Source of the DNA: a bacterium OL-1
GTDB taxonomy: Bacteria; Actinomycetota; Coriobacteriia; Coriobacteriales; Atopobiaceae
Direction of reading: 5' to 3'
DNA length: 64,000 nucleotides
Assembly: GCA_000752675.2 (NCBI GenBank)
Contig: LM994625.1
Span: 54,102-118,101, forward strand
The notes under the pieces were generated by a model that saw only the letters and a program-made list of their open reading frames with translations, was not told the origin of the DNA and did no database searches. Positions 1 through 64,000 of the stretch are shown piece after piece. Position 1 is the first letter of the stretch. Every line of letters begins with the position of its first letter. The translations under genes and the position numbers were made by a program.

Positions 1-678
1 GTACTTGCGAACCTCTCGCTCTTTGCCAAGCCGGGGCAGAAGATTGCGTTTGTAGGTTCCACGGGCGCAGGCAAGACCACCATCACGAATCTCATCAATC
101 GCTTCTACGACGTGCGCTCGGGCAAGATAACCTACGACGGCATCGACGTGCGCGACATCAAGAAGGCGTCACTTCGCTCGTCTCTGGGCATTGTGCTCCA
201 AGACACGCACCTCTTCCGCGGGAGCATTGCCGACAACATCCGCTTCGGCAAGCTCGACGCAACCGACGAGGAGGTGCGCCACGCCGCGCGCGTGGCCAAC
301 GCGGACTCGTTCATCTCGCGCCTGCCGCACGGCTACGACACGCCGGTCACGGCAGACGGCGCGAACCTCAGCCAGGGGCAGCGGCAGCTCATCGCCATTG
401 CCCGCGCAGCCGTAAGCGACCCGCCCGTGCTCATCCTGGACGAGGCAACTTCGAGCGTGGACACGCGCACCGAGGCGCTTATCGCACGCGGAATGGACGC
501 CCTCATGCGCGGCCGCACGGTCTTCGTGATTGCGCACCGGCTCTCCACGGTGCGCAACGCCAACGCAATCATGGTGCTTGAGCATGGGCGCATCGTGGAG
601 CGCGGCACGCACGAAGAGCTTCTCGCGCAGCGCGGCGAGTACTGGCAGCTCTGGACCGGCACCCGCGAGCTGGAATGA
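1..678 (+). CDS. ABC transporter ATP-binding protein, C-terminal part
   Basis: The reading frame is open from base 1, so the N-terminus (probably a six-helix membrane domain) lies outside the window. What is visible is a full nucleotide-binding domain: Walker A GSTGAGKTT, Q-loop region IVLQDTHLFRGS, signature LSQGQ, Walker B VLILDEATSS and the switch His in VIAHRLSTV. The pattern 'LFRGSIADNIRFG' and the EATSS Walker B are typical of exporter-type half-transporters of the MdlB/MsbA group, so it most likely pairs with an upstream half-transporter to export a drug, lipid or peptide. The substrate cannot be told. The stop codon TGA (676-678) lies inside the palindromic repeat at 672-708. Confidence 0.9.
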   Translation, partial: VLANLSLFAKPGQKIAFVGSTGAGKTTITNLINRFYDVRSGKITYDGIDVRDIKKASLRSSLGIVLQDTHLFRGSIADNIRFGKLDATDEEVRHAARVANADSFISRLPHGYDTPVTADGANLSQGQRQLIAIARAAVSDPPVLILDEATSSVDTRTEALIARGMDALMRGRTVFVIAHRLSTVRNANAIMVLEHGRIVERGTHEELLAQRGEYWQLWTGTRELE

Positions 679-708
679 GACAAAGGGACTGTCCCTTTGT
701 CTCATTCC
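672..708. repeat. GAATGAGACAAAGGG palindrome, copy 1 (bidirectional terminator)
   Basis: This is a perfect 37-base palindrome: 18-bp arms (672-689 and 691-708) around a single central T. Each arm reads GGAATGAGACAAAGGGAC outward-in. The TGA of the ABC gene (676-678, + strand) and the TGA of the Fic gene (702-704, - strand) are both the TGA of the arm's GAATGA. The element therefore ends both convergent genes and would form a strong hairpin in either transcript. Related copies are at 2019-2053 and 63201-63233. Confidence 0.9.
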
Positions 709-1931
709 CCTTCCAGCAGAGCGCGACCAGCAGCGCTCAGCTCGAACCGCAGGGGACGACCGCCAACCTGGCTGGCAAGGCCCCTCTCAACCAGACGACC
801 AAAGTACTTACGCACGGACTGACGCCCCATGCCCATGTATCCATCGACATCGTCCAAACGTACATCCGGGAACGCCGCAAAGAGGTCGTGTTGGACAAGG
901 AAGAACAGCAGGTTGCGCTCGCCCTTGGAAAGGCCCAGGGTCTTCTGGGCAGCCGTCAGCGCCGTTTCGCCCCTCTCCAACAGGTGGCTCTTGTCAGAAA
1001 GATCACCTATCATCCGGTCCTGCGCGGCGGAGACATACTGAAGCACCTGCAGCACGAACGGCGTGAGCTCGCCATGGTTCATGGGATGCTCCGTCTCCTG
1101 GAATGTCCTGTAGTAAGGGCCCCGGTTCTCTGCGATTTCTCGGGAGAGCGAGAGGGCGGTGAGCGTGGAGAGAGGCCTACTCAGGTATAGCGCCAGCAGA
1201 TAGCGACCCGTGCGGCCATTACCGTCGTAGAAGGGGTGGATGTACTCGAAGATGTAGTGTGACATGAGCGCCGAGTACAGCTCCGGAACATCAGGCGACG
1301 AGACAAGCGCGAGCATGATCCCAAGGCCACTACTAATCTCTGCCTCCGTCTGCGCTCCCTCATGGAGGGTTTTCCCGCCATCCCCTATCACCTCGACGGC
1401 GTTTTGCCTGAAGAGCTTGCCGTCTGGCGCGTTTGGCCCCAGCACCTCCCCTGCCATAACCTGGTCGTAGATGGCGCGGATATCCTGGAGTGACTTTGGG
1501 GAGGCCGATTGGCCGCTGGAAAGACCCAGGTAGAGCATCGCAAGCTCACGAAATCGCTTGTCGCTTTCGTTGCTGGTTGGAGGGACCGTCTCCAGAAGCT
1601 CGCTGATCTGCCCCCGCGTGCTGTGAATTCCCTCGAGACTGTTGGTGCCAACGACCTCATCGATAACCAGGCTGCGCACAAGCGCCCCGCGGGCAATCCT
1701 GGGAATAGAGGTCTGGAGGGTCTGCAAAACCCGTTCCTTGCGAAGGACCTGCTCGCTGAGAACAGAAAGCTCATGCGGAACGGCAAGAAAGAGCTCACCT
1801 TCCCCGGTGATCATTCCCGTGCGAAACGTGGACTCGGCATTGAGCCTCTCGGCGGCAAGGCGCTTGTTGTTAGCAAACCTCTCGCTGGAGGAATCCATGT
1901 AGAAGAGCTTTTTCAACGATTTGTAGGCCAT
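702..1931 (-). CDS. Fic family protein (putative AMPylase) with C-terminal winged helix
   Basis: The 409-residue protein carries the Fic core motif HPFYDGNGRTGR at residues 232-243. In this family the His is catalytic and the following residues bind the nucleotide phosphates for transfer of AMP to a target side chain. TNSLEG at 96-101 fits the inhibitory-helix motif [ST]xxxE[GN] found N-terminal to the Fic core in self-inhibited class II Fic proteins. The last 90 residues look like a winged helix-turn-helix (DVRLDDVDGYMGMGRQSVRKYF), common in stand-alone Fic proteins. The ATG at 1931 follows GAGGTGAGCT. The target is unknown. The stop is supplied by the palindrome at 672-708. Confidence 0.9.
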   Translation of the reverse strand: MAYKSLKKLFYMDSSSERFANNKRLAAERLNAESTFRTGMITGEGELFLAVPHELSVLSEQVLRKERVLQTLQTSIPRIARGALVRSLVIDEVVGTNSLEGIHSTRGQISELLETVPPTSNESDKRFRELAMLYLGLSSGQSASPKSLQDIRAIYDQVMAGEVLGPNAPDGKLFRQNAVEVIGDGGKTLHEGAQTEAEISSGLGIMLALVSSPDVPELYSALMSHYIFEYIHPFYDGNGRTGRYLLALYLSRPLSTLTALSLSREIAENRGPYYRTFQETEHPMNHGELTPFVLQVLQYVSAAQDRMIGDLSDKSHLLERGETALTAAQKTLGLSKGERNLLFFLVQHDLFAAFPDVRLDDVDGYMGMGRQSVRKYFGRLVERGLASQVGGRPLRFELSAAGRALLEGE

Positions 1932-2018
1932 AGCTCACCTCTAATTTATTAGATTGAGCCAAAAGTATAAATTAGAAACCTATGCTTGCCTTCTTATTTA
2001 TATAAATAGCCTATTTGT

Positions 2019-2053
2019 GAATGAGACAAAGAGAAACTCCCTTTGTCTCATTC
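2019..2053. repeat. GAATGAGACAAAGGG palindrome, copy 2
   Basis: Arms GAATGAGACAAAG (2019-2031) and CTTTGTCTCATTC (2041-2053) are perfectly complementary; the inner bases (GAGAAACTCC) are partly paired. It lies directly 3' of the sugar transferase gene, whose TAG stop (2055-2057) is just outside the palindrome. It is inside an AT-rich spacer (1932-2054) that otherwise holds only the upstream region of the Fic gene. Confidence 0.85.
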
Positions 2054-2054
2054 C

Positions 2055-3464
2055 CTACTTGCCGGTACCGTGGAAGACAGCGCCAAATGTGCGCTTGAAG
2101 ATGTTCCAGTCCAGCGTCGCGGATGCGTGGCGCACGTAGTAGAGCTCCAGCGCCTGGCGCCTGCCAGACGCGTAGTCGGCGTCGTTTCTCGCCTCGACCT
2201 GCCACCAGCCCGTGATGCCGGGCTTGCAGCTTAGGAACTCGCTGGCGCGGTCTCCGTAATGCGAGATCTCCTCGTCTACAATGGGGCGCGGCCCCACGAT
2301 GGACATGTCACCCTTAAAAACGTTGATGAACTGCGGGAACTCATCAAGCGAGGTCTTGCGCAGGAAGCGGCCAATGCCGGTCACACGGGGGTCGTTGTCC
2401 AACTTGCGCTCGGTCTGCCACTCGCGCAGCTGCTCGGGCGTGAAGTACTTCTCGACGTCGTTAGCGTCCGCAACCATGGAGCGGAACTTGAGCAGCTTGA
2501 AGTGCTTGCCGCCAAGGCCCAGGCGCTCCTGCGAGTAGAACGGCGCGCCCTTGCTCTGCAGTGCGATTACGATGGCGAGAATGACGCCGGGGATGAACGC
2601 GACGACAATCACGAGAAGGCTCACGACAATGTCGATGAGGCGCTTAAGGAAGACCAGGTAGAACCTGCTGCCGCGGCCGGAATAGCTCACGGTTGGGAAG
2701 CCGCCAAAGAGGTCCAGGCAAGCGCCCTGGAGGCTCGGGTCCGGAAGGGCGAGAGCAACGTGGCAGTTGGACCCCATACGCTCCGCCGCATCCAGGAGGG
2801 CAGAGGTCTCCTGCTCTGGCGCGGTGGGGGCAAAGACAAAGACGTCGTCCACGCGGGTGTCGCCCAAGGCTTCTGGGAGGGCCTCGATTTCCGAGGTCAC
2901 GTCCTTATCGGCAACGGTACCGGAAACGCGACCGTCGGCAAGCTCAAGCCAGCCGGCAATTGAGTACGTTGCGCCGGTGTCAAAGACGCGCTCGATGCGC
3001 TCGCGCTGGCCCTGCTCGACCACCATCACGATGGAGGCGCCAAGGCGCTCCCCCGCCAGCAGCGCTCGGGCGGCGGTCTTGGCGATGGCGCGCATGACTG
3101 ACATGATGATCACGTTGACGATGACGAAGTAGAGAAGCATTAGGCGAGAGGGGCTCGGCTGCACGTGCAGCGGCACAACCAGCACCGCAATGCCTACGAG
3201 TAGCCAGACGTTGTAGCTGAGCACGACTCCGAACTCCTGGGAGCCCGTGCGCTTCATGAAGCCGCGGTTGCGGTGCACGGCAAAGTTAAGGAAGGTGACC
3301 AGGAGCAGCAGGGTGAGGACGATGTAGTCGCCCACGCGGGACTCGGCCCCACTGAGGCCAATCTGGCCAAAGCGCATGGTGAGGGAAATGTAGAGTGATG
3401 CCATCACACAGGCAACATCGAGTGCCCAGAGCAACAGGCGGCGGGCAAATCTGGGCAACTTCAT
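2055..3464 (-). CDS. Polyprenyl-phosphate sugar phosphotransferase (WbaP/CpsE type)
   Basis: This membrane protein of 469 residues would transfer a sugar-1-phosphate from UDP-sugar to undecaprenyl phosphate, the first step of a surface polysaccharide. Several N-terminal membrane helices precede a soluble stretch. The C-terminal bacterial sugar transferase domain starts near KRLIDIVVSLLVIVV and carries the family's sequence blocks FYSQERLGLGGKHFKLLKFR, KTSLDEFPQFINVF, MSIVGPRP and KPGITGWWQV. I chose the ATG at 3464 because AGGGG precedes it at good spacing; the frame also extends to a TTG at 3521. It may initiate the glycan assembled by the cluster at 23-33 kb, although the two loci are 20 kb apart. 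Confidence 0.9.
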   Translation of the reverse strand: MKLPRFARRLLLWALDVACVMASLYISLTMRFGQIGLSGAESRVGDYIVLTLLLLVTFLNFAVHRNRGFMKRTGSQEFGVVLSYNVWLLVGIAVLVVPLHVQPSPSRLMLLYFVIVNVIIMSVMRAIAKTAARALLAGERLGASIVMVVEQGQRERIERVFDTGATYSIAGWLELADGRVSGTVADKDVTSEIEALPEALGDTRVDDVFVFAPTAPEQETSALLDAAERMGSNCHVALALPDPSLQGACLDLFGGFPTVSYSGRGSRFYLVFLKRLIDIVVSLLVIVVAFIPGVILAIVIALQSKGAPFYSQERLGLGGKHFKLLKFRSMVADANDVEKYFTPEQLREWQTERKLDNDPRVTGIGRFLRKTSLDEFPQFINVFKGDMSIVGPRPIVDEEISHYGDRASEFLSCKPGITGWWQVEARNDADYASGRRQALELYYVRHASATLDWNIFKRTFGAVFHGTGK

Positions 3465-4008
3465 GACAACACCCCTACACAAGCGCAAAGCATTAGATGG
3501 ACTTTCGTAGATTACTTTCAAGATAGTATACGCAGACCAAAGGGAGGACGTGTCGATGGCGTAACAACGGTTTCGATGGGTAACGTCATTGAATTATGGT
3601 GGCAACGCCGTCGAGAAGCCTTCAGCGGGCGGTTCTCCAAGACAAACTCCCGGTTGGCGGCAGTTTCCGTTCAATTCCTTATGTGACACAGCCACAGGAG
3701 CAAATCCCTGACCCGCGGTTCAACAAACATCGAACCATTTTGTACTCGGGGTAACCCCGAAAGACCGTAGCCCAACCGCAAATTCCTGCCAGAGAGGGGC
3801 CAGAGCGCGCACAAGCTCGTCCCCATAGGGAGTCAACCCGGGTCGTTACCGCCCCCTCGCCACCCCCGCCCTCGGAAAGCCCCTTGACGAAACGCGCCCT
3901 AACGATGCAATCTCTGGTCAGGAACCCAAATGCCATACCGGAGGGAACGGGGCGCCGTGCGTCCCGCGCGCGCAACCCCGTCCCTCTGCCCGACACAGGG
4001 AGAGCGTC
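3465..4008. other. Divergent intergenic region
   Basis: No gene is convincing here: the minus-strand frame at 3679-3996 has no ribosome site or recognisable domain. The region separates the sugar transferase (-) from the lipoprotein (+) and should hold both promoters. TATACT, a -10-like hexamer on the minus strand, lies at 3525-3530, about 60 bases upstream of the sugar transferase ATG. AGGGAG precedes the lipoprotein ATG. Confidence 0.4.
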
Positions 4009-4737
4009 ATGAGAAAGCGCCTTGCAGCAGTTCTGCCCGTCCTCATCACTGGCGCGCTCATCGCGGGCTGCGCAGGGGAAACCACCGTCACCACCCCAAC
4101 TTCCCAGCCAGAGCAGACGCAGTCCGAGGCCACCGCAACGCAGGATGCCCCGTCCACCGATACAACCTCGTCAACCGAGACGCCCGCTCAGCCCGCTCAG
4201 CCAGAAGAGTCGGCCGACCTCGCGTCTGTCCGAGAAGAGATCGCGTCCGATGGCACCATGGGTGCCGTGTGGTACCTGGGCATGTACGACGGGGACATCG
4301 CGTCCGGCGACTTCTCGTCGTGGCTCTCCGCCCTCTCCTACCAGGACGGAACTCCCCTGCTCACCAAGTACCCCTTCATGGCAGACGTCACGGCAAAGGC
4401 CGTCACCGAGGGAAGCGACATATATTGCATCGTGCCGGCCCACGCCGGCGACTCGGTGAGCGTGTGCCAGTGGCTCTACTCCACGACTGACGATGGACAG
4501 TGGTCCGAGAAGGCCGGCGACACCATCTACGCGTCCGATACCGGCGAGCCTGTGCTCATCCAGGCGAGCGCGGGCGAGTTCAACCCCAACTTTGCCGTTT
4601 CCCTCCACGGCACCGACGGAAGGTCCTTCGACAACCACGTTCTCATGACAAGCGGCATGGACGGGAAGCTGGTCCTGCCCACTGACGAGCAGAGCGGCCA
4701 GGCGCTCCTGAGCGACTTCAGTCCGTACGCGTATTGA
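4009..4737 (+). CDS. Putative lipoprotein, function unknown
   Basis: The 242-residue product begins with a lipoprotein signal peptide: MRKRL, a hydrophobic core, and lipobox IAGC with Cys21 as the lipidation site. Residues 25-70 are a low-complexity linker rich in Thr, Gln, Glu and Pro, as expected for a surface tether. The remaining part (about residues 75-242) has no motif I recognise; it is mildly acidic and contains WYLGMYDGDI and a repeated pattern of aromatic and Gly residues. The ATG at 4009 follows AGGGAGAGCGTC. It stands alone, facing away from the sugar transferase. Lipidation would be done by Lgt, encoded at 46.3-47.1 kb. Confidence 0.75.
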   Translation: MRKRLAAVLPVLITGALIAGCAGETTVTTPTSQPEQTQSEATATQDAPSTDTTSSTETPAQPAQPEESADLASVREEIASDGTMGAVWYLGMYDGDIASGDFSSWLSALSYQDGTPLLTKYPFMADVTAKAVTEGSDIYCIVPAHAGDSVSVCQWLYSTTDDGQWSEKAGDTIYASDTGEPVLIQASAGEFNPNFAVSLHGTDGRSFDNHVLMTSGMDGKLVLPTDEQSGQALLSDFSPYAY

Positions 4738-4853
4738 TGGGGATAGAACTGCGAAAAGTGCTGTTAAACCTCAGCTCAACGTTGCGGCTTTCACTCCACC
4801 TTCCGCCTTCCAGGCCGTCCAATGCATTGACACGGCAGGCAGCGCACGTCCGA

Positions 4854-5513
4854 CTAGCCAAGCTTGCCGCGCTCGAGCAAATCCCTAACCTCAAGTAAGC
4901 TCCTACAGCAGCAGTCTGCAAGGGAACGCGCCTCATCACTTGGCGGAACAACGTCAGGCACCATCACAGACATAAACCCACCTGCAACGGCAGCCCTAAT
5001 TCCGTTTTCGCTGTCCTCTAGCACGACAGACCTTGAGGGTTCCACCCCCAATTGCTTTGCCGCGGCGAGAAAAATGTCAGGGGCTGGCTTTGAAGGGAAT
5101 CCATCATCGCCGGTCACAATCACATCGAACGAAAGGCTGACCTCTGCATGCGAAAGCATTGCCTCTGGAATGGGCCGCCCAGAAGAAGTTGCCACAGCGC
5201 ATGGGACATGATGACTCTGCAGATAAGAAAGTAGCTCGAGAAGGCCTTCTTTCGGTGGAGCCCCTTCGTTGAGAAGCCGCTGTCTCGCAATTGCGTAGTG
5301 ATCTTCTGCCGCGGCAATAGCGTTGGGATCTTGGTGGTAGCGCCGTCTTACCTCAGCAAGAACCCTATCCCTGCTGGCACCGTAAAAGCTCTCTATCATT
5401 CCCGGCTGGAGTGCGAGACCCCTCCTGCCAAAGGATAGTTTCCAAGCATCAGTCCAAATGGGCTCACTGTCAAACATGAGCCCATCCATATCGAAAATCG
5501 CAGCGTCAACCAT
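4854..5513 (-). CDS. HAD superfamily hydrolase (beta-phosphoglucomutase-like)
   Basis: The 219-residue protein has the HAD motif I near its N-terminus, IFDMDGLMFDSEP, with the nucleophile Asp8 and general acid Asp10. Motif II is in CAVATSSGRP and motif IV in VVLEDSENGIRAAVAGG. A helical cap follows motif I, the C1 arrangement of phosphoglucomutase and sugar-phosphate phosphatases. The start at 5513 is chosen because GAGGAGG lies at good distance; the frame extends 14 codons further without a ribosome site. It lies 50 bases downstream of the GntR regulator in the same direction, so it may be co-transcribed with it. The substrate is probably a sugar phosphate, but this is inference. Confidence 0.85.
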   Translation of the reverse strand: MVDAAIFDMDGLMFDSEPIWTDAWKLSFGRRGLALQPGMIESFYGASRDRVLAEVRRRYHQDPNAIAAAEDHYAIARQRLLNEGAPPKEGLLELLSYLQSHHVPCAVATSSGRPIPEAMLSHAEVSLSFDVIVTGDDGFPSKPAPDIFLAAAKQLGVEPSRSVVLEDSENGIRAAVAGGFMSVMVPDVVPPSDEARSLADCCCRSLLEVRDLLERGKLG

Positions 5514-5563
5514 GGCGTCCTCCTCAATGGCAGGGATCGCGAGATGGGGCACCAAAAGCGTCT

Positions 5564-6319
5564 CTAGACAGGCAGCGATTCCGAATCGACTGTCTGATAG
5601 ACAGCAAGGTCCCCCGGGAAACGAGCCACCAGGTATTCGAATGGCCTGCCGTCATCCAGATATCCCACTTGCTCGATCTCTAGCAGTGGATCACCCTTGG
5701 TTACCCCTAGAAGCTCAACCTCTTTATCTGTAGGGCAAACAGCTCTCAACGTCTTGTGATAGGTGTCGGGGGTGACTTCGTAGTTCTCCGCAATCCACTC
5801 TCTAATCGAGGTTTCCGCGGAAGTCAGCCGGATATCCCTGAATATCTCAACGGGATAGTAGAGATACTGGATGTCCAGCACGCTGTCCTCGTAGATGTGC
5901 GAACGGCTCACGTAGTACGTGAAGCTGTGCTCATGGAGGCCCAGGAGGTGAATGACCCTGTCGTCTGGCTTTACAATTGTGAACTCGTGAACTCTGCATT
6001 CCGGATTCTTCTGAATATCAACATTCGCTCCATCGGAAAGCGTAATTGTGTTGAGAGGACCTCCGACCGTACCCTTGGGCACCTTCTTCACATAGACGCC
6101 CGAGCCACGCTTTCTGGACACGTACCCCTGCCGCTCAAGATCGTCCATGACCAGTTCGATGGTGCTCCTGCTTACGTGATACTGCTCGCAGAGCTCCACG
6201 ACAGTCGGAAGCTGATCGTAGGGTTGAAGCTCACCGCGCCGGATGGCATCAGCCAGCTCTTTTACGATGGACTTGTACTTTGGCATCCAGTTCCCAAATT
6301 CCTGCTCAAGCGTCGACAA
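5564..6319 (-). CDS. GntR family regulator with UTRA ligand domain
   Basis: The 251-residue protein has an N-terminal winged helix typical of GntR (KSIVKELADAIRRGELQPYDQLPTV..., helix-turn-helix around VVELCEQYHVSRSTIELVMDDL, wing RKRGSGVYV). The C-terminal 150 residues match the UTRA fold of the HutC subfamily, which binds small effectors, often sugar phosphates. An internal ATG at residue 12 (MPKYKSIVKEL) is an alternative start. It is encoded directly downstream of the glucosaminate-type operon on the same strand, so it is the best candidate regulator for that operon; possible dyad operators lie at 10946-10955 and 11011-11030. Confidence 0.9.
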   Translation of the reverse strand: MSTLEQEFGNWMPKYKSIVKELADAIRRGELQPYDQLPTVVELCEQYHVSRSTIELVMDDLERQGYVSRKRGSGVYVKKVPKGTVGGPLNTITLSDGANVDIQKNPECRVHEFTIVKPDDRVIHLLGLHEHSFTYYVSRSHIYEDSVLDIQYLYYPVEIFRDIRLTSAETSIREWIAENYEVTPDTYHKTLRAVCPTDKEVELLGVTKGDPLLEIEQVGYLDDGRPFEYLVARFPGDLAVYQTVDSESLPV

Positions 6320-6335
6320 ATCCCCACCAGTCTAA

Positions 6336-6362
6336 GGTAGGCCCGGAAGAACCGGGCCTACC
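6336..6362. terminator. Hairpin between dgaF-like gene and gntR
   Basis: Perfect 11-bp arms GGTAGGCCCGG and CCGGGCCTACC enclose a 5-base loop. There is no clear U-tract on the minus strand, so it may be a processing or stabilising stem rather than an intrinsic terminator. It closes the dga-like operon and is upstream of gntR. Its GGCCCGG core recurs in the hairpin at 8285-8316. Confidence 0.65.
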
Positions 6363-6421
6363 AGAAAAACTTTCATGAAGCGTATACCCACTGGGCTTCA
6401 CGATTACAGAATGATTCTAAT

Positions 6422-7156
6422 TTACACCAGCTGCTTCACCATGGAGAGAAGGGCCTTGACGTCCTCGATACGCGTGCAGCCGGTCTCCTTATCGATAATC
6501 GAGCTGTACACGTGAGGAATGACCTTCTCGACGCCCGCATCAAGAATGATGTGCATAATTTCCTCGAAATTGTCGAGTGAAATTCCGCCCGTAGGCTCAA
6601 GAATGAAGTTCTGTCGAGCACATCCTTCTGCAACCGCCTTCAGCTCATCGGCGACCTTGAGTCCGCCCATCGGGAAAAACTTCAGCGAGTTGCCACCCAT
6701 CTCCTTCACCATAGCAATGCAGGTGTCGACAGGAACGAGCGCAGGCTCGGGGCAATCCTTGGAAATTGGACCAGTCGAAATCTTGACCAGCCCCGGCGTC
6801 CCAGAAGGCGCAACCATTGCATTGATGTGGCACTCGTCATTACCGACGTTGGCCCGCGTCCATCCTACAGCGCAAAATGCCTGGTTGAAGTGGTTTGCCT
6901 TGATGGACTTTGCCACTTCTGCAACTGCCCGCCACTGGTTGGGATTTCCTCCGCCAAGACCAACGGACAGATTGCCCTCGAGGACATCCATATACTTGTT
7001 CATATCCTCGACAGCGCTCGGAACATCTGGGTAGTTTGCAGTCAACACACCAACTTCAACGTGATGCTCCGCTGCCTCATAGATATCGCGCGCGTTATCC
7101 AGGCTCCCACCAAGAACATTAAGGCAGACCCTGCCGTTGTAGTAGTTAATCCCCAT
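6422..7156 (-). CDS. dgaF: 2-dehydro-3-deoxy-phosphogluconate aldolase, DgaF family
   Basis: This 244-residue protein resembles the DgaF/KDGP aldolase family (Pfam KDGP_aldolase), which splits 2-keto-3-deoxy-6-phosphogluconate into pyruvate and glyceraldehyde 3-phosphate. Visible features are GINYYNGRVCLNVLGGS at the start, the glycine-rich SVGLGGGNPNQW, LKFFPMGGLK with a likely Schiff-base Lys, and ILEPTGGISLDNF. GGAGGGATAAGGA precedes the ATG. Only three bases separate it from the lyase gene upstream, so the two are co-translated. It is the last gene of the PTS operon and supplies the final step; the divergent eda product would catalyse the same reaction. Confidence 0.88.
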   Translation of the reverse strand: MGINYYNGRVCLNVLGGSLDNARDIYEAAEHHVEVGVLTANYPDVPSAVEDMNKYMDVLEGNLSVGLGGGNPNQWRAVAEVAKSIKANHFNQAFCAVGWTRANVGNDECHINAMVAPSGTPGLVKISTGPISKDCPEPALVPVDTCIAMVKEMGGNSLKFFPMGGLKVADELKAVAEGCARQNFILEPTGGISLDNFEEIMHIILDAGVEKVIPHVYSSIIDKETGCTRIEDVKALLSMVKQLV

Positions 7157-7159
7157 TCC

Positions 7160-8269
7160 TTATCCCTCCATAATTTCGCGCAGACGTGTAACGATGAGCT
7201 CCTTATCACCATTGAGCATCGGGCGAGGATCGAAATCGATCTTCCCAAGGTTCAAAAACTCAGTCCTGGCCCACACAATGGGGTCACCGGAACGCAGACG
7301 CTCGTTGACTTCTGCCATTGAAATCGGGGCTTCCACATTCGGTTCAAATGTCACGCGGCAGCGGAAAATTGCGCGGCCAGCTTCATCCTGAATCTTCTCG
7401 GCACGCAGACCGGGAATCTCATTAATGTGCTCGACCAGCCAATCGACCTTTGCTATATTAGCGGCTACCTCCGCCGCATGGTCGCGCTCTTCGTATTGAT
7501 CGAGAGCAGCAAGCAGCCCCACAATCTGCTCCTTGCCAACTTTCATGGCGCGGCCAATACCCTTGTACTGCTTCTGAACATTGTCGATGATTTCACGACG
7601 GCCCGTCACAAAGCCCGAAGTTGTAGCCTCCAGAGCCTTGGCCCCGCTGTAGGTAACGACGTCTGCGCCCAAGGCAATGTACTTTCTGAAGTCCTCTTCA
7701 GCGGCGCAGTCCATCATGAACGGGAGGCCGTGAGCATGGGCGATATCTCGCATTTCCTCGATGCCGACCATGCCCTTTTGAACACAGTGATGGCTCTTCA
7801 CATAGAGAAGCGCGACTGTCTTCTCGTTGATGGCTTCTTCAATATCCTCTGGATGGACCTCGTTTGCTTGTCCAACCTCGACGGGGACGCCTCCACCCAA
7901 GCGAATCATCGTATCCATTGGTGCGCCGTAATTAATGGCGTGACCCTTTTGGAGAACGATCTCGTTGGCAAGACCTGTCGAGTCTGGCAGACGCATCATA
8001 TCGGTGTAGCGGCCCTTGGTCACGAGAGCAGCGACGGTCAGGGCTATTGCCGCAGACGCGCACGAAGTTGGGCAACTGGCCTCTGCGCCCGTGTGCTTGG
8101 AGATGATCTCTCCTGCACGAGTCATGAGGTCTTCGATGACGACGTAGGACTGCCCTCCCTCGCAAGCTGCCTTGGCAACTCGGTCGCTAAAGGTCGATAC
8201 ACCAAGAACCGTCACGCGCCCAGATGCGTTGACTACTCGTTTTAGACCTAATTCCTGATAAATGCCCAT
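7160..8269 (-). CDS. dgaE: D-glucosaminate-6-phosphate ammonia-lyase, DgaE family
   Basis: The 369-residue protein belongs to the SelA-like fold type I PLP enzymes. The PLP lysine is most likely Lys211 in TYSGAKALEATTSGF, with Asp187 (FMMDCAAEED) as the pyridine-nitrogen partner. In the described Salmonella pathway DgaE converts D-glucosaminate 6-phosphate to 2-keto-3-deoxy-6-phosphogluconate and ammonia. Here it is flanked by a mannose-class PTS and a DgaF-like aldolase, which is the same gene content, so the substrate assignment is well supported by context but not proven. A perfect 10-bp hairpin separates it from the PTS permease gene. Confidence 0.87.
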   Translation of the reverse strand: MGIYQELGLKRVVNASGRVTVLGVSTFSDRVAKAACEGGQSYVVIEDLMTRAGEIISKHTGAEASCPTSCASAAIALTVAALVTKGRYTDMMRLPDSTGLANEIVLQKGHAINYGAPMDTMIRLGGGVPVEVGQANEVHPEDIEEAINEKTVALLYVKSHHCVQKGMVGIEEMRDIAHAHGLPFMMDCAAEEDFRKYIALGADVVTYSGAKALEATTSGFVTGRREIIDNVQKQYKGIGRAMKVGKEQIVGLLAALDQYEERDHAAEVAANIAKVDWLVEHINEIPGLRAEKIQDEAGRAIFRCRVTFEPNVEAPISMAEVNERLRSGDPIVWARTEFLNLGKIDFDPRPMLNGDKELIVTRLREIMEG

Positions 8270-8284
8270 GTCTCCCTCTCCAGA

Positions 8285-8316
8285 GTTGGCCCGGCACCTT
8301 TGGGCACCGGGCCAAC
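8285..8316 (-). promoter_or_regulatory. Intercistronic hairpin in dga-like operon
   Basis: Arms GTTGGCCCGG (8285-8294) and CCGGGCCAAC (8307-8316) are perfectly complementary and flank a 12-base loop that can pair further. It lies between the permease stop and the lyase start, with no U-run. Likely a mRNA-stability or processing stem that sets different levels for transporter and enzyme; this role is inference. Confidence 0.6.
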
Positions 8317-8335
8317 CAAACCTTGCCGTTATCGA

Positions 8336-9940
8336 CTAGAGAATTCCGAGTGCAGCGCAGATAAAGCTGATGACGATAATCGCCAGGAGAATCCTGTTGT
8401 AGCGCGGGCCCTTCTTCTGCATGTAGAAGTAGATGGCGAACACTGCGACCAGGGGCAGAACGTTAGGAATAACGCCATCGAGAATCGACTGAAGTTCGAT
8501 GGTGTTGCCAGCGGCCATCGTGAAGGCAAGCGGAGTGGTGATGGTGATGTAGGAGCTGGAGAGGGCACCCATCATGATGAGGCCAAGGATGTTGGCGGCG
8601 TAGATGATGGACTGCATCATGCCGGACTGAAGGATGCCCGTGATGGACTCACGGCCCAGCTTATACCCATAGTGGGTGATGAAGTACTGAATGATAATCG
8701 TCACGCCAGGCCAGAGAATCAGAGGCATAATGCCACCGATTGGGTTGCCCTCGGCTGCGAAGGGAATGAAGATACCAAAGATGACGGGCATGACGACTGC
8801 CCACACGATGCCATCGCCCATTCCGGCAATCGGGCCCATGAGGCCGGTCTTGATAGAAGTGATTGCCGATCCAGGAATCTTGCCCTCAATTGCCTTCTCC
8901 TCCTCCATGGCAAGTGAAATGCCCTGGATAATGCCACCGAGGGTGCCCTCGGTGTTGAAGAAGACGAGGTGACGCTTCAGTGCATCAGAAAGGTCTTCCT
9001 TGTTGGGATAGAGCTTCTTGAGCGCGGGAGCCATGGAAGCGCAGAACACGAGAGACTGAAGACGCTCGTAGGAGTTGGACTCCTCGCAACCAAAGTAGTA
9101 GAGCCAGAAAGACTTGGTAACGTCGGCCTTTGAGAGTATGTGCTGCTTCTCTGCCTCTTCCTCCACCGCCGTCTTATCAGCGAAGATGCTCACATTAGTG
9201 GTGTCGGGGAACACAATCATGCGCATGACGATGGCGATAATGAGACCAAAGATTGCCATGCCCATGACGGGAATCTGGAGGTACGCCACGGCGAAGTAGC
9301 CCAGGAAGAAGAACGGGATGAGCTCCTTCTTGCCAATAACCATGATGGTGAGGGCGAAGCCGAGGGCAGGAAGAATGCCACCCATGACCTCAAAGGAGTG
9401 AAGCAGCACGTCAGGCAGCGCGTTGATGAGCGCGTTGGCCCAATCGGCGCCAAAGTAGTCGATAACAAAGACGAACGGGAAGCGAATCACAAAGCCCATC
9501 AGCGCGGGGAAGAGGTAGGCGCAGCGCATGATTCCAGCGATGTTGGCCTCCTCAGCGTACTTGTCGGCCATGTGCACCCAGAAGGCGTTGGTGGTACGAC
9601 GGAGCTGGTCGACAAACACGCCGATGACGCCAAAGGGCACGGCCAGGGCAACGGCGAGCTCCGGGGTCATACCAGACATGACGCCAAGCGGGATGGCGAT
9701 GGTGCCGGCAAGTGCGGGGTCGTTGGGGACGTTGCCACCAGGGGTCGACGTGACGCCGAGGTAGACAAGCTGAAGCGCAGCACCAATCTCCATCGAGAGG
9801 GCCATCTGGCCAGTGATAAGGCCAACGAAGACTGCGATGGTTGTGGGCTGGAGAAGGGCACTCGAAATCGTGTAACCAAAACGAAGTCTTGCTATCCAGT
9901 AATAGAGACCCATGCAAATTGCAATGCCGAGAGTACTCAT
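8336..9940 (-). CDS. PTS mannose-class permease, IIC-IID fusion
   Basis: This single 534-residue frame holds two domains that are usually separate proteins. Residues 1-250 match EIIC of the sorbose/mannose family (GQMALSMEIGAALQLVYLG, TPGGNVPNDPALAG, LRRTTNAFWVHMADKYAEE). Residues from about 268 match EIID (TKSFWLYYFGCEESNSYERLQ, LVFFNTEGTLGGIIQGISLAMEEE, GPIAGMGDGIVWAVVMPV). A charged linker (DKTAVEEEAEKQHILSKADV) joins them. Together they form the membrane channel that takes up the sugar with phosphorylation by IIB. AGGAGATTCCGA precedes the ATG. It lies in the order IIA, IIB, IIC-IID, lyase, aldolase. The fusion point has no stop or frameshift signal in the sequence given. Confidence 0.92.
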   Translation of the reverse strand: MSTLGIAICMGLYYWIARLRFGYTISSALLQPTTIAVFVGLITGQMALSMEIGAALQLVYLGVTSTPGGNVPNDPALAGTIAIPLGVMSGMTPELAVALAVPFGVIGVFVDQLRRTTNAFWVHMADKYAEEANIAGIMRCAYLFPALMGFVIRFPFVFVIDYFGADWANALINALPDVLLHSFEVMGGILPALGFALTIMVIGKKELIPFFFLGYFAVAYLQIPVMGMAIFGLIIAIVMRMIVFPDTTNVSIFADKTAVEEEAEKQHILSKADVTKSFWLYYFGCEESNSYERLQSLVFCASMAPALKKLYPNKEDLSDALKRHLVFFNTEGTLGGIIQGISLAMEEEKAIEGKIPGSAITSIKTGLMGPIAGMGDGIVWAVVMPVIFGIFIPFAAEGNPIGGIMPLILWPGVTIIIQYFITHYGYKLGRESITGILQSGMMQSIIYAANILGLIMMGALSSSYITITTPLAFTMAAGNTIELQSILDGVIPNVLPLVAVFAIYFYMQKKGPRYNRILLAIIVISFICAALGIL

Positions 9941-9988
9941 TCGGAATCTCCTAGTTCACTAGCAGAGCGAGCTGAATGTCGGGAGAAA

Positions 9989-10480
9989 CTACCCGCGGTA
10001 CTTCTTGAGGATGGTCGCGACGTCCTGAGGGGCATCTTCCGGAATTGTCTGGAAGACAATCGAGACCCCTTGAGCGCTAAGATCCTCGCAGACCTTAGCG
10101 TCGGCGTCATCCAGCGTGATGTTCTGGAAGACAACCTTGCGAGAAGGACCTCCACCCAGACCACCGACTTGCACCGAGTCGACCTTCACTCCTGCATTAA
10201 AGATGGTCTCCAACACTTGGAGACTCGGTAGGAGAAGGAGAATCCTTCCTTCGCCAAAGACGTCATCCTTGTAGGACTTAACGGCATCTGCCGCGGTAAG
10301 GCAGTCAACCGTAATTCCCGCTGGGGCAGACAGCAGATAGATGCTCTTCATGAACTCATCGTTTGCCAGCTCGTCGCTCACGATAACAATCTTGTTCGCC
10401 TGAACCTGGTTCACCCACTTGGTCATTACCTGCCCGTGGATAAGGCGAGAATCGACACGCGTAAGAACAATCTTTCCCAT
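9989..10480 (-). CDS. PTS mannose-class IIB component
   Basis: This 163-residue cytoplasmic phosphocarrier matches EIIB of the mannose/sorbose class. The active His is in the N-terminal motif TRVDSRLIHGQV, followed by MTKWVNQVQANKIVIVSDE. It receives phosphate from IIA and passes it to the sugar as it enters through IIC-IID. The start at 10480 is set by AGGAGG at a standard distance; the open frame continues upstream but overlaps the IIA gene without a ribosome site. Seventeen bases separate it from IIA. Confidence 0.92.
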   Translation of the reverse strand: MGKIVLTRVDSRLIHGQVMTKWVNQVQANKIVIVSDELANDEFMKSIYLLSAPAGITVDCLTAADAVKSYKDDVFGEGRILLLLPSLQVLETIFNAGVKVDSVQVGGLGGGPSRKVVFQNITLDDADAKVCEDLSAQGVSIVFQTIPEDAPQDVATILKKYRG

Positions 10481-10497
10481 AGCTAACCTCCTTTCCC

Positions 10498-10917
10498 TTA
10501 TGCTTTCTGGGCCATGGTGCTTCTGACGGCTGCTACAACATCCATGCAGGCGCCCTGACCAGCAGCGAGAACTGCGTCGAAGTCGAGTGCCCCATCGTTC
10601 TGGAGCTCGACACATGCTTCGAGGAGCATGGGCGCATTGAGGCCGCAGAAGACCTTGATGCCCGTCTGGTTGCCAACTACTGCAGCGACATTTGAAGTCG
10701 TGCCGCCGATGAGATCGGTGAGGATGAGAGAGTCAGGGGTCATAGCCTCAGCGTGCTCCTTGACCATCTGCATGTACTCGGGAAGGGTGTAGGAGGGCTC
10801 GAGGGGAATCTCGTGGACAAAGTCAACCTTGCCAAGGAGCATCTCGATTCCCTTGACGAGCGACATCCCCCATCCCCCATGTGTCAGCAGGAGTATTTCC
10901 GCATTGCTTTCTGACAT
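10498..10917 (-). CDS. PTS mannose-class IIA component
   Basis: The 139-residue protein has the EIIA-man fold. The phosphorylated His is in ILLLTHGGWG near residue 13, and ILTDLIGGTTSNVAA is the second conserved block. It takes phosphate from HPr and donates it to IIB. GGGGAG lies upstream of the ATG. It is the first gene of the operon; the 390 bases upstream form the divergent control region shared with eda. Confidence 0.9.
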   Translation of the reverse strand: MSESNAEILLLTHGGWGMSLVKGIEMLLGKVDFVHEIPLEPSYTLPEYMQMVKEHAEAMTPDSLILTDLIGGTTSNVAAVVGNQTGIKVFCGLNAPMLLEACVELQNDGALDFDAVLAAGQGACMDVVAAVRSTMAQKA

Positions 10918-11306
10918 TGCACTCGCTCCCCTTGTGATTTGTAACTCGATATCGAATTGCTTTTACACTCATATCAGAACATTTTTAAATGCGTACTGGA
11001 ATACTTTTAGCTCAAACCGATACGTTTGAGAAACGCAACGTAACAAATAAGCAAATCACTACTCCAAACGGTAGCTGCTTTCCTGTTAAACGGTATCTCT
11101 ATGAGTCGGAAAACTAATTTGATTAAATCGGTACGGTTATTATCAATTGCAGTACAGTAACGTATCGCAGCAGTCATTCGCATTGCATTCTGCGGGAACC
11201 AAGCGGTAAGAAACGTCAGTCGTTACGCATGTGCATTCCTGGCTTTCGATACGACTTGGCTTGCGAGTTCTCAGGTGGCACAGGGGCATCATTGGGGGAT
11301 TTGTCT
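10918..11306. promoter_or_regulatory. Divergent control region of dga-like operon and eda
   Basis: This AT-rich spacer lies between the IIA gene (-) and eda (+). It contains a 20-bp dyad CTCAAACCGATACGTTTGAG (11011-11030) with perfect 7-bp arms, and a 10-bp palindrome TCGATATCGA (10946-10955) about 30 bases from the IIA ATG. Related half-site-like strings recur: CAAACGGTA and TAAACGGTA near 11064-11095 and AAATCGGTACGG near 11125. These fit operators for the GntR/UTRA protein at 5.6-6.3 kb. I could not assign a convincing -35/-10 pair. Confidence 0.55.
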
Positions 11307-11960
11307 ATGTATGAGATGTTCTATGAGCAGCTCGAGCAATTGGCTATCGTGCCATGCGTTGTACTTGAGAGAGTCGAGGATGCTCTACCGCTGGCGGACG
11401 CGCTTGTTTCAGGTGGCATGCCGTCAGCAGAAGTAACATTCCGCACCCCCGCCGCGGCGGACTGCATAGCCGAGGTGGCAGCCAAGTGCCCCAGAATTTG
11501 CGTGGGAGCTGGTACGGTACTCACCATCGAGCAGTGTGACAGGGCAATCGACTCCGGCGCAAAGTTTATTGTTAGCCCCGGTTACTCAGAAGCGGTTGTA
11601 CGGCACTGCATTGAGCTGGGCGTTCCCGTATTACCAGGCACGGTTACTCCCTCGGAAGTTACAGCAGCCGTCAACCTTGGACTAGGGGTGACGAAGTTCT
11701 TCCCCGCAAAGCAATATGGCGGAATTAAGACTATCAAGGCACTGTGCGCACCCTTCATTGGGCACCGGTTTATGCCCACGGGTGGAATAAACCTCGATAA
11801 CCTCGAGGACTACCTGGGATATAAGGGAGTTATTGCCTGCGGAGGAACGTGGATGGTGAAGCCCACCCTCTTCTCGGATGGAAACTTCTCGGCGGTCCAA
11901 AGCGAATGCGAGAAGGCAATGGGGCGAGTGCGTGAGATCAAGGCTCGCATGCGTGCATAA
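11307..11960 (+). CDS. eda: KDPG/KHG aldolase
   Basis: The 217-residue protein is a class I aldolase of the Eda family, which cleaves 2-keto-3-deoxy-6-phosphogluconate. The catalytic Glu is in AEVTFRT, the phosphate loop is VGAGTVL, the Schiff-base Lys is in GVTKFFPAKQ, and the second phosphate site is MPTGGINLDN. The ATG at 11307 has GGGGG at 8-base spacing; the frame also extends to 11229 without a better site. It is transcribed away from the PTS operon whose own last gene is a DgaF-type aldolase, so two non-homologous-looking enzymes would share one substrate. A decayed copy of its 3' half is at 18645-18899. Confidence 0.9.
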   Translation: MYEMFYEQLEQLAIVPCVVLERVEDALPLADALVSGGMPSAEVTFRTPAAADCIAEVAAKCPRICVGAGTVLTIEQCDRAIDSGAKFIVSPGYSEAVVRHCIELGVPVLPGTVTPSEVTAAVNLGLGVTKFFPAKQYGGIKTIKALCAPFIGHRFMPTGGINLDNLEDYLGYKGVIACGGTWMVKPTLFSDGNFSAVQSECEKAMGRVREIKARMRA

Positions 11961-12180
11961 GCCGTTGCGGCTGTTGACCCGCGCCTCCGTGTGGGCACCG
12001 TACTCGGCGCCGCACGCCTCGTCGGCCTGTATGGACATGATCTCGTTGAGGACAGCCGCCATGGTGGTGTTCATCATGTCGCACAGGCTCGAGGCGCTGT
12101 CCAGGAAGCCCATGAGGACATCCCTCAGCTCGGGGTCGCCGTGTGGGGTATTCTGTTGCCGTTGACCATCGTTGTCGTCC
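11961..12180 (-). pseudogene. IS256-family transposase, N-terminal remnant
   Basis: On the minus strand the frame reads PELRDVLMGFLDSASSLCDM, then AVLNEIMSIQADEACGAEYG and EARVNSRNG. The last blocks match the N-terminal region of IS256/mutator transposases (typically '...aDalcGAeYger..eRvNsRNGyR'). The similarity stops at RNG, right beside the eda stop codon, where the frame runs into antisense eda sequence. There is no DDE domain and no clear terminal repeat. This is a broken remnant, probably from the insertions that reshaped the 12-19 kb region. Confidence 0.6.
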
Positions 12181-12330
12181 TACCTGTTAATTTTGGCGAA
12201 CCGACATTCTAGGACAGGCGGTGGTCTTCTCCTCTCCCACTCGTACACCACGATTTTCGACGCGATTAGTCCAATTCTCAGCTAGCTAGATCTTCTCTCA
12301 TGTTCATTGGCATTGCGGCCATGGCTCTAG

Positions 12331-13635
12331 GGAAACGATGATTAATGCCCTTCCAGCACCGCGGCAGCCCGGCTGCCAACGCTGACGCTGCCGGGCATGG
12401 GGGCAGGGCCCCCGTCCGGCCCGGGCAGAGGCCGCCTTTCCCCGGCCGCCCTGCCGGCGCCGTGCATGCAGCCAGGCGGAGCGGAGCCTCTCAGGCAGCT
12501 TCGGGCCGGGAGGCGAGGGACCTGCCTGCGGAGATGCACATGGCCAGGTTCGCGAGGGCGAAGGATACGCAGAGCATGCAGGAATTCTTCCCGGTCCCCC
12601 TGTAGCGCGTCCTCAGATGCCCGAACCGGCGCTTCACGATGAGGAAGGGATGCTCCACCTTGGAGCGGACGGATGCCTTCCTGGATTCGATGCCCTTCTC
12701 TGCCGAAAGCGTGCAGTCCAGGCCCTTTATGGTGGAGGGCTTCCTGGCGACGGTCCAGCGCATCGAGGAGAGGTGGGGATCGGAGGCGACTTCGGGGCGC
12801 TTCGCCACGCCCGTGTAGCCGGAGTCCGCATAGCAGAACGCGTCGTCCTCCCTCACGAGGGCATGCGCCATGGACACGTCGGACACGTTTGCGGCGGTCG
12901 TCTCCACGGTATGCACGAGGCCGCTGCCGGCATCGACGCCGATATGCGCCTTGTATCCGAAATGCCAGTTCTTGCCCTTCTTGGACTGGTGCGCCTCGGG
13001 ATCGCGTGCGTGGCCCCTGTTCTTCGTGGAGCTCGGCGCCTCGATGAAGGTGGCATCCACGATGGAGCCGCCCCGCATCATGATCCCCGCCTCCTCGAGC
13101 TGGGCATCGAGATCGCGGAGTATGGCCCTGCCGAGTCCCTCCCTCTCGAGGACATGGCGGAACTTCGCGAGGGTCGTCGCGTCCGGCACCTGTTCCTGCA
13201 TGAGGTCGAGGTGCATGAAGCGCTGCATCGCCCGCGAGTCCAGGACGGCATCCTCGGTGCCCTCGTCGGAAAGGCCGAACATCACCTGGAGCAGGTACAT
13301 CCTGAGCATCGTCTCCGCGCCGCGCACATGCCTGCCGCGCGCCTGGGAATGGTAGCTGGGCCCCACCAGGGCGCACCACCTGTCCCAGGGCACGATCGCG
13401 TCCATCCGCTCGAGGAACTCCTCCCGCCTGGTCTTTCGCCTCTGTCCCTGCGACTCCAGGTCCCCGAAGCTCATCTGGCTGCCCATGCCTGCCTCCCGGT
13501 CGTGCTGCGCGATGCATAGTCAGATTATAGTATAACCGCAGGTAGATGGCATTATATGCAGGCTCTGGCAGCATCTGCCGAGCACCGGCGGTCCGGATGA
13601 TGCGGCTCCGCCTGACCGCATTAATCATCGTTTCC
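12331..13635 (-). mobile_element. IS5-family insertion sequence, complete
   Basis: The 1,305-bp element is bounded by perfect 18-bp inverted repeats: GGAAACGATGATTAATGC at 12331-12348 and its complement at 13618-13635. Direct repeats CTAG flank it (12327-12330 and 13636-13639), the 4-bp target duplication typical of IS5. A single intact transposase gene fills it. The clean duplications argue for a fairly recent single insertion. It splits a reading frame described at 13636-13840. Confidence 0.93.
12491..13486 (-). CDS. IS5-family transposase
   Basis: The 331-residue DDE transposase has an N-terminal DUF772-like region (MDAIVPWDRWCALVGPSYHS) and the IS4/IS5 catalytic core. The triad is in SIVDATFIEAP (Asp), FCYADSGYTG (Asp) and SKVEHPFLIVKRRFG (Glu, within the Y-box-like region). 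No truncation or frameshift is visible and both terminal repeats are intact, so it should be active in principle. An overlapping longer frame on the same strand in another register is only a shadow. Confidence 0.92.
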   Translation of the reverse strand: MGSQMSFGDLESQGQRRKTRREEFLERMDAIVPWDRWCALVGPSYHSQARGRHVRGAETMLRMYLLQVMFGLSDEGTEDAVLDSRAMQRFMHLDLMQEQVPDATTLAKFRHVLEREGLGRAILRDLDAQLEEAGIMMRGGSIVDATFIEAPSSTKNRGHARDPEAHQSKKGKNWHFGYKAHIGVDAGSGLVHTVETTAANVSDVSMAHALVREDDAFCYADSGYTGVAKRPEVASDPHLSSMRWTVARKPSTIKGLDCTLSAEKGIESRKASVRSKVEHPFLIVKRRFGHLRTRYRGTGKNSCMLCVSFALANLAMCISAGRSLASRPEAA

Positions 13636-13840
13636 CTAGATAGCTCCGGCCTTCGGCCTCGTCGACATGGTTCCGCGACAGAATCCAATTAGCCTGCGTC
13701 CTTAGACAGCCGAAGTCCCTACCCACCTCGGCCGCCATCTTTTCCAATACCTCCCCTGTATTAGTATTCGCTAACTTATCTCTTACTGGCTTGAGGGTGA
13801 GATGGCTGCGGTCCCAAGCATGAAATAGTTTCTAGTTTGG
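13636..13840 (-). pseudogene. Fragment of an unidentified gene, interrupted by the IS5 element
   Basis: On the minus strand one open frame reads KLFHAWDRSHLTLKPVRDK, then TNTGEVLEKMAAEVGRDFG, and goes on to SRNHVDEAEGRSY. If the IS5 element and one CTAG copy are removed, the frame continues LEPWPQCQ to a TGA at 12304-12306. So the IS lies 24 bases before the natural end of a coding sequence whose 5' part has been lost at the IS3 boundary (13866). I do not recognise the family. Confidence 0.4.
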
Positions 13841-13865
13841 GCATGCGGCAACGCCGACTGCCGAA

Positions 13866-15568
13866 GGTGTGTTTGATAGCCTCCTGTTTACGGGTTGGGG
13901 GTGGTACCGGAAATCCGTACCAAACGATGACGTTTGGAGGACGGCGTGTACTCACTTGAACAGAGGAAAAGAGCGGTCGAGCTCTACATCAAGTACGGCC
14001 TCAAGGCCACGGCAGCCATACGGGAGCTCGGATATCCCAGCCGCGCACAGCTGGTGAGCTGGCACAGGGAGTGGCAGGAGAACGGAGGAAGGCTCACGGA
14101 CCGCAGCCTCGAGCATTACACTCTGGAGCAGAAGAGGGCCGCGGTCAGGCACTACCTCACCCATGGGAGGTGCAACGCCTTCACCAGGCGCGAGCTTGGA
14201 TACCCCAAGTGCACGGCAAAGCTCGCCGAGTGGATCGACGAGTATGCACCCGGCGAGAGAAGGGCGACGCAGCCCAGGGTGTTCGACGCGTCCGAGAAGG
14301 CCGCTGCCGTCAAGGCCCTGGCATCTCGGTCATCGTCCGCCCAGGAGGTCGCCGACCTGGCAGGATGTACGAGATCCGCGCTCTACAAGTGGAAGCGCGA
14401 GCTGCTTAGGGAGGAGACCCCGATGTCCGAAGACCGCCCCAGCAAGCCTGCGCGGACGCGGGGAAGGCCGCCTGCGACCCAGGCGGACATCGCCGCTCTC
14501 GAGGCCAGGAAGGCCGAGCTCGAGGCCGAGCTCGAGGAGCTCGAGCTCAGGCGCGACATCATGGAGGGCGCCCTCGAGATTCTGGGAAAAGGGACGGGCG
14601 CCGACCCGGAAAACGAGCTCACGAACAGGGAGAAGACCCTGCTGATTGAGTCTCTGCGTCCCAGATGGAGGCTGTGCGAGCTCCTCTCGGCGCTCGGGAT
14701 GGCCCGGTCGAGCTACCAGTACCAGCAGGGAGCGCTCCGCGCCCCCGACAGGGACGAGGAGGCCCGCAGAAGGATCTCGGAGGTCTTCGACGCCAATGAC
14801 GGCATCTACGGAAGGCGCCGCATCCACGACGAGCCCGAGGCGGGGGGCGAGACCATCGGGGAGCGCAGGATCGCCCGCATCATGGCCGAGGAGGGGCTCG
14901 AGGCCCGGGGCAGGACGAAGCCAAAGCGGCGCCACGGCTCCTACGCGGGCGAGATGACGGAACATCCGGGAAACAAGGTCAGGCAGGACTTCGCGGCGGG
15001 GCTTCCCAGCTTCCTGTGGCCCGCGGACGTGACGCAGTTCTCGATCCCCGCCGGCAAGCCCTGCCTCTCCCCTGTCCTGGACTGCTCCGGCGGCTCCATC
15101 GTGAGCTGGACGACGTCGGCCTCGCCGAACGCCGAGATGGACAGCTCGATGCTGGAAGCAGCCATCGGGCCTGCCAGGCCCAGCGAGAGGGCCCGCCTCA
15201 TCGTCCACAGCGGCTGCGGATGCCACTACCGGTGGCCCGGGTGGATATCGGTCTGCGAGGAGGCGGGAATCATCCGCCCGATGTCCAGGAAGGGCCGCTC
15301 TCCCGACAGCTCCCGCATGGAGGGCTTCTTCGGCACCATGAAGAACGAGATGTTCTGCGGAAGGGACTGGGAGGGCGTCAGCCTGGAGGAGCTCGGGAAG
15401 AGGACCGATGACTACATAGAGTGGTACAACACGAAGAGGATCAGGCGCTCGCTGGGCTCGATGAGCCCCTTGGCATACAGGCAAGGCCTAGCCCTTGCAG
15501 CCTAGCGAGAACGGTACGGAAAAGCGGTACCACCCCCAACCCGTAAACAGGAGGCTATCAAACACACC
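13866..15568 (+). mobile_element. IS3-type insertion sequence with 41-bp terminal repeats
   Basis: Inverted ends are identical for at least 41 bases, starting TGTGTTTGATAGCCTCCTGT at 13868 and ending with the complement at 15566; GG/CC extends this to 13866 and 15568, and similarity continues to about 54 bases. This is long for an IS3 element. No target duplication is visible, and the two flanks belong to different genes, so a deletion has probably removed one original flank. The first 18 bases of the repeat are also the right terminus of the IS21 element at 18258-18275. Confidence 0.85.
13946..15505 (+). CDS. IS3-family transposase, single frame, catalytic Asp replaced
   Basis: This 519-residue product contains three N-terminal helix-turn-helix blocks (YSLEQRKRAVELYIKYGLKA, YTLEQKRAAVRHYLTHG, and FDASEKAAAVKAL), a coiled coil rich in Glu and Leu, then HTH_21 and an rve-type integrase core. 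Most IS3 elements express this as OrfAB by frameshift; here it is one frame. The first Asp (WPADVTQF) and the Glu (SRMEGFFGTMKNE) are in place, but the second Asp, normally in HSDxG, reads HSGCGCHY. The enzyme may be inactive. The GTG at 13946 follows GGAGG at 5 bases. Confidence 0.88.
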   Translation: MYSLEQRKRAVELYIKYGLKATAAIRELGYPSRAQLVSWHREWQENGGRLTDRSLEHYTLEQKRAAVRHYLTHGRCNAFTRRELGYPKCTAKLAEWIDEYAPGERRATQPRVFDASEKAAAVKALASRSSSAQEVADLAGCTRSALYKWKRELLREETPMSEDRPSKPARTRGRPPATQADIAALEARKAELEAELEELELRRDIMEGALEILGKGTGADPENELTNREKTLLIESLRPRWRLCELLSALGMARSSYQYQQGALRAPDRDEEARRRISEVFDANDGIYGRRRIHDEPEAGGETIGERRIARIMAEEGLEARGRTKPKRRHGSYAGEMTEHPGNKVRQDFAAGLPSFLWPADVTQFSIPAGKPCLSPVLDCSGGSIVSWTTSASPNAEMDSSMLEAAIGPARPSERARLIVHSGCGCHYRWPGWISVCEEAGIIRPMSRKGRSPDSSRMEGFFGTMKNEMFCGRDWEGVSLEELGKRTDDYIEWYNTKRIRRSLGSMSPLAYRQGLALAA

Positions 15569-15761
15569 GTCATCGCGGCCTCGTAGGCCGCCCTCTCCCC
15601 GTCCGTCACGGCACCCTCCCCGCCCTCGCCGGGCAACGGTGCCATCCTACCCCTCGGGGGCGCGCCGGTGCAGGAGCGCGGCAGCCTCCCGGCCGCCCAG
15701 CCCCGCACGATGGACGCGCGGCACCCCACCATCTCGCTCACCTCGCGGACGCCCATACCCT
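15567..15761 (-). pseudogene. IS3-type OrfA remnant, part 2 (split by IS21)
   Basis: The minus strand reads MGVREVSEMVGCRASIVRGW and then AAGRLPRSCTG up to ERAAYEAAM, a helix-turn-helix protein of the IS3 OrfA kind. Joining it to the piece at 18276-18372 across one copy of ACCCT restores one frame (LAEG-MGVRE), proving that the two pieces were one gene before the IS21 insertion. The downstream part is missing, cut by the IS3 element at 15568. An open frame 15502-15774 is this remnant plus IS sequence and not a gene. Confidence 0.75.
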
Positions 15762-15869
15762 TGTGTTTCGTCAACCTCTCGTTTCACAAAACAGCATCCG
15801 TTCGTTTCACACGTCAGCGTGAAGATTCTTCACGCACGAGCGTCGCCCTGGCACCAATCCTTTCTTCTC

Positions 15870-16637
15870 CTACAACTCCCCGCGCATGAGCGCGTGTTTG
15901 ACCCTGTACGACTCCCTGTCGTAGGTGATGAGCCTGCCGTGGTGGACGATGCGGTCCATCATCGCCTTGGCCATGTCGTCGTCGGCAAAGATCTCACCCC
16001 ATCTGGAGAATTCGATGTTGGTGGTGAGAATGAGCGCGATCCGCTCGTAGCACATCGACACCACCCGGAACAGGAGCCTTGCCCCGTCGGGATCGGTGGG
16101 AAGGTACCCCCACTCGTCCAGGATGATGAGGTCGCACCTGTCGAGCCTCCTGAGCGCGTCCTGTGTCGTCCCCTCCTTATTCGCACGCCTCAGCTCGCTT
16201 ACCAGCTCCGCCGTCGACCAGAACGCGACTTTTCTGCCCTCACCGCAGGCGAGCAGCCCCAACGCTATCGCGGTATGGGTCTTTCCATTGCCTGATCCTC
16301 CGAAGAGCACCAGGTCCTCGTGGGCGTCGATGAAGGCAAGCGAGAGCATGTCGTCCCTCGTGAAGCCGCGGGGAAACACGATTCCCGACCATTCGAAGCC
16401 ATCGAAGCCCTTCTGCGAGGGAAAGTTCGCCTGCCGCTTGAGGCGCGCTATCCGGCTTTGGTGCCTGAGCGCGTACTCCCTTGCGAGCGCATCCTCGAAG
16501 AACGCGAACTGCCCATCGGTGGCCGTCTCGGCCACGTGGCGCATCGTCGCCTTCGACAGCAGGATGGAGCCACCCTCGCGCTCGGCGCGCTTCAGCCTCT
16601 CGTAGCGAGCATCAACCTTCTGCGGCAGCCTGGCCAT
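15870..16637 (-). CDS. istB: IS21-family helper ATPase IstB
   Basis: This 255-residue AAA+ protein has Walker A GGSGNGKTH, Walker B LIILDEWGYLP and sensor-like LILTTNIEFSRW, the pattern of IstB (DnaC/DnaA-related helper of IS21 transposition). The start at 16637 is chosen from GGGGAGG at 7 bases and the N-terminus MARLPQKVDARYE; it overlaps the end of istA by 26 bases, a normal coupling for this family. The frame open to 16823 is antisense-free but lies inside istA and is not needed. No defect is visible. Confidence 0.92.
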   Translation of the reverse strand: MARLPQKVDARYERLKRAEREGGSILLSKATMRHVAETATDGQFAFFEDALAREYALRHQSRIARLKRQANFPSQKGFDGFEWSGIVFPRGFTRDDMLSLAFIDAHEDLVLFGGSGNGKTHTAIALGLLACGEGRKVAFWSTAELVSELRRANKEGTTQDALRRLDRCDLIILDEWGYLPTDPDGARLLFRVVSMCYERIALILTTNIEFSRWGEIFADDDMAKAMMDRIVHHGRLITYDRESYRVKHALMRGEL

Positions 16638-18111
16638 CCCGATCGCCTCCCCTGAGCATGAAGACGTCGTAGTCGGCGAGCCTGGTGCCCAGCTCACGCG
16701 CTGCCTTGGTTCCGGTGCCTTGCGCGCGGATCCTGGCGCAGCACATCTCGACATCAGCGGGGCGCATCTTGCGGGTGGCCCGCAGCGCCTCGGAGAACGC
16801 CTGGGCGGTGATCCCCATGCCATAGGCTTGTGCGAGCCTCGAGATCACCTTGACCTGGCCTTTCAGCTCGTCGGTCGCCATGGAGCCGAAGGCGTCCCTC
16901 ACATCCTCGTCGAACAGCGCGCACACGCTGGACTGCGTGAAGGCGCGTGTCTTCATCGAAAGCGGTTCGAGCAGTGCCAGCGGGTCCTCGTCGGAGGTGA
17001 AGAGCTTGCCGGAGCGCCTGCGGTAGGTCCTTAGCGGCGTCCCGTCAGGGGCGTCTATCTCCACCGTGAAGGCGCGCACGCCCACCGTGAGCGAAACACA
17101 TGCGAGTGAGGGTGACGCCAGGTAGCGATGGCAGCCGTCCAAGGTGATCCTTCCGTAGCCGTCGGTCGTGCACGACGCCCACTTGACGACGTCGAAGGGC
17201 TTTTTTGGAAGAGGCAGAAGATGCGCCTTGTCAGCCTGGAAGAGGTCGGCCCAGCTGAGTCCCTTCTCGTAGTGGAGCCGCTTTTCGGAGTGGGCATCAA
17301 GCGTCTCGGCAAGCCCTCGGTTGTAGTCCTGAAGGTCGTCCACCTCGGGCACGGGCACGAAGAAGTTCCTCCTGGTGTAGCCGACCTTGCCCTCGACGTT
17401 TCCCTTCTCCTTGCCGGCGTTCGGGTTGCAGAAGCGTGCCGTGAAGCCGTAGTGCAGCCTGAGCCGGCGGAAGAGGTCGGACTCCACGATCACGTCGCGC
17501 CACCTCCTCCCGGCCTCGGTGGCGTTGTCGAGCACGATGACGGGGGGAACGCCCCCGATGTGCTCGAAGCAGTCCTTGAGCCCCTGGCAGACGCAGACGT
17601 CCTTCTCGTCCGCGAAGACCTCGCACACCTCGTGGTTGGAGTACGGGAAGGACATCGGCAGGTAGTGCATCCTTGCCCTGCCGCCGCCGAAGGCATAATC
17701 GAAGTCGGCCTGCCCGAAGTCGACCTGCATGGTGCCCGGGTCCCATCCGAGCCTCACCGACTCGTCCCTCGGCCCCTTAGAGCGAATCTCCTTCATGTAG
17801 CGCTGCACCGTGGAGTAGCTGCCGCTAAAGCCATGCTCTGCGCGCAGCCTCTCGAAGACGCGCTTGGCCGTGTGGCGCTGCTTGTGGTAGCAGTGGCGGT
17901 CCTCCTCGAGCATCTCGCCGATGAGGGCCTTGTAGGGATCGAGCTTGCTCGGGCGCTCCGAGGCCTTGGGCCTTTGGGGCGAGAAGTCGTCTTCCTGAGC
18001 ATACTTCCTGATCGTTGGGTACGACACGCCGAGGGTCTCCTTCACCTCCGTCGGCGTATAGCCATCCGCGAGCATGTCGCGTATCCTCTCTATCTGGGAC
18101 ATGTCCAGCAT
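16612..18111 (-). CDS. istA: IS21-family transposase IstA
   Basis: The 499-residue transposase starts with a helix-turn-helix (MSQIERIRDMLADGYTPTEV, TLGVSYPTIRKYAQ). The rve core carries MQVDFGQADF (Asp), VIVLDNATEAG (Asp) and NAGKEKGNVEGKVGYTRR (Glu), the complete IS21 triad, then the C-terminal Mu-type beta barrel. The ATG at 18111 follows AGGAAAGGA closely; the longer frame to 18255 runs through the terminal repeat and is not coding. It appears intact. Confidence 0.92.
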   Translation of the reverse strand: MLDMSQIERIRDMLADGYTPTEVKETLGVSYPTIRKYAQEDDFSPQRPKASERPSKLDPYKALIGEMLEEDRHCYHKQRHTAKRVFERLRAEHGFSGSYSTVQRYMKEIRSKGPRDESVRLGWDPGTMQVDFGQADFDYAFGGGRARMHYLPMSFPYSNHEVCEVFADEKDVCVCQGLKDCFEHIGGVPPVIVLDNATEAGRRWRDVIVESDLFRRLRLHYGFTARFCNPNAGKEKGNVEGKVGYTRRNFFVPVPEVDDLQDYNRGLAETLDAHSEKRLHYEKGLSWADLFQADKAHLLPLPKKPFDVVKWASCTTDGYGRITLDGCHRYLASPSLACVSLTVGVRAFTVEIDAPDGTPLRTYRRRSGKLFTSDEDPLALLEPLSMKTRAFTQSSVCALFDEDVRDAFGSMATDELKGQVKVISRLAQAYGMGITAQAFSEALRATRKMRPADVEMCCARIRAQGTGTKAARELGTRLADYDVFMLRGGDRDGQAAAEG

Positions 18112-18275
18112 CTTCCTTTCCTGCCTCTCGATCCGTGGGTTGGGCCCTGCGAATCGAGCATGGCAATGTTTGCGGTGCCAGGACGTGTCCCTCTTGCTTA
18201 TCTGTGAAACTATTTCATGCTCACGAGTGAAAAGCCGCTCTGCTCTTTTGTGCAATTAGGAGGCTATCAAACACA

Positions 18276-18372
18276 ACCCTCGGCGAGCCCCTCCAGGGCC
18301 AGCTCGACGTCCTCCCTGCTGTACATACGGACCCCCAGTCCCGGACCTCCTCGGTCCAACTTTTTGTCCGCA
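18276..18372 (-). pseudogene. IS3-type OrfA remnant, part 1 (N-terminus and IS end)
   Basis: A minus-strand ATG at 18326, preceded by GGGGGT, starts MYSREDVELALEGLAEG, the usual N-terminus of a coriobacterial IS3-type OrfA; it stops at the IS21 boundary. Just upstream, TGCGGACAAAAAGTTGGACC (18353-18372) looks like the terminal repeat of this IS. The IS end abuts the gtrA-like fragment, so this older IS had inserted there before the IS21 landed in it. Confidence 0.65.
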
Positions 18373-18377
18373 TCCCC

Positions 18378-18640
18378 CGACGACCTTCGTGAGCATGTAC
18401 CACTCGTCGCCGACAAGGCGGCCGTCCAGCCACATGATCGCCTCGTTCAGCCCCAGGCCGATGATGGAGAGCGTGACGAAGATGATAAACTCGCGCGTCC
18501 TCGAGAGCCCCTCGCGGTGCGCGAACACGTAGCGCATGGACGCGACGTAGTTGAACACGGTGGACACGCAGTACGAGACGCCCGCAGAGATAACCGGGGG
18601 CAGGCCAGCCAGCTCGAGGCTGAGTATGACGATGTTCATA
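18378..18640 (-). pseudogene. GtrA-like membrane protein, truncated at both ends
   Basis: The minus strand encodes NIVILSLELAGLPPVISAG, SYCVSTVFNYVASMRYVFAH, TREFIIFVTLSIIGLGLNEA and DEWYMLTKVVG, a match to the GtrA family of four-helix flippase-like proteins that act in glycan glucosylation and teichoic acid decoration. The first helix is cut where the decayed eda sequence begins (about 18641) and the last helix is cut after KVVG by the IS remnant. It is a relic of the neighbouring glycan locus. Confidence 0.75.
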
Positions 18641-18644
18641 CTCG

Positions 18645-18899
18645 AAAAGCAATATGACAGAATTAAGACCGTCAGAGCAGTGCGCGCGTCCTTCGTGGTC
18701 ACCTGATTATTCCCACAGGTGGAGTAGGCCTCAAAAGCCTCGAGGACTACCTAGGATATGAGGAAATTATTTCCCGTGGGGGACATAGGTGGTGAAACCA
18801 GCCATCTTCGCGGATGGGAACTCTCTGACGGTTCAAAGCTAATACCAGAAGGCAATGGAGCGCACGAAGGAGATAGAGACTTGCGTGCGTCCGCCAAGG
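18645..18899 (+). pseudogene. Decayed duplicate of the 3' half of eda
   Basis: This stretch aligns to 11706-11960 over its whole length. Shared strings include AAAGCAATATG, AGAATTAAGAC (eda has GGAATTAAGAC), CTCGAGGACTACCT, GGATAT, GGTGAA and AGAAGGCAATGG. At least two single-base deletions and several stops destroy the frame. The copy has diverged by roughly a quarter of positions by eye, so it is old or came from a related strain. Its upstream end is fused to the truncated gtrA-like gene. Confidence 0.8.
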
Positions 18900-19129
18900 A
18901 ACTGCCCCGGACCCCTAGAAATCTGGTACGGATTCTAGCCAAGCGGGCAAGCGCCACCTGACGTTGGGCAGGGGATGCAAGCTCAACGGCAGGCAGGTCT
19001 CCTATTTCGAACGATGACCTCCGTTATCGCAAACAGGAAGCTTCTTCAAAACGCCTTTGGCAAGACGGTCTTGCACAAACGAGTCATAGAAACCCCAGCT
19101 TATGTCGCGAGTGGCTACTGTTCCCTGGT
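18900..19129. other. Intergenic, nothing recognised
   Basis: No frame with a ribosome site, no hairpin with a U-tract and no repeat was found here. It marks the change from IS debris to the AT-richer retron locus. Confidence 0.4.
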
Positions 19130-20788
19130 TTAGGTCCCTAAAGTATTGAAGGGCTCGAGCTTAGCCAAAGATTTAATAGGAATGAATTCCCCATTCCTTT
19201 CGTACGAATGTTCAGAACTACCTTTTTGGATGATACCAATCAACTCTCTACGAGAGTTAAAGACAGGGCCCCCACTCATACCCTGAATCAATGGACGGTC
19301 AATCAGAAACGTTAATCCGCCTGATCCCATTCCCGTCACATTTCCCATAACAACATATGGCTTTTTGTTGACACCAGGGAACCCCACAGCAAGAATAGGC
19401 TCGCCGAGCTGGAGGCTGTAGCCAAGATTGACCCTATTGATACATGGTGCATCGGTAATACAGGAGTCATCCTCTTCACCTAACGGAGCAAAAGCAAAGT
19501 CAAATATCTCAAGCCGAGTGAATCTACTCACTGAAATATTGCCTCTGTCACAGCACCCGTCACTCACCTCTACAACTGCATCATCCTCTGTATTACAAGG
19601 GGGTAAGCAGTGGCAGCAGGTTATGACATAGTGGTCAACTTTGAAGGCTGTCCCGCAATAGACTACACACCCATCATCATTTGATTCACTCGGCACATCA
19701 ATGCAGGCCTCCATCTTTAAGCCGTATCGGTTTGGCGTAACAAATGGAACCGGTTGTTTTGTAATGTCATGAAACATAGTCCAGAGCTTCTCAAGTGGAC
19801 TACTAGTTTTGCCGTCTACAGTAATCACCATCGAATAGTATTCAAGACGACCCCGAATATGCCGAGCAAAGACTTCCTCTGAGCATGGTTCACCATCGGT
19901 GAGCAGACGATTCCTATATATTGGTGAATTTTCAACATAAGCATTAAGCGCCGCTATATAGTCTTCATGCTGCCATATATTGAAGAGCGCTCTTAGAGAT
20001 CGATAGACGCTCCTTTGAAAGTTGCATTTTTCATTAACTACAATACCGTTGACAAGTTGCCGAGACCCACGCCATACCATATGAGTCTTCTCATCATTGA
20101 TATTGAAATAATTTGATTTGATAATTGACACAATTTCGGGGTTTATTTTCCCAGCCCCATCCATCGTCATATCGCAAAGACGCGAAGCAGCAATGGAACT
20201 CGTCGTTGAAAAAGTCAGATCGTCTGCATATCGCGTATATGTAACATGAATTCTAGAGGCGAAGCTTAGGAATGCCCTATCCATCTTAAAGCATACGATG
20301 TTACTGAGTATGGGTGAGGTGGGCGCACCTTGGGGAAGGCTTTGCTCGTAACATACAAGTTCAGTAAGTGTATTAGCTACCTTATCTGAAAAGCCAAAGT
20401 ATTTAGTAAAAAGGTTATGTATCCTCCCCGCCGAAATCGAAGGAAAAAAGTCCCTTAAATCGAGCGCTAGGATGAATTTCTTTTTTGTATGTTCGCTTGC
20501 ATTAGTTGCGACGCTTCTGCCGTTCGTAAAACCATGTACGCAAGGCAGCGAAACATATTCATGCGCAAGAGCCCGAGCGATCTTTCTCTGAACTAGTTTC
20601 AAATCACCTTTTGGTGCATGAATAATCCGCAGACCGCCACTTTTCTTGGGAATTCTTAGAGTGATGTATCTGCCATCAGGCATCGAATACGCAAGGTAGA
20701 ACAGCTTTTTTACAGAAATACCGAGCCAAGCAGCAAGCTCAGCGTTGGTGTGGCAATCGATCAGTTGTGTTGCACAATCATTGGCCAC
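19130..20788 (-). CDS. Retron-type reverse transcriptase fused to a trypsin-like protease
   Basis: The 552-residue protein has two domains. Residues 30-350 are a retron reverse transcriptase: RIIHAPKGDLKLVQRKIA, the retron-specific NAxxH motif (NASEH, 96-100), LDLRDFFPSI, PQGAPTSP (152-159), TRYADDLTFS with the YADD catalytic box (187-190), and a VTG-like motif (VNGIVVN, 246-252). Residues 370-552 resemble a trypsin/V8-like serine protease, with His393 (ITCCHC), Asp430 (IFDFAFAPLG) and Ser505 (GMSGGPVFN) in the right order. I start at the GTG at 20788 because AAGGGG precedes it at 6 bases. RT-protease fusions are known among anti-phage retrons (I recall type XI in the published scheme). It lies downstream of a predicted RNA and a DUF4238 gene. 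Confidence 0.9.
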   Translation of the reverse strand: MANDCATQLIDCHTNAELAAWLGISVKKLFYLAYSMPDGRYITLRIPKKSGGLRIIHAPKGDLKLVQRKIARALAHEYVSLPCVHGFTNGRSVATNASEHTKKKFILALDLRDFFPSISAGRIHNLFTKYFGFSDKVANTLTELVCYEQSLPQGAPTSPILSNIVCFKMDRAFLSFASRIHVTYTRYADDLTFSTTSSIAASRLCDMTMDGAGKINPEIVSIIKSNYFNINDEKTHMVWRGSRQLVNGIVVNEKCNFQRSVYRSLRALFNIWQHEDYIAALNAYVENSPIYRNRLLTDGEPCSEEVFARHIRGRLEYYSMVITVDGKTSSPLEKLWTMFHDITKQPVPFVTPNRYGLKMEACIDVPSESNDDGCVVYCGTAFKVDHYVITCCHCLPPCNTEDDAVVEVSDGCCDRGNISVSRFTRLEIFDFAFAPLGEEDDSCITDAPCINRVNLGYSLQLGEPILAVGFPGVNKKPYVVMGNVTGMGSGGLTFLIDRPLIQGMSGGPVFNSRRELIGIIQKGSSEHSYERNGEFIPIKSLAKLEPFNTLGT

Positions 20789-20957
20789 GGTGAGGCCCCT
20801 TCCGGATGACAAATAGGCAGCGAATCGAGTTAATAATCCAATCGATACGCAGCACGCAATGCGAGACCAATCCCTTTGTGGATGCGAAGCACATCCAAAA
20901 TTCGGACCCCACCGCAACCGAGGACATGTTATCACCACATCGTTGAAGACGTATCGA
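20789..20957 (-). ncRNA. Predicted retron msr-msd RNA
   Basis: Retron RNAs normally lie directly upstream of the RT gene and are closed by complementary a1/a2 ends. Here TCGATACG begins the transcript side (20950-20957 on the plus strand reads CGTATCGA) and pairs perfectly with CGTATCGA at 20842-20849, enclosing 100 bases. Inside are a GGATG/CATCC hairpin (20880-20896) and other GC-rich stems; a second stem GCGTATCGA/TCGATTCGC competes near the 3' end. Start and end are approximate and the branching G was not identified. Confidence 0.55.
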
Positions 20958-20958
20958 A

Positions 20959-21315
20959 TCATATATATATTGCATAAAAATAGAATATATACGACAGTCC
21001 TGACCAAAGGATTACCATTACTATCCGCATGGTACCAAGAGCTTCTTGACCAACGTCAGCCCTGCGTTTGCATTCCATTCCAGATATCCAAGCAATGGCT
21101 TCTCGGGAGGCACATGTGCATTGGTATGCTAGCTCATCTATGAGTGACTCGGGCCCATATTCCAACCGAATATGCCTTGTCATGTGTGTCTCTTGTTCAA
21201 GCCGGTCGGCAGGAAAAAGACTGCCTCGGCAAAATGGCACTCGCAGTGCCTCCAGCCGCGTCTCGAGACTTAGCAGACTTCTGCGGCAACTGCTGCATAC
21301 CTCTGGTAAGCACAT
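20959..21315 (-). CDS. Possible small membrane protein of the retron locus
   Basis: This 118-residue frame starts nine bases after the DUF4238 stop, with GCGGGG just before its ATG, and ends where the predicted RNA begins. The last 23 residues (from about MRIVMVILWSGL) are strongly hydrophobic, like a C-terminal membrane anchor; the first 35 residues contain several Cys. No family is recognised. An internal ATG (residue 45, MTRHIRLEYG) is an alternative start. It could be chance, but position and spacing favour a gene. Confidence 0.4.
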   Translation of the reverse strand: MCLPEVCSSCRRSLLSLETRLEALRVPFCRGSLFPADRLEQETHMTRHIRLEYGPESLIDELAYQCTCASREAIAWISGMECKRRADVGQEALGTMRIVMVILWSGLSYIFYFYAIYI

Positions 21316-21324
21316 CCCCGCAAA

Positions 21325-22209
21325 TCAGCGCTGCATCTGTCTGTATTTCTCAATAAGGTCCACGGCAGCTCGCAACGCCTCTTCATTACAACCGAACGCA
21401 GTCAACCAAATTTCGTTGCTGGCCAGTATCGTCGCATTAAATTGAACAGTCATCTCCGTGGTGAGCAACTCGAGTTCCCCGTCACTCTGCTTTCTATCAA
21501 AGAGCGCGGCATATCTGCTTGAAAGCGGCAGCAAGGCAATATCAAAATCGCTACAATCGTCATTAATATCAATAAATGTAATGGGCATTGAGCAAGACAC
21601 GAATGGCATATCACTCGACGCCTGCAATATGTTCATCCTCTTCATTGCAAGAGTTTCTTTAATCTGGGCCGCAGGCGCCTTTAAATCTCCTGACAATAGG
21701 GTGAAATTCATGATGGCAGCATCCGCAAGGGGCTCCAAGCCACCCTCAAGTCCAATACAATTGAGCAGCATCCAATCAGTCTCCGCAAGCTGCTCGCTTC
21801 GAGCAAGGTCTTCGGCAACATCAGTTGCCAGAGCCCTATCTTTCTTAAGAAAGTACGGGTTTCGAGAGATAAGGTTTGCAACAAAATCACAGATGCTGAG
21901 ACGCCCCTCTTCAAAACTCTTGCTGGTGAAATCTTGCTCCCTGCAGCATTTAAGAAGGACGTCTTGGTACTTCGAGAAATCCGACTCCTTCTCGGATAGC
22001 TTGTGCTCGATGTGGTTAGTCCTAAAGAAATTATCGCCCTCTCCTATTCTCGATTCGTACAAGAATCGTTCGTTGCATATGTCCTCGGGCTTTGTTTTGA
22101 AGTACCGATTTTCAGGGCGCCTATATGCACACAAACTTCCCCTGTCCCCGGAGAAGTGCCTTAGATAGAATCTGGGGACATAGTGCTGCTTTTTCGTCAT
22201 GCCCTCCAT
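21325..22209 (-). CDS. DUF4238 family protein
   Basis: The 294-residue protein starts with the DUF4238 hallmark KKQHYVPRFYLRHFSGD, followed by NERFLYE and FFRTNHIEHKLSEKE blocks; the family's role is unknown and members are often found in defence or mobile islands. I chose the ATG at 22209, with GGGAG at 5 bases; ATGs at 22224 and 22200 are possible. It is the first gene of a run (DUF4238, small protein, RNA, RT-protease) on one strand with no other gene between, so it may be part of the retron system or a toxin/accessory protein of it. That link is inference. Confidence 0.75.
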   Translation of the reverse strand: MEGMTKKQHYVPRFYLRHFSGDRGSLCAYRRPENRYFKTKPEDICNERFLYESRIGEGDNFFRTNHIEHKLSEKESDFSKYQDVLLKCCREQDFTSKSFEEGRLSICDFVANLISRNPYFLKKDRALATDVAEDLARSEQLAETDWMLLNCIGLEGGLEPLADAAIMNFTLLSGDLKAPAAQIKETLAMKRMNILQASSDMPFVSCSMPITFIDINDDCSDFDIALLPLSSRYAALFDRKQSDGELELLTTEMTVQFNATILASNEIWLTAFGCNEEALRAAVDLIEKYRQMQR

Positions 22210-23258
22210 GAATGCTTCTCCCATGCCTACATCGCGTTACCGCTGCTCACCCATTTTCGCATTCCAATCAGCGCAAGGAGCAACAAGGGGGGCATGTGGC
22301 AACGTCGACCACCGCCGGCCCCGATGCTTCCGGACGTAATGATCTCGGGAGAAAGGGCCGGAGAGGAACGAACGGTGCAGACAAGACGGAGAACATGCAC
22401 GGGAGCGCCAGTGCGGGCGAGACGATTGCATCGATCGACAGGGCGGCCGGCACGTCGGAGCCGATGATCAAGCAATACGCGATGATGGGCCATCTTTCGC
22501 CCGAGCCACCAATGAGGAAGCAGCCGGAGAGCGAGGCCATCGCGATAATCGATCAAACGATAAGCTCCTAGTGCGACAGCTGCGGGAGTTGGTGCAGGCA
22601 ACGCCACACGGTCGTGATGGTGTACGCGTGGCTCCAGGACAAGCTCGACCCCAGCAGCCCTTGCTCCACTTTTGCAGCGCCACGTCAGATGTCAGTAAGG
22701 AGAGATGATTAGAGAGTGCGACTGCGGGGGATGCCAGAGGTTTCTGCTATCTAGCGCCGGTCTCCGCGTCCCTTGAGCCCCAGCTCAATTTCGACGAGGC
22801 GGGCATTGGGGGTACACTACATGATTGCCAAGAACGGACTCAGCAGAACACTTGGTGCCTTCGTTGTCCAAGTAATGGACGAGCGATTCCTAGGGAGATC
22901 CATGTAGGGGGCACGCTGCTTCATCCTGAAAATCACGAGCTATGGCGGGTAATCGCTTCGCCCATATTCTCCACCCAGCACAAGCGTAAGAGCTGGCACT
23001 TGCTCCTGAGCAAGGGCATGTCTGCTGACGCGAACATCCGCAACACCATCTAGGTCCACATCGGAGAAATCTAAGCAAGGCAGAAACTAGAGCTCACACC
23101 TAGAAAAAGCATAACGGTAATGACATGGTTAGGGAGAATGCGATATTCAATACCGCGCCAAAGGACAGCGGACCCCCTGAGAATGTTCACTACAATAAAG
23201 CCATTTCATGCATAGTTATTTCATTCAGTTGTATTAGTGACTATTGGAGATACCAGGT
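22210..23258. other. 1-kb region without a recognised gene
   Basis: The first 500 bases are GC-rich and hold an open frame (to 22571) with no ribosome site that ends in PESEAIAIIDQTISS; it may be a remnant of mobile DNA. From about 22700 to 23100 all frames are short. Base composition falls toward 23258 and joins the AT-rich glycan island. The promoter of the retron run (minus strand) must lie near 22210-22400 but I cannot point to it. Confidence 0.35.
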
Positions 23259-24308
23259 ATGGGCACAGCCGTTAAATCCAAACCGCGAAAGACCATTCTC
23301 TGCTTCGAATGGGCTCGAGGATTTTCAGCTGCAATGGTTGTACTTCTTCATGTCACACAGGGAATCATGTCAAACTACCCCATAAGCGCCATCGGAGAAT
23401 CCCGTGCAATTATCTGGACCGTAACTCAGTTCCTTCTAACTCGCTGGGCGGTCCCCGTCTTTCTGATGATTTCTGGTGCGCTATTGCTCAATCCCGAAAA
23501 GCAGACTCGTTGGAAAGACATTTGGAGATATGAGCGACGCATAGCACTCGTACTTGCTACTTTCGGTTATGTATTCTGCTTGATGGAACAATATGCCGGA
23601 ACACATCAGCTCTCACCCGAACTCTTTGGAGTCTCGGCACTCAATCTGCTTTCCGGCAGAAGCTGGTCTCACCTTTGGTACCTCTATGCCATGATGGGCA
23701 TCTACGTGCTCCTGCCTATGGTTAAAGCCTATACGACTAGCATCAGTCGAGAGGATTTGAGGATTTTTCTTATCATCCTTTTCGTGCTAACGGTGTGCAT
23801 CCCTTCGCTCAATAGCGCGTTGTTCATCGCCGTCGACACTTTGATTTGGATACCGTCTTATCTTTTCTACTTTCTGCTTGGCTACTATGCCTTCACTTAC
23901 ATAGACTCAACCCCCCCCCGATTACTATCTGTCTGCATTTCCCTCGTAGTACTGGGCTCTTTCGCTCAGATTTCATATGTCACCTCAGGAGACTATGGTG
24001 ACTGGGTACGTTCACCTTCCTCGGTATTTGTTGCGGGACTCTCGTTGATGGTTTTTCTTCTCTTCAAGGATTACTGCGAGAAGCCGTATAGCCCAAAAGG
24101 CGTAGTCGCTTTCGCCTCTTCGTATAGCTTTGGCATCTACGTCCTACATCCCATTTTCCTAAACATTGCATACAAGGCGCTTGGGCTAGGGCCATGGAGT
24201 GCGCCGCCTGTGCTGTTTGAGCTAAGCATGTGGGCTGTGGCATTCTTCGAATCAGCGGTTGTGATATGGGTCATGCGAAAGATACCTGGCATGCGAAGAA
24301 TTCTATAA
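23259..24308 (+). CDS. Acyltransferase 3 family membrane protein
   Basis: The 349-residue protein has about ten membrane helices and the features of the acyltransferase 3 family: FEWARGFSAAMVVLLHVTQG with the essential His in the first helix, and WAVPVFLMISGALLL. Such enzymes move acetyl or other acyl groups across the membrane onto surface glycans. The ATG at 23259 follows GGAG at nine bases; the longer frame uses a TTG. It stands at the left edge of the glycan island, AT-richer than the flanking core genes. Confidence 0.85.
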   Translation: MGTAVKSKPRKTILCFEWARGFSAAMVVLLHVTQGIMSNYPISAIGESRAIIWTVTQFLLTRWAVPVFLMISGALLLNPEKQTRWKDIWRYERRIALVLATFGYVFCLMEQYAGTHQLSPELFGVSALNLLSGRSWSHLWYLYAMMGIYVLLPMVKAYTTSISREDLRIFLIILFVLTVCIPSLNSALFIAVDTLIWIPSYLFYFLLGYYAFTYIDSTPPRLLSVCISLVVLGSFAQISYVTSGDYGDWVRSPSSVFVAGLSLMVFLLFKDYCEKPYSPKGVVAFASSYSFGIYVLHPIFLNIAYKALGLGPWSAPPVLFELSMWAVAFFESAVVIWVMRKIPGMRRIL

Positions 24309-24421
24309 ATAATCTTCGTAGGAGCACTGACTGCTATCAAGGGGAGCTGACTGCTTTAGAAAGCCGTTCCGAGACCAGAAAGAAACTCGAAGGTTCAAGA
24401 GCGTAACGTACCAACTCCCTG

Positions 24422-25551
24422 CTAATGGCTAGCATGCCTCAATCCAGCAATCCGCTCTTTAACCCTATTGATAACCCAAGCGACCAGTAAACTTCCGAGC
24501 AACCCGCAGAAGAAGCCGGCAAGTCGAGTTGAGGGGCTATAACGAACCCACGCACCAGCAACAAAGTCCTTTGCTGGAAAGTCACTGAATGCCGTGCTTC
24601 CTCTAAGAATCTGGAAGTAAACAATGAAATTAGGAATGTTTACGAACAGCAGGTGAGACATCATGATTGTGAAAGTATTCTCGGCAACAAAGTCGACAAT
24701 CTTAACCTGTCCGATTCGGTTGGACATCATCTGCATGACCTTGTACCAAAACAGGGTCCCGGTGATGGAGGTACAGAGAGGCATCCACCAGGAATTGAAG
24801 TTCCTCATATTACTCGTTGCAATGAAGTTCACGTTATCGCCGTACACGCATATGAGTAGCACGTTGACCGCACAGCAAGCTCCGCAGGCATAGAGAAGTC
24901 TCCATTGCTCAATGTGCTTCTCCCAATAGAGACGGAACATTCTTCCCATGTGGTAAAACTGTAAATACCAGATACTTCTGAGCACGAAGCGATAGATTCT
25001 CTTAGCTCCGGGCAGCCCATCCATGCATAGTTTCAAATCGACGAACCCGATAACTACCAGAAGGACAAGAAGTGCGTAGTCCTTTTTGCGTTTGCCCAGA
25101 CAAAATAGGCGATTCAGAACCAGATAGCCAACCTCAACCCAGAAGAGCATTATCACGAACCATCCCGCCCCGGTGATAGAGGATGGCGGCCCCAAGAAGA
25201 GGAGGTTCTGCATTATTCGTAAATCAAACGGATTCGAGTACCAGTTGACTACACCATAATGAAATAGGGCATATGCCAAGGCATCGCCAACAAGGCACCA
25301 TATTACATAGGGGACTAACAGATTAAGCACCTTATGCTGTATCCCCTCTCCTACACTTCTGTTTTTAAAGAAATAGCCCTAGATAAAAACGAGCATCGGC
25401 ATGAAAAACGAGTCGTACGGAAAGATGCTCGAGAGAATGCCAACCCTGCTGCCTACATGGTCATCGATAACCATTATTATGGCCAAAGCCTCAAGCCACT
25501 GAAAGGTTTAGTTACGCGGGCTGCACATATGCGCTCTATCGCCCCTAGCAT
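24422..25551 (-). pseudogene. Acyltransferase 3 family gene with in-frame amber stop and frameshift
   Basis: The 3' part is open for 302 codons (LNLLVPYVIWCLVGDALAYA ...) and looks like an acyltransferase lacking its N-terminus. Upstream, the same frame encodes QWLEALAIIMVIDDHVGSR, FPYDSFFMPMLVFI, then TAG, then GYFFKNRSVGEG. Homologues of this type have FISGYFF, so the TAG replaces Ser. Further upstream, MLGAIERICAARVTKPF from ATG 25551 is in another frame, so a frameshift lies near 25495. The gene is therefore broken or awaits resequencing. Confidence 0.75.
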
Positions 25552-25588
25552 TTAGGTTGACATATATAGCGCCATTCATCGGTAACAA

Positions 25589-26962
25589 TCACTCGGCTTT
25601 CAAGTGCTTGGCAGGAAGCCCTCTATGAATTGCTTTTGCAATCTTGGGCACATATAGATAGAAGAGGAGGCTAACGACCACGTAGGTAATAAATCTAAGA
25701 AAATTTATTGATATTACATTTTCATAGAATCTGTTAGAGAAGAAACAAAATAGCAGGTTGCATGCCATATATCCATATGCGATATCGAATAGAGCATTAC
25801 CAAATGTACTGCCAAGTCCCTTGCGAGTCGTTTCGTAGGCCGCTTGAGAAATAAAGGCCATTATTGCCGTAAGAATCGGAACGCCAACGTAGCCAAAGTC
25901 ATAAATGAAGGCATAGTAAGTACCGTAAACATTCCCCATCCAATGACCATTTGAAGTGAGATAAGGCAGGTCGAGCGGATATACCCAGCTCTCGATTCCA
26001 AGCCTCCCACCTAGATAGTTAATAGTTCTAACGAACGTCATTCTTCCAAAAATACCAGTATCCTGCTGACCCGATGTTTGTAAAAACGTGTCAAGGTTGC
26101 TAATCTCTGCCCCAAGATAAGCTCCGAGATTATCTAAAGAAAAACTTCCTGGACCTCTGCCAATAGCAAGAAACTGATATCCAAACAAAAAAGCGACTAT
26201 CGCGCAAACAAGTACGACGACGGTCTTCTTCGAGAACCTTCGCATATCCTGCTCTCCTCCGCGAATGACGATAAGGAGGTAGCAGATGAAAAGTACAGCA
26301 AGGTTATTTGCAATATCAGTTCGGGCTCCGGCGGTAAACATGTACGCAAACAGAGTGACATATGAAATGGGCAACAGCATGCATTTAGAAAGGCGCTTTC
26401 TGGCAAACTCTTGTGCCACTAGATATGTCACGACATATCCCGCCGCTGAGAATAATGAGCGCAGCTGGTTTAAAGGAAAGAAAAAAGACCCATCGTCAGT
26501 GGTAAAAGTTGCCGCATATTTTCGGGCCGCAATGGACGCAGAGAGTGATTCAGCGGGATAAAGCTGGGCCGTTGCGACAAGTGTCCATGAAATCACAACG
26601 ATACCTAGAATCAGGTATGCCGCAATCAGCGGAACGCACACCGGCAGAAATGAAGGCTGCGCTTTCTGGGCATTCTGGCGATGACACACCGGCTTTCTGA
26701 CTTCAACAGCCATCCGCCTTCGGTATAGCAACTTGCAGACATAACAAGTAGCAATAAAGCAGGCATTTCCACCCAGTATCACAAAGAATGTCTGAAGGTG
26801 AAGCGTAAACTGCCACGCACTAGCGAACAGGAACGCGCAAATCGCCGAAAGAAGAAAACCGGAACAATAAACAAATGATGGATTTGCTATCTCTCGATCA
26901 AACAGCATAAGAGATGCGATAAGCAACAAAGTTTGAGCAATGGTCAAGATTCCCAGCAACAT
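25589..26962 (-). CDS. Oligosaccharide repeat-unit polymerase (Wzy-like)
   Basis: The 457-residue protein has about ten to twelve predicted membrane helices and a large extracytoplasmic loop rich in aromatic residues (around IGRGPGSFSLDN, LDLPYLTSNGHWMGNVYGTY), a pattern seen in O-antigen/capsule polymerases. The TAGARTDIANN segment resembles the conserved GAR(T/S) block of the oligosaccharide repeat unit polymerase family. It polymerises lipid-linked repeat units on the outer face of the membrane. The ATG at 26962 is preferred over a TTG at 26992. It is divergent from wzx across a shared 330-bp control region. Confidence 0.78.
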   Translation of the reverse strand: MLLGILTIAQTLLLIASLMLFDREIANPSFVYCSGFLLSAICAFLFASAWQFTLHLQTFFVILGGNACFIATCYVCKLLYRRRMAVEVRKPVCHRQNAQKAQPSFLPVCVPLIAAYLILGIVVISWTLVATAQLYPAESLSASIAARKYAATFTTDDGSFFFPLNQLRSLFSAAGYVVTYLVAQEFARKRLSKCMLLPISYVTLFAYMFTAGARTDIANNLAVLFICYLLIVIRGGEQDMRRFSKKTVVVLVCAIVAFLFGYQFLAIGRGPGSFSLDNLGAYLGAEISNLDTFLQTSGQQDTGIFGRMTFVRTINYLGGRLGIESWVYPLDLPYLTSNGHWMGNVYGTYYAFIYDFGYVGVPILTAIMAFISQAAYETTRKGLGSTFGNALFDIAYGYMACNLLFCFFSNRFYENVISINFLRFITYVVVSLLFYLYVPKIAKAIHRGLPAKHLKAE

Positions 26963-27290
26963 GATTCTCTCTTTCAGCAATGGCCACGCCAAACAATGAC
27001 GACTCCACCAGACGGAAGGGTGGAATCCGAATACTCTTTGACTCAGTTACTTGTATTATGACACCTAGAAAGTAGATACTTGTTCCATCTTTCTTCCAAC
27101 TAACAAAGACACCGGAAATAGCATATCTATGCTTGAAATACGCATGCGACAGAAAAACAACAGTGCAAAATTCTTATCATTTATCTATTCTGTAAATCTA
27201 CAGGCTTTGACTATGCCAATGTAAAAAAACCGTGTTGGTTACATTGGGATAGTTTATTATTAGATAGCTGTATTGACGAATTGTAGAGAC
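26963..27290. promoter_or_regulatory. Divergent control region of wzy and wzx, with dyad
   Basis: This AT-rich region holds an inverted repeat CCAATGTAA (27216-27224) / TTACATTGG (27239-27247) with perfect 9-bp arms and a 14-base centre, about 45 bases before the wzx start. TTGACT at 27207 could be a -35 hexamer overlapping it. Either an operator or an RNA hairpin is possible. Confidence 0.5.
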
Positions 27291-28739
27291 ATGCCCAACT
27301 CAATTAAAAAGAACTTCGCGTTTAATTCTGCGTATCAGATGCTCAACGTCATCGTCCCTCTCATCACCACTCCGTATCTCTCAAGGACGATTGGCGCAAG
27401 CGGCAACGGCGTCTTTACTTACACTCAGTCAATAGCAAACTACTTCGTGCTTTTCGCCCAGCTTGGAATAACAAACTATGGGGTGCGCGAAATAGCCTCG
27501 TGCAGAGACAACAGGGAGAGTCGTTCCGAAACGTTCTGGAACCTGTTCTCAATGAACCTCGTTGTGGGCATCGTAGTAACTGCGGTGTACTTTCTATACG
27601 CGTTTACAATGGGGTCCAACCAGCTCCTCATTTCTCTGATCTGGAGCCTCTGGGTGATTGGCTCCGTCGTCGACGTCACCTGGCTTCTCAACGGCTGCCA
27701 GGAATTCAAGATCCCCATGGTACGAAACTTCTGTACGCGACTCGCAGGGATGTTCTTCATTTTCGCATTCGTGCATACAGAGAACGACACGTGGGCCTAT
27801 GTATTTGCCATTTCCGCACCATTTTTCTTGAATGCGATTCTGGTTTGGCCTTTTGTCCGGCGCTACGTCGACTACGTACAGCCCTCGTGGGATAAGATGC
27901 TCAAGCATCTTAAGCCCAACCTCATGCTATTCATCCCCGTTATCGCAACAAGCCTCTATACGCTTCTCGATAAAGTGATGCTCGGAAATATGGCCGGCAT
28001 GGAGCAGACCGGCTTCTACGATTACTCCGAGAAGATATCTAAGATGCCGATGGCAATTATTACTGCCCTCGGGGCAGTAGTTCTACCAAAAATGACGGAA
28101 GTAATCTCCTCCGGACGCACTCAAGAAGCCAAGGAACTCGTACACGAAACCACGTGGTTTATGGAGGCATGCGCCATGGCGCTCGCCTTCGGAATCACAG
28201 CAGTTGCACCAGAATTCGTGCCCGTCTTCTTTGGTGTCGGATACGACCCATGCATCCCGCTCATGGGGGCTCTTTCGGTAGTGATCCCGCTGATTTGTGC
28301 AACCAACGTGATTGGCGTTCAATACCTCGTCCCCTCCCATAGGGATTGCGGCTTTACGGCATCTGTCCTTGCGGGCGCTCTTGTCAATATTCTCATCAAC
28401 ATCTTCGCCATCCCAGCTTTTGGAGCCATGGGGGCAGCCTGCGCAACAGTCGCGGCGGAAACAACAGTCCTAATCGTCCAAGCTTGGTTGGTGCGAGGCG
28501 AGCTACCCATAGCACAGGAACTTCGAGGTGTGATTCCATTCGTCCTCATAGGGTTTGGCATGCTTTTGCTCATTCGAGCAACCAGCGTGGTCTTCGCAGC
28601 AATGTCTGTTCCAAAGGCGGTTTCACTTATTAGTGAGATTCTAATTGGAGCAATTTTCTATGTTTTCATCGCATTTATCTATTGCCGAGGAACGAACAAT
28701 CGCCAGTTCAGAAAGCTATTTCCTAAGCTCGCTAGATAG
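27291..28739 (+). CDS. Polysaccharide flippase (Wzx-like, MATE/MOP superfamily)
   Basis: The 482-residue protein with about 12-14 membrane helices matches the Wzx family: it begins SIKKNFAFNSAYQMLNVIVP followed by LITTPYLSRTIGASGNGVFTY, and carries GITNYGVREIAS and ATSLYTLLDKVMLGNM. It moves undecaprenyl-linked repeat units from the cytoplasmic to the outer face, delivering substrate to the Wzy-like polymerase encoded divergently. The ATG at 27291 has a weak ribosome site; the TTG at 27273 adds six residues and is less likely. Confidence 0.92.
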   Translation: MPNSIKKNFAFNSAYQMLNVIVPLITTPYLSRTIGASGNGVFTYTQSIANYFVLFAQLGITNYGVREIASCRDNRESRSETFWNLFSMNLVVGIVVTAVYFLYAFTMGSNQLLISLIWSLWVIGSVVDVTWLLNGCQEFKIPMVRNFCTRLAGMFFIFAFVHTENDTWAYVFAISAPFFLNAILVWPFVRRYVDYVQPSWDKMLKHLKPNLMLFIPVIATSLYTLLDKVMLGNMAGMEQTGFYDYSEKISKMPMAIITALGAVVLPKMTEVISSGRTQEAKELVHETTWFMEACAMALAFGITAVAPEFVPVFFGVGYDPCIPLMGALSVVIPLICATNVIGVQYLVPSHRDCGFTASVLAGALVNILINIFAIPAFGAMGAACATVAAETTVLIVQAWLVRGELPIAQELRGVIPFVLIGFGMLLLIRATSVVFAAMSVPKAVSLISEILIGAIFYVFIAFIYCRGTNNRQFRKLFPKLAR

Positions 28740-29016
28740 GATGCCAGCTAGAGGGCAAAATCACCATCGATAGCAACTGGAAACTCGAGCTTCATCTACT
28801 CGACCATCACTCTCCATCCCGGTTGATGTTTTTTGAAGCAACATCCTACGTATTATGCGTTGGATAACCCCGCTAAGGCCCGAGCTGGTACCAGTCCAAC
28901 TCACATGAAGTTGCTCCGCGTGCTAAGAAATCTCTAGCTCATCCACTCCATATACTTCGCATTTGCCCTGGGAGAATAGTGCCAATCGTTTGCGTGGAGC
29001 TACTATTGCTACAAAC
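28740..29016. other. Intergenic between convergent wzx and glycosyltransferase
   Basis: No gene or strong hairpin was seen. It separates two convergent genes; a minus-strand frame 28923-29255 overlaps the end of the glycosyltransferase and is a shadow. Confidence 0.4.
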
Positions 29017-30105
29017 CTATTGCTGGCTACAGCAATGATTCCTTGCCTCCGCGAGGGCGGTGTGCGTGAAGCGCCCGCAACGCAAGTCGCAAGCAATTGC
29101 CTTTGCATTGTCGCACATTGACCTATAGCTAGAGGCAGTGAGCTCAGAAATCCTATCTGGAATACTGTCGATGCTCGAAACACACATTCCCACACCCCTA
29201 TCAACAACAAGAGGAGCAAGCGCAGACTCTTGCCAAACAATGACGGGAAGCCCAATCGCGAGATACAGCGAAGCTTTGTGTGGGTTGTTTATGCGGAGAT
29301 AGCTTCCGAACTCTCCTGAACATGTGGAAGTGGAATCACCGTCCCACACCAAACCAAAGCTGGCGTCAAAGTCTTGGGGGATTTCGTCCGGGAGAAAAGC
29401 ACCCTTGTATTCTATATTTGGGCGTGGGTCACCCTCGTAGCCGGCTCCATACAGCGCAAAGGACTGTTGATCTGGCAATTGATAAAGATAGGCAGCCTTA
29501 AAGCGAGTTAAATTACCTGCAATTGCAACAGGAAACTCGAGGCCTCTTTTGCCAAACACTTCAGGGGCTCGCGGAAGAAGATAGTCAAATAAGCCCAAAA
29601 CTATAACTCTATCCGCCTGAATTACTCCATGCTGAAGAAGGGTATCTCGCATCGAATTGTTGTGCACAATTGCACAGCTGCAGTTCTTAAGTGCTAGGAC
29701 CTCTTCGCGGTTGATGCGCATTGATGAGGAGAAAGAGGAGTTATTTATGTAACGCAAGTAGTCGATATCATGGATTATTAGAACAATTTTTACGCCCCGA
29801 CTAACGGCATCGGCAATGATACGCCCAAAAGATATGGTGTGATTCACTACCGGAAACTGGATGAAGAGAATATCGTCCGCTTGAAGTGTGGACAACGTGT
29901 CACGCCAACGTCCGGCGAGCTCGAGATGGGCGCGTAGCTTCCCCCCCACAGACAAATGCTCGCGGTTACCTTCGAGTGGTTGGATATCGACTGGCAGAAT
30001 ATGCTCGTCAACGAGGATGCGCTCCATGTCCTCTCGCGCTTTTCCTCGTGCGTTATATTTCCCCGATACCCCAGCAGGCATTTCGCGAATAAAATACTCT
30101 GTCAT
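29017..30105 (-). CDS. Glycosyltransferase, galactofuranosyltransferase-like
   Basis: The 362-residue protein has the two-domain GT-B layout. N-terminal half: DILFIQFPVVNHTISFGRII and VKIVLIIHDIDYLRYI. C-terminal half: FPVAIAGNLTRFKAAYLYQL, FGLVWDGDST, RINNPHKASLYLAIGLPVIV and a closing region near VGMCVSSID. This arrangement resembles beta-1,6-galactofuranosyltransferases that use UDP-Galf; no mutase gene (glf) is in the window, so the sugar is uncertain. The ATG at 30105 has GGAGGG at 5 bases; the frame open to 30288 lacks one. It is divergent from the Stealth gene. Confidence 0.8.
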   Translation of the reverse strand: MTEYFIREMPAGVSGKYNARGKAREDMERILVDEHILPVDIQPLEGNREHLSVGGKLRAHLELAGRWRDTLSTLQADDILFIQFPVVNHTISFGRIIADAVSRGVKIVLIIHDIDYLRYINNSSFSSSMRINREEVLALKNCSCAIVHNNSMRDTLLQHGVIQADRVIVLGLFDYLLPRAPEVFGKRGLEFPVAIAGNLTRFKAAYLYQLPDQQSFALYGAGYEGDPRPNIEYKGAFLPDEIPQDFDASFGLVWDGDSTSTCSGEFGSYLRINNPHKASLYLAIGLPVIVWQESALAPLVVDRGVGMCVSSIDSIPDRISELTASSYRSMCDNAKAIACDLRCGRFTHTALAEARNHCCSQQ

Positions 30106-30265
30106 TTCACCCTCCAGTAGTAAATTTGAGCACAATCCAACGACACTTCGGGGATGCTCATAGAAAGATTTCAGGAAGATGTAGCATAGTTTAGTCTTAC
30201 TATTGCAATAAAATGGTCGTCGTTTTGTTGCTTTGGGCCCCATAGAACTTGTTTGGCGGAACACT

Positions 30266-31246
30266 GTGGATATTGATTTTGTAATCACCTGGGTTAACAG
30301 CTCAGATTTAAATTGGTTGATGCGCTATAACCGCTATGCCACGACCCCAGCCAATCCTGTTCGCTTTCGCGATTCGGGCCTTCTGCGATATATGTTCCGA
30401 ATGATTGAGAAGAATGCCCCTTGGGTGCATCGGATATTCTTCGTCACAGACCATCAACAGCCTTCATGGCTTAACCCCAATGCTAATAAGCTTCAGTTGG
30501 TAAATCATGAGGACTTTCTTCCAGAGGATGCACTTCCGGTCTTCAACTCCAATGCAATCGAAGTCGGAATGCATAGGATTCAGGGATTGTCTGATTGCTT
30601 TGTCTCGTTTAATGATGATATATTCCTGCCCAATCCTGTATCACCACAAGACTTTTACTCTATAGACAACCTGCCTCTCGACATTGGTATATTTCACCCA
30701 ATAGCTCCGGACGTTCGTTTCAACGTTATCCCATTCAACGACATGGTTGCGCTGAACCGGCATTTCACCAAGGGGCAAATACTAGCCGGTAACCGCAGTA
30801 AATTCTTCTCACCTCTTTATGGGAAAAAAGCACTGTTGAGCCTTGGCGTGTCTGCTTGGCCCCATGTGCTCGGTTTCGAAAACCATCATGGAATGATTGC
30901 GTATCGAAAGCAGACTTTCAAGGATGTCTGGGATGCGGAATGCGATTGGCTTACTAAGACTCAGCACGCACGTTTTCGCACATCCGATGACTTATCGGTA
31001 TGGCTCATGCGCTATTGGCAACTCGCTAGCGGAACCTTCGAGCCTCGAGATCCGCGGGAGATTGTTTATTGCACATATGAGGATTCTTCAGAAGAGTTAA
31101 TCCGATCATCCCGTAATTCAAGGGCAAAATGTATCTGCATTAATGATGTTCCCGGTGTAAGCAGCGAAGATTTTTACAAGAAGAACCAGATCTTGGCATC
31201 TGATTTCGAACGACGCTTCCCAGAGAAGTCGTCCTTCGAAATCTAG
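30266..31246 (+). CDS. Stealth family phosphotransferase
   Basis: The 326-residue protein carries Stealth conserved regions in order: CR1 DIDFVITWVNSSDLNW, CR2 VRFRDSGLLRYMFRMIEKNA and then HRIFFVTDHQQPSWLN, FVSFNDDIFL with the acidic pair, and a CR3-like region around WPHVLGFENHHGM. Stealth proteins transfer hexose-1-phosphate from UDP-sugar to make phosphodiester-linked polysaccharides. I place the start at the GTG at 30266 (VDIDFV), as the family usually begins just before CR1; a TTG at 30233 is also in frame. The glycan made here may thus contain phosphodiester links. Confidence 0.85.
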   Translation: MDIDFVITWVNSSDLNWLMRYNRYATTPANPVRFRDSGLLRYMFRMIEKNAPWVHRIFFVTDHQQPSWLNPNANKLQLVNHEDFLPEDALPVFNSNAIEVGMHRIQGLSDCFVSFNDDIFLPNPVSPQDFYSIDNLPLDIGIFHPIAPDVRFNVIPFNDMVALNRHFTKGQILAGNRSKFFSPLYGKKALLSLGVSAWPHVLGFENHHGMIAYRKQTFKDVWDAECDWLTKTQHARFRTSDDLSVWLMRYWQLASGTFEPRDPREIVYCTYEDSSEELIRSSRNSRAKCICINDVPGVSSEDFYKKNQILASDFERRFPEKSSFEI

Positions 31247-31262
31247 TATCAATGCCGTCCAC

Positions 31263-32315
31263 TCAGTCGCCAAACTGACGGTAGCGAATAGTGCCAATCA
31301 TCTTGCTCATCCAGTAATAGTAATGACGGAGGCAAAAGAGAGTGATTCTGCGGGCGAGAGAAAAGTCCCTTCCTGCATTGCTCTCAAGAGCCTCTCGATA
31401 CGGGGAACTACAAAGGACACTTGTGTAGCGTTCCCTGCGCTGCCGGTCATCCCACGGTGCATTAGGATTAAAGAAATAATGAGCAACCATTAAAAGCAAA
31501 TGGAAAAGAACGTAATTATTGTAATCTTCGATATAGACTTCTTTATCTGGAAGACCATCGATAGTCTTCCTCATTTCCAATAAGGTGCTTAGTATTCTCG
31601 CAGAATAGTCCTCACGGAAACGGAGCACGGTAGACTGCGTATTCCTATGGTACTCATAGACAATATGATGGAAATAGCCAACGTTGTCAGTATGCTGCAG
31701 CAAACGGAAAACAAAGTCAGAGTCTTCGCCCATCGCCAGATGGATGTTGAATCTGATACCACTCTGGCGTAGGAAATCTCCGCGGTAAATCTTTCCCCAG
31801 GAAACGCCTATCGATTTGGTCGCGAGAAGTACCTCATGCCGAAGGGTCTTCGCCAACTCAGAAGAACGGCCAATGTTTGACTCTCCGTAGCGTCGCTCCT
31901 CCTGTGTAGTTCCAAATAGGGCAACGCTATCGCCAAACGCAATGTCGCACGATTCTCGATTAGCGAAAGCGATAAAGTCAGCCAAACAGCCACCCGGCAG
32001 CGTATCATCAGCATCAACAAATAGAATCCATTTACCTTGCGAAGCATCAATTCCAGCATTTCTAGCAGCTGAAACACCAGCATGGTCAATAGTCTTGCAC
32101 TGAATTGAAAGAGATGACCGCCACCGACTGACGACATTATTCACCTCAGGACACTGATCACCATCAAGGATTATGCAAACTTCGAGCTGGCTCGGTGAAA
32201 GAGACTGGCGCGATATGCTCGACAGGCAGTCATCAAAGAGAGACGAATCCGTTTGGAATACAGGGATAATCACACTTACGAGGATGTCACGTTTACCGTT
32301 TTTTATCTGTTGCAT
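31263..32315 (-). CDS. Glycosyltransferase family 2
   Basis: The 350-residue GT-A enzyme begins VSVIIPVFQTDSSLFDDCLS with the nucleotide-binding block VCIILDGDQCP, HAGVSAARNAGIDASQGKW and the metal-binding DxD region LFVDADDTLP. The GEDSDFVFRLL segment is the acceptor-side block with the catalytic acidic pair. It adds one sugar to the lipid-linked repeat unit on the cytoplasmic face. It is separated by 16 bases from the convergent Stealth gene. Donor and linkage cannot be read from the sequence. Confidence 0.92.
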   Translation of the reverse strand: MQQIKNGKRDILVSVIIPVFQTDSSLFDDCLSSISRQSLSPSQLEVCIILDGDQCPEVNNVVSRWRSSLSIQCKTIDHAGVSAARNAGIDASQGKWILFVDADDTLPGGCLADFIAFANRESCDIAFGDSVALFGTTQEERRYGESNIGRSSELAKTLRHEVLLATKSIGVSWGKIYRGDFLRQSGIRFNIHLAMGEDSDFVFRLLQHTDNVGYFHHIVYEYHRNTQSTVLRFREDYSARILSTLLEMRKTIDGLPDKEVYIEDYNNYVLFHLLLMVAHYFFNPNAPWDDRQRRERYTSVLCSSPYREALESNAGRDFSLARRITLFCLRHYYYWMSKMIGTIRYRQFGD

Positions 32316-32414
32316 AATAATTCCTGTATTCCTAAATAATTATGAATACCACAGACAGTCATCACACCATGGGGAAGAACTTAAACTGTCCAACCAGAGT
32401 AATATCTAGCGGCT

Positions 32415-33209
32415 CTAGAAGCTCCTCTCGTACTTCTTGCCAAGAAATTTTGCCGCCAAGAAGGAGGAGCCCTTCTTAACCCAGTCCACTGGCTCTGGAC
32501 TCACCACCGGAAGCTCGGAATACGTGATGCCATTGGTGGTAAGCCAGGGATCTAGCATACGCTCGCTCACACGGCCAGGCCAACGTGCAGCGAAGGAGTC
32601 CATTTCGCTTGTGTCAATCCTATGGCCAAGCTCGTCGAGCAGGGGGAATAGCCATGCGCAGTAGGCGTCAAACGTGGCTGCCGGCATCACAAACATGTTG
32701 AACACGTGCACACGTGTCGACTTCATGAGGCCATCCCATGCCGGAAGGTACTCCAGGCAACGCTCGAAAAGAATGTTGCGCATCTTGTCGAGCTGCGAAC
32801 CATCCAAGGTGTGTGAGTAGTGGTCGTAGACCGTCTCAATGTAGTAGTTGCGCTGCTTGGCAAGAACCACATCTTTGCTGCTCAGGAGAGTGAGCAGCTC
32901 TGGGCCATCCACGAGCTTCTCGTACGGATCCTTCTGATGCTGCTTTGACTTGTCCGCACTTCCCAGAAGCCTGCGGTAGTGAACTAGTCCTTTGTATTGG
33001 GCATCGCAGTTCTTCCAGAGCCAGTAGAGGCCAGTGAGCTCGCTGTAGCTAGCATTGAGGGCAGAGATGTTGTCTCCTGTGTTATCGCCCTGCATATCAG
33101 GCAGCACATCCGGATGGAGCTCTGCTCCCACGTGCAGGGGCAAGTAGATTGGGTCATCCGGCATCTTGTACGGCTTATGCGTGGCAACTGCCACTACTAT
33201 CTGATTCAT
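32415..33209 (-). CDS. DUF4422 family glycosyltransferase
   Basis: The 264-residue protein fits DUF4422: VVAVATHKPYKMPDDPIYLP near the start, GDNISALNASYSELTGLYWLW, then KGLVHYRRLL and VVLAKQRNYYIETVYDHY. The family occurs in capsule and exopolysaccharide loci and is related to GT-A transferases. It is the first gene of a minus-strand pair with the GT2 gene. Its upstream region contains a hairpin with U-tract at 33323-33348, so expression may be attenuated. Confidence 0.88.
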   Translation of the reverse strand: MNQIVVAVATHKPYKMPDDPIYLPLHVGAELHPDVLPDMQGDNTGDNISALNASYSELTGLYWLWKNCDAQYKGLVHYRRLLGSADKSKQHQKDPYEKLVDGPELLTLLSSKDVVLAKQRNYYIETVYDHYSHTLDGSQLDKMRNILFERCLEYLPAWDGLMKSTRVHVFNMFVMPAATFDAYCAWLFPLLDELGHRIDTSEMDSFAARWPGRVSERMLDPWLTTNGITYSELPVVSPEPVDWVKKGSSFLAAKFLGKKYERSF

Positions 33210-33322
33210 CTAGTGCTCCCGCTCGTGAGCAAACTCCGCGGAGCCTGGGCGAGATGATTTACTTTGTGATGTGAAAGGGGTTGCGTCTTCTGCACCCGAA
33301 ACCGGACGTACCAACGCGCCAG

Positions 33323-33348
33323 AAAAAACGAGGACGCCTGCGTCCTCG
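33323..33348 (-). terminator. Hairpin plus U6, possible attenuator of the glycan genes
   Basis: On the minus strand CGAGGACGC pairs perfectly with GCGTCCTCG over a 2-base turn, followed by six U. It lies 114 bases before the DUF4422 start and about 390 bases after the yebC terminator, so it is best read as a terminator inside a leader transcript. No known riboswitch motif was recognised in the bases upstream. Confidence 0.7.
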
Positions 33349-33613
33349 CGCTGTAATGCAGTCTCTTCCACGACCCCCCCGGAGGCAATTCTCGCCACAA
33401 GCTAACCCTGATTTGTAGTTAATGATATCGCACTGCCTGCCCATACATGCCAGGGCGTCGATGGGAGCACCGTACGTTCAGATGATTTACAGCAATTGGA
33501 GCGGTGAAGATGTATCCCAAATGCCCGGCGACGGTTGCATATGAGATCAGGATTCAACCTCTACGTTATCCCCTGGGATTCAGATACCAAACGTCTGAAG
33601 TCCAAGGCGTGGG

Positions 33614-33652
33614 TTTGCTCAAGTACACATGACTAAAGTGTACTTGAGCAAA
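33614..33652. repeat. Perfect 15-bp inverted repeat
   Basis: TTTGCTCAAGTACAC (33614-33628) and its exact complement (33638-33652) flank nine bases. It is in the spacer between yebC and the glycan genes. It may be an operator for the leader promoter or a hairpin. A second, shorter stem CTCCGG-GGCTAT/ATAGCC-CCGGAG lies next to it at 33663-33693. Confidence 0.75.
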
Positions 33653-33734
33653 ACGACGGGACCTCCGGTCGGCTATGAGATAGCCTGCCGGAGCGGGCTT
33701 AGAGGACGTTGCTTCTCGCACGCAAGACGCTGCC

Positions 33735-33770
33735 AAAGAAAAACGACGCCGGAAGCTCGTGGCTCCCGGC
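33735..33770 (-). terminator. Terminator of yebC
   Basis: On the minus strand a 9-bp stem GCCGGGAGC/GCTTCCGGC (one G-U pair) is followed by GUCG and a U-rich run. It begins 29 bases after the yebC stop. Confidence 0.75.
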
Positions 33771-33798
33771 GCCGGTAGGTGCGCTATTTCTCGATGCG

Positions 33799-34602
33799 CT
33801 AGTCCTCGTCTTCCGCGAGGGCCTCGGCGATCTCGTCCGTGACGTTCATGGTGCTGTAGACGTTCTGGACGTCCTCAAGCTCCTCCAGGCGGTCGATGAG
33901 GCGCTGGACCTTCTTGGCGTCGTTGACTGTGACGTCCGTGGGGGTGGTGGGCACCATCGTAAGCTCGGAGCCCTTGACCTCGATGCCCTGGTCCTCGAGC
34001 GCCTTCTGGACGTCCTGCATCTTGTCGTATGCGGTGTAGACGATCCACTCCTCGCCGGCGTCCTCGTAGTCCTCGCCACCAGCCTCGGCAACGGCGAGCA
34101 TGAACTCGTCCTCGTCCACGGCGTTCTCGCGATCGGGGACCTTCTTCTCGTCGCTGTGGATGACCTTCTCCACGGCGATGGAGCCCTTGCGCTCGAACTG
34201 GAACGCGACGGAGCCGGTGGTGCCCAGGTTCCCGCCAGCGTGCGTGAAGGCGGAGCGGACGTCTGCGGCGGTGCGGTTCTTGTTGTCGGTCAGGCAGTCA
34301 ACGTAGACGGCCACGCCCGCGGGGCCATAGCCCTCGTAGGTGATCTCCTCGTAGACGGCTGCGTCCGCGCCGGCACCAAAGGCCTTGTCGATGGCCGCCT
34401 TGATCTTGGCGTTGGGCATGGAGACCATGCGGGCGCGCTGGACGGCAGCGGCGAGGGTGGCGTTGTTGTCCGGGTTGGGGTCGCCACCGATCTTGGCGGC
34501 AACGGTGATGTTGCGCGAGAGCTTGGAGAAGAGCGACGAGCGCTTAGCGTCGATGGCCGCCTTCTTGTGCTTGGTGGTAGCCCACTTAGAGTGTCCGGAC
34601 AT
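33799..34602 (-). CDS. yebC: YebC/PmpR family protein
   Basis: The 267-residue protein begins MSGHSKWATTKHKKAAIDAK, the conserved start of the YebC family, and includes GGDPNPDNNATLAAAVQRAR, MPNAKIKAAIDKAFGAG, YEGYGPAGVAVYVDCLTDNK and the acidic tail. Members act as transcription regulators or, as more recent work shows, help ribosomes through proline stretches. GGAG precedes the ATG. It is monocistronic, with its own terminator at 33735-33770. A 298-codon antisense frame here is only a shadow of its strong codon bias. Confidence 0.95.
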   Translation of the reverse strand: MSGHSKWATTKHKKAAIDAKRSSLFSKLSRNITVAAKIGGDPNPDNNATLAAAVQRARMVSMPNAKIKAAIDKAFGAGADAAVYEEITYEGYGPAGVAVYVDCLTDNKNRTAADVRSAFTHAGGNLGTTGSVAFQFERKGSIAVEKVIHSDEKKVPDRENAVDEDEFMLAVAEAGGEDYEDAGEEWIVYTAYDKMQDVQKALEDQGIEVKGSELTMVPTTPTDVTVNDAKKVQRLIDRLEELEDVQNVYSTMNVTDEIAEALAEDED

Positions 34603-34881
34603 TGAGTCTCCTATCCACACGGCGCGCGGGCACGCGTCCGCGCTTCTTGCTTGCTGCGGGCGCGAGAGCGCGTGGCCGGGCGCTCCTTGCGGGGCGGCGG
34701 TGGCTGCGAGCGCGGTCGATACCCATTGAACCTATGAAATTTTACTCTCTGCCGGCGCTGGCGCAAGGGGAAGCTAGCACGACGTTTGGTGACGCTGGGC
34801 CGAAGTCCGGGTTTCTTCACATTTGGGGCCGTCGCGGCGCGGGGCGGGGGTGCGGACGGCAGGGCCGCGGGGGGGCTGGCG

Positions 34882-34983
34882 GATACAGATTTGGGGCCCG
34901 AACGTATATCGACCTGCGCGGGATACAGTTTCGGGTCCGAACGAGTATCGAGCGGATACACATTCGCCGCCCAAATGTGTATC
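34882..34983. repeat. Three tandem imperfect palindromes
   Basis: Dyads lie at 34882-34910, 34922-34949 and 34955-34983. Each starts GATAC and ends TATC, with a core like TTTGGG..CCGAAC. The third has 10-bp perfect arms, GATACACATT / AATGTGTATC. They sit 25 bases or more beyond the stop of the S-component gene and 280 bases upstream of yebC. Rest of the 34603-35008 spacer is GC-rich with no gene seen. They could be operators for yebC or transcript hairpins. Confidence 0.7.
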
Positions 34984-35008
34984 GGCGAGCCTCGCGACAA
35001 GCCACTCG

Positions 35009-35716
35009 CTACAAGCCGTACTTGGCGACGGCGTGTCGGATGCGCGCGCCCCACGGCACCCAGATCGCCGCGAGAAAGCCCACCGTTGCCGCTCCGTGCA
35101 GGCAGTCCCACGGCAGGCCCGCCGCGTACGCCGCAACGATGGCCGGCCAGGTGATGGGCTCCACGTAGCCAATCACGTACCAGCCGTTGAGGATCGCCCC
35201 GTACATGAGCGCCGAGAGAAACCCGTACACGTACAGCGCGCCGCGCCGCTCGAGGAGGCCGTGCTCCCCCAGCACGCCACCAAGGTAGCCCACGAGCCCC
35301 CACGCGTACATCTGCCAGGGCGTCCACACACCCTGGCCAAAGAAGAAGTTCGAGACCAGCGCCGCCAGCGCACCCACCATAAAGCCCTCGCGCCGGCCCA
35401 GCGTGGCCCCCGCCACGATAGTTATGGCCGAGACGGGCTTGACGTCGGGGATGGGCGCAAAGAGGATGCGACCGGCGGCCGCAAGCCCCGCGAGCGTGGC
35501 GGTAGGCATGACTTGCCTAAGCGCCGGCCGCGACGCCTCGTAGCTGGCAAGGAAGAGCCCTACGCAAAGGACTACCAACAGAAGCGTGAGCCCCGCGGCC
35601 GCCTGCACGCCGTTTACGGCACACGCCACGAGCACCGCCGGAACGGCGACAATCGAGGGCACCTCGAGCGCGGCAAAGACGCGCTGTCGCTTGGTGCCTG
35701 TGGTGCTCGCTGTCAT
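35009..35716 (-). CDS. ECF transporter S component (substrate-binding membrane protein)
   Basis: The 235-residue protein has about six membrane helices and the block LFAPIPDVKPVSAITIVAGA with LGRREGFMVGALAALVSNFFFGQG and TPWQMYAWGLVGYLGG, typical of ECF S components of the larger cobalamin/queuosine-like group. S components bind the vitamin and dock on the EcfA-A'-T module. The matching ATPase and T subunit are encoded 640 bases away on the same strand, separated by one plus-strand gene. The start at 35716 is the ATG nearest the first helix with AAGGCGAG ahead. The substrate is inferred to be a corrinoid from the DUF4430 neighbours. Confidence 0.82.
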   Translation of the reverse strand: MTASTTGTKRQRVFAALEVPSIVAVPAVLVACAVNGVQAAAGLTLLLVVLCVGLFLASYEASRPALRQVMPTATLAGLAAAGRILFAPIPDVKPVSAITIVAGATLGRREGFMVGALAALVSNFFFGQGVWTPWQMYAWGLVGYLGGVLGEHGLLERRGALYVYGFLSALMYGAILNGWYVIGYVEPITWPAIVAAYAAGLPWDCLHGAATVGFLAAIWVPWGARIRHAVAKYGL

Positions 35717-35857
35717 GATTCTCGCCTTCTGCCGACTGCAGCCCAACATGCAACACTCTATGACACAACGACCGCCCGCTTGCGGGAAACCGTCACCAAG
35801 CTGCGCCGAATTGCCTAAGATGGGCATGTGCCGCACCCATCGACCGGAGGAGGCCCC

Positions 35858-36298
35858 ATGCTCTACGTTGGAAACTTTAGCTACAACGATGACAAGGACC
35901 AGGCAAACAACTACTGTCTCATGCCGTGCGTGGTTGAGGCGGACTCGGCGGACGAGGCCCTGGAGAAGTTTGCGTCAAAGTTCGCGAGCGTTCGCGCCGA
36001 GTCTGACCTGCTTGAGGGCGCAAGCGAGATCTATCTCGACTCCCTTGTGGAGCTGGAGGGCGTTCCGCAGGATCCGGTGATCACCCAGTGGCAGAAGATC
36101 GTGCCCGCCATCGACGGCCTGTGCTCAGTGACCAGCGCGCTTCCCGACACGAGCGTGGACGAGCTCGCTGCCAGCGCATACGGCTGGGGTGAGGATGACG
36201 GCGACGAGATTGAGCTCGAGGACATGGAGGAGCTTGACGGCCTCTCGGAAGATGACCTCGAGGAGGAGGGCATGGAGGAGCCGTTCCTCACTTTCTAG
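35858..36298 (+). CDS. Small acidic protein, function unknown
   Basis: The 146-residue product starts MLYVGNFSYNDDKDQANNYC after GGAGG at 5 bases, and ends in a strongly acidic tail (GEDDGDEIELEDMEELDG and DDLEEEGMEE). The first 100 residues, with VEADSADEALEKFASKFASV and EIYLDSLVELEGVP, look like a compact alpha/beta domain. I do not recognise the family. It is transcribed opposite to the surrounding ECF genes. Confidence 0.75.
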   Translation: MLYVGNFSYNDDKDQANNYCLMPCVVEADSADEALEKFASKFASVRAESDLLEGASEIYLDSLVELEGVPQDPVITQWQKIVPAIDGLCSVTSALPDTSVDELAASAYGWGEDDGDEIELEDMEELDGLSEDDLEEEGMEEPFLTF

Positions 36299-36350
36299 CC
36301 AGCAGCTGACGCCGCACTGACGGCGCGGCTGACGGCATGCAGCCCACAAC

Positions 36351-37778
36351 TTACGCGTGGTAGAGCCAGGACCCGGCGAGAAACTCGTCGGGTCCTTCCG
36401 TGCAGGTGACGGCCCCGTCAAAGAGGAGCGACACCGAGTCTGCCACGGCAGAGACAAACGCAAGGTCGTGTGTGGCGAGAAGAACGCTTCTCCCCTCCTG
36501 CCGCAGCTCTTGCACAAGACGTGCAAGCTTGGTGCGCGCCGCCGCGTCGAGCCCCTTGGTGGGTTCGTCCAAAATGAGCAGGTCTGGCTGCGTGAGCAGC
36601 AGCTTTGCAAACGCAACGAGCTGCTGTTGGCCGCCGGAGAGGTCGAGCGGGTTTCTCGCTGCCACGGCGGTGAGCTCCAGTCGCTCCATCATGGCTGTGA
36701 CCTGGGCCTCTCCGTAGCCCGCACCCTTTGACCAGAGCATGAGCTCCTCGCGGACGGTCTGTGCCGAGAGAATCGCGCGCGGGCTCTGCGGCAGGTACGC
36801 CTGGGACGCCGCATGGGGACGAGAGAGACGCCCGCGCTGCGGTGCAAGCGCGCCGCACGCAAGCTGCAAGAGGGTCGTCTTGCCCGAACCGTTGCCGCCC
36901 ACAATGGCCGTCACCTCGCCCTGGGGCGCCACGAGGTCCAGCCCGCGCAGGACCCAGTCGGCATCGCGTCCGTAGCGGAACCATGCGTCGCGAAGGGAAA
37001 GCGCAGGTTTCTCGCCGCTGACGGCAGGCTTGCTGCCTGCGGGTGCCACGTCTTCTGGCCTAAACGCGCAGGCAGCAACCGCATCGTCGAGCGAGAGCTC
37101 GCGCACGCGGCCGTCCTCAACGCGAAAGGCGCAGGTGGCCACGTCGCGCATGGGCCCCGGCGCGTGCGTTGCCACCACAACGGTGACCCCAAGCTCGCGG
37201 TTTGCGCGGAAGAGCATGGCAAGGAAGTCCTTCTCGGCAACCGGGTCGAGCATCGAGGTGGGCTCGTCCAGGAGCAGCAGGCGCGGACGCATGGCAAGCG
37301 TTGCGGCAAGGGCGAGCATCTGGCGCTGGCCGCCGGAGAGGCTTGCCGTCTGTCGGCGGAACCACGGCTCCATGCCAAAGAACATGCAGGTCTCGGCCAC
37401 GCGACGGCGCATCTCGGGTACGGGAGTTCCCAGGTTCTCCAGGCCAAAGGCCATCTCGTGCCACACGGTGTCGCAGACAATCTGGCTGTCAGGACTCTGG
37501 AAGACAAGGCCCACGGTCTGGGCGGACTCCACCGGAGAGAACTCGCGCACATCCTTGCCAAAAGCGAGCACGTTACCGACGAGCGTACCTGTAGGTGACA
37601 CCTCTGGCTTGGCAAGGCGCAGAAGCGTCGACTTACCGGAGCCCGTACTGCCTGTGAGCAGCGCAAACGCACCCTCGGGCACGGCAAGCGAGACGTGATC
37701 CAAGACCGGCGCGGGGTTGGGCTCGGTGTCTGTTGCGGGATAGGAGAAGCTCACGTCCCTAAACTCGAGCGCGCTCAT
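36351..37778 (-). CDS. ECF transporter ATPase, two fused ATP-binding domains
   Basis: The 475-residue protein fuses EcfA and EcfA'. Domain 1: Walker A GSTGSGKST, signature LSGGQRQML, Walker B LLLLDEPTSMLD. Domain 2: GGNGSGKTT, LSGGQQQLV, LLILDEPTKGLD. Both keep all ATPase motifs. QSPDSQIVCDTVWHEMAFGLENLG is typical of ECF ATPases. The ATG at 37778 overlaps the EcfT stop as ATGA with GGGGAGGG before it, so the two are translationally coupled. It powers uptake by the S component encoded downstream. Confidence 0.92.
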   Translation of the reverse strand: MSALEFRDVSFSYPATDTEPNPAPVLDHVSLAVPEGAFALLTGSTGSGKSTLLRLAKPEVSPTGTLVGNVLAFGKDVREFSPVESAQTVGLVFQSPDSQIVCDTVWHEMAFGLENLGTPVPEMRRRVAETCMFFGMEPWFRRQTASLSGGQRQMLALAATLAMRPRLLLLDEPTSMLDPVAEKDFLAMLFRANRELGVTVVVATHAPGPMRDVATCAFRVEDGRVRELSLDDAVAACAFRPEDVAPAGSKPAVSGEKPALSLRDAWFRYGRDADWVLRGLDLVAPQGEVTAIVGGNGSGKTTLLQLACGALAPQRGRLSRPHAASQAYLPQSPRAILSAQTVREELMLWSKGAGYGEAQVTAMMERLELTAVAARNPLDLSGGQQQLVAFAKLLLTQPDLLILDEPTKGLDAAARTKLARLVQELRQEGRSVLLATHDLAFVSAVADSVSLLFDGAVTCTEGPDEFLAGSWLYHA

Positions 37779-38668
37779 GCGACCCTCCCCCACCGCACGC
37801 GTTGCCCCAGGTCAAGCACCGTGGGGAGAAGCGCCAGCGCGGCGTACGGCACGTAGCCCCACCAGGCAACCAGACGGGGCATGGTGGGATAGAAGCGCCA
37901 CTGAGAGCAGGCAACGTAGACGAGAACTGCACTGGTTACCGCGAGCAGCCCAATTCCTGCAAGCGCGAGCGCGTCAGACGTGCGAAAGGAATCCGGCAGG
38001 TAGCGGCTGCGGCGGTCCGTGGCGCCCCAGCCGCGTGCGCGCATGGCGTCGGAGCGCTCGATGGAGTCCTCCATCGACCAGCTCATGAGCTGGTCCGCCA
38101 CACGCACGCCGCGGTCGCGCGAGCCCTGCGGAGCGGCTGCCGTGGTGGCAAGCGTGGCTGCGCGCACGGACTGAGACCTCTGCATGAGCTGCGGCACCAG
38201 CTGCGCCGCCATCGAGGTCACGAGCGTCACCGTGGGGAGCGCGCGGGCGCCCAGCTGCAGCAGCCGGTCCTGCGTGAGTACGCAGGCAGCGTCCTCAAAC
38301 CACAGGACCACCGCCACCAGAAGCGCTCCGGCGCAGGCGCCGTAGGCAATGCTCTCCTGGTAGATAGCCATGGGCCCAAGCTGCGCCACCAGCGTGGAGC
38401 CAGATGCCGAGAAGAGCGGGTTGGCCACGGCGACAAGGGCCACCATGGGGAGCTGCCAGCGAAGACCCTCAAGCGTGCGTCGCCACCCGCGCGCGGCGAA
38501 CGAGAACGCAAGCGCGCCCATGAGAGAGATGCCCACACAGACCGGCTGCATCGCAAAGATGGCGATGAGGATGGTGCCGGCGAAGTAGGCTGCCGGCACG
38601 GCCGGGTGGCAGGTGTCGAAGGCGGTATGTGTGTCTCGCATGGTCAGCATGTGACGAGTATGACGCAC
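37775..38668 (-). CDS. ECF transporter T component
   Basis: The 297-residue membrane protein has several helices and the cytoplasmic coupling helices of EcfT: the Ala-Arg-Gly signature in DAMRARGWG, and VRVADQLMSWSMEDSIERSD before it. It links the two ATPase domains to the S component. The start is uncertain: GTG at 38668 or ATG at 38650 or 38641. It begins 16 bases after the DUF4430 gene, in one operon: giant surface protein, DUF4430 protein, EcfT, EcfAA'. Confidence 0.88.
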   Translation of the reverse strand: MRHTRHMLTMRDTHTAFDTCHPAVPAAYFAGTILIAIFAMQPVCVGISLMGALAFSFAARGWRRTLEGLRWQLPMVALVAVANPLFSASGSTLVAQLGPMAIYQESIAYGACAGALLVAVVLWFEDAACVLTQDRLLQLGARALPTVTLVTSMAAQLVPQLMQRSQSVRAATLATTAAAPQGSRDRGVRVADQLMSWSMEDSIERSDAMRARGWGATDRRSRYLPDSFRTSDALALAGIGLLAVTSAVLVYVACSQWRFYPTMPRLVAWWGYVPYAALALLPTVLDLGQRVRWGRVA

Positions 38669-38684
38669 TTTCCGATCTCTGACG

Positions 38685-39890
38685 CTATGCCGACGTGACG
38701 TAGACCCACGTCACCGCATCGCTATCAGAGAGCGTGCAGGCGCCGGCAGAGTAGCTGGGGTAGCTGCCGTTGACCGCGTACTTCCAGCCGCTCTCGCCGC
38801 CCTGGTCCTTCTCGGCGTACCCGTTGATGGCAGCAACGTAGACGCCCATGGCCGTACTGCGCGCGTTGACGCTGGCACCTGTTGCCACCAGAGCGTCGTA
38901 TGCCGTGGCGCCTGGGTTGAGCGAGACGGCGTACGAGCTGGACGAGCCCCCGTCGGCGCGGGCGTCGATGGTCACGGTGACGCGAACCTTGGCGTCTTGT
39001 GCGGCGGAGCTGGAGGAGCCGCTTCCGGACTGCGTGCCGATTGCTGACGAGGAGCTGCTAGAGCCCGAGGAGGAAGCACCCGTGCCGGAAGTGGTGCTGG
39101 TACCAGACCCGGTAACGCCCACTGTCCCGGAGCTGACGTCCTTCTGACGCGCTGCGACGTCCGAGGCGGAGAGGTTCTCGCCCGCTGATGTCACAGTGGC
39201 GTCGATGGAGACGGCCGTGCCATCCGGAAGTGTGGGTGCGGTGCCCGCAAACTGCGAGACGTCACCGGTGTCCAGCTGGGCATACGCGTTGCCAGAGATG
39301 CCGTAGCCGGTTGTTGCCGAGAGAAGCGTGGCCAAGCCACCCGTGGTAGGGGCGCTGTCCGTGGGCATGGTCACGGCCATGCGCACGGCACCGGAGCCGT
39401 CCTCGCAGATCCAGGTGACGCTGGGGATGCCCACGTCCTGCTCGGAGGCCCAAGTGGCAAGGGCCGCGGAGCGCTGGGCACAGGCAAGAGCCATGTCTGT
39501 GGGCGCGTCCGCGCTTGCTTCCTCGACCCAGATGCCATCCGCAGAGAGAACCACGTGGGCGGCGTCCTTCTCGAGAGAGACGTCCGTGCCGTCAAACTGG
39601 AGCGACGCGAGTGCAGCGTAGACGTCGTCCGTGGTGACGGTGGCCGTCTGGGGCGCCTCCTGCGAGGAGGCGGTGTCCTGACTGGTAGCCTGGTCCGTCT
39701 CGTCTGCAGTGGTCTGGAACGCTGCAGAGCCCGTTGCCCAGGCAAGCGGGTCGCCGCCCTGTGCGTAGACGGACATTGCCCACACACAGAATGCGATGAG
39801 TGCTGCAGCGAGAGCCGCAAGGATCACCCTGACAGTGCGCTTGCCGCCAGCTGACTGCTGGCCGTTTGTCGGCGTGCCGTTGTCTGACAT
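38685..39890 (-). CDS. Membrane-anchored DUF4430 protein
   Basis: The 401-residue protein has an N-terminal membrane anchor (about 20-43, VRVILAALAAALIAFCVWAM), an extracytoplasmic region, a Ser/Gly/Thr-rich linker and a C-terminal DUF4430 domain from about residue 300 (VRVTVTIDARADGG, NPGATAYDALVATGASV, ESGWKYAVNGSYPSYSAGA, SDAVTWVYV). DUF4430 is related to the C-terminal domain of transcobalamin. It directly precedes the ECF genes and abuts the giant surface protein, so it could be the handover protein to the S component. That role is inference. Confidence 0.85.
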   Translation of the reverse strand: MSDNGTPTNGQQSAGGKRTVRVILAALAAALIAFCVWAMSVYAQGGDPLAWATGSAAFQTTADETDQATSQDTASSQEAPQTATVTTDDVYAALASLQFDGTDVSLEKDAAHVVLSADGIWVEEASADAPTDMALACAQRSAALATWASEQDVGIPSVTWICEDGSGAVRMAVTMPTDSAPTTGGLATLLSATTGYGISGNAYAQLDTGDVSQFAGTAPTLPDGTAVSIDATVTSAGENLSASDVAARQKDVSSGTVGVTGSGTSTTSGTGASSSGSSSSSSAIGTQSGSGSSSSAAQDAKVRVTVTIDARADGGSSSSYAVSLNPGATAYDALVATGASVNARSTAMGVYVAAINGYAEKDQGGESGWKYAVNGSYPSYSAGACTLSDSDAVTWVYVTSA

Positions 39891-42800
39891 CTAGCCGCGC
39901 CTCCCCTCGGTGACATCGCTCTTGTCGCGGCGACGCGTGGCAAGCAGCAGGATAAGCAGCGCGGCACCCACGCAGGTGCCCACGATGGGCCAGATGGGAG
40001 GGCCCGCCTGCGCCGCCGAGTCAGTTGCGGGCACCTCGCCGGTAACCGCGTCGTCCTTGTCACCAACGGAGGTGACGCTTGTCACGTCCTCGGATGTATA
40101 GCTGCCCAGAAGCGAGCCGTCCTCTGACGAGGAGGTGCTGGCAGTTGTGGCGGAGCTGGCGGCAGGCGTGCTGGTTGCGCCGTTGCCGCTGACGCCACCC
40201 TTGCCGGTAGCTGCGCCGTTGCCGCTGCCGGCGGCGCCGCCCGTGGAGCTCGAGCCACTCTGGCCGCCGTTGCCGCCCTGAGCGCCGGTGCCGCCTGCGG
40301 AGCCGCCGTTGCCGCCCTGGCCGCCCTGGCCCTTCTCGCCCGGCACCGTTGTGGTGGCGCCGGCGTCCAGCTTGAATAGGGTGCCGGAGTCGTTGAAGAA
40401 GTAGAGGTTGCCGCTTGCGTCGCAGGCGATGGAGCTCATGCAGTACTGCCAGAGGTCGTTTGCGGGCTGGTAGAGCGTGGTTGCCTCGGCGTCGCCAAGG
40501 CGGTATGCGTACACGCCGCCGGGCTTGCCGTTGCAGGTGAAGTACGCGTAGGTGTTGCCGTCGGCGGCTACGCTCACCAGCGGTGCGCTCTTCACGTCGC
40601 CGGTTCCAACCTGACCCTCCACGCTGGTCGTAGGCACCAGGGCCTCGTGCTTGACGCTCATGGACGCAAGGTCAATCACAAAGAGCGCGCCGCGCGTCAC
40701 GTCTGCGGAGGAGGACCCGCCCACGTAGAGCAGGCCGTCACAGATGGTGGGCGACGAGGTGGAGTACGAGCCAAACCTCACACTGCAGCCGACCGTCAGA
40801 GAGCCGTCAGCACGCAGGTAGAGCTCGTGCAGCACGCCATCGGTCGTGACCGCGTAGGCCACGTTGCCGCTTACTGCTAGCTGGGCGCGGCAGCGCGTGC
40901 CCAGATCGACCGAAGAGACCTCGCGCCCCGTTGCCGCGTCAAGCAGCGAGACCCGCCCGGCGTCGTTGGCGGTGAGCACGCCCGCGGATGTGGGCACGGC
41001 GCCCGTCCAGTAGTAGCCTGCGTCCGTTCCCTCGTGCGACCACACAAGGCTGCCGTCAGCCAAGCTCACGCAGGCCACGTAGCCTCCGCAGGAATCGCTG
41101 CCGTCAGGGGCCACGGTCGAGAAGTACGCCTTGCCGTCACGCACGGTGATGGACGAGAGGAGCTGCTGGTCAACGGCCTTGCCGCTCGAGCTGGTCGAGG
41201 TGGGAAACGCCGCAGAGACCCAGAGCGTGGTCAGCATGTCCGCGGTGAGCGCCTGAATGCGACCACCGTGCAGAGGCACAAGTATGAGACCGTCGGCGTA
41301 CTGCAGGCGCGCAGTGGAGTCCACGCTTGCGGCCAGGCGAGCCTCGTCGAGAACCACGCCGGTGGACGCGTCACGACGATAGAGCCGTGTCTGCGCGGCG
41401 TCATATACCTCGCCGTTCACGATAATCGCGTCGCTCGCGTTGACGTACATGGCAGTCGTGAGGCGCGACTGCGCCCAGTCGAGCTTGGCGTAGGTGCCGG
41501 AACCAGGCACGGGCGTCGAGAGCCCGCGAACCACACCCGTCTCGCCTGTACCCTTGTAGCCGGGCCAAGCTGCGCTCAAGCTGGTAGGACGCGTGGCCGT
41601 TGGGTCAATGACCAGGGCGTCGCTCTTGGGAAGGCTGTCAGAATCCGTGCAGTAGTACCACACGACCTCGTCGCCGTTGGCAATGTTCACGCTGCTGGCA
41701 CCAACCTGCGAGGCAGCGCCGTTCACGAACAGGTGCCAGTATGCACCCGTCGTGGAGTCCCAACCCAGCTCGCGGCCGTCCACGGGCGAGGTGATGGTGC
41801 TCAGGTAGTAACCCCAGGTGCTGGTGGACGAGGAGTGCGTGAGGCCCTTCTCGGCAAACGCCGCCTCGGAGAGGTCGGCGGCGGTGGAGCCCTCCACCAG
41901 GGTGAGAGACGTTGTGTCCGCCCACACCTGATCGAGACCCGAGGCGTCCTTGCCAATCACCTTGACCGAGCCCGTGACCTGTCCCGGCAGAGAGTCGCCC
42001 CAGGCGGAGTAGTACCAGACGACCTTGTCGCCCTCCTTGAGGACGTAGTTCGAGGCCATCACGGTTGCGGACTTGCCGTTGATGAAGAGCTGCCACCACT
42101 TGCCGGTTGCGGCGTCATAGCCAAGCGAAGTGCCGTCCTTGGTGAAGGTGTAGAGGTCGGCGTCGTAGGTGATGCCGTTGGCGTCAAGGACCTGCTTGGT
42201 GAGATCCGCCGCGGTGGTGCCCGGCTCGACGGCAAGCGAGGTTTCTGGCGCCCAGCTGACACTGGCCCCGGAAGCGTTGGGGCCAATGACCGCGCAGCTA
42301 GCGGTAACCTGCTCCGGCGCGTCCTGGCCAGAGGTGCCCGCCACCGTGAACGTGGCCGAGACATCCTGGTTCACAAGGCTTGCCAGCTTTGCCTTGAGCT
42401 GGTCGCTCACCATGGGGTCGTCCTTGTAGAACTCGTAGTAGGCCTGGAAGCGCTCGTCAGCAAGGCGCGAGATTACGGTAACCCGTGTGTTGTCGGTGGG
42501 CTTGGTGTAGGTGAGAAGCTCGTGGGAGATCACGTCCGGGCGGCTTGACTTGAAGGTGCGCCAGGACATACCGCCCATGTCGCTGTATCCGGGCAGGTCA
42601 ACCAGCACAATGCCGGGGTGCGCGGACTGCGTGTCGCGGTCGTGCGCCCAGGCAAGGTTGCCGGAGGCATCACGATAGGCGCCCAAGAACGGGCGCAGGT
42701 TGCCCGTCACGTTGGCGGCACTCTGTCCGTCGAGAAGCGCCAGGGCATACCCCGCCTTGGCGTCCTGCATGAGCGAGACCGCCTCGTCTATCTCCTGCTC

Positions 42801-45620
42801 GCTCACGGGCGAGAGCGTGAACTCAAGCGTCTTGGTGGCCGTGACCTCGGGGTTCGACTTGTCAGTGACCGTGCAGGCTATGGCAACAGTGCGCGCCGTG
42901 CCCAGCGGGCGCACGACCGTGGCGTGGTAGCCGTTGAAGCTAACGAGGGGGTCACTGCTGCTGTAGGAGACGGTGTAGTACTTGCCGTCCACGCCAAGCG
43001 TGCGCGTGGTGGGAAGCTGGAGGTCGCCCGAGACCGCAGTCTGGTCCACGGCGGCACCGGTAGAGAAGGCCTTGACCTTGTCGTAGGTGAAGCCCGCCTC
43101 GACCTTGCCTGCGAGGGCAGCCTGAGCTGCGGCAACGGCTTCGGGGTCCGCCTTGACAGTAATTGGGAAGTCCTTGGTAACCGTGACATCGGGCATACCG
43201 TAGCCCGTGAAGGACACGGCTGCCGAAAGCGTCACCGGCGTGTCGGCCGAGCCGCGCGTGGGCGTTGCCGTGAGGGTGCTGTCCCAGCTCTCGCCGGTCA
43301 CTTTCACGGAGCTGTCACTCGCGGTCCACGATGCGCTGGCGCCGCTCAGGCTTGCCGGCAGCGTGAAGGCCTGCGTCACGGAATCTGCGGAGTCACCATC
43401 GGCAAAGCCCAGCGTGATGGCATCGGCCTTGGCCTGGAGCACGGCGCGCGCGGCGTTCTCGTCCCAAGGCACCTGGAAGGTGCGGTTGGGGGTGAACGTT
43501 GCGGTCTCGTCGCCGCGGGTGAGCGCGAACGTAATCGAGCTCACCGTCTGGAGCGAGGACATGTTCCAGTTAGAGACCTTGCTCGTGTCACACGAGAAGT
43601 ACGTGATGGCGCCGTTGTCCGCGTCTGCGGTGGAGATGCCCACGGTGGCGTTGCTGTTGGTGTCCTGGAACGAGACGCTGGTCACGCGCACAGCGAGGCC
43701 CGTGGTGTCCACGCCCTCCTCCGCAAGCTTGGCGAGAAGCACGTCGTTCACGTTGGTATCCGTGCCGTACTTGAGCGTTGGCCGCCAGTTCTCGTTCTGG
43801 AGGCGCGCGATGGCGCCCGCGAGCGTGGCGCTATCCGCAACGGGCTGGTCGAAGGCCTTGGAGACGGAGGTGGCACCGCTCGTTGCCACGACCTTGAGGT
43901 ACTTTCCCGCAGCTGCCTGCGGAACCTCGATGCTGGCCGACGTGCAGCCGTCAAGCGGCTGCCAGTCTTCTGCCGATGCGTCGGCGGCGTTGGCAACGTA
44001 CCACTGCAGGGTCACGCCATCCTTGCCGGTAACTTCCACGTTGCTGCCCGAGAGCTGCGAGGCGTAGACCGTCGCGGTTGCGGTGGAGCCGGTGAGAAGC
44101 GTGCCCGAGGTTGGCGACACCAGGACGTGGTGGAGGTCATAGCTGCCCACAGCCTTGACCTGGACCTTCTCGCTCGTGGCAGATGCCATGAGGGCACTGC
44201 AGCTGGCCCACACGTACGCGCCCTCGAGTGACGAGGAAAGCGCAAGGGTAGTTCCGGTGGCGCCGTCCTCTGCAGTGAGCTCGCACGTGTTGGTGCCGGC
44301 CGCGTCGTCCGCCGCATACCAGGTGCACGCGAGCTTGGCGTCCGAGGGGAGGTCCGTCTCGTACGTGCCCCAGCTTGAGGCCTCCTGGTACTGGGGCTGC
44401 GCCGTGAGCGTGGCCCCCACCTGCGCGTTTGTGACAGAGGACGAGAGCTTCACGCTCGAGACGTCATAGCCGCCCGCAAGCGCTACGGGGCCAACGGGGT
44501 CCTGCGTGCTGGTCCCGTAGTAGGACGGCACGCTGGTGGAGACCACGGAGTTGCTGCTCGTCGCCTTGACGCGCAGGTACATGCCGAGAAGCGACGTTCC
44601 GTCGGTGGTCTGCTCGGGAACGGTAAAGGTGGCGGAGGTGGCACCGGGGATGTCGGTGAACGCGGAGTCATCTGTCGTGCTGCTTGCCGCCCACTGCCAC
44701 TGGTAGTGCACCACGTCCGCGGAGGTCGTCTGGGTGTAGGAGCCGGTGTAGGCCGTGGCGGTGATGGTCTGCCCAACCGTCGCGCGGCCAGAGGCGTCGA
44801 CGGTCACCTTGTACAGCGTGACGGCGCCGGCCTCCTGCACGGGGCCAGCCACGGAGCTCTTGGCTGCACCGTAACCGCCGTCTGCGCTCGCGTAGACGTA
44901 CTTGCCGAGAAGGTCCGAGGTCACGTTAAGCGTTGGACCCGTAGCTCCGGCGATCTTCTCGCCCGTGCCGTACGCCGAGTCGCTGGCGTACCAGGACCAG
45001 GTGACGCTGGCGTTTGAGGTGGCGTCGGCGCCGCTTGCGTCCTTGGCCGTTGCAGAGAGGGTGTCGCCTGGGGCGAGCGTGCCGGTGTTGCTCAGCGACA
45101 CGCTTACGAGGTTGACCGAACCCGCGGCGGCAACCTTGTTGCGGCTGCGTGTTGTGCGAGAGGAGCTGCCGTCGGCGGTGGTTATCGTGCAGCGCACATA
45201 GCGGCCGGCGTAGCTTGCCAGCGGGAGAGACTGCGTGGTGGCGCCCGGGATGTCTTCCCAGGTAGAGTTGTCAGAGCTGACCTGCCACTGGTAGGTGAGG
45301 GAGGCGGGGTCGATGGGGGCGCTGGCGCCCTTCTCGCGCGCCCACGCCCACAGCGTGTCCGAGGCGGCGTAGGCGTAGGTGCCACCCGTGGAGCTTGCGC
45401 TGGTGGTGAGGTAGGTGGAGTAGATGCTTGCCGACGCGGCATCGGAGGCGCTTGCCGCGGCCAGGGCGGCTGCCGTCGTCGCTGACGATGTATCCGCCAT
45501 GACTTCGGCCAGCGCTCGCGTGGGCACCATCGACGCCGCCGTGACCAGCGACAACGTCACCGTCAGAATGCGGTCACGCAGACACAGCCCAGACATGCCA
45601 GTGGGTTTTGTGGGTTTCAT
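39891..45620 (-). CDS. Giant surface protein: Ig-like repeats, two DUF4430 modules, PQQ-like propeller
   Basis: The 1,909-residue protein has a signal peptide (about 1-39, ending near ALAEV). Residues 45-610 hold repeated Ig-like units (patterns YTYQW/LTYQWQVS, ...GKYVYA...). Two bacterial Ig-like/atrophied domains follow. Two DUF4430 modules end near 1203 and 1323 (VWYYSAWGDSLPG and VWYYCTDSDSLPK). About 1370-1760 is a PQQ-binding-like beta-propeller (ILVPLHGGRIQAL, AYAVTTDGVLHEL, GLLYVGGSSS, NLYFFNDSGTLFKL). A Gly-rich linker (1760-1820) leads to a C-terminal membrane helix and RRR, without an LPXTG sorting motif. GGGAGG precedes the ATG. With the ECF operon downstream it may capture a corrinoid or similar ligand at the surface. 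Confidence 0.88.
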   Translation of the reverse strand: MKPTKPTGMSGLCLRDRILTVTLSLVTAASMVPTRALAEVMADTSSATTAAALAAASASDAASASIYSTYLTTSASSTGGTYAYAASDTLWAWAREKGASAPIDPASLTYQWQVSSDNSTWEDIPGATTQSLPLASYAGRYVRCTITTADGSSSRTTRSRNKVAAAGSVNLVSVSLSNTGTLAPGDTLSATAKDASGADATSNASVTWSWYASDSAYGTGEKIAGATGPTLNVTSDLLGKYVYASADGGYGAAKSSVAGPVQEAGAVTLYKVTVDASGRATVGQTITATAYTGSYTQTTSADVVHYQWQWAASSTTDDSAFTDIPGATSATFTVPEQTTDGTSLLGMYLRVKATSSNSVVSTSVPSYYGTSTQDPVGPVALAGGYDVSSVKLSSSVTNAQVGATLTAQPQYQEASSWGTYETDLPSDAKLACTWYAADDAAGTNTCELTAEDGATGTTLALSSSLEGAYVWASCSALMASATSEKVQVKAVGSYDLHHVLVSPTSGTLLTGSTATATVYASQLSGSNVEVTGKDGVTLQWYVANAADASAEDWQPLDGCTSASIEVPQAAAGKYLKVVATSGATSVSKAFDQPVADSATLAGAIARLQNENWRPTLKYGTDTNVNDVLLAKLAEEGVDTTGLAVRVTSVSFQDTNSNATVGISTADADNGAITYFSCDTSKVSNWNMSSLQTVSSITFALTRGDETATFTPNRTFQVPWDENAARAVLQAKADAITLGFADGDSADSVTQAFTLPASLSGASASWTASDSSVKVTGESWDSTLTATPTRGSADTPVTLSAAVSFTGYGMPDVTVTKDFPITVKADPEAVAAAQAALAGKVEAGFTYDKVKAFSTGAAVDQTAVSGDLQLPTTRTLGVDGKYYTVSYSSSDPLVSFNGYHATVVRPLGTARTVAIACTVTDKSNPEVTATKTLEFTLSPVSEQEIDEAVSLMQDAKAGYALALLDGQSAANVTGNLRPFLGAYRDASGNLAWAHDRDTQSAHPGIVLVDLPGYSDMGGMSWRTFKSSRPDVISHELLTYTKPTDNTRVTVISRLADERFQAYYEFYKDDPMVSDQLKAKLASLVNQDVSATFTVAGTSGQDAPEQVTASCAVIGPNASGASVSWAPETSLAVEPGTTAADLTKQVLDANGITYDADLYTFTKDGTSLGYDAATGKWWQLFINGKSATVMASNYVLKEGDKVVWYYSAWGDSLPGQVTGSVKVIGKDASGLDQVWADTTSLTLVEGSTAADLSEAAFAEKGLTHSSSTSTWGYYLSTITSPVDGRELGWDSTTGAYWHLFVNGAASQVGASSVNIANGDEVVWYYCTDSDSLPKSDALVIDPTATRPTSLSAAWPGYKGTGETGVVRGLSTPVPGSGTYAKLDWAQSRLTTAMYVNASDAIIVNGEVYDAAQTRLYRRDASTGVVLDEARLAASVDSTARLQYADGLILVPLHGGRIQALTADMLTTLWVSAAFPTSTSSSGKAVDQQLLSSITVRDGKAYFSTVAPDGSDSCGGYVACVSLADGSLVWSHEGTDAGYYWTGAVPTSAGVLTANDAGRVSLLDAATGREVSSVDLGTRCRAQLAVSGNVAYAVTTDGVLHELYLRADGSLTVGCSVRFGSYSTSSPTICDGLLYVGGSSSADVTRGALFVIDLASMSVKHEALVPTTSVEGQVGTGDVKSAPLVSVAADGNTYAYFTCNGKPGGVYAYRLGDAEATTLYQPANDLWQYCMSSIACDASGNLYFFNDSGTLFKLDAGATTTVPGEKGQGGQGGNGGSAGGTGAQGGNGGQSGSSSTGGAAGSGNGAATGKGGVSGNGATSTPAASSATTASTSSSEDGSLLGSYTSEDVTSVTSVGDKDDAVTGEVPATDSAAQAGPPIWPIVGTCVGAALLILLLATRRRDKSDVTEGRRG

Positions 45621-45947
45621 ACCCGCCTCCCTGTGATCTGCTCCCTTGGGAGCATCGAGGGCAGGCAGGGCCGTCGAGTGGCGACGGTAGCCTCACGGCG
45701 CAGCACCAGCGGTAGCGCGGCGCGCGCATCTGAGCACAGTTCTGGTTGCTGACCCGGAGTAGAACCGGGATCCATTTGCAGGCCTCACAGCTGCCCAAAC
45801 CGTGCCCTCGGTTTGAATGTTGTCTGAAGTATAGACGAGAGCCGTCGGCACTTCTCGCTGCGCCGTCGTCGCGCAACACATTCGGCTGTGATTGTGTGCC
45901 GCGCACAGGTCACAGCACGGGAATCTTAAGCCTGAAACTTTTACTCT
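45621..45947 (-). promoter_or_regulatory. Structured leader of the surface-protein/ECF operon
   Basis: TATACT (-10-like, minus strand) lies near 45833, giving a leader of about 200 bases. The leader has stems AAACCG/CGGTTT, a GGATCCCGG.../CCGGGTC hairpin and CTCCC/GGGAG just before the ribosome site. I tested for a cobalamin riboswitch by eye and could not place the B12 box securely, so no riboswitch is claimed. Confidence 0.4.
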
Positions 45948-46195
45948 GCACAAAAATGCTCTATCGGACGGCGATTCCGAAGTCTCTGCATAAAAATGCT
46001 CTATCGTACGGTCGCTTCTGACACAGGAAATCAAAATTACAACTATAATTGCACATTTATGTATATGAACTTAATAATATTCAAAGAACTGCAATATTGA
46101 TTAAATAGTTGATGAGCATCCAGAACGACCGCCGTCCGATAGAGCATTTTTATGCCGCGAGCAGCCAGAAACCGTCCGATAGAGCATTTTTGTGC
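45948..46195. repeat. Four-copy 24-bp repeat, two inverted pairs with 40-bp period
   Basis: Direct copies at 45948-45971 and 45988-46011 and inverted copies at 46132-46155 and 46172-46195 share AAAAATGCTCTATCGGACGG (one base differs in the second copy). Starts are exactly 40 bp apart in each pair. A 120-bp AT-rich core (46012-46131) lies between the pairs. The spacers inside pairs are not conserved. No gene lies here. Confidence 0.9.
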
Positions 46196-46286
46196 AGTTC
46201 TGGCGCCAAACATTACCGGCAACTACAAAAGCGACAACCTGAGGACAGCCCAACCCAGATTTTGCGTGTCACGCCCTAGCTGCAGC

Positions 46287-47120
46287 CTACGCCTCCTCGG
46301 CGTCGAGGTGCCCCACCTGCGGGCGGTCGTGCCGCGAGGCCAGCACCAGCACCACAATCCCCGCCGCCACGAGCGGCAGGCTCAGGACCTGGCCCATCGT
46401 GAGCCAGCCGGTGCCGAGAAGGTATCCCAGCTGCGCGTCCGGAAGCCGCACGAACTCGATAAGAAACCTAAACACGCCGTACAGCATGAGGAACGTGCCA
46501 ATGAAGGTGCCCTGCGGCCGGGGCGGACGCCTCCGCGACAGCGCGAACAGCACGCAGAACAGCACCACGCCCTCGAGCAGGGCCTCGTAGAGCTGCGAGG
46601 GGTGCCGGTACACCGCGCCGCCGCTGGGGAACATCACGCCCCACGGCAGCGACGTCTCCTTACCCCACAGCTCGCCGTTCACAAAGTTTGCGCAGCGGCC
46701 AAAGAAAAGACCGATGGGTGCGCCAATGGCCGCGAGGTCGGCCACCGTGAGCACCGAGAGCTTCCAGCGCTTGCACGCAATGGTGCCGCCGACAATGGCG
46801 CCCACCAGCCCGCCATGGAAGCTCATACCGCCCTGATTGAGGGCGAAGATCTCGAGCGGGTGCTCGAGGTAGTACCCCGCGCCGTAAAAGACCACGTAGA
46901 AGATGCGCGCGCCCACAATCACGCCCACGGCAATGTCAATCATCACCGAGAGCACGTCATCGGTGGAGAGGTCAAGCTTCCAGCGCTTGGCAACGCGCGC
47001 AATCACCAGCCCCGCGCACACGAACCCCGCCAGGTACGCGATGCCGTACCAGCGCACCTGGAAGGGTCCGAGCGTAAACGCGATAGGGTTGAGCGAATGG
47101 TAGAAGTCGTTCAGCCACAC
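46287..47120 (-). CDS. lgt: Prolipoprotein diacylglyceryl transferase
   Basis: The 277-residue membrane protein has seven helices, the essential HGGLVGA motif (SFHGGLVGAIVGG) and the Lgt signature GRCANFVNGELWG near residue 145. It adds diacylglycerol to the lipobox Cys of prolipoproteins such as the product at 4009-4737. It starts with GTG after AGGTG. The NifU-like gene begins 15 bases beyond its start on the same strand, so they form a pair. Confidence 0.95.
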   Translation of the reverse strand: MWLNDFYHSLNPIAFTLGPFQVRWYGIAYLAGFVCAGLVIARVAKRWKLDLSTDDVLSVMIDIAVGVIVGARIFYVVFYGAGYYLEHPLEIFALNQGGMSFHGGLVGAIVGGTIACKRWKLSVLTVADLAAIGAPIGLFFGRCANFVNGELWGKETSLPWGVMFPSGGAVYRHPSQLYEALLEGVVLFCVLFALSRRRPPRPQGTFIGTFLMLYGVFRFLIEFVRLPDAQLGYLLGTGWLTMGQVLSLPLVAAGIVVLVLASRHDRPQVGHLDAEEA

Positions 47121-47135
47121 GGGGCAGCACCTGGC

Positions 47136-47435
47136 CTAGAGAACCGCAGGCTGCACGCGGGTGACGCCGGGCACGTGCTCCTTGAGGATGCGCTCGATGC
47201 CCTCGGACATGTCGTAGGTCGAGAGCGGGCAGCCGGCGCAGGCGCCCTGCATCTCGAGGGTCACCACGCCGTCGTCGGTGCAGTCGATAAGGGCGATGTC
47301 GCCGCCGTCGGCCTGCAGGCTCTGGCGGATGATGTCGATGGTCTCGGACAGAAGCTTGCGGTTGAGCACCGGCTTGGCCTCGGCGGCCGTATCGCCAGCG
47401 GTCTGCTCGGTGCTGGGGGTCTCGTTCTCTGCCAT
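47136..47435 (-). CDS. NifU C-terminal domain protein
   Basis: The 99-residue protein contains one NifU-like domain: RPxL-type start ETIDIIRQSLQADGGDIALI, MQGACAGCPLS with the CxxC pair that can carry an Fe-S cluster, and GIERILKEHVPGV. It likely delivers or stores Fe-S clusters. The ATG at 47435 follows GAGGAGAGG; the long frame upstream has no ribosome site. It lies just upstream of lgt in one transcript. Confidence 0.9.
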   Translation of the reverse strand: MAENETPSTEQTAGDTAAEAKPVLNRKLLSETIDIIRQSLQADGGDIALIDCTDDGVVTLEMQGACAGCPLSTYDMSEGIERILKEHVPGVTRVQPAVL

Positions 47436-47533
47436 GGTCCTCTCCTCCCGCGCGGGTGCCCCCGCGCCTGTAGTATCGCTCGAACTCACGGTGTGCGAAT
47501 TCCTAGCGCAATGATGGGTTACAAGGTGACATA

Positions 47534-50110
47534 TTACCCAATGCCCGTGAAAAGATGCCCGGAGGTTGCGCCCTGCACACGAGGAGCAGGCCGCCTCCCC
47601 TCGCTCGCGGCGGCAATCGCACGCACCACGCGCTCGACGGCAAACGCGCACTCCTCGGGTGAGAGGAGCGTGGCGTCTGCCATAAGGCGTGTGACACCGG
47701 CTGCGACAAGGGCATCTGCCTGCGGCGTTGCATCCAGCGGGTGCGCCGCCCAGATGCGCGAGCGTCCATGGACGTCCGTGCGCACCGGCAGGAGGTTGCC
47801 GTCGATGTCGCGCAGCGAGAGGCGCCGGCGGCGCAGCTCGCAGTTGGGGCAGTCGTGGATGCAGCGGCCGGCCGCCTGCAACACGCAGTGCTCGCTTGTC
47901 ATGGCGCGGGCGCGTCCGGAGACCACAAGTCCTACCGGCACGGAGGCAGCCCCCGCCAGCGCGCAGACCTCCTCAAGCGTGAGCTCGGGCGAGAGCCAGA
48001 AGCCCGCTGCCCCCGCCTCCTCAAGTGCCACAAGGCAGCTCTCGTTGTGTACGGGAATGCAGGTGCGAATCTCGGCCAGCGCCCCGCGCGAGGCGGCGAG
48101 CGCCAGCTCGGAGACGTTGCCCACACCCACGGGCTGCCCGGCGCGCACCCACGGGTCCAGGCGGGCGTGGTCGCCCTCGCGACACACCTCGTCAAGCCAA
48201 GGGATCACGCCTTCCGGCCACGCGGATCCATCCGCAAGCGCGTCTGCCGTCGCGTAGACGCGCTTGGCACCGGCATCAAACGCGGCGCGCGCTGCCTCGG
48301 CCGTGGCAACCAGGGCGCATGCCTCTGGCGCGGGTCTCGTCCAAGCGTCCGGCGCGGCAAGGCTGTCCTTCTCGCGCACCTCTACCAGGCGCCCAGTCAC
48401 GCCGCGTGCCGAGGGCGCAACGGCAAGCCGCTCCGCGCGCGCCTCGTACGGAGCAAGAATCTGCTGCTCAAGCGCCTCGCATGCCTGCGCGCGCACCTTG
48501 TGCACTGCCGAGAAGCCCATGCCTGCGCCCTCGTCCATCTGCACCTCAAACGAGACGGGCTCGAAGGGGCTCTGCCCCATGCGACCCACGTGCTCGATAA
48601 GGTCCTCCCTGGTCACGGGCTTGGTTCGGGCAGGCTCCACCACAAAGCCCTCTGCCGTGGCAGCGGCGCTCCCGTCCGCGCAGGCAAGTGTCACCGAGAA
48701 GGGCTCGCCCAGGCGCGCCCGCACGCTCACGGTGACGGGGCGGCGGCGCGGCACGTCCAGTCTAGATACGCGCGCCGCAGCGTCCATCGCGGCCTGCGAG
48801 CGAATCACGCGCACCACCGCACCCGCCGGGATGGGCCGAGAAGCGCGGCAGGTGATCGTCTCGCCGGCAGCGGCCGCGCGCTCAGCACGCACCGTGAGGA
48901 ACTGGGAGGGATCCTCCACCGGCCGCAGCTCGAGCAGGTCGCCCTCCCCCACCGGCTGGTCCAGGCGAATCTCCACGTCCGCGCGGGTGAGGCGCCGCAT
49001 GCGCTCGCGCCCGCCGTCCGAGCCGCCGCGCCGCACGAGCGTGTCCTCCAGCTTGCGGGACGAGACGACCTCGCCCACCAGCTCGCCGCGGTTGTTGGAG
49101 CGCTCGTAGCTCATCATCTCGTCGCCGGAGCGGCCCCAGAGGTAGGCGTCCGTGAAGTCGCGGTTGAAGACGCGACGCAACGTGCGGTGGCGTGCGGCGT
49201 CGGCGCGCGCGTCCTTCTCGCCGCCGTCCGCAAGCGCGTCGAGCGCTCCGCGGTAGGCAGAGATCACGGCGTACACGTAGTCTGGCGACTTCATGCGGCC
49301 CTCGACCTTGAGCGAGGCCACGCCCGCGTCGGCAAGCTGGGGAAGGTCATCAACAACGCAATAGTCCTTGGGGCAGAGCGGCCGCGTGCGGCCGGGGGCC
49401 TCGATTGCGTGGCCCTCCTCGTCCACCAGGTCGTACGGCAGGCGGCACGGCTGCGCGCAGAGGCCGCGGTTAGCCGATCGGCCGCCCGCAAGCGAGCTCA
49501 TCATGCACACGCCGGAATAGCAGAAGCACAGGGCCCCGTGGCCAAAGGCCTCAAGCTCAACACCCTCCTGCGCGATAGTGCGCATCTCGTCGAGCGATAG
49601 CTCGCGCGAGAGCGTCACGCGGCCAACGCCCAGCTCACGGCACCAGGCCGTGCCTCGATCATCGTGCACGTTTGCCTGGGTTGAGACGTGGCACTCGATC
49701 TGCGGCCAGCTGCGGCGCACCTCGGCGAGAAGCCCCCAGTCCTGGATGATGAAGGCATCCGCGCCAAGCAGCCAGGCGCGGCGGATAAGCTCGAGCACCT
49801 GCGGAATCTCGCGCGTGGCAACGGCAATGTTCACCGTCACGTAGACGCGCGCGCCAGCCAGGTGTGCGCGGCGGCAGGCCTCGCCAAAGGTCTCTTCGGT
49901 AAAGTTGTGCGCACCGCGGCGGGCGTTGAAATTGTTGCCCAAACCGCAGTAGATGGCGTTGGCACCGGCAGCCAGCGCGGCGTTGAACGCCTCTGGCCCA
50001 CCGGCGGGCGCCAGGAGCTCTATGCCCCTTGAAGTGGTCAAACTCTTCTCCCTGTCACTCAAATGCAACGCGGGGAACATCCCCGGCCGAGGATTCTGCA
50101 GTGCAATCAT
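47534..50110 (-). CDS. U32 family peptidase with DUF3656 region
   Basis: The 858-residue protein begins with the U32 barrel (ELLAPAGGPEAFNAALAAGA, AIYCGLGNNFNARRGAHNF) and contains the U32 signature EAFGHGALCFCYSGVCMMSS, then the Cys-rich GLCAQPCRLPYD and CPKDYCVVDDL. In the family these Cys residues suit a Fe-S cluster; members (RlhA, TrhP, UbiU/V) act in RNA hydroxylation or other modifications, so a protease role is doubtful. The middle part is DUF3656-like. The C-terminal third repeats a second barrel. The ATG at 50110 has GGGGGG at a longish distance; 50080 is possible. The frame upstream to 50602 overlaps the next gene. Confidence 0.88.
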   Translation of the reverse strand: MIALQNPRPGMFPALHLSDREKSLTTSRGIELLAPAGGPEAFNAALAAGANAIYCGLGNNFNARRGAHNFTEETFGEACRRAHLAGARVYVTVNIAVATREIPQVLELIRRAWLLGADAFIIQDWGLLAEVRRSWPQIECHVSTQANVHDDRGTAWCRELGVGRVTLSRELSLDEMRTIAQEGVELEAFGHGALCFCYSGVCMMSSLAGGRSANRGLCAQPCRLPYDLVDEEGHAIEAPGRTRPLCPKDYCVVDDLPQLADAGVASLKVEGRMKSPDYVYAVISAYRGALDALADGGEKDARADAARHRTLRRVFNRDFTDAYLWGRSGDEMMSYERSNNRGELVGEVVSSRKLEDTLVRRGGSDGGRERMRRLTRADVEIRLDQPVGEGDLLELRPVEDPSQFLTVRAERAAAAGETITCRASRPIPAGAVVRVIRSQAAMDAAARVSRLDVPRRRPVTVSVRARLGEPFSVTLACADGSAAATAEGFVVEPARTKPVTREDLIEHVGRMGQSPFEPVSFEVQMDEGAGMGFSAVHKVRAQACEALEQQILAPYEARAERLAVAPSARGVTGRLVEVREKDSLAAPDAWTRPAPEACALVATAEAARAAFDAGAKRVYATADALADGSAWPEGVIPWLDEVCREGDHARLDPWVRAGQPVGVGNVSELALAASRGALAEIRTCIPVHNESCLVALEEAGAAGFWLSPELTLEEVCALAGAASVPVGLVVSGRARAMTSEHCVLQAAGRCIHDCPNCELRRRRLSLRDIDGNLLPVRTDVHGRSRIWAAHPLDATPQADALVAAGVTRLMADATLLSPEECAFAVERVVRAIAAASEGRRPAPRVQGATSGHLFTGIG

Positions 50111-50207
50111 AGAAACATGCACCCCCCTGCGCAGTGGCAGGCGCAGATATTCAGATATTCTCTGAGCCAAGGCTTGCGCCGAGACGCACGAATGTGTCGA
50201 ATGCGAC

Positions 50208-51926
50208 TTATGCAACTCCAAAGGTAACGAGCAGCGCCGCCACGAGCAGCGCGCAGGACCCCACCACGGCGATAGGCGCAAGCCAGCGAAGCTTTTTGCC
50301 TGGGTCCCTGCGAGCAACTGCGGCAAAGTCGAGAAGCAGCATCCCCGCCGGGGGAAGAAGCGCCAGCAGGTAGCGTACCTGGACCCCCTCCGCCAAAGGC
50401 GCCCCCACGGCAGTAAAGGACACGTACAGACCCGTGATGGCAAGCCCCCACCCGCACGCCAGACCCAGCGTCGCAAGTGCCTTAACCAGCGGGCGAGCAA
50501 GCACAAGGTCATCTTGCGTGCGGTCCAAGACGCACACGACAAGAACCAGACCCAAAAGCAGCCCATTGATTGCCGAGCTCTGGGGGACAGACGGAGCAAC
50601 AACGTACGGCGCCGAGAACGCCAACGGTTCGAAAGCCACCAGGCGATCAGGGGCGAGGACGTGCCCCGTGGTAGCCAGCATCACCCCAACGTAGCGGATG
50701 GGGTCCGCCAAGATGAAGCCAACCTGATTGCCCTGCGAGACGTCGGCAGACCCCTGCGGATCTCCGCCTCCGGGCGCAACGAGGAAGCGAATCCCAAACG
50801 AGGCGAGCAGCGCCGCTGCTGCAAGCACCACCAGCGCACGGTACAACGCGCTGTCGCGCCGGGACGAGAACCGCTTCGCGGGAAGCACGAGAAGCACCAC
50901 AAGCAGGGGGAAGTACACTGCGCGCACAAGCGCCCCCAGGACAAAGGGAACAAGAGGAGCGCAGGCATCATGAAGGGTGAGCTCGCACTCCCCTTTCTGG
51001 CAGTTGCCCACAAACGCCGCAAAGGCATACGCTATGAGCGATACCGACCGGGTGTCATAGGTATAACTAGCAGAGAGAATCACCAGCGTTGGGAAAAGCG
51101 AGAAGACCCCCAACGCCAGCTTTCCGCTTTTCATGCGGCGCATGGCAAGAAACATTGTCAGCGAGTAGAACAGCACACCCGCAATGCGGCCCATGAGGTA
51201 GCGACCGTCAAACCCCAGGTGCAGTAGCCTGCCCGCCCAAAGCCCCACGGCATTGGGGATGTTTCCCACGTGAGAGGCGGAAATCCACGTGTCACCGGTG
51301 AACGCGCTGGTCCCCTCGCAGACAACGAGGGCATCGTTCTCCTCGGCGTCCTCAAGGGTGTCGTAGACAACTTCGCGCGCGGCGGCATCGTTCTTTGTGG
51401 GAAAGACGTTTTGTCCCTCGATTGCTTGGGACCACACGAAAGCGTTGCTCGATGCCATGAGGGCGTCGGCGCCCGTGTACTGCGCGTCAACAACGTACGA
51501 AATCGCGTTTGCGTAATCGAAGTGCGTGAAGCCGTCCCATGAGGACGAGGTGTATGCAGGAAGCAGAAAGGCGCACAGGATGCCCGAACAGAGAGACATT
51601 GCGAGGAAGACGTACTCGGGCGACCGCCAGAGCAGCATGCGGGGTGTTACGTGCCTGGAGTCCGCATCTTCGCCTGATGGCAGCTGCCTTCTCCGCTCGT
51701 GCTCCTCGCGCAGCTCAGCGAGGCGCCTGCGCGCCCAGGACACAAGCGGTAGCGCCAGTACAAAGAACACGAGCATGCGCGTGGGACGCCATTCAGCGAG
51801 GACAAAGGGGCTCGAGGCCGGCGCTCCAATAAGGGTGCCGACCTCGAGGAGTACACACACGAGAAGGGACCAAAGCCCCGTGATGGCCCACCACACGCAG
51901 CGATTGCTGCGAGAGTTTGGTTCCAT
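50208..51926 (-). CDS. DUF2142 family membrane protein
   Basis: The 572-residue protein has about 12 membrane helices and the DUF2142 pattern: FDEGTHF-like region (WDGFTHFDYANAISYVVDAQ), a large loop with GLWAGRLLHLGFDGRYLMGR, and SLFPTLVILSASYTYDTRSV. DUF2142 proteins resemble GT-C glycosyltransferases and occur with surface-glycan genes. The ATG overlaps the tyrS stop as TAATG, so translation is coupled to tyrS. Confidence 0.88.
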   Translation of the reverse strand: MEPNSRSNRCVWWAITGLWSLLVCVLLEVGTLIGAPASSPFVLAEWRPTRMLVFFVLALPLVSWARRRLAELREEHERRRQLPSGEDADSRHVTPRMLLWRSPEYVFLAMSLCSGILCAFLLPAYTSSSWDGFTHFDYANAISYVVDAQYTGADALMASSNAFVWSQAIEGQNVFPTKNDAAAREVVYDTLEDAEENDALVVCEGTSAFTGDTWISASHVGNIPNAVGLWAGRLLHLGFDGRYLMGRIAGVLFYSLTMFLAMRRMKSGKLALGVFSLFPTLVILSASYTYDTRSVSLIAYAFAAFVGNCQKGECELTLHDACAPLVPFVLGALVRAVYFPLLVVLLVLPAKRFSSRRDSALYRALVVLAAAALLASFGIRFLVAPGGGDPQGSADVSQGNQVGFILADPIRYVGVMLATTGHVLAPDRLVAFEPLAFSAPYVVAPSVPQSSAINGLLLGLVLVVCVLDRTQDDLVLARPLVKALATLGLACGWGLAITGLYVSFTAVGAPLAEGVQVRYLLALLPPAGMLLLDFAAVARRDPGKKLRWLAPIAVVGSCALLVAALLVTFGVA

Positions 51927-53143
51927 TACGCCAGCTTAGCCCAGCGCTTCTTGCCGCTCTGCAGCACGGTGCCCGCCGAGAAGAGCGCAGGGTCCACGTT
52001 GTAGCACTTGGGCTCCACGGCCTTGCCGTCGATCTTGACGCCGCCGCCGTCGATGAGACGACGGGCCTCGCCCGTGCCGCTGGCGATCTTGACGTCCACC
52101 AGGAGCTTGGCCAGGTAGACCTTGCCCTCGTCGTTCACCTGGACCGTGGAGAGAGGGAACTCGGCAATATCCTCGGGCACCTCGCCCTTCTTGAACGTGG
52201 CGTCAAAGGCGGCCTGGGCGGCATCGCCCGCGCCCGCGCCGTGATAGAGGTCGCAGATGTTGCGGGCAAGCTCGCGCTTGAGGGCGTACGGGTCGGCCGT
52301 GCCATCCTTGAACTGGGCGTCGATGGCGTCAATCTCGTCCACGGGAAGCGTGGAGCACAGGCGGAAGTAGAGCGGCACAAGCTCGTCGGTGATGGACATG
52401 ATCTTGCCGTACATGTCGTCCGCCGGATCGGTGAGGCCAACGTAGTTCTTGTAGGACTTGGACATCTTCTTCACGCCGTCGGTGCCCACGAGCAGCGGCA
52501 CGGTAAGCGCCACCTGCGGCTCCATGCCCATGGCGCGCATGAGGTCGCGGCCGGCAAGGAGGTTGAAGATCTGGTCGTTGCCGCCCATCTCGACGTCCGC
52601 CTTCACCACAACGGAGTCGTATGCCTGAAGCACGGGGTAGATGAACTCGTGCAGGGCGATGGACTGGCCGTTGGTGTAGCGGTTGTGGAAGTCCTCGCGC
52701 TCGAGGATGCGGGCCACGTTGAACTGGCTCATGAGCTTGAGCATCTTGGAGAGGTCAAGGGGCTTCAGCCAGTCGCCGTTGTGCACGATGGTGGTCTTCT
52801 CGGGATCAAGCACCTTCATGGCCTGCGCCACGTAGGTCTTGGCGTTTGCCTCGACCTGCTCCTCGGTAAGGGGCGGGCGGGTGGAGTCGCGGCCGGACGG
52901 GTCGCCGATAAGGGCGGTGCCGTTGCCGATGATGAGCGTGACCTTGTGGCCCAGGTCCTGGAACTGGCGCATCTTGCGCAGGGGGACGGCGTGGCCAAGG
53001 TGAAGGTCGGGGCTGGTGGGATCCACGCCCAGCTTGACGTTAAGCGGCACCCCGCGCTCAAGCTTCTTGCGAAGCTCGTCCATGGGCACGATCTGCATGG
53101 TGCCCGACGTAATGACCTTCAGCTGTTCTTCGACTGGCAGCAA
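51926..53143 (-). CDS. tyrS: Tyrosyl-tRNA synthetase
   Basis: The 405-residue class I synthetase has the HIGH-type motif HLGHA (48-52), KLGVDPTSPDLHLGH, the tyrosine pocket block EFIYPVLQAYDSVVV, GGNDQIFNLLAGRDL, KMSKS in KKMSKSYKNYVG and a C-terminal S4 RNA-binding domain (ASGTGEARRLIDGGGVKIDG). It is the TyrZ-like branch. I start at TTG 53143 (LLPVEEQLKVI), with GGAGG at 8 bases, because the family starts so; the ATG at 53098 would cut a conserved helix. No T-box leader was seen in the 120 bases upstream. Confidence 0.95.
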   Translation of the reverse strand: MLPVEEQLKVITSGTMQIVPMDELRKKLERGVPLNVKLGVDPTSPDLHLGHAVPLRKMRQFQDLGHKVTLIIGNGTALIGDPSGRDSTRPPLTEEQVEANAKTYVAQAMKVLDPEKTTIVHNGDWLKPLDLSKMLKLMSQFNVARILEREDFHNRYTNGQSIALHEFIYPVLQAYDSVVVKADVEMGGNDQIFNLLAGRDLMRAMGMEPQVALTVPLLVGTDGVKKMSKSYKNYVGLTDPADDMYGKIMSITDELVPLYFRLCSTLPVDEIDAIDAQFKDGTADPYALKRELARNICDLYHGAGAGDAAQAAFDATFKKGEVPEDIAEFPLSTVQVNDEGKVYLAKLLVDVKIASGTGEARRLIDGGGVKIDGKAVEPKCYNVDPALFSAGTVLQSGKKRWAKLA

Positions 53144-53266
53144 AGCTCTGTCCTCCGTGTGAGTTCGTATGTCTTCGCGGACCGCGCCCGGTGCGACCGC
53201 GCACGCACAAGGATAGCGCAGGTTGGCGCCTCTCGCCCGCCGCAGGAAACAGCCCGTCAAAGCACC

Positions 53267-54367
53267 TTACCGCGCGAAGGCCGTCTCTCTCGCACGGCGC
53301 TTGGCGGTCCGCTTAGCCGCCGCATACGCAACGCTCGGAACGCCAACAAGCACAAACACGATAACCGCCTCGTAGAGCGGATGCCGCACAAAGCGGCCGC
53401 TCAGATCGGGCGTGACGTTCACCCCAAGCCAGTTGATGACGGGTATGTGGAACAGGTACACGTACAAGGATGCTGAGGAGAGCGCGGTGAGAACGCTCTT
53501 CGCGCGCTTGCCCAGCGCCCTAAGGCGCGGCTCCAGAATGCGGACCACGCAGAACAGACCAGCCGCATACGTGGCGGCAAGCGGGAAGAATGCGTTTACG
53601 GGAAACGAGTCATACTGTGTGGACGCAACGTTCACGGCATGCCCAATTGCGTACATGAGCACCGGGGAAGCAACCATTGCGACAACCGCCGCCGCGCGGA
53701 CCGCCGGGGTGTCTGGCACATATTCGCGCAGGTAGTAGCCAAAAAGAAAGTAGAAGACAGCCGTGCTCGTGAGAAGCGGCCACCCCTGCATGGCGCTCAC
53801 GTCCTCCGGCATCACAAGATGCGCCCAGGTGAGCGTTGGCACCACAAAGGCGAGAAGGAACCCGCCAGCCAGAAGCCCGCGCAGAAGGCGAGGCCTGTCT
53901 GCCGCAAGCGAGAGGAGCGGCGTCACGCAGTAGACCCCGATGATCGCGTAGAAGAACCAGTACACGTTGTTAATCGTGTTGCCGAGAAACCCATGGACGA
54001 ATTCCCCAAGGGAGAAGTCCTTCACAACGTCTCGCGCACCCCAGAAGGAGTCTGGGAAGAGGCCGTATGCAAGGTAGCAGGCAACGCTTCCCACGAGAAG
54101 GGCCACGCCCACTCTAAGGACTCGCTTGCGGAAGAACTCATACGTCGAGTAGCGGCTGCGGTACTCCATAAGATTTGCCCCGCTCAGCATCATGAACACG
54201 GGAACGGCGAAAATGAATGCCGCCTGCTGTGCAAGCGCAAGCTCCCACTCGCTTCCGCGACCTTTGCCGAAGACGGTAAGCGAACAGTGCAGTGCCACAA
54301 CAGCAAAGCACGACAAGACATTGAGAACGTCCTCGAAGTACAGACGCATATGAGTGGATGCAGACAA
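53267..54367 (-). CDS. Acyltransferase 3 family membrane protein
   Basis: The 366-residue protein has about ten helices; the first carries YFEDVLNVLSCFAVVALHCS with the catalytic His, and VPVFMMLSGANLMEYRS follows, as in acyltransferase 3 enzymes that acetylate surface glycans. SASLYVYLFHIPVINWLG is the conserved late helix. The start is uncertain: TTG at 54367 with GAAGGG at 6 bases, or ATG at 54349 without a ribosome site. It faces the DUF6541 gene across a short divergent spacer. Confidence 0.85.
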   Translation of the reverse strand: MSASTHMRLYFEDVLNVLSCFAVVALHCSLTVFGKGRGSEWELALAQQAAFIFAVPVFMMLSGANLMEYRSRYSTYEFFRKRVLRVGVALLVGSVACYLAYGLFPDSFWGARDVVKDFSLGEFVHGFLGNTINNVYWFFYAIIGVYCVTPLLSLAADRPRLLRGLLAGGFLLAFVVPTLTWAHLVMPEDVSAMQGWPLLTSTAVFYFLFGYYLREYVPDTPAVRAAAVVAMVASPVLMYAIGHAVNVASTQYDSFPVNAFFPLAATYAAGLFCVVRILEPRLRALGKRAKSVLTALSSASLYVYLFHIPVINWLGVNVTPDLSGRFVRHPLYEAVIVFVLVGVPSVAYAAAKRTAKRRARETAFAR

Positions 54368-54544
54368 TGTGGGCCCTTCAACAGAATTCAAGCATGTTGT
54401 CACAGAATAGCCAAAAGCGCAGGGTCTTTGTGATGTTGCCGGCACCGAACGAACACAACCCCCTACGAAAAGCACGATTGTGGCACCAACAGTGGTAGCG
54501 TACAAACGGCATCAACCAGCTGTCGCTTTGTGAGGTTAGGTTTC

Positions 54545-56548
54545 ATGCTCATCGCTGTTCTCGTCATGCTTCTTATGCTTTTTGTGCCCGGATCCCTCGC
54601 GTTTGTCGCCGCGGGAATCCCCACGTGTGCCTCTCTCGCCCTGTCCCCCATCGTCGTGACGGCATGGCTGGGAGTTGCAGGGGTTGTATATGCGCTCGTA
54701 GGAATTCCAGCGAACCCCCTGACCGTGCTTGTGCCCCTGACCGTTGCCTGCCTACTTGCGGCTATTCTTTTCACGCGCCGGAACAATAAGCGGGCAGAAC
54801 TTGGCAAGGGGCTTACCCTGCGAGTCGCCCTGCTCTACATTGCCGTGGGAGCCGCCGTATGCCTATTCGTCTTTGTCTCTCGAGACACTGCAACAGGTAG
54901 CTTTATCCAACAGTGGGATAACGACACTCATCTGAGTATCATCCGAGCGTTTGCCGATTCCCAGACCATGTCATCGCTCCGCGTAAGCCCCTACCTTACC
55001 GCAGCAGACGCCGTCGCCAACCCCTTTGGCGGGCCGGACGACATTTTCAGCTTCTACCCAGCAGTCTTCCACGGGCTTTGTGCACTCGTAGTCCTCTGGG
55101 CGGGGGTCTCTGCCCCAATGGCTATCAACGCCTCCATCATCGTGACAGGCTCTATCGTATTTCCCCTTGCCATGGCGCTCTGCATCTCCGAGGTCTTCCG
55201 GGACGATAAAGCAGCACTGCTTTCCGGGGCAGTACTGTGCTGCCTCTTCCCTGCTATGCCCTATGCGTTGGTCGTCTTTGGGCCCCTCTATCCCAACCTC
55301 TTTGCCTTCGCGCTGCTGCCCCTGGGCGTAGCGTTGGTTTTTGGGCTTATGCATGGCGAGAGGGGAAGGCGTGCGTTCTACGCAGGCGCCCTCCTCGTCA
55401 CCGTTGTCGCCCTTGCACTTGTGCATCCCAACGCGGACTTCTCGCTTGGCGTGCTTACCGTGCCTTCCATTGCGGTACACGTATTTCGCACGCAGTGCCA
55501 CCACGATGCCTCTTTCGCACGCGCCTGGGCAATGGCCGCAGGAGTACTAGTGGCGGCAATCGCGGCCTGGGTTGCCCTTTATAACGCACCGTTCCTTCAG
55601 GGTGTCATCAGCAATTACTGGGGCACTTACGAAAGCCTCCCCGAAGCCATCCGCAACCAGGCATTTCTGATTACCAGCAGTCATCTCTACGGACCAAAAG
55701 AGGGCCAGCCGCTCCTCTTTGCCCTTGCTGCTATTGGAGTAATAACCGACATCATAAGGCATCACCGCCCTGGTCTTGTGGCGTCGTACATAATGCTCCA
55801 AGTCATGAGCATTGTCGCAAGTTCCGTAGAGGGACCTGTCAGACAGTTCATGACCGGTTTCTGGTACACAGACTCCAACCGAATTGCCGCGTTTCTGGTC
55901 ATCCCCGCGATTATTTTCGCCGCGGAGGGTGTCTCAGGAATCTACTGCTTTGCCAAGACGCAAATGAAGAAATCGCCCAAGTGGCCGCCAGTCAACAAGA
56001 CCGCCGCAGTCCCCGCATTTATCGTGATTGTCCTTGTTTCAGTCGAAGCATTTGTCCCCGTCCATTACTATGGCGCTCTCAATTATGCGCGCGACGAAAT
56101 AGATGGCGCTTATGGCCACTGGAACCCTCTTAACAACGAGACAATTCGCAACGACCTGAAAGACATTAAAGAAATCGTGGGGAATGACACCGTTGCAAAC
56201 TCTACCTACGATGGAAGCCTGTATCTCTACGGGACCAACGACATCCGAGTGCTGTACAGGACTAACGACGGAATGGTCAACGCGCAAGGACCCCTGGACA
56301 CAGATGGCGCGCAAATCGTGCGCACTTGCCTCGACCAAATAGCATCCAACGGGAGCGTCCGCGCGGAGGTCGAGCGCCGGGGCATACGTTGGGTGCTCCA
56401 GATGGATGTTACGGGAAGAACCCAGCAGTCCAACGCCTACTATCACTCGGAAGACTGGGCTGGCATCGAGTCCATAGACGAAAACACCCCGGGCTTCCAG
56501 CTTGTCTACAAAGACAATAACATTCGGCTGTACCGCGTGGTCGGGTAG
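54545..56548 (+). CDS. DUF6541-like polytopic membrane protein
   Basis: The 667-residue protein has about 14 helices in its first 480 residues, with QWDNDTHLSIIRAFADSQTM in the first large loop, resembling the Asp-containing loop of GT-C glycosyltransferases, and SPYLTAADAVANPFGG and SFYPAVFHGLCALVV. The last 150 residues form a soluble extracytoplasmic domain (NDLKDIKEIVGNDTVANSTY..., RRGIRWVLQMD). This layout fits the actinobacterial DUF6541 family, presumed glycan-building enzymes. ATG 54545 and GTG 54530 are both possible starts. Confidence 0.8.
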   Translation: MLIAVLVMLLMLFVPGSLAFVAAGIPTCASLALSPIVVTAWLGVAGVVYALVGIPANPLTVLVPLTVACLLAAILFTRRNNKRAELGKGLTLRVALLYIAVGAAVCLFVFVSRDTATGSFIQQWDNDTHLSIIRAFADSQTMSSLRVSPYLTAADAVANPFGGPDDIFSFYPAVFHGLCALVVLWAGVSAPMAINASIIVTGSIVFPLAMALCISEVFRDDKAALLSGAVLCCLFPAMPYALVVFGPLYPNLFAFALLPLGVALVFGLMHGERGRRAFYAGALLVTVVALALVHPNADFSLGVLTVPSIAVHVFRTQCHHDASFARAWAMAAGVLVAAIAAWVALYNAPFLQGVISNYWGTYESLPEAIRNQAFLITSSHLYGPKEGQPLLFALAAIGVITDIIRHHRPGLVASYIMLQVMSIVASSVEGPVRQFMTGFWYTDSNRIAAFLVIPAIIFAAEGVSGIYCFAKTQMKKSPKWPPVNKTAAVPAFIVIVLVSVEAFVPVHYYGALNYARDEIDGAYGHWNPLNNETIRNDLKDIKEIVGNDTVANSTYDGSLYLYGTNDIRVLYRTNDGMVNAQGPLDTDGAQIVRTCLDQIASNGSVRAEVERRGIRWVLQMDVTGRTQQSNAYYHSEDWAGIESIDENTPGFQLVYKDNNIRLYRVVG

Positions 56549-56698
56549 ACTATCGGAGACGCACTGCCTCCGTTTCAAGCCCGCCGGACGACACATGCTG
56601 GCCAACTCCTTCATTGGTTGTGTGCACGCAGAACGGACACAAGCTCACGAGGCCCATTCTCTATAATGAATTTGATTGTGTCCACACGAGGAGGTTCC

Positions 56699-58975
56699 AT
56701 GGGCATCAGAACCCGCAGGGCTCGCAAGCACGCAAGTACGCACGCCGTCGGCTTTAGCATCGCCGGCGTGTTTGGCTTTATAGCGCTCTTTGCATTGGCG
56801 CTCGCCCTTTCCCTGGGCGCCGTGGTCGACTCCTGGCTCCAGGACCTGCCCGACTACGAGTCGGCAGACGCCTACCTCGTGGCAGAGCCCACGATCGTCT
56901 ACGCTGCCGACGGCACCGAAATTGCGGAGTACTACCTCCAGAACCGTCGCTCCGTCACGCTGGACGACATCTCGGACTACGTGAGGAAGGGCACGGTCGA
57001 CGTCGAGGACGAGCGCTTCTACCAGCACAACGGCGTTGACCCCCAGGGCATCCTGCGCGCCATCGTGAGCCAGCTCAGCGGCCGTTCCGAGGGCGCCTCC
57101 ACCATCACCCAGCAGCTGGTGAGGAACACGGTCCTCTCGTCCGAGCAGTTCGACCTGACCCTCAAGCGCAAGGTGCGTGAGGCCTACATCGCCATCCAGA
57201 TGGAGAAGACGTACTCCAAGGACCAGATCCTCAACATGTACCTCAACACCATCTACTACGGCGAGGGCGCCTACGGCATCGAGGCCGCAAGCGTCACGTA
57301 CTTCAACAAGCACGCGAGCGAGCTCACCCTGGCCGAGGCAGCAACGCTTGTGGGCATCCCCAACTCGCCCTCCTACTACGACCCGTTCGTGAACCCCGAC
57401 GCCTGCGTCGAGCGCCGCAACAAGGTCCTGGGCAACATGCTCGAGATGGGCGACATCACGCAGGACGAGTACAACGAGGCCACCACCGAGGAGCTCACCC
57501 TCAACCCCGGCTCGCTCCAGGACGAGACGACCGGCTCATACCCCTACTTCACCGACTACGTAAAGACGCTCCTCCAGAACGACTTCGACAACGACACCAT
57601 CCTCAAGGGCGGCCTGCGCGTCTACACCACCCTCGAGCCCGACAAGCAGAACGCCGCCGACGAGGCGGTGAACAGCCTGGTCTCCAGCTCTGGCAACGAC
57701 GAGCTCTCTGCGGCGCTTGTCTCCATTGACAACACCAACGGGCACATCGTGGCCATGGTGGGCGGCACCAACTACGGATACGACCAGAGCAAGGGCCAAA
57801 GCTCCATCAACCTCGCGATAAGCCAGCGCCAGGCAGGCTCCAGCTTCAAGCCGTTCATGCTCATGGCCGCCATGGTCGACGGCATGAACCCGTCGGTGAT
57901 TCTCAACTGCAACTCCCCCATGCAGATCACGTCCACCTGGACGCCGCACAACTACGAGAACGCACAGTACGGCTACGTGAGCCTTGCGCGCGCGACCGAG
58001 CTCTCGTCCAACACCGGCTACGCGCAGGTGGTCATGGCCGTTGGCGTTGACAAGCTCATCGAGACGGCCCACCTCATGGGCATCGACTCGGACCTCCAGT
58101 CCGTCCCCTCGCTGGTCCTTGGCTCCTCGGGCGTCACGCCGCTCGAGATGTGCGAGGCCTACAGCGTCTTTGCCACCAACGGCGTGCACCGCGACGCCAT
58201 CGCCATCACCAAGATCGAGGACCGCAACGGCAACACGGTCTACGAGCACGAGAACGATCCCGAGCAGGTCATCGACGAGGGCGTGGCCCAGGATGCGCGA
58301 GAGGTCCTCGAGGGCGTTGTGGACGCGGGCTACACCACGAGCTACGTGCATCGCTACTTCACTGCCAACCAGCCCGTGGGCGGCAAGACCGGTACCTCGG
58401 ATAAGGCCGACAACCTCTGGTTCTGCGGCTTCACCCCGCAGCTCACCACAACGGTCTGGTGCGGCAACCGCGACAACAACCAAGCCGCGCATTACAAGGG
58501 AGCGCTCGCCTCGACGCCTACCACGGCGCAGCCCATCTGGACGGACTACATGAACACCGTCCTCAAGGGCCTGGACCGCAAGGAGTTCCCCAAGTCCACC
58601 GAGACCGTGACCTACAAGGACAACAGCTCCTGGGACTTTGTGGGCACCCCCGCCTCCACCAACTCGAGCTCATCATGGAACACTGTCACCGACAGCACCA
58701 CCACTACCACAACGGAGAATACGACCAACGCCACCACCACGGAGACAAACGAGACCAACACCAACGGCACCGAGACCAACTCCGGCACCGGTACCGGCGG
58801 TAACGGCGGGACTGGCGGCAACGGTGGCAACGGCAACGGCGGGACCGGCGAGAACACGGGTACCCACACTGGGACAAACACCGGCACCAACCCGGGCGAG
58901 AACACCGGTACCAATACCGGGACAAACACCGGAACGAATACCGGCACCAACACCGGAGGAGCACCAGCCCAGTAG
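56699..58975 (+). CDS. Class A penicillin-binding protein (transglycosylase/transpeptidase)
   Basis: The 758-residue protein has a membrane anchor (about 19-42), a GT51 glycosyltransferase domain with catalytic Glu103 (DVEDERFYQHNGVD), EGASTITQQLVRN and QILNMYLNTIYYGEGAYGIE, and a transpeptidase domain with SxxK at 381-384 (SSFK), SSN at 436-438 and KTGT at 563-566. It builds and cross-links peptidoglycan. The tail after about 650 is low-complexity Thr/Asn/Gly, ending in repeated NTGT units encoded by near-identical ACCGG-rich repeats (58850-58966), likely variable in length. GAGGAGG precedes the ATG at 56699. Two strong hairpins follow the stop. Confidence 0.95.
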   Translation: MGIRTRRARKHASTHAVGFSIAGVFGFIALFALALALSLGAVVDSWLQDLPDYESADAYLVAEPTIVYAADGTEIAEYYLQNRRSVTLDDISDYVRKGTVDVEDERFYQHNGVDPQGILRAIVSQLSGRSEGASTITQQLVRNTVLSSEQFDLTLKRKVREAYIAIQMEKTYSKDQILNMYLNTIYYGEGAYGIEAASVTYFNKHASELTLAEAATLVGIPNSPSYYDPFVNPDACVERRNKVLGNMLEMGDITQDEYNEATTEELTLNPGSLQDETTGSYPYFTDYVKTLLQNDFDNDTILKGGLRVYTTLEPDKQNAADEAVNSLVSSSGNDELSAALVSIDNTNGHIVAMVGGTNYGYDQSKGQSSINLAISQRQAGSSFKPFMLMAAMVDGMNPSVILNCNSPMQITSTWTPHNYENAQYGYVSLARATELSSNTGYAQVVMAVGVDKLIETAHLMGIDSDLQSVPSLVLGSSGVTPLEMCEAYSVFATNGVHRDAIAITKIEDRNGNTVYEHENDPEQVIDEGVAQDAREVLEGVVDAGYTTSYVHRYFTANQPVGGKTGTSDKADNLWFCGFTPQLTTTVWCGNRDNNQAAHYKGALASTPTTAQPIWTDYMNTVLKGLDRKEFPKSTETVTYKDNSSWDFVGTPASTNSSSSWNTVTDSTTTTTTENTTNATTTETNETNTNGTETNSGTGTGGNGGTGGNGGNGNGGTGENTGTHTGTNTGTNPGENTGTNTGTNTGTNTGTNTGGAPAQ

Positions 58976-59012
58976 CGGCTCTGGGAAGCGTGCCTCCATA
59001 CGCTGGAGAGCA

Positions 59013-59045
59013 AGAGGGGCCTCGGCAGTGCGCCGGGGCCCCTCT
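59013..59045 (+). terminator. Hairpin after the PBP gene
   Basis: AGAGGGGCC pairs with GGCCCCTCT around a loop that can form an inner CGGC/GCCG stem. There is no long U-tract. Located 38 bases after the PBP stop. Confidence 0.6.
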
Positions 59046-59070
59046 CTTGTGCGTGCTGTCTGCGTGTCTC

Positions 59071-59103
59071 GTATGTCCGCGCGGCGTGCCCGCGCGGACA
59101 TAC
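59071..59103. terminator. Bidirectional hairpin between convergent PBP and argR
   Basis: Perfect 13-bp arms GTATGTCCGCGCG / CGCGCGGACATAC around a 7-base loop. It lies between the convergent PBP gene and argR (stop at 59117) and can fold in both transcripts. Confidence 0.7.
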
Positions 59104-59116
59104 GCTTAGCGATGCC

Positions 59117-59554
59117 TTACTTCGAGCTGCTGCCGAGCTTCTTCACGAGCGCCTGCAGGTCGGCGGCATGCTGGCCGTCAACGGCAACCACCAGCACCGT
59201 GTCGTTGCCGGCAACGGAGCCCAGCGCGTGCGAGAGCGCGGCGCCGTCGATTGCCGCGGCAACGCCCGAGGCAGTCCCAGGCTGGCACTTGATGACCACG
59301 AGGTTCTCGGCACGCAGCACGTCCACCACAAACTCGGAGAGCATCCGCTGCAGGTGCAGGTCCTCGGAGAGCACGTAGATGCCCTCGGGGAGCTTGCGCA
59401 GGCCCATCTCGGTGATGTCTCTCGAGACCGTGGCTTGTGTGCACGAGAAACCCTGTGCCTGGAGCTCCTCCACAAGCGCACGCTGGGTGCGGATGGACTT
59501 GTCGCGAATGATCTGCCTGATGGCTTCCTGCCTGTCGTTTCTCTGCTTAGCCAC
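59117..59554 (-). CDS. argR: Arginine repressor
   Basis: The 145-residue protein has the ArgR winged helix (RQEAIRQIIRDKSIRTQRAL, TQATVSRDITEMGL) and the C-terminal arginine-binding hexamer domain (VIKCQPGTASGVAAAIDGA, GNDTVLVVA). It represses arginine biosynthesis or activates catabolism when arginine is bound. The GTG at 59554 has GAGAGG at 6 bases; ATGs at 59584 and 59593 are alternatives. No arginine genes are nearby. TATAAT on the minus strand (59621-59626) is a good -10 about 65-70 bases upstream. Confidence 0.93.
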   Translation of the reverse strand: MAKQRNDRQEAIRQIIRDKSIRTQRALVEELQAQGFSCTQATVSRDITEMGLRKLPEGIYVLSEDLHLQRMLSEFVVDVLRAENLVVIKCQPGTASGVAAAIDGAALSHALGSVAGNDTVLVVAVDGQHAADLQALVKKLGSSSK

Positions 59555-59593
59555 GTGACGCCTCTCAACTAACGGATCGAGCATTTGGTCCAC

Positions 59594-59924
59594 CCATAAA
59601 AGGGTGAATACTTCCCTCGGATTATACGTATAAAAAGTGTGACAATTGAATGCGACGCGGCTTAGTCACGCAAGCACCATACCGATACGCAGGTGCGCTC
59701 TTTTCCTTCCAACGCCCAATACAGCGCCGCTTGAGGCGGTGTTATAGAGCATTGGCACCGCTGAGGGGACTCCCGCGCGTCCAAAACGCAACACTGTCTT
59801 ATAGTGCATGCAAGACAGGTGGGATTTGCCATGCAGGGCAAACTTGCTCTCATGTCATTCGTTAAGTTGCATCGACCGTAGTGCGCATGCGCATCGTTGC
59901 GCGCGCACTACGCAAGGAGGGGTC
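59594..59924. promoter_or_regulatory. Divergent control region of argR and the C39-like gene
   Basis: A perfect 12-bp palindrome TTATACGTATAA (59622-59633) overlaps the argR -10 TATAAT. Nearer the plus-strand gene are CTGTCTT/AAGACAG (59793-59817) and a hairpin GTAGTGCGC/GCGCACTAC (59878-59911) ending one base before the ribosome site GCAAGGAGGGG, which could mask or expose it. No gene is seen in between. Confidence 0.55.
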
Positions 59925-61022
59925 ATGGAGTACTCCGACGACAGGTCCCAGAGGTCCCAGCGAGGCGCTGACAGCCTCCGCAGCTCTCGCCCACGCGGCG
60001 GAGAGCCCCAGTCACGACAGGGAAGCGGCTCCCGACGCGCCCGTCACGGCAGGTCCGGCCGCCCCCGCCAGCAGAGGCCGCTGGTTTCTGGACCGCGCGG
60101 AAGGGGCAAGCAGCGCGGCTACGAGCTCCGCAACCGCAGCATCGGCTTTGCGAGTGCGGGACGCGGGAAGCGCTCGGGCGGGCCGGATGCGCGCATGATC
60201 GCGGCGCTGGTGCTGGGCATTGTTGCCGTGGTGCTTCTCGTCTTTGCCATCTCGAGCTGCGTGTCCAACAACGCCGCCCAGAAGCAGCAGGCCGAGGAGA
60301 AGCCCCGCGTTGCCACGGACATCTCGGATAGCCTCTCGCAGGCGCTCACCTCGCGTCTGGACCAGGACGACCAGATAGCCCAGATTGCGAGCAACGCGGA
60401 CCAGTACCCCGACGAGCGCCTGGTCGAGCTGGCACTCAACGAGCCGGACGCAATCTCACTTGTCGCCGGTTACCTGGAGTCCGACAAGACGGCGCAGGCC
60501 TACGGCGAAGAGGCCTCGGTTGGCAGCTACCCGCAGCTTTTCGACTGGGACTCCCGTTGGGGCACGGTGGACTATGCCGGCAGTGCACTCGCGGTGACGG
60601 GCTCTGGCCCCACGGTGATGGCCATGGCGACGATCGGCCTCACTGGCTCGACCGACAACACGCCCGCGACCATTGCGGCGCTGGCCGAGAACGACGGCCT
60701 GGCCAACGGTGACTCAAGCCTGAGCGGCGACTTCTTCACCACCGAGTCCAACTCCCTGGGCGTGGTTTACCACGCCTACGACACCTCGGCCGACAACATC
60801 TCGGCGGTGGTAACGTCCGGAACCGTGGTTGCCATGGAGATCAAGGCCGACAGCCTCACCCCCTATGACCACTGGATCCTCGTGGTCGAGAAGGGCTCCG
60901 ACGGCACCTTCACCGTTCATGACCCCACCTCAAGCGACGTGACCTCCAGAACCTGGGACGCAGAGACGCTCGCCAGCGCCTCCACGGGAACGTTCTACGC
61001 GCTCACAAAGATGGCGTCGTAG
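59925..61022 (+). CDS. Membrane-anchored C39-like peptidase homologue with Ser for Cys
   Basis: The 365-residue protein has a 90-residue Arg/Gly/Ser-rich cytoplasmic head, one membrane helix (91-112, MIAALVLGIVAVVLLVFAIS) and an outside C39-like domain from about 204: QLFDWDSRWGTVDYAGSALA, then VTGSGPTVMAMATIG. In C39-like peptidases the block is GCGPT with the catalytic Cys; here it is GSGPT with Ser227. The His (His316 in PYDHWILVVEKG) and Asp (Asp333 in VHDPTS) positions are kept. AAGGAGGGG precedes the ATG at 59925. It may be a pseudoenzyme that binds a peptide or peptidoglycan bridge. Confidence 0.8.
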   Translation: MEYSDDRSQRSQRGADSLRSSRPRGGEPQSRQGSGSRRARHGRSGRPRQQRPLVSGPRGRGKQRGYELRNRSIGFASAGRGKRSGGPDARMIAALVLGIVAVVLLVFAISSCVSNNAAQKQQAEEKPRVATDISDSLSQALTSRLDQDDQIAQIASNADQYPDERLVELALNEPDAISLVAGYLESDKTAQAYGEEASVGSYPQLFDWDSRWGTVDYAGSALAVTGSGPTVMAMATIGLTGSTDNTPATIAALAENDGLANGDSSLSGDFFTTESNSLGVVYHAYDTSADNISAVVTSGTVVAMEIKADSLTPYDHWILVVEKGSDGTFTVHDPTSSDVTSRTWDAETLASASTGTFYALTKMAS

Positions 61023-61085
61023 CTGGGGCGACTTGGGCCGCGGCCGGTGCTTCGGACGCTGCGGGCACGGCCGGCGCAGCGGGCG

Positions 61086-62006
61086 CTACTCGTGCTCCTC
61101 GAGGAAGCGCTCGACCACGGCGTTGTAGCGCTCGGGCTGCTCGCCGTGCACCCAGTGCGTGCCATCGGGGAAGAGCTCCCACCGGGCGCCGGGGATGCCG
61201 TCTGCCACCTGCTTGGCCACGAGCGGCGTGCACTCATCTGCAGCGCCGGAGGTCACGAGGGTGGGGACGTCGATCGTGGGCAGCTGGTCCACCACGCTCC
61301 AGTGCGAGAGCGCGCCCGTAACCACAAACTCGCTCATGCCCTGCATGAAGTGGTAGCACTCGTCGCCAACTGGGTCCGGCTCGGGACTGTGGAGGTTAGC
61401 GGGCCTCTCGTCCTCCGGAACCTTGGAGACGTGGCGACGGTAATACTCGGCCGTTGCCGCACGTACCTCGGGACGGGTATAGTCACCGTCAACGTCGGCC
61501 TGTGCGAGGGCCTCGTCCATCTCGCGCGGCAGGTAGTGGCGAAGGCGTATTGCCTCGTGAAGCCACAGGTCCATGCTCGCAGGCGAGCTGGCCACCACCA
61601 TCGAGGCAAGACCCTCGTGACCGTGCTCGTGCCAGGGCTCGCCGATGGCGTACATCATGCCCAGCATGCCACCCCAGCTCTGACCCAGGATGTGCAGACG
61701 GTCCCAGCCAAAGGTCGTGGCCAGGTAGGTGCGCACGCAGGCCAGCTCGTCGAGGAAGAGCGAGCAGCCCCAGCGTTCCGGCATGGGCGGCGTCTTGGAG
61801 CGGCCGCAGGAGATCTGGTCGTAGTAGACAACGGCGCGACCATACTTCTCGGCAATGCCGTCAAGGGACTGCAGGTAGTAGTGCGCGGCACCCGGACCGC
61901 CATGCAAGACGAGAAGGGGCAGCCTGCCCGGCTGGCACTCCCCCGCCACCCGGTAGTAGGTCTGGTATCCCGCAAAGGGAATGTAACCCTCGCGCTCCTT
62001 GAGCAT
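61086..62006 (-). CDS. Proline iminopeptidase-like alpha/beta hydrolase
   Basis: The 306-residue protein has the oxyanion motif VLHGGPGAAHYYL, nucleophile elbow LGQSWGGMLG (Ser), an Asp in SGAADECTP and His in FPDGTHWVHGEQ, all as in the S33 proline iminopeptidase family. The lid region (residues about 140-215) also fits. It releases N-terminal proline or similar residues from peptides in the cytoplasm. The ATG at 62006 is the natural start; AGGAGCGCG-like bases lie upstream. Confidence 0.9.
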   Translation of the reverse strand: MLKEREGYIPFAGYQTYYRVAGECQPGRLPLLVLHGGPGAAHYYLQSLDGIAEKYGRAVVYYDQISCGRSKTPPMPERWGCSLFLDELACVRTYLATTFGWDRLHILGQSWGGMLGMMYAIGEPWHEHGHEGLASMVVASSPASMDLWLHEAIRLRHYLPREMDEALAQADVDGDYTRPEVRAATAEYYRRHVSKVPEDERPANLHSPEPDPVGDECYHFMQGMSEFVVTGALSHWSVVDQLPTIDVPTLVTSGAADECTPLVAKQVADGIPGARWELFPDGTHWVHGEQPERYNAVVERFLEEHE

Positions 62007-62084
62007 GATGCGCGCTCCTCTCGGCCGTTTGTTCTTCTCGCCTGCCGGCCGTTGCAGCGTCGGCGCTGGCGTCTGCGCCAGCGC

Positions 62085-63077
62085 CTAGGCCGCCACCAGC
62101 GCGAAGTATGCGATAACTGCAACGCCCAGCACAATGCGGTACCAGCCGAAGGGCTTGAAGTCGTGCTTCTTCACAAAGCCCATGAGGAAGCGGATAGCCG
62201 CAAGCGATACCACAAAGGCTACGACACAGCCCGTAAGGAGAATGGCCGCCTCGGTGCCGGAGAACGTGTTGCCCTTGAGGAAGTACTTCACCAGGCGCAG
62301 ACCCGAGGCGCCCACCATAACGGGGATGGCCAGGTAGAACGTGAACTGCGCCACAACGGTGCGCGAGCACCCCAGGATGAGGCCGCCGATGATGGTGGAG
62401 CCGGAGCGCGAGGTGCCCGGCACAATGGAAAGCACCTGGAAGAGGCCGATGCCCAGGGCCGTCTTCCAGTCGAGGTCGTCAATGTTCTGGATGCGGGCGT
62501 CCGCGTCTGCCACCTGCGAGATTGTGAGCTCCTGCTGCGGCTGTGACGCGCCGTTGTCGGAGCCGGAGAAGTGGCGCGGGCGGTACGCACCGGTCGCGCT
62601 TGTCGCGCTTGCCGCAACGGTGGAGCCTGCGGCAGGGGTGGCCATCAGGCGCTGTGCGCGACGCTCACGGACGGTCTCGATCACGATGAAGGCAATGCCG
62701 TAGACGATGAGCGCGGCGGCGATCACGAAGGGGCTGCCCAGATGGTCCTCGATCCAGTCGTCAAGCGGCAGGCCCACCACTGCAGCGGGGATGCAGGCGA
62801 CGATGGTCTTGGCCCAGAGCGTCCAGGTGGAGCGGCGCTCGTCGGCGGACTTGGAGCGCGAGAAGGGGTTGAGCTCGTGGAAGAAGGCAACAAGCACGGC
62901 AATGATGGCGCCGAGCTGGATCACCACGAGAAACATGTCCCAGAAGTCCTTCGAGACACTGAGAGGCATGAACTGCTCGAGAAGGAGCATGTGCCCCGTC
63001 GACGAGATGGGCAGCCACTCGGTGATGCCCTCGACCACGCCATAGATCGCTGCCTTGAGAAGCTCGAGAAGATCCAC
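62085..63077 (-). CDS. uppP: Undecaprenyl-diphosphatase (BacA type) with insertion
   Basis: The 330-residue enzyme has [15 protein letters not shown] (17-30) and [10 protein letters not shown] (220-229), the two catalytic blocks of UppP, which recycles the carrier lipid undecaprenyl diphosphate. The usual length is about 270; here residues 138-198 are an insertion of low complexity and charged sequence ([35 protein letters not shown]) in a cytoplasmic loop. It serves peptidoglycan and the surface polymers encoded in this window. GGAGGGGGAA precedes the ATG. Confidence 0.95.
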
Positions 63078-63200
63078 AGTTCCCCCTCCTTGCGCCGCCC
63101 GGCGGCGACTACGCGTGCTTGCATTTGTTGCGTTTAGTCAATGATGAAGGGGGTGCACGGAGCGTGGCGCGCCGCCACGCCGCATTCAGCGAAAAACTAC

Positions 63201-63233
63201 GTGAGGCAAAGGGAGTTTCCCTTTGTCTCATTC
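63201..63233. repeat. GAATGAGACAAAGGG palindrome, copy 3
   Basis: Arms GTGAGGCAAAGGGA (63201-63214) and TCCCTTTGTCTCAT (63218-63231) pair with only G-T/A-C type mismatches. The TGA stop of the gene at 63228-63452 (minus) is the TGA of the right arm's GAATGA. Same arrangement as copy 1. Confidence 0.85.
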
Positions 63234-63452
63234 TGCGGCGGGCCGCTCGTCTGGGCCTTGGAGCTCAGGCTCGGCGCCCGGGGCTGCGACCGTGTCCTGC
63301 GCGTCATCGCGCGCGTCAACCTTAAGCATCTGGGGGACGCCCCAGGCGAGGAAGCCCGCGAGCAGCGCAATTGTCGCCGCGATGAGGAGCGTGACGAGAA
63401 TAGAGCGCCGGGGCTGCTCGTCCGGTTGTTGGTCCTTGGGGTCCTCGCTCAC
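63228..63452 (-). CDS. Small single-pass membrane protein
   Basis: The 74-residue product has a charged N-terminus (SEDPKDQQPDEQPRRS), one membrane helix (about 17-41, ILVTLLIAATIALLAGFLAW) and an acidic tail. No family is recognised. It starts at GTG 63452 with GGGAGG at 8-9 bases. Its stop is inside the palindrome. It lies between uppP and engB. Confidence 0.65.
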   Translation of the reverse strand: MSEDPKDQQPDEQPRRSILVTLLIAATIALLAGFLAWGVPQMLKVDARDDAQDTVAAPGAEPELQGPDERPAAE

Positions 63453-63753
63453 GCTGCCGCACCTCCCTGTCTGCTCGCGTTACGGCGACATTCTACCCCG
63501 AGTGGCAGGGGGTCAGAAACGCACTCCGGGCGGCGGAATCCTCACCCTCGGCTCCCCCCCCCGACTTCCCTCCGAGCTCCTCACGGCTCTCCCGAACTAC
63601 GCACGGCCGCGTCGCGAGCGCGAGATCCAGGGGAATACGGGAGCGTCGCGAGCGCGAAGTCCAAGCAGCAAGGGATTCGACGCCGAGAATTGCGGCGGCA
63701 CCGCCGGCTTCGGGTAGAATCGTCACCCAAAGGCATCACGAAAAGAGGAAACC
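63453..63753. other. Intergenic upstream of engB
   Basis: A GC-rich spacer with a direct repeat GCGTCGCGAGCGCGA (63609 and 63645 areas), and TAGAAT (63714-63719) as a possible -10 for engB. No gene is convincing. Confidence 0.4.
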
Positions 63754-64000
63754 ATGGCGCTCAACCTGCAGAACGCTCGCTTCATCGCTTCATACGGCAC
63801 CGTCGACGGGCTCCCCGCCCCCACCACGCCCGAGGTGGCCTTTGTCGGCCGCTCCAACGTGGGCAAGTCGTCGCTGCTCAACAAGCTGCTGGGGCGCAAG
63901 GCGCTCGCGAAGGTCTCGTCGCAGCCGGGCAAGACGGCAAACGTGAACTTCTTCGAGGCGGACGGCATCAGCTTTGTGGACCTTCCGGGCTACGGCTACG
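63754..64000 (+). CDS. engB: Ribosome biogenesis GTPase EngB/YsxC, N-terminal part
   Basis: The first 82 codons read [20 protein letters not shown], then [20 protein letters not shown] with the G1 P-loop GRSNVGKSS, the G2 region [13 protein letters not shown] and the G3 block DLPGYGY. This is EngB, a GTPase for large-subunit assembly. GAGGAAAC precedes the ATG. The gene continues past the window end. Confidence 0.95.

Follow-up and report, generated by a model that had tools for sequence, protein, structure and literature searches.

Extracellular SLBB proteins fused to Ig or propeller domains, often encoded beside a second paralogue and generally within predicted CbiO/CbiQ operons, were described in 2007 by Burroughs et al., who suggested that they may scavenge B12 and traced the animal B12 carriers to bacterial SLBB proteins (accessible text of PMC1796856). 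The five-gene cluster reported here lies in a 64,000-nucleotide stretch of the genome of bacterium OL-1 (Atopobiaceae; contig LM994625.1, positions 54,102 to 118,101), hereafter the window. It has in common with those operons an extracellular SLBB protein, a second paralogue, Ig and propeller fusions, a CbiO ATPase and a CbiQ (EcfT-like) protein. As those operons are described in the accessible text, an S component, a riboswitch and the Coriobacteriia are unnamed, and these are tied together here. The general kind of system was predicted in 2007 and the cluster is a better-supported new example of it; what is added is a CbrT-type S component, the placement of riboswitches, B12-binding-domain genes nearby in some relatives, coriobacterial breadth and a possible exchange of toroid and propeller.

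Three further systems bear comparison. CbrT of Lactobacillus delbrueckii (PDB 6fnp), which binds and transports cobalamin and cobinamide experimentally (accessible text of PMC5997447), is related in sequence to the S component of the window, and both belong to ECF pumps. However, in L. delbrueckii a single ECF module serves CbrT and other S components, and the accessible text of PMC5997447 mentions no protein for surface capture, whereas the window cluster has its own EcfT and fused EcfAA' in the operon, with linked DUF4430 proteins. Animal transcobalamin and intrinsic factor have a DUF4430-type C-terminal domain in common with the window proteins, but pair their SLBB domain with an alpha/alpha toroid (accessible text of PMC1796856), whereas the giant protein of the window carries Ig-like repeats and a propeller. 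Bacteroides BtuG, BtuH and BtuJ likewise provide surface B12 capture tied to import genes, and BtuG is a beta-propeller; these proteins serve outer-membrane BtuB import, however, and BtuG is seven-bladed (accessible text of PMC6143338, PMC13398666 and PMC8941943), whereas the window propeller is BamB/YxaL-like. No work linking DUF4430 proteins with a CbrT-type S component was found in a literature search outside which lay most subscription papers and the supplementary tables. B12 acquisition by B12-dependent Gram-positive gut bacteria is poorly mapped, and a 2019 survey, in its accessible part, treats finding the B12 transporters of many gut genomes as an open problem (PMC6593275). The locus unites SLBB surface proteins, CbrT-type S components and cobalamin riboswitches in one testable system, and bears on the origin of animal B12 carriers.

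Gene order and conservation of the cluster

We consider it very probable that the cluster encodes an ECF importer dedicated to cobalamin or related corrinoids and equipped with surface capture proteins of its own. Sequence, fold or genome context supports each of the parts on which this reading is built: an S component resembling CbrT, an EcfT and a fused EcfAA' dedicated to it, and two surface-type, transcobalamin-like DUF4430 proteins. A corrinoid is favoured because the S component matches CbrT, the DUF4430 modules match transcobalamin-2, cobalamin riboswitches head the operons of relatives, and the S component co-occurs with the B12-binding domain PF02310. The MetH of the genome, the failure to find CobS and CbiJ in it, and toroid matches in three of 14 proteins from related operons point the same way.

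The five genes lie on the minus strand in the order giant protein, DUF4430 protein, EcfT, EcfAA' and S component, as determined from ORF positions, Pfam and profiles (Table 1). The genome of bacterium OL-1 is 2.46 Mb in size and 99% complete, and its three DUF4430 places are all at this locus, PF14478 scoring above the Pfam cut-off in two stretches of the giant protein and one of the second protein. The giant protein consists of a signal peptide, approximately five Ig-like repeats, an aBig_2 domain, two DUF4430 modules, a propeller with PQQ_2/BamB-like Pfam matches, a low-complexity stalk and a C-terminal transmembrane anchor; the signal peptide, Ig-like repeats and anchor were assigned by eye, and no LPXTG motif was seen when the C-terminal end was read in the same way. 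The second protein has an N-terminal transmembrane anchor (also by eye), a middle part and a C-terminal DUF4430 module. Several relatives conserve its middle part (38991-39653 on the minus strand, approximately residues 80-300), for which Pfam gave no match. For EcfT, Pfam and NCBIfam searches gave no match at E<=0.1, and a profile of 29 sequences (A2) matched solved EcfT chains with a best E of 5.7e-13. The best NCBIfam matches of EcfAA' were TIGR04520 and TIGR04521, yet both fell under their own cut-offs, and cbiO TIGR01166 scored above its cut-off. The start of the S component was placed at an ATG within the listed 275-aa ORF.

Table 1. Features of the five-gene cluster, in window coordinates.
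Feature	Position	Strand	Basis or remark
Giant surface protein	39891..45620	-	1,909 aa; homologues occupy same slot in relatives
aBig_2 (atrophied bacterial Ig domain), giant protein residues 729-824	43149..43436	-	Pfam PF20578, E 9.2e-9
DUF4430 module 1, giant protein	41967..42275	-	Pfam PF14478; alignment A5
DUF4430 module 2, giant protein	41625..41936	-	Pfam PF14478; alignment A5; module profile matches transcobalamin-2, E 1.6e-4
Beta-propeller, giant protein residues ~1348-1754	40359..41579	-	Model of head; VIA-align
Likely C-terminal transmembrane anchor, giant protein; RRR after it	39936..39995	-	By eye
Second DUF4430 protein, 401 aa	38685..39890	-	Pfam PF14478, E 3e-14; homologues in relatives
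DUF4430 module, second protein residues 327-398	38697..38912	-	PF14478
EcfT membrane coupling protein	37775..38668	-	Profile A2 to solved EcfT
Fused EcfAA', two ABC ATPase domains, 480 aa	36351..37793	-	PF00005, two stretches in one chain
CbrT-like S component, 235 aa	35009..35716	-	Sequence match to CbrT 6fnp_A; S-component fold in model

The S component was found in 83 of 140 genomes of the same family, and loci from 40 of these 83 were sampled, with 80 named loci as a further comparison set. By tblastn the 40 family loci contained the S component (40), EcfAA' (39) and EcfT (38). The S component and EcfAA' share a strand in all 40 and lie within 1 kb of each other in 33 (low-complexity filter off). 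The first-pass annotation, made from the sequence alone, had placed every gene correctly, including a 1,909-aa Ig/DUF4430/propeller protein followed by a DUF4430 protein, EcfT and fused EcfAA'; it called the S component merely nearby, which these distances show to be an understatement. According to profile searches at least one DUF4430 ORF is present in 35/40 family loci and 55/80 named loci, and two or more in 23/40 and 30/80, respectively. The recurrence of EcfAA', EcfT and DUF4430 genes beside the S component in the family argues that the cluster is not a chance arrangement. No DUF4430 ORF was detected by profile in the other five family and 25 named loci, several of which end at contig ends; these include 11 of the 13 Collinsella-labelled loci, in the stretch scanned, and DUF4430 is thus not obligatory for S-component loci.

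By S component, the nearest named loci are those of the uncultured Coriobacteriaceae MAG RUG11916 (98% identity) and, at 89% identity each, of Olsenella sp. Marseille-P4559 and Olsenella sp. KH3B4, in a list that may omit records of the genome itself; the bacterium is accordingly Olsenella-like. Relatives of the S component were found in Olsenella, Gordonibacter, Paraeggerthella, Slackia, Collinsella, Dorea and several clostridial genomes. In two operons (L057:5973-10022 and L056:11573-13732) choline-binding-repeat proteins with NlpC/P60 or YkuD domains adjoin EcfT, and no DUF4430 ORF was detected there by profile. We also noted a divergently encoded acidic protein of 156 aa (35828-36298, plus strand) between the S component and EcfAA', an arrangement that is the same in the window's genus. 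It has no Pfam or NCBIfam match and is present in 70 of the 140 family genomes, some of them without an S component; where the two genes share a contig they are at most 3 kb apart in 46 of 49 cases.

Cobalamin riboswitches and B12-binding domains in relatives

No cobalamin riboswitch (RF00174) was found in the genome of bacterium OL-1 at the gathering score, nor with lax filters at 45400-46400 of the window, where the scan returned only four miRNA-family matches far under their gathering scores; with stricter filters, RF00174 was likewise not found in the eight genomes of the window's genus. Across the family it occurs in 22 of 140 genomes, 15 of which also have the S component. The riboswitch lies 4.1-12.4 kb upstream of the S component on the same strand in nine of these 15 genomes, and elsewhere or on a different contig in the other six. 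Eight of the nine loci were inspected, and in these the riboswitch either lies no more than approximately 1 kb upstream of the first DUF4430 open frame or overlaps its upstream end. Fourteen of the 80 named loci, chosen for diversity, were also scanned: a riboswitch was found just upstream of the operon in seven (Dorea, Desulfosporosinus and five MAGs with clostridial names), and none was found in the seven Coriobacteriia loci. The Desulfosporosinus locus has two cobalamin riboswitches in tandem ahead of the operon (L147:1130-1842).

The B12-binding domain PF02310 was matched in 77 of 83 genomes with the S component, compared with 32 of 57 genomes that lack it (Fisher p 5e-7, with no correction for kinship, genome size or completeness); the six remaining genomes with an S component gave no PF02310 match. 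In eight of the 83 a PF02310 match lies within 7 kb of the S component (G020, G033, G035, G039, G040, G051, G052 and G053), at a distance of 60 bp in two of them. In one locus (L067:5787-6071, from G033) the operon itself includes a B12-binding domain, part of a 538-aa frame, with EcfT on one side and the DUF4430 gene on the other. Neither a riboswitch nor B12 gene neighbours accompany the locus in bacterium OL-1 itself, this context being found in relatives only.

DUF4430 modules, propeller and toroid

A profile of 35 giant-type DUF4430 modules (A5) matched transcobalamin-2 with the E-value given in Table 1, and a W-Q-L strand is common to both. When the alignment of second-protein modules (A4) was compared with solved structures, transcobalamin-2 was recovered only at E 0.25; the best match was 3u7z, named as a putative metal-binding protein (E 0.0029), and two unrelated chains followed at E 1 and 1.5. 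An alignment of the whole head of the giant protein (A3) matched chiefly propellers, with transcobalamin-2 at E 0.069. The kinship of DUF4430 with transcobalamin claimed by the first-pass annotation therefore stands for the modules of the giant protein, and was recovered weakly for that of the second. SLBB domains of the transcobalamin clade carry a beta-hairpin insert with an aromatic ligand contact (accessible text of PMC1796856 and PMC1949818). At the corresponding place in A5, an aromatic residue stands in most aligned modules; module 2 has a WGYYL stretch there, and module 1 is gapped.

The head of the giant protein (residues 1090-1770) was modelled with a mean pLDDT of 90. According to VIA-align its propeller superposes on YxaL (7dxn_A) with Z 40.5 and an rmsd of 2.1 over 336 aligned residues, and on BamB chains with Z of approximately 33-36. 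It also matches designs described as eight-bladed, and so the modelled propeller probably has eight blades. Among the matches listed, BamB, YxaL and designed propellers predominate; the absence of BtuG from those shown excludes nothing. The list also includes mycobacterial Rv3035 in complex with FecB (9p3f), by their names a propeller and a solute-binding protein. A propeller in such a chain had at first been regarded as unusual, which did not hold up: it is present in 30 aligned relatives, and Ig and beta-propeller fusions were already listed in the accessible text of PMC1796856.

In neither the giant nor the second DUF4430 protein did Pfam match an alpha/alpha-toroid family at E<=0.1. We scanned 14 proteins from the corresponding slots of related operons, and found toroid matches in three (L147, L107 and L110; one over the cut-off), propeller matches in six (L140, L118, L119, L124, L142 and L150) and neither in five (L056, two of L057, L079 and L135). 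The protein from Desulfosporosinus (L147) combines DUF4430, alpha/alpha-toroid and cell-wall-binding domains, all above Pfam cut-offs. That from Adlercreutzia (L107) matches the toroid at E 1.4e-5 and the eukaryotic Cobalamin_bind family at E 0.0033, both under the cut-off, and that from bacterium D16-34 (L110) has toroid and DUF4430 matches under the cut-off. On the basis of these three of 14 proteins, toroid and propeller may be interchangeable in the first-gene slot of related operons.

It is unlikely, in our view, that the pump imports a corrinoid while the giant protein, as an adhesin or wall protein, merely shares its operon. BamB/YxaL-type propellers and Ig-like repeats are common in proteins without a B12 role, DUF4430 is absent from some related operons, and choline-binding-repeat proteins are encoded beside EcfT in L056 and L057; against this, the giant protein's own DUF4430 modules match transcobalamin-2, and the first gene after the riboswitch in relatives usually encodes a protein of the DUF4430/propeller type.

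Under the preferred reading of a corrinoid importer with surface capture proteins, the giant protein would be anchored via its C-terminal helix and extend outward on its Ig-like repeats, with the corrinoid bound by the DUF4430/propeller head. The shorter DUF4430 protein, itself membrane-anchored, would hand the corrinoid to the S component, and EcfT-EcfAA' would power its release into the cell. We tentatively suggest, as a possible if somewhat doubtful extension, that in these bacteria the propeller replaces the toroid of transcobalamin; the first-gene slot of related operons holds either a toroid protein or a DUF4430-propeller protein. The DUF4430 modules and propeller would then form a two-part surface corrinoid cage, a functional counterpart of BtuG that might draw cobamides from neighbours or from host carriers and feed them to a CbrT-type pump.

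Ligand of the S component and B12 use in the genome

Searched against PDB chain sequences, a profile of 39 S-component sequences matched CbrT (6fnp_A) at E 9.7e-13, the only S component at E<=10; its other two matches (E 0.75 and 1.3) were unrelated proteins. The alignment with CbrT covers 171 profile positions with one single-residue insertion and one single-residue deletion. The S protein of the window as a single query also recovered CbrT (6fnp_A, E 1.4e-9) as the only S component at E<=10. RibU, ThiT, FolT, BioY, PanT and BtuM gave no sequence match at this threshold, though all are in the PDB, and solved CbiM was matched by fold only (Z 12.3). Pfam assigned DUF6580 as the best family, followed by a riboflavin-S family at 26.6 bits against a cut-off of 26.7.

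The AlphaFold model of the S component (pLDDT 94) has eight helices, with the S fold over approximately residues 58-235 and extra helices before it. Known S components head its VIA-align list, and no Foldseek match reached E 0.001. CbrT 6fnp_A scored Z 10.2 compared with 17.1 for 4hzu_S, and BtuM and CbrT (Z 10-11) scored less than RibU, FolT and ThiT. Fold was dropped as a test of substrate, as S folds proved too alike in both Foldseek and VIA-align, and the substrate call accordingly rests on sequence. By this measure the S component is supported as CbrT-like and a probable member of the corrinoid family. The first-pass annotation had proposed comparing it with cobalamin-specific families; the S component matches CbrT and no non-corrinoid S component, the reverse of the outcome that the annotation had named as refuting. 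The suggestion of a corrinoid ligand is supported at the sequence level by this match and by the matches of the modules to transcobalamin-2, together with riboswitches in many relatives (not in the genome itself).

That the S component imports some other ligand, such as a riboflavin-like vitamin, heme or a queuosine precursor, with its likeness to CbrT and the DUF4430 modules reflecting old ancestry, appears improbable. The DUF6580 assignment, the riboflavin-S match just short of its cut-off and the several S components that outscore CbrT on fold alone would fit such a ligand, but among solved S components CbrT is the one matched by sequence, and related operons are headed by cobalamin riboswitches. 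A cobalt or nickel importer of the Cbi/NikMNQO type, possibly under riboswitch control too, is highly improbable: the subunits are CbiO-like and CbiQ-like, and B12 riboswitches precede some such operons (accessible text of PMC2667541), but the S protein matches CbrT and not solved CbiM in sequence, and neither CobS nor CbiJ was found in the genome, so that it would have little need of cobalt for making B12.

Several observations count against the corrinoid importer: a genome and a genus in which no riboswitch was found, the six riboswitch-bearing genomes where it lies away from the operon, loci in which no DUF4430 ORF was detected, six genomes with the S component and no PF02310 match, a fold that is not specific for CbrT, a FecCD-type permease, and the weak match of the second protein to transcobalamin-2. 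The permease place lies elsewhere in the genome, split over two frames, and its presence means that the cluster need not be the sole B12 route. In addition to CobS and CbiJ, a PduO-type adenosyltransferase was not found in the genome (one family searched for each). The single PF02310 match in the genome is a B12-dependent MetH, encoded on a contig other than that of the cluster, and MetH is the likely user of the imported corrinoid. This methionine synthase is split, its MetH core and its activation domain being encoded as separate proteins (L159:3037-6346).
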